The position numbers and the translations under genes are program-made. From a virus, in the IMG/VR virus record IMGVR_UViG_3300030106_002741, positions 4,550-30,441 of that record: DNA of 25,892 nucleotides; one strand, 5' to 3'. Position 1 is the first letter of the stretch. Every line of letters begins with the position of its first letter. Below, in pieces: positions 1 through 25,892 of this stretch. The notes under the pieces are model-generated. The model ran no database searches. It saw only the letters and a program-made list of their open reading frames with translations, and was not told where the DNA came from.

Positions 1-343
1 TTGGTTTTATTTGTTGTAAATCATAAACATATCTACCAGCCTTAATATTTCTCATAGTTGCAGCAGTAGCACTAATAGTTACATTTCCACTATCGTCAAT
101 AACAAAAGCTTCAAAAGAATTGTCAACTTGTTTACCAAGATTAGAACTACCTAAAACTGGAGAGGTGTTTTTTACGCTGCCTCCAGATCGGTAAACCTGC
201 ATAAGAAATGAATAATTATCTGTTGATAATGTAAGAGCTGTACCAGACGAATCTTTTAACGTCAAAGTAAGACTAAAGCTATCTCCTTGACGACATGTTA
301 TATCTAGTTTTTCTGATACGTCTAAATTTACTTTACTAGCCAT
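1..343 (-). CDS. Ig-like virion protein, C-terminus cut by window edge
   Basis: This open reading frame starts at ATG 343-341 and runs off the left edge, leaving 114 codons. It begins MASKVNLDVSEKLDI, followed by the stretch CRQGDSFSLTLTLKD and later AGRYVYDLQ. This 'QG-x-F-x-LTLTLKD...GxYxYDL' pattern is common in small beta-sandwich proteins of phage tail or neck modules, which is the basis for the call. Its ATG overlaps the portal stop codon by one base (TAATG), so the two genes are translated in tandem and probably share a transcript. The exact virion role cannot be told from this fragment. Confidence 0.6.
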   Translation of the reverse strand, partial: MASKVNLDVSEKLDITCRQGDSFSLTLTLKDSSGTALTLSTDNYSFLMQVYRSGGSVKNTSPVLGSSNLGKQVDNSFEAFVIDDSGNVTISATAATMRNIKAGRYVYDLQQIKP

Positions 344-2805
344 TATTGTAATATGTTTTGAACTGTTTCATCTAGATCCTGTTTATCAGGCATTTCTGTA
401 GGTTCGGTTAATTCACCTCTTTGTCCCTTTCTTTGAGACATTAATTTACTTTGTTCAGCAGCTTGTTTTTTAACTCTACTGTCCTTTCTGTCTTCTTTAA
501 GAACTTCAATTTTTTCTTTAAACTCTTGATCGTCAGTTTTAAACCCTAGTGTAGCTTGAGCTCTAATTGTCTCTATTTCTTTTTGCATTTCATGCCTTAC
601 TTGAGCTACTTGTATTTCTAACTGCGACTTAAGCTGAAGCTTCTGAGCCTCAATCTGAGCTTCCATTTGCATTTCTTGTTGCTTAGCCTGAGAAGCAGCT
701 TGAGCAGCTTGCTGAGCTTGTTGAGCCTGCATTTGAGAATTTTGCATAGCTTGTGCTTGCATTTTATCCATTCTCTTTTTACGCCTAATAATCAATAATC
801 TTTCAGCTTGATTTACATCTTTAAGGTTTCTAATAGCTATAGCGTCTTCTAAATCTATTTGCTGTTGCTGAATAGCCATTTGAATGTTCTGCTCTAAATA
901 TGCTTTTTCAGCATCTTCCATTTCTTTTTGAACGGTAACACCGAAGTTAAACATTGGTAGGTCGCTAAAAGAACTTAAAACTTCCATGTTTGACTTTCCA
1001 ATAGCGTTCTGGTAAATCCCCATAAGAACAGACTCTGGTGGAATAATCTGCAAACACTTAACAACGTCTTCACATACCTTTTTAAATAAGATCATAGAAG
1101 CGTTTGTTATGTCATATATAGCATTATTACCAGCAGCAATAGCTTGTTGCTGAACACCAACTAAAGCGTCACCTTTTGGAGTTGAAGCATCCATAGCTTC
1201 ATTAATGCCTGTTGTATCTCTTATTAATCTTAAGTAATGATTATATAAAGCAATTAGTTCGTTTATGTTTCTAATACTATTATCTATAGTACGAACTGGT
1301 GGGTTTTGAAAACCTCCCTCTGGGTTTTTACTTCTGTAATAAAATACACCTGTCTGTTCATAAATATCATGAAGCTCAAGAGGTTGAAGCTCTCCTCCTT
1401 TACCAAGTTGCACATTTTCTAACCCCTCAATATCTATAATTAATCCATCTGGTTTAGCCTTAGCTATAGATTGTTGCAACTTTAAGTGAGTTATTTGAAG
1501 CATATCAGCAAAACCAACACAGCCGTCTACCATAGACTTAGGCATCATGCCTCTAAAGTTAGTAGCAACAACAGAATAACCCATACGAGTTCTACCTATG
1601 TCGTGCATGTTTCTAGGAATGTTTGTTTTCATTCCATAGTCAAAAATATGCTTTGTACCTAAAATATATAACCCACCATATATGGTAACTATATCCATTC
1701 TATGAGGCTTACGCTCAAATACACCCCCTGTTTTTTCCTTATAGTTAAATCCTTCGTAAAAGAAATTTCTATTACCATGCCTGTTTTCTTTCTCTTCAAA
1801 GTGCATACAGTCGACAGACATAAACTCAAAGTCTAGCAACTCAATTGTGTAGTCGTCGTAACCGTAAACGTTTTTATTTAAAGAGTTATCGTATTTAGAT
1901 ATAGAAAATCTAGATGTATCGTGTGATTTTGATCTAGCGGAATCAGTGGCAATTTCTTTATACTGTTCCTCTGTGAATCTGTCTCCCGCTAATCGCTTTA
2001 ATTCTTGTATGGTAATTCTTTTAACATGCCCTGCGTATACAAGATCTTCAAAATTTGGATCTTCTGTTTGGCTATGCACAAAATTACAAGGATCTACATA
2101 TGTTGTTTTAATACCGTAGCTAGGATCGTTAGTCCTTCTAACAACACACATCCCAAGAGCGACTAAATCATTAACGCACCTTCTGTATACAGCGTCATTA
2201 AAATTATTCCAAGAAAGAGTTAAATTGGTACCAATCTGAGCTGATATTTCAGCATCTGTTTTAATATTAGTATCTAAAAATATATCTGCTTCCTCTAGTG
2301 TATCAGGCAACATTTCAGGATCTTGATCTAAAACCAATCCGTCAGTTTCCTTTTTGAGTTGCATTAACTGCTCTTTTAACTCAACTTGAATCTTTATTCT
2401 CTGCTTTTCTTTATTCTTATCAGAAGAAGAAAGAGGATCTATAGCCTCAAGATTTGGATAAGGGTTACGTGATAAAATTTTGTTTACTACAATTTTTGCA
2501 AACTTAGGAAGAACTGGAACTGGAGTGTAGTCTAAATTAATAAGGCTACCATCCGAGTTGTTAGGATCAAGATTTGTAAGAATCTGCTTGTATATATTTG
2601 TATCCTGAGTCCCGTTAGCGTAGTCTCTATTTCTTTCAAAAGTTTTATTTCTTTTGTTGTATAAAGACCCTATGTCTTGTGTTTTGCCCCATTGATTTTC
2701 AATAGCTTTAGCATACTTTAATCCGTACGCTTTACTTTCTTTTACTTTTTGAGACGCTAGTGGATCTGGGAAGCTGCCTGAACTTTTGTTTTCGTTTGTA
2801 TACAT
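343..2805 (-). CDS. portal protein with long Gln-rich coiled-coil tail
   Basis: Portal proteins form the dodecameric ring through which DNA enters and leaves the capsid, and dock the terminase. The call comes from size (820 aa), position directly after the terminase large subunit, and the body of the protein, which resembles P22-type portals; no single motif proves it. Roughly the last 180 residues are rich in Gln, Ala, Glu and Lys with heptad-like spacing, predicting a long coiled coil that could form a portal barrel. I chose ATG at 2805; an in-frame TTG at 2826 would add seven residues (MHKYYPL). A TATATTTG box at 2824-2831 overlaps that TTG, which favours the ATG. It could also be a portal with a fused scaffold-like tail. 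Confidence 0.82.
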   Translation of the reverse strand: MYTNENKSSGSFPDPLASQKVKESKAYGLKYAKAIENQWGKTQDIGSLYNKRNKTFERNRDYANGTQDTNIYKQILTNLDPNNSDGSLINLDYTPVPVLPKFAKIVVNKILSRNPYPNLEAIDPLSSSDKNKEKQRIKIQVELKEQLMQLKKETDGLVLDQDPEMLPDTLEEADIFLDTNIKTDAEISAQIGTNLTLSWNNFNDAVYRRCVNDLVALGMCVVRRTNDPSYGIKTTYVDPCNFVHSQTEDPNFEDLVYAGHVKRITIQELKRLAGDRFTEEQYKEIATDSARSKSHDTSRFSISKYDNSLNKNVYGYDDYTIELLDFEFMSVDCMHFEEKENRHGNRNFFYEGFNYKEKTGGVFERKPHRMDIVTIYGGLYILGTKHIFDYGMKTNIPRNMHDIGRTRMGYSVVATNFRGMMPKSMVDGCVGFADMLQITHLKLQQSIAKAKPDGLIIDIEGLENVQLGKGGELQPLELHDIYEQTGVFYYRSKNPEGGFQNPPVRTIDNSIRNINELIALYNHYLRLIRDTTGINEAMDASTPKGDALVGVQQQAIAAGNNAIYDITNASMILFKKVCEDVVKCLQIIPPESVLMGIYQNAIGKSNMEVLSSFSDLPMFNFGVTVQKEMEDAEKAYLEQNIQMAIQQQQIDLEDAIAIRNLKDVNQAERLLIIRRKKRMDKMQAQAMQNSQMQAQQAQQAAQAASQAKQQEMQMEAQIEAQKLQLKSQLEIQVAQVRHEMQKEIETIRAQATLGFKTDDQEFKEKIEVLKEDRKDSRVKKQAAEQSKLMSQRKGQRGELTEPTEMPDKQDLDETVQNILQ

Positions 2806-2823
2806 CAAGGGATAGTATTTATG

Positions 2824-2831
2824 CAAATATA
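2824..2831 (-). promoter_or_regulatory. Bacteroidetes -7 box (TATATTTG) before portal
   Basis: On the minus strand the 41-bp gap between terminase and portal holds TATATTTG, a match to the Bacteroidetes -7 consensus TAnnTTTG. It lies about 18 bases before the portal ATG. No TTG is found at the expected 19-21 bp upstream, so this is a partial promoter match only. Confidence 0.4.
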
Positions 2832-2846
2832 CTAAATAAGACGTTT

Positions 2847-4970
2847 CTAGGAGATTGGCTTATATCTTCTAAAGAATTTCTTTTCTGCGAAATTATATTG
2901 TTTCTTTTTTGGCTTAGATTTTTGAGCTGCTAATAAGGCTAAACCAGAGCTTATAGTAAGGTCAAATTTTGTTCTGTTATTGATATTAAAACCTATCCAA
3001 TCCTCTAAGGTGTTGTTAAAATACATATTACCAAACTCCCCTGTTTCTGAGTTAATTCCAATATGGTTGTGGATATAAGCCTCAATAGCGTGTGCGTGAG
3101 CCTGAATAACATCTTGAGAGTTAGATGGGATTCCTTTTGTTTTTACGTTAACCTTAGAGTTCGGAGATTTTAAATGGTCTGGTCTATTCATTAAAAACCC
3201 ATCATAACCTCTTGATTCAAAATGTCTTGCGATACCATACTTATTGTTCTCAATCAATATAGGATACCCATAAAAAACAGCAGCCATGAGAACGTCTTCA
3301 TAAAATATTTTAGCTAACGGCGGTCTAGAAGCGTATTCTAAAACAAACATATTTGAAGGGTGTTGCATATGAAACTTATTGTAGAGGTGCAAAGCGCCTT
3401 TCGAACCTCTGCCATCAACGGTTGCGTCAAGATCATAGGAGTCAACACCACCAACCCCTAAATCAGAATTTGCAGGAATGCGTTTACCTCTTTCGTATTT
3501 CTTTACATTTCTTAACTCAGGTGGAGGCATCCAAGATATTTTAAATCGGCCTTTTGGGTCTGGCTTAAAAACAACTTCTGTATCCTTCTGAGCTTCCTTC
3601 CAAACAAAGTTACCTACAACCACAGGATTTGGAAACAACTCGTCATTGTATTGAATCTGTTCATAGATTCTACCAATGTTAAATAAGCTACCATCTATAC
3701 TATCCCTAAAAGCCTCATCAGTAGTAAAAGGGAACTGTCTTGTTATTTCGTTTAACTCTGATGGGTCGTCTTTTAAAGACTCTCTTTCATTTTTAAGATA
3801 GGTCTTAGCTCCGAATATTATGTCCTCACCGTCTAAACCATTTGTTACATTTACAGGGTCTTCTATTACGGGCATGCCATATTGATCAAAAAAGCCCTCT
3901 AAAGATTCATAAGCAGGAATAAACAGCCTATATAGACCTGTTCTAGTTCTACCGTTTGCGTTTCTTTCTAAAGGGTTCGAATCCCTCCATAGATCCTTGT
4001 ACTGACTCCCACCTTTGTCCATCGGATTTACCGTACTCCCTACTAGAGCTTTTCCTACGATTTTTCTTCCGACGATCAAACATGTCCTCTGAATCCTCCA
4101 TGCGTCCCTTATGTCTGTAGGTCTTTCCCATTTTCCTGCTTCATCTAAATACAACAAGTGTAGCTTCTCACCGTCATATGCGTTGTTAGTTGTGTTTTTC
4201 CAATTAATAACTGTGTTAAGCGCCTCACCAGTTTGTGATGTTTTATTGTTTTTTGTGATACGCTTTGACGGCTCTCTAAAAGCTAGCTCCATACGTGGAT
4301 TAGTTGTACCGTCCTGTATTGGTTTAAAAAAGAAAGGGTAGTGTCTAAACATATACACCACCTTCTTCATAAAGATGTTTTCCTGAGCGTCTTTACCTGT
4401 TTTCGACTGGATCCCCATAAGCTTGTCTTTAACCTGTGTAGCTTCGTCCACAAGAACAGCACTACAGATATTAGTATACCCAGAACGACGACACTTAGTA
4501 TATAGCTGACCGATACAACGAGGATCAGACTCGCACGCAGCCATGTGTAAAAATATTTCACGTTGAAAGTTTAAAAAATATGGGTATCCTACATCTAATT
4601 TTGTCCATTGGAGCATCATGTAATGCCGCCCCGTAATATATGTAGCTGTACCGTTGTTATAAAACCAAAGACCCTCACGCCTACGCCTAAACTCTTCCTC
4701 GATATATGGACGAAACTTTTCTCTAAACTGTCTTGGCATTTCCGCCCACTCATCCATAGAACGAATACGAGACAATTCCTGCGGCATAGGTGTCCTCTCC
4801 CACACTTGCAAGTCGTCTGATTTTTTATATCCAATAATGTTTTTCTTAGGCGGCCTTTTTGGAAGGCAAATGAGTATCCCACCGAGCTCAATAATCTCAC
4901 CTTCCGTACCGTTGGGACAAATCTTAATAGCAGGTTCTTCATAGTTTTCTATGTCTAGTAAATTACTCAA
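2847..4970 (-). CDS. terL: terminase large subunit (ATPase + nuclease)
   Basis: This is the packaging motor: an ATPase that pumps DNA through the portal and a nuclease that cuts concatemers. Visible motifs are an arginine-rich, degenerate Walker A (YTKCRRSGYT, residues 158-167), Walker B LLYLDEA (273-279) and an RNase H-like nuclease set: D510 and D513 in GVDSYD, E574 in LIENN, D670 in KFDLT. At 707 aa it is long for the family, with an extra N-terminal region of about 100 residues. The start is TTG, overlapping the stop of the upstream 62-aa gene as TTGA; the next internal ATG is some 60 codons in, so TTG is the best start. It is followed after 41 bp by the portal gene. Confidence 0.92.
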   Translation of the reverse strand: MSNLLDIENYEEPAIKICPNGTEGEIIELGGILICLPKRPPKKNIIGYKKSDDLQVWERTPMPQELSRIRSMDEWAEMPRQFREKFRPYIEEEFRRRREGLWFYNNGTATYITGRHYMMLQWTKLDVGYPYFLNFQREIFLHMAACESDPRCIGQLYTKCRRSGYTNICSAVLVDEATQVKDKLMGIQSKTGKDAQENIFMKKVVYMFRHYPFFFKPIQDGTTNPRMELAFREPSKRITKNNKTSQTGEALNTVINWKNTTNNAYDGEKLHLLYLDEAGKWERPTDIRDAWRIQRTCLIVGRKIVGKALVGSTVNPMDKGGSQYKDLWRDSNPLERNANGRTRTGLYRLFIPAYESLEGFFDQYGMPVIEDPVNVTNGLDGEDIIFGAKTYLKNERESLKDDPSELNEITRQFPFTTDEAFRDSIDGSLFNIGRIYEQIQYNDELFPNPVVVGNFVWKEAQKDTEVVFKPDPKGRFKISWMPPPELRNVKKYERGKRIPANSDLGVGGVDSYDLDATVDGRGSKGALHLYNKFHMQHPSNMFVLEYASRPPLAKIFYEDVLMAAVFYGYPILIENNKYGIARHFESRGYDGFLMNRPDHLKSPNSKVNVKTKGIPSNSQDVIQAHAHAIEAYIHNHIGINSETGEFGNMYFNNTLEDWIGFNINNRTKFDLTISSGLALLAAQKSKPKKKQYNFAEKKFFRRYKPIS

Positions 4971-5155
4971 CGAACCCTCCCAAATCTATCGCTACCAAAG
5001 CTAGGAAATCCTGTTTTAGGATTGGCTAACTGCATGTAACTTTCACACTTATCACACTTTATATCGTGTATAACCCCCTTGCCTTCTATATACCTAATAG
5101 TAACACCCGTTTTTTCTACAGTGTCATCACTGCACTCACATTTATATTCAGCCAT
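4967..5155 (-). CDS. small zinc-ribbon-like protein before terL
   Basis: A 62-aa protein with two cysteine pairs, CxC near the N-terminus (residues 6-8) and CDKC (residues 34-37), as expected for a small zinc ribbon. Its stop overlaps the TTG start of the terminase (TTGA), so translation of the two is probably coupled. The position suggests a role in packaging, such as a DNA- or terminase-binding factor, but the sequence alone does not show this. It is too short to be a typical small terminase subunit. Confidence 0.65.
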   Translation of the reverse strand: MAEYKCECSDDTVEKTGVTIRYIEGKGVIHDIKCDKCESYMQLANPKTGFPSFGSDRFGRVR

Positions 5156-5160
5156 TTCAT

Positions 5161-5412
5161 TTAATTTCGTTTAGAACCTTTTACTCTAGACTTTTCTTTT
5201 CTACCTCTGTTTTTGCTTTTAGGCTCTACAACTGTTACGACTTCACCTCCTTTTGTAAAATGGTGTAGGTCTTTCCCATCACCTTTTTTTACTCTACCTC
5301 CCTTTTCAGCTTTCCTTCTGCGCTTGTTTCTAGCAGCACGTTCCCTCTTATCCTTTTGAGAAGACTGAAATTTATCGTATTCTTTTTTGTAGTTTCTTTT
5401 CTTTACTCTCAT
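5161..5412 (-). CDS. basic HNH-like small phage protein
   Basis: This 83-aa, very basic protein contains KKGDGKDLHHFTKGG followed by KSKNRGRK. The layout 'KKGDGKDVdH...KGG...v.s.SKNRs' is that of a widespread small phage protein that looks like a shortened HNH nuclease core: the HH pair would correspond to the D/N-H of the fold and the KNR to its final motif. Here the segment between KGG and KNR is shortened, so activity is doubtful. The ATG overlaps the stop of the HNH gene upstream (ATGA). It also carries two copies of the di-glycine motif (AEKGGRV, FTKGGEV) seen in other late proteins of this window. Confidence 0.6.
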   Translation of the reverse strand: MRVKKRNYKKEYDKFQSSQKDKRERAARNKRRRKAEKGGRVKKGDGKDLHHFTKGGEVVTVVEPKSKNRGRKEKSRVKGSKRN

Positions 5413-5774
5413 AACTGCTGCAAGTTACGCTTTTTTTTTCTTCTATCATAAGTTGCTATTCTGTGGCAGTTAGCACACCTAACCTCACACTTATCTATTT
5501 CTTTTTGTATTGTTTTTAAAGAGTATGACTGATTACCCATATCTGAAACATTAGACTTCTTTTCACCTCTAACGTGATCAAACTCTAAAACCAATGGATT
5601 GCTTTCACCGCAATCAACACATGAGTATAAGGTCTTAACAAAAGCTATATACTCTTTGTTTCTTTTCCTGTTTTCTCTATTTTTCTTTTTACTACGATCT
5701 TTTATTTTTTGCTTGTTAGCCTCGTAGTGACGCTTTGCGGCTGCTGCCTGATCTTTTGCGTCTTTATAAGCCAT
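5409..5774 (-). CDS. HNH endonuclease
   Basis: A 121-aa protein with a clear HNH fold: CVDC (C52, C55), FDHVRGEK with D66-H67, and CANCH (C100, C103, H104) followed by basic residues. The four cysteines would bind a structural zinc and the D/H/H set the catalytic metal. The N-terminal 45 residues are highly charged and probably helical, likely for DNA binding. HNH proteins beside the terminase help the terminase cut DNA in HK97-type phages; that role is inferred from position. Free-standing homing activity is the alternative. Confidence 0.88.
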   Translation of the reverse strand: MAYKDAKDQAAAAKRHYEANKQKIKDRSKKKNRENRKRNKEYIAFVKTLYSCVDCGESNPLVLEFDHVRGEKKSNVSDMGNQSYSLKTIQKEIDKCEVRCANCHRIATYDRRKKKRNLQQL

Positions 5775-6064
5775 TACTTAGAAAATCTTTCAGCAAATCC
5801 CCCTGAATAATCTTTAGCTTCACCTATTTCTCCGCTAGACTTTAAATCTTTTATCATTTGCTCTAACCTCTGTCTTTCTACAAGCAGCTCTTTACAATCT
5901 GTTGCAGTTTGTTTAATAGATTGAAGTTCGGCTTTTCTAGCACTACCGCTAATATCTGGATCAACGGGTTTCTTAATTTCTTCTATCATATTATTGATAG
6001 CCTCCTCCATGCTAGACATTAGTCTTTTAGCTGCTGATACTGTCGTAAACTTAATTTTCGACAT
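5774..6064 (-). CDS. helical 96-aa protein, small-terminase candidate
   Basis: I start this gene at ATG 6064 (MSKIKFTTVS); a longer reading from 6082 lacks support. The product is 96 aa, mostly charged and helical, with a probable coiled coil around residues 40-75 (KQTATDCKELLVERQRLEQM) and a C-terminal YSGGFAERFSK. Length, coiled coil and place, four genes before terL, would suit a small terminase subunit, but no DNA-binding helix-turn-helix is obvious. Its start overlaps the end of the Cpn10-like gene by 14 bases, and its stop overlaps the HNH start (TAATG). Function is unproven. Confidence 0.6.
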   Translation of the reverse strand: MSKIKFTTVSAAKRLMSSMEEAINNMIEEIKKPVDPDISGSARKAELQSIKQTATDCKELLVERQRLEQMIKDLKSSGEIGEAKDYSGGFAERFSK

Positions 6065-6638
6065 AAAGCAAATCTTCTGCACGGGTACGGTAGTATTCTT
6101 TCCCGTCTATTTTTATACGATAATCTCTATTCTGTTTAAATCCCACTACATCCCCAGACTTTACTCCAAGCTCTTCCAGCCAAGGACTATCAAAAGCAAT
6201 ACGACCTTTAGTAGGTAATTTTTCTGATAAGTCTACAACTTCTATTAAATCTGATTTAGTCTCTAACTCCTCTTGCTCTGTAAACTCTAAAAGAGCCCAC
6301 CCCATAAGCGGTTTAACTTCACCAGTTTTTTTACTCTTATAAGCTATAGCTTGATTGTTTATTGTATGGTTTGGATCATATCTAACCAAGTAATGATTGT
6401 CATTACCAGTTAATACCTGACCTTCATTAATTACAACCAAGTGATGAAAGTACAACGTGTCGCCTTCTTCCACACCTGTATTGTATTTTAAAGGAGAGCA
6501 AACTACAGGGCCTTCAGTAACCCTATGCTCAAACTCATTAAATCTATTGTCTACATACAGCTCTAGCCCAGAGTCTGTCTTAATTGTGTCGTTGAACTGT
6601 TTTTCAAGCTCAACGACAAAAATATCTAAAGTTTTCAT
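6051..6638 (-). CDS. GroES/Cpn10-like co-chaperonin protein
   Basis: A 195-aa protein whose last 45 residues read like the C-terminal half of Cpn10: a GDVVGF element, then IKIDGKEYYRTRAEDLLYVE, close to the GroES pattern 'KiDgkEylimregDILaviE'. The N-terminal half has a second, weaker copy of the GroES strand pattern (VEEGDTLYFHH, residues 57-66). GroES caps GroEL; phages such as T4 (gp31) bring their own version to fold capsid protein. A role in capsid folding therefore fits its place in the late operon. It is twice the usual length, and no clear GroEL-binding mobile loop is visible, so it may instead be a structural beta-barrel protein. Confidence 0.55.
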   Translation of the reverse strand: MKTLDIFVVELEKQFNDTIKTDSGLELYVDNRFNEFEHRVTEGPVVCSPLKYNTGVEEGDTLYFHHLVVINEGQVLTGNDNHYLVRYDPNHTINNQAIAYKSKKTGEVKPLMGWALLEFTEQEELETKSDLIEVVDLSEKLPTKGRIAFDSPWLEELGVKSGDVVGFKQNRDYRIKIDGKEYYRTRAEDLLYVEN

Positions 6639-6641
6639 AAA

Positions 6642-6881
6642 TTAAAAATTACAGTCGTATTCAATTATACAAGGCATAGAGTCAACAGATTTCCAAAGAA
6701 CTTGAGAGTCGTCTTCGTTCTGCATGTAAACTAAATACCTTTGTTTACCGTACTTGTATAAATGCTTTTCGTCAAGTACAATAGTGCTTACTTCACCTCT
6801 ACCAGCTCTCATGCCGACGTAGTAAGCCATAGCGTTTTTCGGGTCCTCCCCGATAATAATTTTTCTAATAAGTCCTTCCAT
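6642..6881 (-). CDS. hypothetical late protein, 79 aa
   Basis: A small protein starting MEGLIRKIIIGEDPKNAMAY with probable beta strands (YLVYMQNEDDSQVLWKSV). No known domain was recognised. It lies three bases from the Cpn10-like gene and four bases from the next upstream gene, so it is part of the same tightly packed late operon. It is probably a virion or assembly accessory protein by position only. Confidence 0.6.
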   Translation of the reverse strand: MEGLIRKIIIGEDPKNAMAYYVGMRAGRGEVSTIVLDEKHLYKYGKQRYLVYMQNEDDSQVLWKSVDSMPCIIEYDCNF

Positions 6882-6885
6882 TTTA

Positions 6886-7221
6886 TTAATCTTCTAACTC
6901 AACACCAGTACCATTCAAAAGATCATCAATATCTTTATACCCGTCTACTTCTTCTGAATCTTTATTATCTAAATCGTACCAAGTGCTATCTATAAATTGC
7001 AATATACTATTTAATTCTTCTCTTGAGTCAAGACTATAACTATATATAGCCTTTAATCTAGAATTACCCATAATGTCTTCATCTATTAAGCCTGTAACCA
7101 TAACAGAAGCTACCCTATCTCGCATATTATAAAGGTCAACAATTTGATCTAATTCCATAGATAATCTTTGAACCTCTAAGAAAAATGCTTGTTCTTCCAT
7201 ATCTTTACGAAGTAATCTCAT
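6886..7221 (-). CDS. hypothetical acidic helical protein, 111 aa
   Basis: I start at ATG 7221 (MRLLRKDMEEQ); a TTG at 7239 would run into the opposite-strand gene that begins at 7226, and an ATG at 7200 is also possible. The product is acidic and mainly helical, with a long amphipathic stretch LEVQRLSMELDQIVDLY and a C-terminal acidic tail ending GVELED. No family was recognised. Its start is five bases from the start of the divergent winged-helix gene, leaving no room for two separate promoters. Confidence 0.6.
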   Translation of the reverse strand: MRLLRKDMEEQAFFLEVQRLSMELDQIVDLYNMRDRVASVMVTGLIDEDIMGNSRLKAIYSYSLDSREELNSILQFIDSTWYDLDNKDSEEVDGYKDIDDLLNGTGVELED

Positions 7222-7225
7222 TTTA

Positions 7226-7645
7226 ATGCCAAAAAGCAAAATAGCTAAAAAAAAACTTTTTAGGGAAAGTTCTAAACTTAATCAAAGGTACGTAAAAAGA
7301 AACTTTCTTAAACACCTTAGAACTAAACTTTTAAACTTTTGTAAAAGGTACGACATCTTTGAAAAAGAATTGTTGTTTATGCTTTGGGCATACGACCTTG
7401 AGTTTTGGACTATAGATTACGCAGCTAAAGAATATCAGTATTCCAAAAAACATATAGCAGAAAGGATAATATACCCGTTAGTGAAAGAAGGGTACGCATA
7501 CAAACATTTCGATAAATTAACCCCATCGCAAACGTATGAGGACCATTTATTCAGAGATGAGCTAAAAATGAATTATAGGGTGAGGTATGCTTTAACACAA
7601 AAAGCAAGATTGCTGGTGCAGTCTTTCTATAGGGAGTTAGAGTAA
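7226..7645 (+). CDS. winged-helix DNA-binding protein on opposite strand
   Basis: A 139-aa basic protein. Residues 47-140 have a MarR-like winged-helix layout: ELLFMLWAYDLEFWTIDYAA, a recognition segment YSKKHIAERIIYPLVKEGY, a wing, and NYRVRYALTQKARLLVQ leading into a last helix. This suggests a transcription regulator or DNA-binding architectural protein. It is transcribed against its neighbours, starts five bases from a divergent gene and ends one base before the thermonuclease stop, so its mRNA must be antisense to late messages. No TAnnTTTG box was found just upstream. Its target is unknown; the repeats at 14052-14178 are candidates. Confidence 0.72.
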   Translation: MPKSKIAKKKLFRESSKLNQRYVKRNFLKHLRTKLLNFCKRYDIFEKELLFMLWAYDLEFWTIDYAAKEYQYSKKHIAERIIYPLVKEGYAYKHFDKLTPSQTYEDHLFRDELKMNYRVRYALTQKARLLVQSFYRELE

Positions 7646-8005
7646 CTATCTTTTACCTCCGTCGTACTCTACAGCGTGGCCTTCTTCTATAAGCTGCTTG
7701 TTTAAGTTTTTCATAGTAAGAGAGTCAGGACAGCAAAAGTCTATTTCTCCAAGACATCTACCAAACTTACCGACTCCATGCGATACAACCTGAACTTCTG
7801 TTGCTGTATCTAAAAGCTCAGCTACTCTTTTTTTAGCTGCCATCCCTCGTTTCTTTTCTTCAAGATCACGAGTTCTCGATTCAGGTGTGTTGATACCCAT
7901 AAACCTTATTCGCTTTTTGATTTTTACATCAAAGCCTAGATCTATGCTAGCGTCTATTGTGTCCCCATCGATAACTCTAAGAACTTCTATATTGTATGTA
8001 TACAT
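7646..8005 (-). CDS. thermonuclease (SNase-like)
   Basis: A 119-aa protein of the staphylococcal nuclease family, which cuts DNA and RNA using calcium. The catalytic set is present: VIDGDTIDA (D13-T16), RFMGINTPE with R34 and E42, and GRCLGEI with R83. The usual Tyr before the GR motif is Phe here (KFGRCLG). It has no signal peptide, so it should act in the cytoplasm, for example in degrading host DNA or in virion-associated DNA processing. It ends next to the stop of the opposing winged-helix gene with no spacer, and is nine bases downstream of the DUF5675 gene. Confidence 0.9.
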   Translation of the reverse strand: MYTYNIEVLRVIDGDTIDASIDLGFDVKIKKRIRFMGINTPESRTRDLEEKKRGMAAKKRVAELLDTATEVQVVSHGVGKFGRCLGEIDFCCPDSLTMKNLNKQLIEEGHAVEYDGGKR

Positions 8006-8014
8006 GTTTATTAA

Positions 8015-8530
8015 TTAAGCTTCTCCAGCTAAGTCTTTTAGATCTAATGGATCTAATATTAAGCACTCAGCAAAGTCTCTGTAAGCTATAGTTACTTCTT
8101 CCCCAGCTTCTAAAGCTTTTGCTATAGCAGGGTATATACGCATGTAAGCCTTAGTACTCTTTCCTATAAATCCGTTTTTCTTTATGTCGTTGTTTTCTTG
8201 CGTATCACCCACAAGTAAACATCCCGCAGTGTCCTCATCAGTATTACCACAGTGAATAAGGATATATTTAAAATTAGGGACATCACACACTTCAAGCATT
8301 CCAATATGTATGTCAGCAAATCTTTTACCGTACTTGGAGTGGTATCCACCTTCTCTTCTAAACTTGATTTGATACTCTCCTTCAGGTATACAAGTTTCTC
8401 CCCACACCTTTTCTTCACGGCTCTCATCTTCGAGAGTATAGCATAAAAATTTTCTTTCATCGGTTACGTCAAATAAAATACCGTTAGTCGAATCTACTCC
8501 TTTGTTGAATCTTATTACTTCTAGCTTCAT
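8015..8530 (-). CDS. DUF5675 family protein, lysis candidate
   Basis: A 171-aa protein that matches the DUF5675 layout: a strand-rich start (MKLEVIRF), then TLEDE, IPEGEYQI, FADIHIG and the signature LIHCGNTDEDTAGCLLVGD (H93, G95, C104). The H-x-G ... GC arrangement recalls the catalytic His and Cys of YkuD-type L,D-transpeptidases, so it may act on peptidoglycan; this link is an inference. DUF5675 genes often sit near holins and lysins in phages. Here the holin is over 16 kb away. The start ATG is 8530. A promoter box at 8686-8693 lies about 155 bases upstream. Confidence 0.78.
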   Translation of the reverse strand: MKLEVIRFNKGVDSTNGILFDVTDERKFLCYTLEDESREEKVWGETCIPEGEYQIKFRREGGYHSKYGKRFADIHIGMLEVCDVPNFKYILIHCGNTDEDTAGCLLVGDTQENNDIKKNGFIGKSTKAYMRIYPAIAKALEAGEEVTIAYRDFAECLILDPLDLKDLAGEA

Positions 8531-8615
8531 TCTTAAGTTTATTTAATCTAATTTTTTCAGCCTCTTGAGCATGATCTTTTCTTTTCTTTATTGGGTTGAA
8601 ATAAAACTTTTTCAA
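8484..8615 (-). CDS. possible 43-aa basic protein with TTG start
   Basis: A minus-strand frame beginning at TTG 8615 reads MKKFYFNPIKKRKDHAQEAE and ends in the first codons of DUF5675, overlapping that gene by 47 bases. The composition (Lys-rich, amphipathic) is protein-like, and TTG starts are used elsewhere in this genome. No ATG is available, and no Shine-Dalgarno sequence is present. It could equally be a chance frame in the leader of DUF5675. Confidence 0.3.
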   Translation of the reverse strand: MKKFYFNPIKKRKDHAQEAEKIRLNKLKNEARSNKIQQRSRFD

Positions 8616-8680
8616 GTTTTTAACACTTTTTTAACATTTTTTTTTGGATTTACCAATTATTTGTTTTTTATTGTGATCAA

Positions 8681-8700
8681 CAAGTCAAATATACGACTTG
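8681..8700 (-). promoter_or_regulatory. TATATTTG -7 box inside a perfect palindrome
   Basis: CAAGTC (8681-8686) and GACTTG (8695-8700) form a perfect 6-bp inverted repeat with an eight-base spacer. On the minus strand TATATTTG (8693-8686) lies across it and matches the Bacteroidetes -7 consensus. It would drive DUF5675 and the thermonuclease. A TTG exists 25 bp upstream instead of 20. The palindrome is well placed to be a repressor operator. It also lies 28 bases before the opposite-strand secreted-protein gene, so one protein could control both. Confidence 0.45.
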
Positions 8701-8727
8701 ATTTTTTAACTTTTAATTCAATATGTT

Positions 8728-9312
8728 ATGAGAAATTTATTTTTATCAGCCGCAGCTTTACTAGCCATAACAGTAAATGCGCAAGACGAACCAACAAGAG
8801 GTAGCAGTGTAGTTATAAGCTGTGCTTTCAATCAAGGTGGAGTTGACAGATCTTTAATTATGTGGGAAGTTTGGAAAGATCCTAACTACGATTCAAACTG
8901 CATAAATTGCATAGATAATGACCCTACATACTACTGGACAACTCCTTATGACGAAAGAGTTCGTCGATCATACAGGTACGATCCAGTTATTGATGATGAG
9001 TTTATCGCTAGGTCAATAGAGAGTAACAGGGTGCAAACTGCTGAGCATGATGGTCAAATCATTATGACCTTTGAATGTAATGGGTTTGGTATATACCACG
9101 TATACGCTCGCAATAAAGAAACTGGAGAGTTGTTGGGGGCAACGGCTGCTAATATTGGTGAGGGCTTTTACTACAGAAGGACTTTAGGTATAAGAAGAAA
9201 CATCAAGCTTGAAGCTGGTCAAAAGCACTGCGGGTTAAGTATAGCTGGGGAAGACACATACATGTACAACTGCTTTACTGATGAGCCGTACCACGGTTGG
9301 GAGTTTGAGTAA
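8728..9312 (+). CDS. secreted cysteine-rich protein (signal peptide), moron-like
   Basis: A 194-aa protein with a classic Sec signal peptide: MRN, hydrophobic core LFLSAAALLAITV, then NAQ with cleavage near residue 18-19. The mature part has six cysteines (C32, C58, C61, C117, C168, C182), including a CINC pair, consistent with disulfides in the periplasm or outside the cell. No enzyme motif or lipobox was seen. It lies alone on the plus strand between minus-strand late genes and ends four bases from the next gene's stop, the pattern of a lysogenic-conversion or 'moron' gene. Superinfection exclusion or host envelope change are plausible roles, not shown. Confidence 0.75.
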   Translation: MRNLFLSAAALLAITVNAQDEPTRGSSVVISCAFNQGGVDRSLIMWEVWKDPNYDSNCINCIDNDPTYYWTTPYDERVRRSYRYDPVIDDEFIARSIESNRVQTAEHDGQIIMTFECNGFGIYHVYARNKETGELLGATAANIGEGFYYRRTLGIRRNIKLEAGQKHCGLSIAGEDTYMYNCFTDEPYHGWEFE

Positions 9313-9315
9313 AGA

Positions 9316-9741
9316 TTACAGGAATCGAGGGTTAGAGTGAACGTTTTGTTCTTTAATCTTATTTACTCTAAGTGATTGAAGAGCAGCCTTTAATCTCTTA
9401 AAAGGATTGATTGTACCTCTTCTATATGACATGTTTATCGCGCCATCTTCAGTTCCTTCGTATTTTTTCTTATAGTCTTTCCCTTTTAGAATGGTAACAC
9501 CGCCACCTCCAGTAGATGAAGCACCACCTCGTCTTTCTCTAATCTTTTTTATTTCTCCAGTTCTAAGCAACTCCTCCCGCTTTTTTGGATTTAGGCCTTC
9601 GAGACGCATTACATCAAATGCCTCTTCGTCAGTTGGTAAGTGCTTAACGGTTAATCTCATAGGTTTAGTGTCTTTATAAGCTTTTATAAGATCCTTTAAA
9701 GAAAACTTACCCCCATCCTTATATTTTTTTACGACTATCAT
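9316..9741 (-). CDS. basic late protein with N-terminal GG motif, 141 aa
   Basis: Starts MIVVKKYKDGGKFSLKDL, has a flexible centre with a glycine cluster (GGASSTGGGG) and a basic C-terminus. No known domain was recognised. Its ATG overlaps the stop of the 432-aa protein by four bases, so the two are co-translated and probably act together in the virion. The YKDGGKF element is one of a family of di-glycine motifs shared among the late proteins here. Confidence 0.65.
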   Translation of the reverse strand: MIVVKKYKDGGKFSLKDLIKAYKDTKPMRLTVKHLPTDEEAFDVMRLEGLNPKKREELLRTGEIKKIRERRGGASSTGGGGVTILKGKDYKKKYEGTEDGAINMSYRRGTINPFKRLKAALQSLRVNKIKEQNVHSNPRFL

Positions 9742-11036
9742 CTTCTAAGCAATGCGGATAACGCCCCCATAGGAGCTCTACCCCCACCTTTAAGTACTTT
9801 GTATTTACCGCCCATAGCAAAAGATGGATATATGAAACCTTTTTCTTCAGCGTAGGCATCGGCAGCCTCCTGACCCCGACTATCACGAATTCTACGGTAT
9901 TCAGCTGCTTGTGCAAATGATGGGATTTTACTATTAGCTTCCTGTACAGCCTCTTTTACCATTGTATTAAGAAATGCTAAATTTCCTCCTGACGTTGCAC
10001 TTACATCTTTCACACCAACTCCTCCTGCAGCCATCTCTTCAGCTCCTCCTGCAGTTACAATAAAGTCTGCATTGGCTGAATCTGTATACCACCCTCTTAA
10101 AAAATCTTCTGTTTGTATTGTGCCTTTTGTTAAATCTATACCAGCGTCAGTTGCATCTTGGAAAAGTTTTTCCATCCCCTCTCTATTCTTTATTCCTTTA
10201 TCTTGTATGCTAGTAATAATACTGCCGCCTTCAGATATGTTTTGACCATTAATAGTAACTTTATCCACATTTCGCCCTGTAGTACTAAGACGGAATGTTT
10301 GAGTTATTGGTGTTGAATTAAGTTGCTTGGAAGGCAAGAACTGATCAACAACTACACCATGTAGATCACCAAATAAACCATCAGTATTCATGTCAATCAT
10401 CATATCAGCTATATCCTGATCCGTTGGTTCTCTACCTAAATCTTCAGCCAGTTTATTTAACTTTATTTCAAAGTTTTGGTTGGTCTTAGCTAACTCTCTT
10501 ACAGAATTTGCTACATCTGGTACGTTGTTATTAATAGCTGTAGTTACCTCGTTTTTAAAACCATCGTAAGCTTCTGAAAGCTGTTGTGGATTTTGGATAT
10601 CCATCCCTTCAAACTGTTTAGCAACAAACCCAGACTGCATAGCTAAATCGAACTGCTCTTGAGACATGTCTGGAGAAACAGGATCTGTATTAAAAGAAGC
10701 TATGGTTCCTGCTGCTGCATCGGCAGGGTTCATTAATGTAGCTTGCTCGTCAGTAGCTATAGTGCTACCTGTATCTTGAACACCTTCTGTTGTGACACCT
10801 TGATCTCTACCTGTAAGTGCAGCTCCTTCGTCAGTAGCTAAACCAGCTTCACGTTCTAAATCAGAAGCAACAGCAACAAGTTCATCTACTGGTATACGAT
10901 TTCCGTCTGCGTCAGTAGGGTTTCCGTCTGCGTCATGATATTGCCCACCATGTTCATACATTCTTCCACCACCCATCATGTATCTTTTAAGCATACCTCC
11001 TAGGGCATACATTCTGTTATATCTATTTACTTTCAT
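9738..11036 (-). CDS. large virion protein with terminal GG motifs, 432 aa
   Basis: I start at ATG 11036 (MKVNRYNRMYALGGM); a GTG at 11072 would overlap the upstream gene. The N-terminus carries repeated di-glycine motifs (YALGGMLK, MMGGGRMY, YEHGGQY) and a short DADGNPTDADGN repeat. The middle is acidic, Ala/Gln-rich and helical. The C-terminus returns to FAMGGKYKVLKGGGRAP. No enzymatic domain was seen. Size and place between the virion lysozyme and the 141-aa basic protein suggest an internal or ejection-type virion protein. The N-terminal MKVNR resembles the MRLNR start of the virion lysozyme. Confidence 0.68.
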   Translation of the reverse strand: MKVNRYNRMYALGGMLKRYMMGGGRMYEHGGQYHDADGNPTDADGNRIPVDELVAVASDLEREAGLATDEGAALTGRDQGVTTEGVQDTGSTIATDEQATLMNPADAAAGTIASFNTDPVSPDMSQEQFDLAMQSGFVAKQFEGMDIQNPQQLSEAYDGFKNEVTTAINNNVPDVANSVRELAKTNQNFEIKLNKLAEDLGREPTDQDIADMMIDMNTDGLFGDLHGVVVDQFLPSKQLNSTPITQTFRLSTTGRNVDKVTINGQNISEGGSIITSIQDKGIKNREGMEKLFQDATDAGIDLTKGTIQTEDFLRGWYTDSANADFIVTAGGAEEMAAGGVGVKDVSATSGGNLAFLNTMVKEAVQEANSKIPSFAQAAEYRRIRDSRGQEAADAYAEEKGFIYPSFAMGGKYKVLKGGGRAPMGALSALLRR

Positions 11037-11046
11037 GTTTTTGTTA

Positions 11047-11472
11047 TTAAGCTGTAGCAGCGTAGATTTCACAGTCGCAACTTCCAGTGTTTGCGTCTAT
11101 AGTTATTTGGGATATTGTTTCGAAAGAGTTAAAAGCAGCTCCGTCTGAATTGGCTTCCATTTCGTCGTCGCAAAGCATCCAGCTAGACTCAGGTGGTAGT
11201 TTAATAAAGTAAGCTTCTGCATCTGCAACAACTCTTATTGTTACAAAGTTGGTTTGATCGAGGTTAGTAATACGTAGGTATTTAAGATCACCATCTTTTA
11301 GTTGGCCAGCTGCAACTGCAGCACCAAACAACAATACAGTTTGTTCTGTAGTAGTAGCAGAAATTATTCTTCTATATACATCGTTTACCTCGTAAGTAAC
11401 AGTAGTTTCTCCATTTATGGTTTGACCGTTAATTACAAGGTCTTCTGTTATCTTTACTTTTAGACTTGCCAT
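11047..11472 (-). CDS. beta-rich virion protein, 141 aa
   Basis: A 141-aa protein dominated by alternating hydrophobic residues (LKVKITEDLVINGQTINGE, FVTIRVVADAEAYFIKL), as in a beta-sandwich decoration or tail/neck protein. Two cysteines near the end (CDC) are unusual. Its ATG overlaps the stop of the 413-aa gene by one base (TAATG). No specific family was recognised, so 'virion protein' rests on fold impression and operon context. Confidence 0.65.
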   Translation of the reverse strand: MASLKVKITEDLVINGQTINGETTVTYEVNDVYRRIISATTTEQTVLLFGAAVAAGQLKDGDLKYLRITNLDQTNFVTIRVVADAEAYFIKLPPESSWMLCDDEMEANSDGAAFNSFETISQITIDANTGSCDCEIYAATA

Positions 11473-12713
11473 TATACTCTTTTTATTCTACCACCCTGTT
11501 TTGGGTAATTCGTTTTAGTTTTTACTCTACCTCCTTTTTCAGCGTATACATTTTGCATGCTTGAAGGATTTACAAAGTTAACTAAATTATAATTGTCTTG
11601 AGGAGTGACTCCTAAAGCACCTACTACACCCTGAGTTTGGGTGCTTGCCATACCTGCAGACATACCATCAAGGCTCTGAGGTATTTGTAAGTTTATAGGT
11701 GCAGCTGATGCAGTAGGGGTAAACCCTGCAGGAGGTATGTTTGCCATCATAGGCATTTCAGCTGGAACAGTCGGTGTAACTTGAGTCTGTCCTTCTCCCC
11801 CTCCAGCGCTTGCTAAACCACCTATTGCTTGTGCAGTCTGTATAAATGGTTTTGATTTATCGTAAAATTGTTTACCAACTTCAATAAACTTATCAGCATC
11901 ACGAGCTTTAAAAGCATCTTTACCTGCGCCAAACAACTGCTTAAACGACATGTCTGCAACATCAGTTGCATTATCTGCAACTACATCAGCTGCAGTGTCT
12001 GTAACTACATCAGCTGCAGTGTCCGTAACTACATCAGTTGCAGCGTCCGCAAGAAGCTCCGTATTATCTGTAGTTGCTAAAGCTTTACCAGCCTTGATAC
12101 CCTGAATACCTTCTTTAATGCCTTTCCCCAAAATAACCTTACCTGCAGTCTCAATAGTTTTGGCCGCTATGTTTTCAGCTTGTTGCTTTCTTGACTCTCT
12201 AGCAAAGTCTTCCATACGAGTATAATCGTAGAAGTCCGCAGCTTTATCGAAGTCTTCTAAACGAGGGCCTTCATACTTATCTCTTACCCTAGCTGCTTTT
12301 CTTTTAAGTCTTGCTTGTTTTTTATTTGTTTCACCAATAGCTCGTCGCTCAATTCTTTGAGCTCTTTTACCTATTCTCTCTCTTTTTCTTTGCTGCCTAG
12401 CTAATTGTCTTCTTGTTTTCCTAAACTGCTTTCCTTTCAACTCCTCATCAAACCCAATGCCAGCCTCTTCTCTAAACATAGCTCTAGAAGCAGCAGTACC
12501 TACATCGTACTTAGAAGAAGCTAACTCTTGTTTTACCCCAAACATACCGAACTCTGTCCTCTTCCCCGTGTCCCCTATATCTCTTCTTCTACCAGTTTCA
12601 GGGTCTATAGTAGTACCTACTTTAGAATACGCTTCATTTTTACCTATTCTTTTTCCTGTGTCAGGATCTATATAGTATTGTCTTCCGTATTCGTCAGTAT
12701 ATGCTGTTACCAT
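11472..12713 (-). CDS. 413-aa virion protein with octapeptide repeats and GG tail
   Basis: The N-terminus has tandem turns of the type YxDPxTGKR (DPDTGKRIGKNEAY, DPETGRRRDIGDTGKR). A basic coiled coil follows around residues 90-145. A central segment holds four copies of an eight-residue repeat (about residues 221-252, type DTAADVVT). The rest is low-complexity, ending in two di-glycine motifs (YAEKGGRVK, YPKQGGRIK). No enzyme domain is seen. Such proteins are typically internal virion or ejection proteins, or scaffolding; this is inferred. A TATATTTG box lies five bases upstream of the ATG, so the mRNA may be almost leaderless if that promoter is used. Confidence 0.65.
   Translation of the reverse strand: MVTAYTDEYGRQYYIDPDTGKRIGKNEAYSKVGTTIDPETGRRRDIGDTGKRTEFGMFGVKQELASSKYDVGTAASRAMFREEAGIGFDEELKGKQFRKTRRQLARQQRKRERIGKRAQRIERRAIGETNKKQARLKRKAARVRDKYEGPRLEDFDKAADFYDYTRMEDFARESRKQQAENIAAKTIETAGKVILGKGIKEGIQGIKAGKALATTDNTELLADAATDVVTDTAADVVTDTAADVVADNATDVADMSFKQLFGAGKDAFKARDADKFIEVGKQFYDKSKPFIQTAQAIGGLASAGGGEGQTQVTPTVPAEMPMMANIPPAGFTPTASAAPINLQIPQSLDGMSAGMASTQTQGVVGALGVTPQDNYNLVNFVNPSSMQNVYAEKGGRVKTKTNYPKQGGRIKRV
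11957..12052 (-). repeat. four tandem 24-bp repeats inside coding sequence
   Basis: Units are 11957-11980, 11981-12004, 12005-12028 and 12029-12052. Units 2 and 3 differ by a single base; units 1 and 4 are more diverged. Each encodes one octapeptide of the A-x-D-V-V-x-D type in the 413-aa virion protein, and the 24-bp period keeps the frame, so copy number can change without breaking the gene. Confidence 0.9.
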
Positions 12714-12717
12714 ACAG

Positions 12718-12725
12718 CAAATATA
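12718..12725 (-). promoter_or_regulatory. TATATTTG box before the 413-aa gene
   Basis: Minus-strand TATATTTG matches the Bacteroidetes -7 consensus and ends five bases from the ATG at 12713. No TTG is at the proper distance upstream, which lies in the lysozyme gene's 3' end. If real, transcription would begin near the start codon. Confidence 0.35.
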
Positions 12726-12739
12726 ACGATAATTAATTT

Positions 12740-13333
12740 TTACATAGAGTCTCTACCAGACCTATATATCTCTAGATACTCCTCTACTGATTTATTAACT
12801 CCAGCAGGTTTATAATCTGTATTATCTCTTAATGATGCAAAGTAGTTTCTTGCACCCTGTCTACCTAAATAATTGCTTATAGCAGCAACCTCATCTAAAG
12901 TAAAGTTCCAAGCATCCCCCAACTGAGGAGCATACTCATCTGTTAAGTCGTATGCATTTTGTTCTAATGAAGGGATATTCGGCAACTCACCAGTAACCCT
13001 CATTTCAAATACTTTATTCTGTAAATCCCTATTTTTTGAAAACTCATCTCTACTTACCCCCTGCATAAACGGTAGGTCTTTAATTTCATTGTAAAGCTGT
13101 CCATATAACCCCGTAGCAGAACTATATGGGTTTATCATTAATTCACCTCCCGCACTCTCTGCTTGAGAAACACCTCTCATAAGGTCTTCTATGTCCAAAT
13201 CGTTCTCTTCATGAAACTCCTCAAAACCAATAGGTACTAAGTTACCAGCTTCGTTATACTTATAACCCTTTGGTGGGTCTTTGGGTGGATCTTTAACAAC
13301 CATCCCGCTTCTATATGATCTATTTAACCTCAA
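12740..13333 (-). CDS. virion-associated lysozyme / SLT-like transglycosylase
   Basis: A 197-aa protein with a lysozyme-like core: VSQAESAGG (likely catalytic E59) followed by INPYSSATGLYGQL, the 'ES...NP.S.A.GLyGq' pattern of lytic transglycosylases. It would open a small hole in peptidoglycan during DNA injection or help release. There is no signal peptide, and it is the first gene of the late operon, which fits a virion enzyme more than an endolysin. I prefer TTG 13333 because the resulting MRLNRSYRSGM resembles the MKVNRYNRMYALGGM start of the 432-aa protein; ATG 13303 would shorten it by ten residues. Catalytic assignment is by motif only. Confidence 0.7.
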   Translation of the reverse strand: MRLNRSYRSGMVVKDPPKDPPKGYKYNEAGNLVPIGFEEFHEENDLDIEDLMRGVSQAESAGGELMINPYSSATGLYGQLYNEIKDLPFMQGVSRDEFSKNRDLQNKVFEMRVTGELPNIPSLEQNAYDLTDEYAPQLGDAWNFTLDEVAAISNYLGRQGARNYFASLRDNTDYKPAGVNKSVEEYLEIYRSGRDSM

Positions 13334-13690
13334 GGCACAACTATTCTTGCGTTTAAACTAATAACAGACTATTCAGTACATACAAAAAAACATCTATAAA
13401 GCTTATTTGTGTTCTACTGAACAGCAGATGCCGTAAAGGTATAAACTATTTCTTTAAAAGTCAAGAGTAAAGTAAAGATTTAAGAGACAGACTCTAAATA
13501 GTTGTAAATGAACAGAATAAACGCATATAAGCTGACATACCTGTTTTTTTTTGAGTTTAAAATACGATGATTTTTGGCAGATCTGAAGTCAATTTGAAAA
13601 AAATGCCAGAAATATAGAGTGTGGGGATTATATATATTATACAGCGCTAGGATTTGTAAACCAAAACGATAATATCCGACCCCCTCCCCT

Positions 13691-13734
13691 AACTTTTTCT
13701 AGCTTTTGCGCATACTTTTTAGCTTTTTTGCATA
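13691..13734. repeat. near-tandem ACTTTTT..AGCTTTT..GCATA repeats
   Basis: Two copies lie end to end: one at 13692-13714, the other at 13714-13734. They share ACTTTTT, AGCTTTT and GCATA, with a small length difference in the middle. They are T-rich on the plus strand. A protein-binding or unwinding site is possible. Confidence 0.65.
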
Positions 13735-13940
13735 GCATTGACTATCAATCAATTAGCATGTGTTGACTTAAGTACAGGTTCACGCTCGTTTTGTTAACGT
13801 ATTGAGTTGCAACCCCGAACAATCCCCCCATGCATTTACAATACGCTTCCCTCTTCCCTCTTATGGTGGTTCACTTATCCCTGTTCATCTGTTCCCTCTC
13901 CCGTGTGTACGTGCGTAATACAACTTATTTAAATGGTATC

Positions 13941-13964
13941 CAAATCTATTAACATATTTTAACA
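13941..13964 (-). promoter_or_regulatory. TAGATTTG box next to a TTAACA repeat
   Basis: TAGATTTG (minus strand, 13948-13941) matches TAnnTTTG. Immediately upstream on that strand is a TTAACATnnnTTAACA site (13949-13964), a diverged relative of the sites at 14053 and 14149. The expected TTG at -33 is absent. It points toward the late genes but is over 600 bases from the first of them. Confidence 0.35.
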
Positions 13965-14028
13965 CCGAATCGTTTTAAGAGCGTTTAAAGACCTAACCCC
14001 CTTCGCTGGTATCATACCCTTAAAAAGT

Positions 14029-14046
14029 CGAGATATTGCAATCTCG
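14029..14046. other. small hairpin CGAGAT-N6-ATCTCG
   Basis: A perfect 6-bp stem with a six-base loop, just before the first 31-bp repeat. It has no T-run after it, so a terminator is unlikely; an operator is possible. Confidence 0.45.
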
Positions 14047-14051
14047 CAAAA

Positions 14052-14082
14052 TTTAACATCTGTTAACAATCTTTATTTGGTA
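14052..14082 (+). repeat. 31-bp direct repeat, copy 1, with perfect palindrome
   Basis: Contains TTAACATCTGTTAA, a perfect 6+6 inverted repeat with two central bases, then CAATC and ATTTGGTA. It matches copy 2 at 27 of 31 positions. The ATTTG part resembles the right half of a Bacteroidetes -7 box, so this may be a promoter with an operator just upstream. Confidence 0.75.
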
Positions 14083-14147
14083 GTCTGTTCTTCTTTGCTT
14101 ATACGTGCGTACGTGTGTGCATGCACATTGTAAAGCGTTAAAATTCT

Positions 14148-14178
14148 TTTAACATTCGTTAACAATTTTCATTTGGTA
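14148..14178 (+). repeat. 31-bp direct repeat, copy 2
   Basis: Begins exactly 96 bases after copy 1 and differs at four positions; the palindrome is one pair less perfect (TTAACATTCGTTAA). It ends about 50 bases before the first early ATG at 14227, so it is well placed to control the early operon. Confidence 0.75.
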
Positions 14179-14226
14179 TTGTGGAAATGATGCCCCCATC
14201 TTAGCACCAACAAACAAATCAAACAA

Positions 14227-14418
14227 ATGAAAGTTTTAGACACAATACTATTCGATAAGCGTTACCGCCGTGAACATTCAAGCAAGACTTGGGGCAGTAG
14301 CAAAGGGCAGAAGACTAGCCGAGCGATGGCATCGACTGACCGAAAGGTTGTAGCGATATCTGACAGCATCGAGCGAGCAGATGAGCAACGCAACAACAGA
14401 CGCAGAGCGAGAGCATAA
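14227..14418 (+). CDS. small basic early protein, 63 aa
   Basis: First gene of the early block: MKVLDTILFDKRYRREHSSK followed by Ser-, Arg- and Asn-rich sequence. It is strongly basic, with no known domain. It begins after an A-rich leader (CAAACAAATCAAACAAATG) instead of a Shine-Dalgarno sequence, which is normal for Bacteroidetes. Being first after the repeats suggests very early expression. Host takeover or anti-defence function is possible but unsupported by motif. Confidence 0.62.
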   Translation: MKVLDTILFDKRYRREHSSKTWGSSKGQKTSRAMASTDRKVVAISDSIERADEQRNNRRRARA

Positions 14419-14434
14419 GCGCCGACTACATACG

Positions 14435-14501
14435 AGCCCGCCGAGATACTCGGGCTAGTGGAGACCACACGATAACAACGGACACGGTGTAAAGCCGTGC
14501 C
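14435..14501 (+). ncRNA. cluster of three hairpins between early genes
   Basis: AGCCCG (14435-14440) pairs with CGGGCT (14451-14456), with an overlapping alternative CCGAG-ATA-CTCGG; GTGG-AGA-CCAC follows at 14458-14468; then CACGG with CCGTG at 14483-14499 and a seven-base loop. The stretch is GC-richer than its surroundings and non-coding. It may be a structured leader or small RNA. Chance folding cannot be excluded. Confidence 0.35.
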
Positions 14502-14514
14502 TTAAATTTTAGAA

Positions 14515-14652
14515 ATGATGAACAAGAAAAAAGACAACAGGAAAGTAGATGGCTACTCGATGGGCGAGTTGTCGCAACTTGCAAGACGTAGAATGATAAC
14601 ACAAGTAAAAAAAGATAAAACAAAATACAATCGCAAAACAAAACACAAATAA
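14515..14652 (+). CDS. small Lys-rich early protein, 45 aa
   Basis: Reads MMNKKKDNRKVDGYSMGELS and ends in a basic tail; the second ATG (14518) is an equal start. High lysine content and a small helical core (SMGELSQLARRRM) suggest nucleic-acid or ribosome binding. It is flanked on both sides by structured non-coding stretches. Confidence 0.55.
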   Translation: MMNKKKDNRKVDGYSMGELSQLARRRMITQVKKDKTKYNRKTKHK

Positions 14653-14753
14653 GTCTAGTGCCAGTTGTGAGAAGTGTGAGAATCGCACGTAGGAAACAAA
14701 GTAACGACACCGCAACGGGGCAAAGCGTGGAAGTTCGACTCTTCCCCTAGACT
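14652..14753 (+). ncRNA. tRNA-3'-end-like structured RNA candidate
   Basis: A perfect 7-bp closing stem joins AGTCTAG (14652-14658) to CTAGACT (14747-14753). Just inside the 3' strand is a hairpin that looks like a tRNA T arm: GGAAG, loop TTCGACT (fits T-T-C-R-A-N-Y), CTTCC (14729-14745). A further hairpin GTGTGA-GAA-TCGCAC lies at 14674-14688. No D arm or anticodon arm fits, the length (102) is too great, and one extra base separates the T arm from the closing stem, so it is not a standard tRNA. A tRNA mimic or decayed tRNA is the best reading. Confidence 0.4.
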
Positions 14754-14782
14754 CTAATTTATAAACCAAAACAATTTCAATC

Positions 14783-14905
14783 ATGAATAACTTCAAAACA
14801 TCACACGAGCCAAACGACTCACTATCATCACTAGCGTTTGACCTTGCTATGCAACAGGCAATGTTGGATATGGGGGCAGAGTTCAACCTTATAGACTTTG
14901 AATGA
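14783..14905 (+). CDS. small acidic early protein, 40 aa
   Basis: Reads MNNFKTSHEPNDSLSSLAFD and ends in an amphipathic helix with FNLIDFE. It has no known domain. Its stop overlaps the start of the next gene (ATGA), the coupling found throughout this block. Confidence 0.55.
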   Translation: MNNFKTSHEPNDSLSSLAFDLAMQQAMLDMGAEFNLIDFE

Positions 14906-15054
14906 TGAGAATACGCTTTAACCCATTCATAGATTTCTCCATTGAGGAACTAGAACTAGCATACATATATTTCACAAATATTAACGACTTAGAGGCAATT
15001 GAAATGATAACAGAATCGTTCTGTTCACAAGCACAACTAACTTTTGAGATATGA
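14902..15054 (+). CDS. small early protein, 50 aa
   Basis: Starts MMRIRFNPFIDFSIEELELA. It is acidic and helical, with no recognised family. ATGA overlaps at both ends tie it to its neighbours, which supports it as a real gene in spite of its size. Confidence 0.55.
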   Translation: MMRIRFNPFIDFSIEELELAYIYFTNINDLEAIEMITESFCSQAQLTFEI

Positions 15055-15239
15055 AATTCAATAAATACACAAGGAACTTGAAATTTGAACACCCTTTCGT
15101 TTACAGCTACAACACAAGGGTAGCAGAAGTAAGAGGGGATGAACTGCATCAATTAGGTTGGTGGAGTATGACAACACAAAAGCATATCAATTATGCATCT
15201 AGACAATTAGGAATTAATATAATTATAAAAGATCGATAA
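15051..15239 (+). CDS. small basic early protein, 62 aa
   Basis: Reads MKFNKYTRNLKFEHPFVYSY and ends INIIIKDR. Mixed basic and aromatic, without a known domain. It overlaps the previous gene by four bases and the next starts two bases after its stop. Confidence 0.58.
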   Translation: MKFNKYTRNLKFEHPFVYSYNTRVAEVRGDELHQLGWWSMTTQKHINYASRQLGINIIIKDR

Positions 15240-15241
15240 CT

Positions 15242-15421
15242 ATGAAAGATTACGCAGTTTACCGAGTGTATAGAGATAGCTTTGAGAAAGATATCCTATT
15301 CACAAACCTAACAAGAGAGCAAGCACAGACGCTAGTAAAAAACGCACCCAATGAAAAAGACAGCATGGTGGTATTCGATGAAATGCCACGCGATATGTTA
15401 TGGGGTAGAAAAACAAACTAA
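15242..15421 (+). CDS. small early protein, 59 aa
   Basis: Reads MKDYAVYRVYRDSFEKDILF followed by LTREQAQTLVKNAP and VVFDEMP. The strand-helix-strand pattern with a central 'T-R-E-x-A' helix is common in small phage proteins of unknown role. No function can be given. Confidence 0.58.
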   Translation: MKDYAVYRVYRDSFEKDILFTNLTREQAQTLVKNAPNEKDSMVVFDEMPRDMLWGRKTN

Positions 15422-15433
15422 ATAATATATATT

Positions 15434-15667
15434 ATGAAAAGTAGCAAAGTAAATTTACTAACAGCATACAGCGTAGTAACGGAATATCTAGAACAACTAA
15501 CATCAGAAGGAGATGCATACGACCACGATGCCTGCCTATGGGATATTGAAGGGTACTACGACTGCGGTATAGACGATGAGGATGTACTGCGAGAGAGAGT
15601 AGAAGCACTAGAGAATCTAGCCAAAGCAATAGAAAGAGTTAATAACACAAAAATAATATACGCATGA
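15434..15667 (+). CDS. acidic helical early protein, 77 aa
   Basis: Reads MKSSKVNLLTAYSVVTEYLE and has an acidic centre (CGIDDEDVLRERVEALENLA). It is a small all-helical protein. The strong acidity would suit a DNA mimic or protein inhibitor, but that is speculation. It overlaps the next gene by ATGA. Confidence 0.6.
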   Translation: MKSSKVNLLTAYSVVTEYLEQLTSEGDAYDHDACLWDIEGYYDCGIDDEDVLRERVEALENLAKAIERVNNTKIIYA

Positions 15668-15837
15668 CACTACAAGAAAAACTATACCACCAAAGACAGA
15701 TAGCTAACGCTATACAAAGAGGAGAGAAAATGTATCTCGACCAAGTACCTCTACCAACACCACAAACGTGCGGTACGATAACACAACAACGCACCTATGC
15801 TATGGATAAAGCGATGCAAATTGTAGAATCAATATAA
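15664..15837 (+). CDS. small early protein, 57 aa
   Basis: Reads MTLQEKLYHQRQIANAIQRG with a Pro/Thr-rich middle (LPTPQTCGTITQQ). No domain was recognised. The ATG lies in the stop of the preceding gene. Confidence 0.55.
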   Translation: MTLQEKLYHQRQIANAIQRGEKMYLDQVPLPTPQTCGTITQQRTYAMDKAMQIVESI

Positions 15838-15848
15838 ATACATCAATC

Positions 15849-16088
15849 ATGAAAACATTTGAGATAGAAGTGGTGCGTACATACACCACAACAATCGAGG
15901 TAGCTCTACCTGACAACCTAACGCCATCAGACGCTGAAAGAATAACGCTAGGCAATAATTTAGGGGCTTACTCTCTCGATGCTCTTTTAGAGCAAGACTT
16001 ATACCACGAGATATGGGATACGCTAGGCGAGGCAGAGCTTCAACAATGCGACACAGATTTCGTATCCGTAAACGCAAAGGAACTATGA
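15849..16088 (+). CDS. beta-strand early protein, 79 aa
   Basis: Begins MKTFEIEVVRTYTTTIEVAL, two strands of alternating hydrophobics, then an acidic helical end. This start resembles a widespread group of small phage proteins with 'fevevvrt...tieV.A' strands, function unknown. ATGA overlap with the next gene. Confidence 0.6.
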   Translation: MKTFEIEVVRTYTTTIEVALPDNLTPSDAERITLGNNLGAYSLDALLEQDLYHEIWDTLGEAELQQCDTDFVSVNAKEL

Positions 16089-16273
16089 ATATAACAGACA
16101 AAATAATTGACTTCGAGTGTGGTCTTTTAGACGACACAGGAGTGCTAGAACTATTCGCTGAACTAATCAGCAATGGTATGGCATGGAAGCTACAAGGTAG
16201 CTACGGGCGAACTGCATCAGCCCTTATCGATGCAGGTTACATAGACACAGACGGAAACATTACAATGATATGA
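16085..16273 (+). CDS. conserved small phage protein, DUF7417-like, 62 aa
   Basis: I start at ATG 16085, inside the stop of the upstream gene. The sequence MNITDKIIDFECGLLDDTGV, then LFAELISNGMAWKLQGSYGR and TASALIDAGYI, follows a very common phage pattern: I-x-x-F/Y-E-x-G-x-L-...-LF-x-x-L-I-x-x-G-x-A-x-x-L-Q-G-x-Y-G-R-x-A-x-x-L-I-x-x-G. I recall this as DUF7417; the family number was not checked. Its function is not known, but its spread among unrelated phages suggests a general early role. Confidence 0.72.
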   Translation: MNITDKIIDFECGLLDDTGVLELFAELISNGMAWKLQGSYGRTASALIDAGYIDTDGNITMI

Positions 16274-16434
16274 CAACACATCAACTACAAGAACTAAGAG
16301 AGCGAGTGCAAGAGGACTTGCTTACATACTTTGATGGCGTACTGCTTTATGAGTTTCATGAGCAAGCTATGGACGGCATGTGCGATATAATACTAAATAA
16401 TTTTAATAAATATGAAGGTCAAACCAATGAGTAA
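16270..16434 (+). CDS. small acidic early protein, 54 aa
   Basis: Reads MTTHQLQELRERVQEDLLTY and continues helical and acidic. ATGA overlap with the previous gene, and it overlaps the next start as well. No family recognised. Confidence 0.57.
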   Translation: MTTHQLQELRERVQEDLLTYFDGVLLYEFHEQAMDGMCDIILNNFNKYEGQTNE

Positions 16435-16582
16435 ACGTAAACCAGAAACACAGACAGGCTTCGCATCATTCAGCATGCACGAACTAGCAGAACTAATTAC
16501 TAATGTTCACGTAGTGAGCATCAAACCAGATAAACATGACAAAGCAAGAACGAATAGAACACATAAGCAACGCACTAAATGA
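16427..16582 (+). CDS. small basic early protein, 51 aa
   Basis: Reads MSKRKPETQTGFASFSMHEL and ends in a basic tail. An ATG at 16412 would add five residues. It overlaps the next gene by 47 bases in another frame, longer than usual here, so either the tail is free to vary or this is the weaker of the two genes. Confidence 0.45.
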   Translation: MSKRKPETQTGFASFSMHELAELITNVHVVSIKPDKHDKARTNRTHKQRTK

Positions 16583-16727
16583 ATCAGGTGCTTACAAGAA
16601 ACTTGAATACTTCCTTGTGTATGAAGATAAAACGAATGACTTCTTGCTCACAGACATGGAGAATTTTGCATACGACCTCGAAGAATTTATAGAAGAGTGG
16701 GCAAGTAATAGATATCCATTTCGCTAG
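16536..16727 (+). CDS. acidic early protein, 63 aa
   Basis: Reads MTKQERIEHISNALNESGAY followed by a strongly acidic, aromatic C-terminus (DMENFAYDLEEFIEEWA). Small, acidic and helical; no family recognised. The composition is like that of small phage inhibitors, but no target can be named. Confidence 0.6.
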   Translation: MTKQERIEHISNALNESGAYKKLEYFLVYEDKTNDFLLTDMENFAYDLEEFIEEWASNRYPFR

Positions 16728-16752
16728 GATAATTAAATAAAACAAAAACAAA

Positions 16753-16914
16753 ATGACAGAAACATTTACATTAGAACGAATAAAGAACATAGCTAAAGAC
16801 ATCAAAAGCGATGACGAGTGGGTAAATGACAGCCATACGAAATCAGAATACGTAGGGATTTGTTATGCACTTAATAGTTTAATTAGACACCTTGAAGAAA
16901 CCAAAACAAAATGA
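16753..16914 (+). CDS. small early protein, 53 aa
   Basis: Reads MTETFTLERIKNIAKDIKSD with a helical end (ICYALNSLIRHLEE). Begins after an A-rich leader (AAACAAAAACAAA) and overlaps the next gene by ATGA. No domain seen. Confidence 0.57.
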   Translation: MTETFTLERIKNIAKDIKSDDEWVNDSHTKSEYVGICYALNSLIRHLEETKTK

Positions 16915-17135
16915 GTTACGAACTACACAAACGAGCAGAAAGGTACGTTGATATTCTAAGTTCAGGATATGACGGACAAAACTTAGCAGATGAATTTGAA
17001 TGGCTAGTACAAGCGGTGATATCGGATCCGACACACGCTAGAGAAAGTCTTATTGATGCAATTAAATCACATACAAAAGACAGCGAAGATGATGCGTGTG
17101 ACTACGCTGATGAAAAAGAAAATGACAATGGATAA
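16911..17135 (+). CDS. acidic early protein, 74 aa
   Basis: Reads MSYELHKRAERYVDILSSGY, a helical core, then an acidic tail (DSEDDACDYADEKENDNG). No known domain. Overlaps its upstream neighbour by four bases and its downstream neighbour by up to 14. Confidence 0.6.
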   Translation: MSYELHKRAERYVDILSSGYDGQNLADEFEWLVQAVISDPTHARESLIDAIKSHTKDSEDDACDYADEKENDNG

Positions 17136-17340
17136 CAATAAAAAATACCCATTCAACGAGGGCGATGACTACTGGGTGTACGTTGAGGACATAAGGGGAC
17201 ATATTTTAATGTGGTCTTGTTGGGATGACATATCAGAAGAAATGCATGACGAGAATCCCGATAGAAAATACTTTACAGAAGAGGAAGCATTAGATATAGC
17301 AAGAGCAAACGGAATATTATATAAAATGACATGGGAATAA
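17122..17340 (+). CDS. Trp-rich early protein, 72 aa
   Basis: I start at ATG 17122 (MTMDNNKKYPFNEGDDYW); ATG 17128 is also possible. Upstream codons of the same frame lie inside the preceding gene and are not used. Four tryptophans, a strand-rich middle (YWVYVEDIRGHILMWSCW) and the helix TEEEALDIARANG recall a common small phage protein of unknown function. Its stop overlaps the next start. Confidence 0.6.
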   Translation: MTMDNNKKYPFNEGDDYWVYVEDIRGHILMWSCWDDISEEMHDENPDRKYFTEEEALDIARANGILYKMTWE

Positions 17341-17477
17341 TGACGGACAAGGATAGAACAATACAGAATCAAGCTAAGGTTATTAGAGATAACTGGAGTG
17401 AACTACAAACACTCAAACGCATACTAATAGACGAATACCCTGACACATGGAGGAAAATAAAAAACAAAATACAATGA
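17340..17477 (+). CDS. small helical early protein, 45 aa
   Basis: Reads MTDKDRTIQNQAKVIRDNWS and continues basic and helical, a short coiled coil at most. It shares one base with the gene before and four (ATGA) with the gene after. Confidence 0.52.
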   Translation: MTDKDRTIQNQAKVIRDNWSELQTLKRILIDEYPDTWRKIKNKIQ

Positions 17478-17632
17478 ACATGAGTAACAAAACATATTGG
17501 AAAGTTTTAGGTATGAGCGAGTACATTCTTGGATATACAAGTTGTAAAAAAACATACCTCAAGGAGTGCATAAAAGAAGGGTGGACTGCCAATCAATTAA
17601 CTTTCATTAAACTTAAAACTAATGACAATTAA
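17474..17632 (+). CDS. small early protein, 52 aa
   Basis: I choose ATG 17474 because it gives the ATGA overlap seen in this operon; ATG 17447 and 17480 are in frame too. Reads MNMSNKTYWKVLGMSEYILG, then CKKTYLKECIKEGWTAN. It looks like a small alpha/beta fold with two cysteines. No function is known. Confidence 0.52.
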   Translation: MNMSNKTYWKVLGMSEYILGYTSCKKTYLKECIKEGWTANQLTFIKLKTNDN

Positions 17633-17780
17633 AGAGATGCGTATAGCCAAGATGCAAAAGGCTTTAGATCATTACGACTATGTGTCTGACGCTGCGAAAG
17701 CATTGGGGATTAGAACAGAAACCTTATGGAGAAATATAAAACGACACAGACTTGAAGTAACAAGTTCAAAAAACACATAA
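17622..17780 (+). CDS. Fis-type helix-turn-helix protein, 52 aa
   Basis: The segment HYDYVSDAAKALGIRTETLW followed by RNIKRHRLEV is a clear helix-turn-helix of the Fis/HTH_8 type, in which 'AAxxLGIxxxTLxxxIKRxxL' forms the two DNA-reading helices. The whole protein is just this domain plus an N-terminal helix, so it probably binds DNA as a dimer and acts as a small regulator of phage or host genes. It overlaps the preceding gene by 11 bases. Its binding site cannot be read from the window, although the palindromes at 14053 and 8681 are candidates. Confidence 0.68.
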   Translation: MTIKEMRIAKMQKALDHYDYVSDAAKALGIRTETLWRNIKRHRLEVTSSKNT

Positions 17781-17782
17781 CA

Positions 17783-17950
17783 ATGGAAGAAGAATTCAAC
17801 CCACTAAATCTTATATCAAAAGAAGATAGAAAAAGGGTGCTTAAAGCACACACTAAGACAGAGTTACTTAAAAAGGCTATGGCTTGGGAACTTATAGCGC
17901 AAAAGTATAAAGAAGAATTAATTAAAATACAGAAAAATAAAGATGAGTAA
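17783..17950 (+). CDS. small Lys-rich helical protein, 55 aa
   Basis: Reads MEEEFNPLNLISKEDRKRVL and is helical to the end (AWELIAQKYKEELIKIQKN). It could form a coiled coil. It starts two bases after the HTH gene and overlaps the next gene by eight bases, so it may act with one of them. Confidence 0.55.
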   Translation: MEEEFNPLNLISKEDRKRVLKAHTKTELLKKAMAWELIAQKYKEELIKIQKNKDE

Positions 17951-18161
17951 ACGAGAAGTAGATTTTGAACTAGACTTTGGGCTTGAAGCTACCCTAGTGT
18001 ACTATGTAGTTGATTACCCCGAAGGTCGCAGTTTAGATATAGATTGGGTTTATTATACAGACAAAGAAGAAAAACATAATCTGTCCTTTCTATTGTCTAA
18101 CGATAAATTCCGAGATTCTATGCAAGAGTTAGCAAAAGAAGATTTTGAAGATCCATACTAA
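17943..18161 (+). CDS. acidic strand-rich early protein, 72 aa
   Basis: Reads MSKREVDFELDFGLEATLVY then strands YVVDYPEGRSLDIDWVYYTD and an acidic tail. Small beta-rich protein of unknown function. Ends five bases before the next gene. Confidence 0.6.
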   Translation: MSKREVDFELDFGLEATLVYYVVDYPEGRSLDIDWVYYTDKEEKHNLSFLLSNDKFRDSMQELAKEDFEDPY

Positions 18162-18166
18162 TTAAC

Positions 18167-18637
18167 ATGAATATATTTTATTTACACGAAGATCCAAGCG
18201 TAGCCGCTAGCTACATGTACGACAAGCATGTAGTCAAGATGATACTTGAATCAGCACAGATGCTATGCACAGCACACCACCACTACGGCAATGGCGACAA
18301 CGTACCATACAAGAAGGCACACTACAACCACCCATCTACCAAGTGGGTACGTGAGAACGCTAACAACTACAGATGGCTGTTTAGACACATGATGCACTTG
18401 GGTGAAGAGTACACTAGGAGGTATGGCAAAGAGCATCTAAGCATACAGAAGTGTTGGGATAGTTTGTGTCACGTACCACCTGATATACCTGAAGGTAAGT
18501 TTACGCAACCGCCCCAGTGTATGCCCGATGAGTACAAGACAGACTGTTCAGTCGATGCGTATTGGAACTACTACATTGGTGAGAAACACAGCGTAGCTAA
18601 CAAGAATGAAACAATTAAAACACAGAAATTCACATGA
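18167..18637 (+). CDS. conserved phage protein with DKHVVKM motif, 156 aa
   Basis: Begins MNIFYLHEDPSVAASYMYDK, continues with the HVVKMILESAQMLCTAHH block, then HYNHPSTKWVRENANNYRW and FTQPPQCMPDEYK. The order 'MNIF-L-d-p-a..h.DKHVvKM.lE.aQ.Lct..h...N HPs..W...s..N..wl' is shared by a broad group of phage proteins. The conserved His, Lys, Glu, Gln and Asn-His residues look like an active site, so an enzyme acting on nucleotides or DNA is likely, but I cannot name the reaction. It is the largest protein of the early block. The stop overlaps a tiny downstream gene. Confidence 0.75.
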   Translation: MNIFYLHEDPSVAASYMYDKHVVKMILESAQMLCTAHHHYGNGDNVPYKKAHYNHPSTKWVRENANNYRWLFRHMMHLGEEYTRRYGKEHLSIQKCWDSLCHVPPDIPEGKFTQPPQCMPDEYKTDCSVDAYWNYYIGEKHSVANKNETIKTQKFT

Positions 18638-18711
18638 CAATACTAATATCAGTTGCACTATTCTACATAGTGACAGCATTTTATTTAACATATCAAAACA
18701 ATAAACCATGA
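18634..18711 (+). CDS. 25-aa single-span membrane peptide
   Basis: Reads MTILISVALFYIVTAFYLTY and a short polar tail (QNNKP). About 18 hydrophobic residues would cross the inner membrane once, N-terminus out or in undecided. It is linked by ATGA overlaps to both neighbours, which supports it as a real gene despite its size. Confidence 0.5.
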   Translation: MTILISVALFYIVTAFYLTYQNNKP

Positions 18712-18887
18712 GTAAAACAAAAGAAAAAATGTTTAGCGATTCACTTCAACTAAAGAGTGAACACTTAGATGCTATGCACTTGATTAACAGATTTATGAAA
18801 GTCTGTCGTAACATAGATCAAACACCCAAACAGTTTGAAAAATCAATGAAAAATTTATACGAAGATGCCCGTGAGTATGGGTTTTAA
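18708..18887 (+). CDS. small early protein, 59 aa
   Basis: Reads MSKTKEKMFSDSLQLKSEHL, then FMKVCRNIDQTPKQFEKSMK. Basic and helical. It is the last gene of the early block: a strong promoter begins directly after its stop codon. Confidence 0.57.
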   Translation: MSKTKEKMFSDSLQLKSEHLDAMHLINRFMKVCRNIDQTPKQFEKSMKNLYEDAREYGF

Positions 18888-18919
18888 TTTGTTTTTTATC
18901 AATCAATTAACTATATTTG
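18888..18919 (+). promoter_or_regulatory. strong Bacteroidetes promoter (TTTG-N20-TATATTTG)
   Basis: TTTG at 18888-18891 and TATATTTG at 18912-18919 are separated by 20 bases, an exact fit to the Bacteroidetes housekeeping promoter. It lies directly after the last early gene and 25 bases before the annealing-protein ATG, and would drive the recombination genes. Confidence 0.82.
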
Positions 18920-18944
18920 TAATCTCTTTAATTTAATTTAATAC

Positions 18945-19469
18945 ATGTCAAAATACAAGTTTAAAACCACGAACATACGTGGTAAACAGTACGTCGAAGT
19001 AAACGAGCGTATCAAATTCTTCCGCCAAGAAGAGGAGTATAAAAACTGGACAATCTCAACAGAATTCACAGCGTTGGATTCGGAGATGTGTGTGTGCAAA
19101 TGCATTATAGCTGATCCAAATCAGCGTGTTATTGCTACAGGTCATGCCCATGAAGAAAAGTCATCTAGTCATATCAACAAGACGAGCTACGTAGAAAACT
19201 GTGAAACGTCAGCTGTTGGTAGAGCCCTTGCCATGATGGGTATAGGTATAGACACTTCTATTGCATCAGCAAATGAAGTGAATGACGCTATTGCTAAGCA
19301 GTCAAGTGATACATCATCATCTGCACCTGTAGAAAACATTATGGATAAAGCTGTCGGCTATATCAAATCATCTACGGACAAAACAAAAGCCTTTGACGCT
19401 ATTATAACTAAGTATGGTGAGCAACTCACTGAAAAGCAAGTAGTAGGACTTAAGAAGTTTGTGCGATGA
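18945..19469 (+). CDS. single-strand annealing protein (ERF/Sak3-like)
   Basis: A 174-aa protein with GKQYVEVNERIKFFR near the start and the signature KTSYVENCETSAVGRALAMM (about residues 79-98), the usual hallmark of phage annealing proteins where 'E-x-C-E-T-S-A-x-G-R-A-L' is found. Such proteins coat single strands and pair complementary DNA, working with a 5'-3' exonuclease. That partner is encoded two genes downstream. The C-terminal 60 residues are a flexible linker (SSDTSSSAP) plus a helical end. ERF, Sak3 or a relative is meant; the exact subfamily is not decided by reading alone. Confidence 0.78.
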   Translation: MSKYKFKTTNIRGKQYVEVNERIKFFRQEEEYKNWTISTEFTALDSEMCVCKCIIADPNQRVIATGHAHEEKSSSHINKTSYVENCETSAVGRALAMMGIGIDTSIASANEVNDAIAKQSSDTSSSAPVENIMDKAVGYIKSSTDKTKAFDAIITKYGEQLTEKQVVGLKKFVR

Positions 19470-19855
19470 TATCCTCTAGTTTAGAGTGGTATGAGTACAT
19501 AAAATCTAAAGGAGGTTATGAATACCTATGGTCGAACGACTACATAAGTTGCGTTCATGACAGTTCATGGGGTTGTAGTTGCTATAAAAAACAAAATTCA
19601 GAGCGTAAAAAGTTCAAAAATATAGAGCGACTTCTGAAATGGAAAATTGATTTAAGCAACGAACCTACATCTGGAATTGTACTAGTAGATATCAACGATG
19701 AGGAGAAAGTATACGTTGCTCTACCCTCTATGAAAACTAGATATAAAGGATATAAGCAATGGTGTAAGCTACCATTAAGATCTCTTAAAAAGATTCTTAC
19801 AGGAGAGTATAACCAAGCAATAAACGCTTATTACAAATTAACTAAAAAAGCATGA
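19466..19855 (+). CDS. hypothetical protein in recombination operon, 129 aa
   Basis: Reads MISSSLEWYEYIKSKGGYEY with a cysteine-containing segment (CVHDSSWGCSCYKKQN), then strands (GIVLVDINDEEKVYVALPS). Four-base overlaps on both sides place it between the annealing protein and the exonuclease, so it may modulate them. No family was recognised; the cysteines could bind a metal. Confidence 0.6.
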   Translation: MISSSLEWYEYIKSKGGYEYLWSNDYISCVHDSSWGCSCYKKQNSERKKFKNIERLLKWKIDLSNEPTSGIVLVDINDEEKVYVALPSMKTRYKGYKQWCKLPLRSLKKILTGEYNQAINAYYKLTKKA

Positions 19856-20613
19856 CATTACGAAAACAATTAACAGAATCTGTAGGTAAGGGACACCTTT
19901 CTTACTCCTCTATTAAGTACGCTCTTGGAGATATGCGTCTCTGGGAGATGTACATGAGGGGACAACTAAGAAAAGAGTCAGATGCATTGACATTTGGCAG
20001 CCTATACGACATGATGCTGTTTGAACCAGAAAAATTAGATGATCAATTTTATCGTTTGGATGATGGCGATATCGTCGCCGATATTGGTGGTAAATATCCT
20101 AGAAATACTAAGCGCTACCGAGAATGGAAGGCGGAGATTTCTGAGAAGAATGAGGGTAAGACGCTCGTCACACAGGAAGATTGGAAGAAAGCGAGTGAGA
20201 TGATTGAGAGGCTTGAAGCCTGCGGTCTACTCAGTAGCTATCTATCAGGACAATACCAAGTAGAATTTAATGAAGAGATTGACGGTGTACCTGTCAAAGG
20301 ATTCCTTGATTGCTTGGGGGATGGTTTTATAACCGATAGTAAGTCCTCACGTAGCGTATCTAAGTTTCGCTACGATGTAAACAGCTGGAGTTATGACATC
20401 CAAGCTTACATATACACAACTGTCTTTGGTATCAAAGATTACTATTGGGTTGTGCAAGAAAAAGCATACCCATTCTATCCAGCCTTAGTCAAGTGCTCTG
20501 ATGAGACGCTATTCAAAGGTGAAATGAAGTTTAACGAAGCTGTCGGTAACATTAAAAAATGGTTAGCCGAGGGCTCCCCAACACAAAACAACTATGCAGA
20601 ATTTACTGTCTAA
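19852..20613 (+). CDS. RecB-like PD-(D/E)XK exonuclease
   Basis: A 253-aa nuclease. The core has VKGFLDCLGD (D153), ITDSKSSRS (D162 and K164) and YDIQAYIYT (Q184, Y186), the G-x-x-D / D-x-K / Q-x-x-x-Y set of the RecB-exonuclease family, also found in lambda exo/RecE-type phage recombination systems (DUF3799-like). It should resect double-stranded ends to feed the annealing protein. Its length suits that group. It ends before a promoter for the next gene, so it is the last gene of this transcription unit. Confidence 0.82.
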   Translation: MTLRKQLTESVGKGHLSYSSIKYALGDMRLWEMYMRGQLRKESDALTFGSLYDMMLFEPEKLDDQFYRLDDGDIVADIGGKYPRNTKRYREWKAEISEKNEGKTLVTQEDWKKASEMIERLEACGLLSSYLSGQYQVEFNEEIDGVPVKGFLDCLGDGFITDSKSSRSVSKFRYDVNSWSYDIQAYIYTTVFGIKDYYWVVQEKAYPFYPALVKCSDETLFKGEMKFNEAVGNIKKWLAEGSPTQNNYAEFTV

Positions 20614-20636
20614 AGAAAATAAAAACACCGCTAAGG

Positions 20637-20667
20637 TTGTTTTAACGTACATAGCATTATACCTTTG
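20637..20667 (+). promoter_or_regulatory. promoter TTG-N20-TACCTTTG
   Basis: TTG at 20637-20639, exactly 20 bases, then TACCTTTG at 20660-20667. This fits the Bacteroidetes consensus and lies 42 bases before the SSB-like ATG at 20710. It makes the replication genes independent of the recombination genes. Confidence 0.78.
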
Positions 20668-20709
20668 TACACAGTTTATGTTTATTAATCTCTTAAATTA
20701 TATATTAAA

Positions 20710-21015
20710 ATGAGTGAAGTTAAATACGATAGCGTCCTAGTAGGATTCGCTGAAGAGCCCCGTCACACTGATGCGGGAGAGTTAATGAGTTGGAGCGTAC
20801 GTTTCAAAGATCATGAGCTAAAAGAAATGATCGAAAAATACGCTACACAGCGTAATGAACAAGGGCAGGGCGGTAACGTCTACCTTACTATGTTCATGTC
20901 TAAAAATGGTAAACCTTGTTGCCGTTGTTTTGATCCTAACAGCGCAGCTGCAAAGGAAAAAAGAGCAGCAAAGCAGGCAGCTACAGAAAAGGTAGCTGAT
21001 GACATGCCATTCTGA
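20710..21015 (+). CDS. SSB-like protein with DDMPF tail
   Basis: A 101-aa protein of short strands (YDSVLVGFAEE, NVYLTMFMSKNGKP) ending in VADDMPF. The acidic tip plus Pro-Phe is the classic C-terminal hook of bacterial SSB (usually DDIPF) that recruits replication proteins. An OB-fold is plausible but not proven. The basic linker before the tip is rich in Lys and Ala (AAAKEKRAAKQAATEK). Position between exonuclease and primase-helicase fits single-strand DNA binding during replication. An acidic-tail protein that merely mimics the SSB hook is the alternative. Confidence 0.68.
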   Translation: MSEVKYDSVLVGFAEEPRHTDAGELMSWSVRFKDHELKEMIEKYATQRNEQGQGGNVYLTMFMSKNGKPCCRCFDPNSAAAKEKRAAKQAATEKVADDMPF

Positions 21016-21298
21016 TAAGCCTATAATTAAACATTCTCGTGTTCGTGTCGCCTTCAAAAAACGGAAGGTTGTACACGAGCGTGAGGAATGGATAGTAACT
21101 ATCTATGACACTCCTGCTGATATTATGCGTTACGATTATAAAAATATGAATCGCTTTCGTGGTAAATACTTTACGCCAAAGGCTAAGAATAAAGAAATTA
21201 TAGTACGTGAAATATTAGAGGTGGTAGAGTTGTCAAGATCACAAGTATCTCTAGATGAACACAAAAAAGAAGCTAATAAAAAAATGCAACGATCTTAA
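20999..21298 (+). CDS. hypothetical replication-module protein, 99 aa
   Basis: Starts at ATG 20999, overlapping the SSB-like gene by 17 bases; the next in-frame ATG is far inside, so this start is preferred. Reads MTCHSDKPIIKHSRVRVAFK with strands EEWIVTIYDTPADIMRY and a basic helical end. It overlaps the DUF1599 gene by 44 bases. No known domain was seen. Confidence 0.58.
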   Translation: MTCHSDKPIIKHSRVRVAFKKRKVVHEREEWIVTIYDTPADIMRYDYKNMNRFRGKYFTPKAKNKEIIVREILEVVELSRSQVSLDEHKKEANKKMQRS

Positions 21299-21629
21299 AG
21301 ATCTATTGCTAGATAAAAATGATGCTTATGGTGATTCAGCTTTGAATCCTGTAGGCATTTTTTCTCGACTAAAAGCAACAGAGGCTATAAAAATTAGGCT
21401 CGATGATAAATTAAAACGAATCGCTAACGTAGGAGTTAACGATGAAACTGAAGACACTTTAATGGATTGTGCAGGGTATATGATTCTGCTAATGATTGCA
21501 ATAGATAATGAAAGTAACGATATTCAAGAACGTATACGAGAAGGAGAATCCTCATCACATAACATTAAAAACAGCGTTACGACGAATTCAGGAGGGGAAG
21601 TCGTCTTCGACTATAGCGAAGATACGTAA
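21255..21629 (+). CDS. DUF1599 / nucleotide-modification-associated protein
   Basis: A 124-aa protein with the DUF1599 layout: DLLLDKNDAYGDSALNPVGI, then FSRLKATEAIKIRLDDKLKR and TLMDCAGYMILLMIAID. This domain is also called nucleotide modification associated domain 1 and is linked to phage base or nucleotide modification; the reaction in this phage is unknown. Only the first 84 residues belong to the domain. The last 40 residues are encoded on top of the N-terminus of the primase-helicase in another frame (122-bp overlap) and are probably unstructured. Confidence 0.75.
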   Translation: MNTKKKLIKKCNDLKDLLLDKNDAYGDSALNPVGIFSRLKATEAIKIRLDDKLKRIANVGVNDETEDTLMDCAGYMILLMIAIDNESNDIQERIREGESSSHNIKNSVTTNSGGEVVFDYSEDT

Positions 21630-23310
21630 TGGCGATAAAAATAAGAAGCTGTCCTTACCTGTTGTATTGTTTAGTGGAGAGTTCTCTAAAAGAAGTGATG
21701 AAGCGCTGTTTGAACATTCTGGACACATTGTTCTGGACTTTGATCACGTTGAAATTAATACGGTCAAGACTGCCCTTAGTACTGACGATTACATCTCCGC
21801 TTGCTGGGTTTCTCCGTCAGGTGACGGAATCAAGGCGCTCGTTCAAATAACAAATCCTGAGCGTCACAGAGATCACTTTAGGGCGCTAATAAAATACTTT
21901 CAAAAACAATACGGACTGGAACTTGATGAGTCTGGTATTAATGAATCCAGAGCTTGCTTTGAGTCTTACGATCCAGAAATAGTCATAAAAGATAACGCTA
22001 GAAAGTTTGGGGCTTTTACTAGCGAAATGGCTGAGGCTCAGACCACTACAAACGAAGCTTATGACTATACAGATTACTTGAAGCTAAATTTAGCAGTTCG
22101 TGTAATACGTAACGCTGAGGATGGTCAGAAGCATAACGCTTTAATTAAAGCTGCCACTCTTTGTGGAGGGTTTATATCCGCTGGAAGGATGGAAGAGGAT
22201 GAGGTTGTAAGGATACTCTTTAGAGAAATAAGTAAAAGGGATATTGATTCTGACGAGTCTGCTAAGACCGCAATTCGTGATGGTATAGAAAAGGGTAAGA
22301 CTATGCCCATCAGAGATGTCATCGAAAACGAAAAAGCTGCACGAAGGGAGATACTAATTAACGATGGAGATATGTCGTTCATCTCATCTGATGATGAGGA
22401 TTTTAGGTGGATTGATGATTTCGCTCAGGGTAAGATAGAAATAGGCCTTGATACAGGGGATGAAGCCCTAGATGAATACTTTAGATATAAAAAAGAGTTC
22501 TTAATAATAAACGGTCACTCTAACGTAGGTAAAACTACGACAGCCTTGTATATGATTGTTAATGCAACCATTAGACATGACTGGAAGTGGGTTATATATT
22601 CTTCTGAAAACAGAACCGCATCGGTAAAAATGACTTTGATGCAATTTGCAGTTAATAGAAAGGTTGAGGATATGACTTACGCCCAGCGTAAAAAAGCGTA
22701 CAAGTGGGTAGAGGAGCACTTCACTATCATCAATAACAATCAGGTGTATAGCTACTCAGATCTCTTAATCTTCATTGAAAAAATAATGAAGCAAAAGCCT
22801 ATTGATGCTGTATTTATTGATCCGTATAACAGTTTGAGGTTAGACATGGGGAAAAGCAATATCAGTACTCATGATTATCATTACGAAGCAGCTAGCGAGT
22901 TCTTAACATTTAGTAAATCAGCAAACATAGCAGTATGGCTAAACATGCATGCCGTAACAGAAGCTCAAAGACGAAAGGGTGATGATGGACTACCTGTAGC
23001 TCCATACGCAGAAGACACAGAGGGTGGCGGTAAGTTTGTTAATCGTGCTGATTGTTTTGTTACAATTCATCGAAAGGTGCAATCACCAGATCACAGCATA
23101 CGTAAAATGAGTGAGTTGCATGTTCGTAAAGTTAGAGAAGTTGAAACTGGAGGACAGCCTACACCTTTAGAGGAGCCGTATAGATTAGTAATGAACACTA
23201 GCCACACTGGATTTATCTCATGGATAAACAGGACTGAGTTGTTTGAACCCATTGATATTCAGTCAGGTACGGCCATTCCGTTAAACCTTAACTTTATGCT
23301 TGACAAATAG
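21508..23310 (+). CDS. primase-helicase (BT4734-type primase + RecA-like ATPase)
   Basis: A 600-aa two-part replication enzyme. Residues 1-160 match the BT4734/VirE_N N-terminal family, an archaeo-eukaryotic primase-like fold: LPVVLFSGEF, IVLDFDHVE (D77, D79), SPSGDGIKA (102-110) and RACFESYDP. Residues about 190-270 form a helical linker. From about 325 there is a DnaB/RecA-like ATPase with Walker A GHSNVGKTT (336-344) and Walker B AVFIDPYN (434-441). The start at 21508 is supported by the family's own opening, MKVTIFKNVYEKENP. It should prime and unwind DNA at the phage fork. Confidence 0.88.
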   Translation: MKVTIFKNVYEKENPHHITLKTALRRIQEGKSSSTIAKIRNGDKNKKLSLPVVLFSGEFSKRSDEALFEHSGHIVLDFDHVEINTVKTALSTDDYISACWVSPSGDGIKALVQITNPERHRDHFRALIKYFQKQYGLELDESGINESRACFESYDPEIVIKDNARKFGAFTSEMAEAQTTTNEAYDYTDYLKLNLAVRVIRNAEDGQKHNALIKAATLCGGFISAGRMEEDEVVRILFREISKRDIDSDESAKTAIRDGIEKGKTMPIRDVIENEKAARREILINDGDMSFISSDDEDFRWIDDFAQGKIEIGLDTGDEALDEYFRYKKEFLIINGHSNVGKTTTALYMIVNATIRHDWKWVIYSSENRTASVKMTLMQFAVNRKVEDMTYAQRKKAYKWVEEHFTIINNNQVYSYSDLLIFIEKIMKQKPIDAVFIDPYNSLRLDMGKSNISTHDYHYEAASEFLTFSKSANIAVWLNMHAVTEAQRRKGDDGLPVAPYAEDTEGGGKFVNRADCFVTIHRKVQSPDHSIRKMSELHVRKVREVETGGQPTPLEEPYRLVMNTSHTGFISWINRTELFEPIDIQSGTAIPLNLNFMLDK

Positions 23311-23334
23311 GTTTTTGTATTTTAAATTAGTTTA

Positions 23335-23787
23335 ATGAAAAGAAACAAAAGAAAAAAATCTTCAGCAGGCAAGAAGAAATTAGGTAGGTATGCTAGCTCT
23401 ATAGAAAAATACTGTGCAGATCAATTAAAAGAGCATAAGCTTGCATTTGATTACGAAGAAAAGAGTTTTGAGCTCTTGCCTAAGTTTAGATACAATAACA
23501 AGTATTATAAAATGACGGCAAAGAAGAAAGAGATGTCTGACAAAACTGGAGCAGTTGTTCTACCTATAACGTACAAGCCAGACTTTATGGGTAAAAAACA
23601 CAATTGGGTTATAGAAACTAAAGGATATTTACCCTCGCATCATGACTTTCCTATGAGGTGGAAACTTTTTTTACACCATTTAGTTGGATTGGAAGATAAT
23701 TATATTGTATTTTTAGCAAAGAACAGAGGGCAAGTTGACCAATGCATTCAAGAAATAATACAATCAATTAAAGATGGAGAAATCTAA
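23335..23787 (+). CDS. T7 endonuclease I-like resolvase
   Basis: A 150-aa basic protein with the PD-(D/E)XK order of T7 gp3: RYASSIEKYCADQL (helix Glu E24), ITYKPDF (D83), VIETKGYLP (E94, K96). This fold cuts Holliday junctions and branched DNA before packaging. The family usually has about 150 residues, as here. It begins 24 bases after the primase-helicase and overlaps the next gene by 14 bases. It could alternatively be a DUF1064-type nuclease of the same fold. Confidence 0.82.
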   Translation: MKRNKRKKSSAGKKKLGRYASSIEKYCADQLKEHKLAFDYEEKSFELLPKFRYNNKYYKMTAKKKEMSDKTGAVVLPITYKPDFMGKKHNWVIETKGYLPSHHDFPMRWKLFLHHLVGLEDNYIVFLAKNRGQVDQCIQEIIQSIKDGEI

Positions 23788-23995
23788 GCTGTCTTTTTTC
23801 TATCACTTAGCTTGTGATAGAGCTCATGTTTTACTAGATGATTTATATGAATCTCTTCATGATGAGGATGGCAATCCAGTATTAGAAGCAGAAGTAATTA
23901 ATACTTCTATAGATGCTGTTTCAAATGTTATTAGAGAAGAGTTGTCAATAATTAAATCAGCCCTAGATGAGCACACTGAAGGTAAGGGAGAATAA
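23774..23995 (+). CDS. small acidic helical protein, 73 aa
   Basis: Reads MEKSKLSFFYHLACDRAHVL then DDLYESLHDEDGNPVLEAEV and ends GKGE. No domain recognised. It overlaps both neighbouring nuclease genes, so a role as a partner or modulator of one of them is possible. Confidence 0.6.
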   Translation: MEKSKLSFFYHLACDRAHVLLDDLYESLHDEDGNPVLEAEVINTSIDAVSNVIREELSIIKSALDEHTEGKGE

Positions 23996-24542
23996 GCTAA
24001 AAGAATCTTGGGATAACGGTCAGGTTTCTGAAGAAAGGTGGTTAAGAATACACCCAGAAGCAGTAAAGACAGATTATCAAACTGACAGGTATAGTCATGT
24101 AGATTTTTGGCACGGACCAAACAAAACTTACGGTGTAGATGTCAAGGGTAAAAAATTACCGTCGGCAATATGTTTAGAGTTTAAAAATGTGGTTGGTGAA
24201 AAAGGTTGGATGGCTGGTGATGCAACTTGGATTGCTATGGAAATAGAAGCTTTAACTGGGTTCTTTAGATTCGATAGGGAAGAGGCTCTTAACTGGTGTA
24301 CATTTAACATAGATAAAGAATACGTAGACAATTACTCAAAATCTTACAAAAAATTATATACAAGATCTAAGTGGGGTAAAAAAGATGTTATTACAACGGT
24401 AACTCTTCACGATCTAACTGACCTTTCTAGTTTGGTTTATATACCTTGGTCTCAAGAAGATATGAATAAAAACGGAGGTCCTAAAACTTACTTAGAATAC
24501 AACCACCCTGAAACTAACGAAACGTTAATTTACAAAGTATAA
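23967..24542 (+). CDS. putative PD-(D/E)XK nuclease, 191 aa
   Basis: Starts at ATG 23967, overlapping the upstream gene by 29 bases. HVDFWHGPNKTYGVDVKGKK followed by ICLEFKNVVG gives D46, D58-x-K60 and E71-x-K73, the order expected for a restriction-type nuclease core. GWMAGDATWIAMEI then resembles the 'GW..G.AdyIAfe' stretch of a phage-encoded nuclease family. The C-terminal part is strand-rich and basic. It may cut host DNA or process phage DNA. Its stop precedes a long stem-loop. Confidence 0.65.
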   Translation: MSTLKVRENKLKESWDNGQVSEERWLRIHPEAVKTDYQTDRYSHVDFWHGPNKTYGVDVKGKKLPSAICLEFKNVVGEKGWMAGDATWIAMEIEALTGFFRFDREEALNWCTFNIDKEYVDNYSKSYKKLYTRSKWGKKDVITTVTLHDLTDLSSLVYIPWSQEDMNKNGGPKTYLEYNHPETNETLIYKV

Positions 24543-24543
24543 T

Positions 24544-24617
24544 TAAGTACGAGAGGGGGCAAATTATTTATGTTGAAACCCCTAAACAGGTAAACCCAAG
24601 TCCTCCTCTCTTACTTA
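24544..24617 (+). other. 15-bp interrupted stem-loop with 42-base loop
   Basis: TAAGTA (24544-24549) and GAGAGGGGG (24551-24559) pair with CCTCCTCTC (24602-24610) and TACTTA (24612-24617), with one C-T mismatch and one G-U pair. The loop is 42 bases. It lies in the 88-bp gap between the nuclease stop and the DnaA-like ATG. No T-run follows, so it does not look like a classical terminator. It may be a cis-regulatory RNA element, processing site or DNA structure. Confidence 0.7.
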
Positions 24618-24630
24618 TAATTTAATTAAA

Positions 24631-25263
24631 ATGGATACAAAAGAGAAAAGAACGCTCGATGGGTATGAAATGTACCACGATCATATGAATAGAGATGGCA
24701 ATATATTGTACGGCATTGTAACAAAAGTATTTGAAGATGATATACTAGACCGAAGTAAATACAGAAACATAGTTGACGCAAGAAAAGTTTATAGCTATAT
24801 CCTGCGCCAAGCTGGATACACCTACACTAAAATAGGTGATTTCATGTTGAAGAATCATGCTACCGTACTGCATCATTGTAACGACGCCCCGCATATACTT
24901 AAATCTGACTCTGAGTTAAAAGAAAAGTACTTACTGTGTAGAAGTAGATATTTAGAAGCTGTAGGTCATGCTAACTGCGTTAGAGAAGATTCTGCAAACA
25001 AACAGTTAATTACATCCATAAAGCAAAAAGACAAAACGATACAAGCTTTAGAAGAAAAAGTAAAGTATTTAGAGTTAAGGCAAGATTCCTTAAATGCTAA
25101 GATTGATTGGTATAAAGACGAGGTAGGTTTTTACAACCCTAAGTTTAAAACATTATACAAAATAATCACAGATCGCACAAAACCAGATACGGTCACACAT
25201 GTGTCTAGGAAACTAAACACAATGTATAACGGAGTGTACAGCGAAGTTATTGAATGCTATTAA
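24631..25263 (+). CDS. DnaA domain IV-like HTH protein with coiled coil
   Basis: A 210-aa protein. Residues about 43-95 match the DNA-binding domain IV of the bacterial initiator DnaA: RNIVDARKVYSYILRQ, GYTYTKIGDFM and the signature KNHATVLHHC (compare GRDHTTVLHAC). Residues 115-155 form a probable coiled coil (KQKDKTIQALEEKVKYLELR). DnaA's ATPase is missing, so it cannot act as a full initiator; it might bind DnaA boxes to start phage replication, recruit or block host DnaA. The C-terminus is strand-rich. Its stop overlaps the stop of the convergent gene by four bases. Confidence 0.78.
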   Translation: MDTKEKRTLDGYEMYHDHMNRDGNILYGIVTKVFEDDILDRSKYRNIVDARKVYSYILRQAGYTYTKIGDFMLKNHATVLHHCNDAPHILKSDSELKEKYLLCRSRYLEAVGHANCVREDSANKQLITSIKQKDKTIQALEEKVKYLELRQDSLNAKIDWYKDEVGFYNPKFKTLYKIITDRTKPDTVTHVSRKLNTMYNGVYSEVIECY

Positions 25264-25412
25264 GCACCGCAGGCCTCACAGTCTTCTGGGGAGTCAAGAT
25301 TACAGGTAATTTCACCTGATTCAATCTTGGCTTCTTGCTTTTTTAATACGTCTTGATCCAGAAAAGATGGGGTGTCAAACTTTTCTTTGTAGTAGTTTTT
25401 TTCTGTAGGCAT
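25260..25412 (-). CDS. small protein with C-terminal CxxC, 50 aa
   Basis: Reads MPTEKNYYKEKFDTPSFLDQ, an acidic helical middle, and ends CNLDSPEDCEACGA, where the cysteines CEAC might bind a metal. It ends tail-to-tail with the DnaA-like gene, overlapping it by four bases. It lies on the same strand as, and 30 bases after, the holin gene. No family recognised. Confidence 0.6.
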   Translation of the reverse strand: MPTEKNYYKEKFDTPSFLDQDVLKKQEAKIESGEITCNLDSPEDCEACGA

Positions 25413-25442
25413 GGTTAATAATTTAGCCTACGAATATAACAA

Positions 25443-25877
25443 TTATTTCTTTCCTTTTTTCTCGATAGTACGCCCAGCAAAGTATGCACCAAATGCTGTA
25501 AGCATAAGCAATTCAAGAAGAGATACGTAAGAATCCTTTACATTGAATGCTACGTTATCCATGCTGTCAATCATCATAGTAATCATAAACATAGCCATAA
25601 GGCATATAAGCGTCACTGGACGTATCATCTTAGCTAACTTAACGTCGCTACCCATATCAGCCTTCCATCGCTCTGTTACGTTCTCTTGGAATCTAACCTC
25701 TGCATCTATCTGACGCTGAGCCTCCTCCGAGTCAACACTATCATCTTTGTCGATCAGGTTCTTTACAATGCCTAATCCGCCGCTATCTGGTAGTAAATCG
25801 CCAACGGCACCTAATATGTTTGGTGCTTTTTCTGCTAACCAAGATCCTAACTTGGTGTCTTTAATTTTTTTACTCAT
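25443..25877 (-). CDS. holin-like protein (3TM/GTA-holin type)
   Basis: A 144-aa protein with a soluble N-terminal half, an amphipathic segment ending VTERWKADMGSD, and two clear hydrophobic spans: about 86-104 (IRPVTLICLMAMFMITMMI) and about 118-135 (SLLELLMLTAFGAYFAG). The 'RW.aD...s....iRP.tl' order before the first span is typical of the 3TM holin family (GTA_holin_3TM). Holins make holes in the inner membrane at the end of infection so that the lysin can reach the wall. Its position far from DUF5675 is unusual; linear order may be continuous if the genome is circular or circularly permuted. Confidence 0.75.
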   Translation of the reverse strand: MSKKIKDTKLGSWLAEKAPNILGAVGDLLPDSGGLGIVKNLIDKDDSVDSEEAQRQIDAEVRFQENVTERWKADMGSDVKLAKMIRPVTLICLMAMFMITMMIDSMDNVAFNVKDSYVSLLELLMLTAFGAYFAGRTIEKKGKK

Positions 25878-25892
25878 TGTTTTATTGTTAAT

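What the first reader, a model, noticed from the sequence alone, without database searches (positions are those of the whole stretch)
8728..9312. Secreted six-cysteine protein encoded against the late operon
It has a textbook signal peptide, alone on the plus strand within a minus-strand operon. This is how moron genes appear. A secreted phage product may block superinfection or change the host surface.
Basis: partly seen in the sequence, partly recalled or inferred. Interest (0 to 1): 0.65.

Follow-up and report, generated by a model that had tools for sequence, protein, structure and literature searches.

The report
Swappable secreted protein of flavobacterial phages
A virus of marine Bacteroidetes carries a gene for an exported protein at a fixed spot where sister viruses carry different, unrelated exported proteins or none, which is the pattern expected of weapons or shields traded between competing viruses, although what the protein does has not been shown.

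Summary
The gene is real. Window 8728-9312 (+) encodes a 194-aa Sec protein with a signal peptide cleaved before Gln (Bacteroidetes Q-rule), conserved under purifying selection (dN/dS 0.14-0.22). Two parts of the observation fail. It is not alone on the plus strand: 7226-7645 (+) is a second, conserved plus-strand gene. Six cysteines do not define the family: distant homologues have 2-5.

The new result is the site. In 23 of 77 distinct related contigs, a gene for an exported protein starts 173-198 bp from the DUF5675 gene, always against the late operon, behind near-constant DNA. The protein belongs to one of five families with no detectable relationship (A, this one; B-E; 55-197 aa). Near-identical backgrounds carry different cargo (L054/L240: 98% identical flank, family A versus E). 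Divergent backgrounds carry similar cargo (window/L002: cargo dS 0.30, flanks 0.80-2.86). The intergenic DNA holds a Bacteroidetes -7 box reading back into the late operon, inside a covarying inverted repeat.

So it is moron-like: a swap site for exported accessory proteins. Superinfection exclusion from the periplasm is my preferred function, unproven (about 0.4). No homologue was found in named phages, Pfam or NCBIfam, nor in one narrow scan of sequenced genomes.

The parts
8728..9312 (+). Family A exported cargo protein, 194 aa: signal peptide residues 1-18, mature protein from Gln19
8728..8781 (+). Signal-peptide coding segment (MRNLFLSAAALLAITVNA)
   Evidence: leader recognisable across cargo families A-D
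8531..8727 (.). Near-constant intergenic region (21.8% GC) between the divergent cargo gene and DUF5675 gene; 98% identical between L054 and L240 although their cargo differs
8681..8700 (.). Inverted repeat CAAGTC-AAATATAC-GACTTG whose arms covary between contigs; operator- or hairpin-like
8686..8693 (-). TATATTTG, a Bacteroidetes-type -7 promoter box (TAnnTTTG) reading into the DUF5675 late operon; 22 of 23 cargo-bearing sites, 2 of 54 sites without cargo
8015..8530 (-). DUF5675 protein (PF18925), first large gene of the neighbouring late block; anchor used for the site survey
9316..9741 (-). Convergent late gene (141 aa), stop 3 bp from the cargo gene's stop; beyond its first residues it is replaced by unrelated sequence in L003

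Best explanation
The gene is one allele of a swappable accessory ('moron'-type) site in a large clade of marine Bacteroidetes podovirus-like phages. The site has a constant part (intergenic DNA with a promoter that reads into the downstream late genes, plus the start of a Sec signal peptide) and a variable part (the exported protein, at least five families). Recombination through the constant part and start codon exchanges the cargo. Shown by sequence: the gene, its export signal, its purifying selection, the cargo families, and the exchange. Inferred: the protein is exported by host Sec, cut before Gln19 and probably capped with pyroglutamate, and then acts in the periplasm or at the outer membrane, since no lipobox, C-terminal anchor or type IX sorting domain was seen. 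Inferred and least certain: it acts as a superinfection-exclusion or related envelope-protecting factor made during infection, binding either a host receptor or transporter or an entry component of competing phages, which would explain why phages keep trading it. Confidence: about 0.85 for the swap site, about 0.4 for the function.
For: Homologues at 82-92% in four contigs; family A members at 29-35% identity in further contigs, each with a signal peptide and mature Gln1. Site survey: 23 of 77 distinct DUF5675 upstream regions carry an opposite-strand exported gene starting 173-198 bp away, in families A-E; the families are not related by profile comparison. Cargo swapped on near-identical backgrounds: L054/L240 DUF5675 98% and intergenic 98%, cargo A versus E; L220/L002 95% and 93%, E versus A; L208/L203 91% and 91%, C versus D; identity collapses at the ATG. 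Similar cargo on different backgrounds: window/L002 cargo dS 0.30 versus 0.80, 1.87 and 2.86 for three flanking genes; window/L003 the reverse, cargo dS 0.35 versus 0.02-0.05. Purifying selection, dN/dS 0.14-0.22. Precedents: Q-rule exported proteins of unknown function in Porphyromonas phages (PMC10367356); T4 Spackle, an early periplasmic disulfide protein (PMC7677548); T5 Llp, a periplasmic lipoprotein that jams a TonB-dependent transporter (PMC9586334).
Against: No functional data. The AlphaFold models are poor (pLDDT 31 and 45) and no fold matched (best E 0.27 in PDB, 0.09 in BFVD). No plus-strand promoter for the cargo gene was identified, so early expression is a guess. The far side of the swap boundary often lies in variable late genes too, so part of the 'cassette' pattern may be general mosaicism at an operon junction. 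Purifying rather than positive selection is seen within close family A alleles. Known small exclusion factors (Llp, Cor, Spackle) are smaller and unrelated in sequence.
Confidence: 0.42

Rival explanations
1. The exported proteins act in lysis: they help or time envelope disruption together with the adjacent DUF5675 protein, for example as an inhibitor, antiholin-like sensor or outer-membrane disruptor.
For: They sit divergently beside the DUF5675 gene in every case (the survey was anchored on that gene). The sequence motif HCGNT...GCLLVG of DUF5675 recalls L,D-transpeptidase active sites (my reading, not tested), so that gene could act on peptidoglycan. T4 Spackle loss also affects lysis timing (PMC7677548).
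Against: 54 of 77 sites have DUF5675 and no exported partner. Opposite strand, unrelated cargo families and free exchange do not fit a core lysis part. No lipobox or C-terminal membrane anchor, as spanins would have.
Confidence: 0.15
2. The proteins act on the host or its environment rather than on other phages: they modify or protect the infected cell's surface, block a periplasmic host enzyme, or scavenge a nutrient.
For: The same phage group encodes other host-like exported proteins, including type IX secretion cargo with a CHU_C domain and a GCMD-repeat exported protein in this phage (L008). Family C has a sub-threshold plastocyanin-like match (E 0.087).
Against: No host homologue of family A was found in one scan of sequenced prokaryote genomes (only two short patterns, so weak evidence). 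Rapid exchange among phages fits a phage-phage contest at least as well.
Confidence: 0.25
3. The protein is a minor virion or decoration protein.
For: It lies among late structural genes, and the swap boundary often continues into them. Some Bacteroidetes phage capsid proteins are predicted to have signal peptides (PMC10367356).
Against: It is transcribed against the late genes; it has a Q-rule signal peptide; it is absent from most related sites; five unrelated families would have to play the same role.
Confidence: 0.1

Closest known systems
Q-rule signal-peptide proteins of Porphyromonas gingivalis phages (proposed Nixviridae; PMC10367356)
   Same: Phage-encoded proteins of unknown function with Bacteroidetes-type signal peptides exposing Gln after cleavage.
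   Different: Those are in temperate phages and are not described as alternatives at one site; no sequence relation was shown or tested here.
T4 Spackle (gp61.3)
   Same: Small phage protein exported to the periplasm, containing a disulfide; a model for exclusion from inside the envelope.
   Different: 75-aa mature helical bundle; no sequence similarity detected; the present gene's target and timing are unknown.
T5 Llp / T1 Cor superinfection-exclusion lipoproteins
   Same: Phage accessory proteins acting in the envelope; Cor and Llp are a diverse set doing one job.
   Different: Llp and Cor are lipoproteins; the present protein is cut by signal peptidase I with no lipobox.
Morons (phage accessory genes with their own signals, e.g. 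Pseudomonas phage morons)
   Same: Gene against or between operons, sporadic, not needed for the basic gene order, likely to change the host.
   Different: Here the cargo varies behind a shared leader and the neighbouring DNA supplies a promoter back into the late operon; lysogeny is not shown.

Membership tests
Moron-type phage accessory gene | Sporadic presence at a fixed place in otherwise collinear relatives | tested here: met
   23 of 77 distinct sites carry it; sample is biased by how contigs were found
Moron-type phage accessory gene | Own promoter and terminator | tested here: inconclusive
   Conserved intergenic element, but the clear -7 box reads the other way; one terminator-like hairpin, no more than in shuffles
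Moron-type phage accessory gene | Expressed independently of the lytic late genes | not testable with these tools
   needs RNA-seq
Sec/SPI exported protein of Bacteroidetes (Q-rule) | Signal peptide with Gln at +1 | tested here: met
   All 8 family A members; cargo families B, C and D too; family E lacks it. No SignalP run
Superinfection-exclusion lipoprotein (Llp/Cor) | Lipobox with Cys after the signal peptide | tested here: not met
   Residue +1 is Gln in all family A members
Spackle | Sequence homology to gp61.3 or its fold | tested here: inconclusive
   No credible PDB sequence relative and no fold match; the model is too poor to exclude a fold relation
Superinfection-exclusion factor (by function) | Expression blocks infection by the same or related phages | not testable with these tools
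   needs an infection assay
Type IX secretion cargo | C-terminal T9SS sorting domain | tested here: not met
   No Pfam or NCBIfam hit in the window protein; a different gene in L004 and L054 has one

The most novel reading that the evidence does not exclude
A dedicated recombination site in a widespread clade of marine Bacteroidetes phages, in which a constant promoter-plus-leader module is fused to interchangeable exported effectors that exclude rival phages from the infected cell, analogous in layout to polymorphic effector or immunity loci.
Probability: 0.3. Interest if true: 0.75.

Novelty: new variant of a known kind. Interest (0 to 1): 0.55.

Why it matters
These phages are common in marine data (the terminase search hit its 600-stretch limit) and their hosts are probably important polymer degraders. 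A short, easily recognised site that marks exported accessory proteins gives a ready list of unknown phage proteins to test for exclusion of rival phages or control of the host envelope, in a phylum where such phage proteins are hardly studied. It also suggests how a gene can be exchanged against an operon without breaking it: the exchanged site comes with a promoter box that reads on into the late genes.

Tried and rejected
Pfam, NCBIfam and PHROGs gave nothing for the protein except a weak PHROG of unknown function (phrog_17180, E 0.0099). tblastn against 50,697 phage records: none even at E 10; a distant family A member and a family C protein also none. AlphaFold twice: too poor to use; fold searches not significant. 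I considered an immunoglobulin-like or cupredoxin-like fold for families A, C and D from sequence patterns; profile comparison did not link the families, so I do not claim it. I first took the conserved CAAATATAC element as the cargo promoter; the same TATATTTG box stands in other minus-strand intergenic regions of this phage, directly after terminator-like hairpins, so I now read it as a late promoter for the neighbour. Rfam: nothing.

Full report
What is there. The ORF at 8728-9312 (+) encodes 194 aa with a leader MRNLFLSAAALLAITVNA followed by QDEP. The cut before Gln is the Bacteroidetes Q-rule, in which signal peptidase I exposes a Gln that is cyclised to pyroglutamate (PMC5837995). The window belongs to a 59-kb virus record whose portal and terminase match phage head-and-packaging families and whose cultured relatives by portal infect Flavobacterium, Cellulophaga and Tenacibaculum at about 30% identity. 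The host is therefore most likely a member of the Bacteroidetes, probably a flavobacterium (inference).

Corrections to the observation. The gene is not the only plus-strand gene in the late block: 7226-7645 (+) encodes a conserved 139-aa protein (dN/dS 0.04-0.07) found against the late genes in many related contigs. Six cysteines occur only in the closest homologues; the count falls to 5 in L004 and to 4, 5, 5 and 2 in distant ones, so the cysteine pattern is not the family's mark. The conserved core is instead W-E-V-W, N(R/K)..T, G-I-Y-H and T-G...G.T.

Relatives. Close homologues (82-92%) lie in four IMG/VR contigs. None was found in 50,697 phage records or in one scan of GTDB genomes (which used only two short patterns and so would miss distant relatives). 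A profile search over contigs fetched by terminase and GroES found two distant members, and further scans gave L243 and L258. All stand at the same place: divergent from the DUF5675 gene, convergent with a late structural gene.

The site. Taking the DUF5675 gene as anchor, I compared 77 distinct upstream regions. In 23 an opposite-strand gene with a signal peptide starts 173-198 bp away; in 54 there is none. The 23 genes fall in five families: A (this one, 173-197 aa), B (124 aa), C (145-146 aa), D (99 aa) and E (55-58 aa). Profile comparison of the mature parts finds no relation between families, though the alignments are shallow. In A-D the residue after the predicted cut is Gln; in E it is not. 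The sample was drawn by similarity to this phage and partly by the gene itself, so 23 of 77 is not a population frequency.

Exchange. L054 and L240 share 98% of DUF5675 and 98% of the intergenic DNA but carry A and E; L220 and L002 (95%, 93%) carry E and A; L208 and L203 (91%, 91%) carry C and D. In these pairs identity runs at about 83-100% up to the start codon and then drops to background within 30-60 bp. Conversely, the window and L002 share a cargo with dS 0.30 while three flanking genes differ by dS 0.80, 1.87 and 2.86, and the window and L003 have nearly identical flanks (dS 0.02-0.05) but a cargo at dS 0.35. L181 and L208 likewise share cargo C at 88% on backgrounds 74-76% alike. So cargo moves between genomes. 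In several pairs the divergence continues beyond the cargo into late genes, so the site is also a mosaic junction; in the window/L002 pair both flanks diverge and the cargo alone is shared.

The intergenic element. CAAATATAC stands about 40 bp before the cargo ATG in 22 of 23 cargo-bearing sites (CAAAAATAC in L181) and in 2 of 54 without cargo. On the minus strand it reads GTATATTTG, matching the Bacteroidetes -7 box TAnnTTTG (consensus from my own knowledge); the same GTATATTTG stands in other minus-strand intergenic regions of this phage, three times directly or shortly after a terminator-like hairpin. I read it as a promoter that starts the DUF5675 late operon afresh where the cargo gene interrupts it; in sites without cargo, a same-strand reading frame usually ends within about 0-110 bp of DUF5675. 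It lies inside an inverted repeat whose arms vary together: CAAGTC/GACTTG, CAGTC/GACTG, CAATTC/GAATTG, CAGTT/AACTG; mean stem 4.5 pairs against 3.3 when arms are shuffled between contigs (maximum 3.9 in 500 shuffles; relatedness of the sequences inflates such a test). This suggests an operator or an RNA hairpin. I found no convincing plus-strand promoter for the cargo gene.

Mechanism. Shown: gene, leader, selection, site, exchange. Inferred: Sec export, Gln exposure, periplasmic or outer-membrane residence (no lipobox, no T9SS sorting domain). Preferred function: exclusion of competing phages from inside the envelope, as T4 Spackle and T5 Llp do by different means (PMC7677548, PMC9586334). 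The argument is only that variety plus exchange plus export fits phage-phage competition; nothing here measures it. Lysis control, action on host or environment, and a virion role are the rivals.

Novelty. Exported Q-rule proteins in Bacteroidetes phages have been reported (PMC10367356), and morons and exclusion proteins are known kinds. The protein families found here have no convincing match in the libraries searched (families A-D tested; family E not tested), and the interchangeable site behind a shared leader is, as far as my limited literature search goes, undescribed. I rate it a new variant of a known kind.

Noticed in passing
L004 1272-2411 (-); also L054 8362-9561 (+) and about 30 other loci: Phage-encoded protein with signal peptide and a type IX secretion sorting domain (CHU_C PF13585 E 9e-15; TIGR04131 above cut-off), next to a 120-aa exported protein with a dockerin-like tail, between the HNH endonuclease and terminase genes: apparently phage cargo for the host type IX secretion system.
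   Followed up: partly
L008 2-2440 (-) (record bases 1-2440, outside the window): This phage encodes an exported protein of over 800 aa with many GCMDPTAFNYD-type cysteine repeats, directly after collagen-like fibre genes and cut by the contig end; no relative found in GTDB genomes by pattern scan.
   Followed up: partly
window 7226-7645 (+): Conserved 139-aa plus-strand protein, widespread against the late operon in this clade; its sequence looks like a small winged-helix regulator (no Pfam or PHROG hit).
   Followed up: partly
window 9316-9741 (-): Late gene whose N-terminus is kept in L003 but whose remainder is replaced by unrelated sequence, so the gene beside the cargo site is itself mosaic.
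   Followed up: no
window 8505-8615 (-): A short conserved basic reading frame (LKKFYFNPIKKRKDHAQEAEKIRLNKLKNEA...) from TTG at 8615 overlaps the start of the DUF5675 gene; possibly a small gene.
   Followed up: no
L010 6981-7319 (-): Small thioredoxin-like protein with weak Pfam support (E 0.0023, below cut-off) and a possible N-terminal signal peptide.
   Followed up: no
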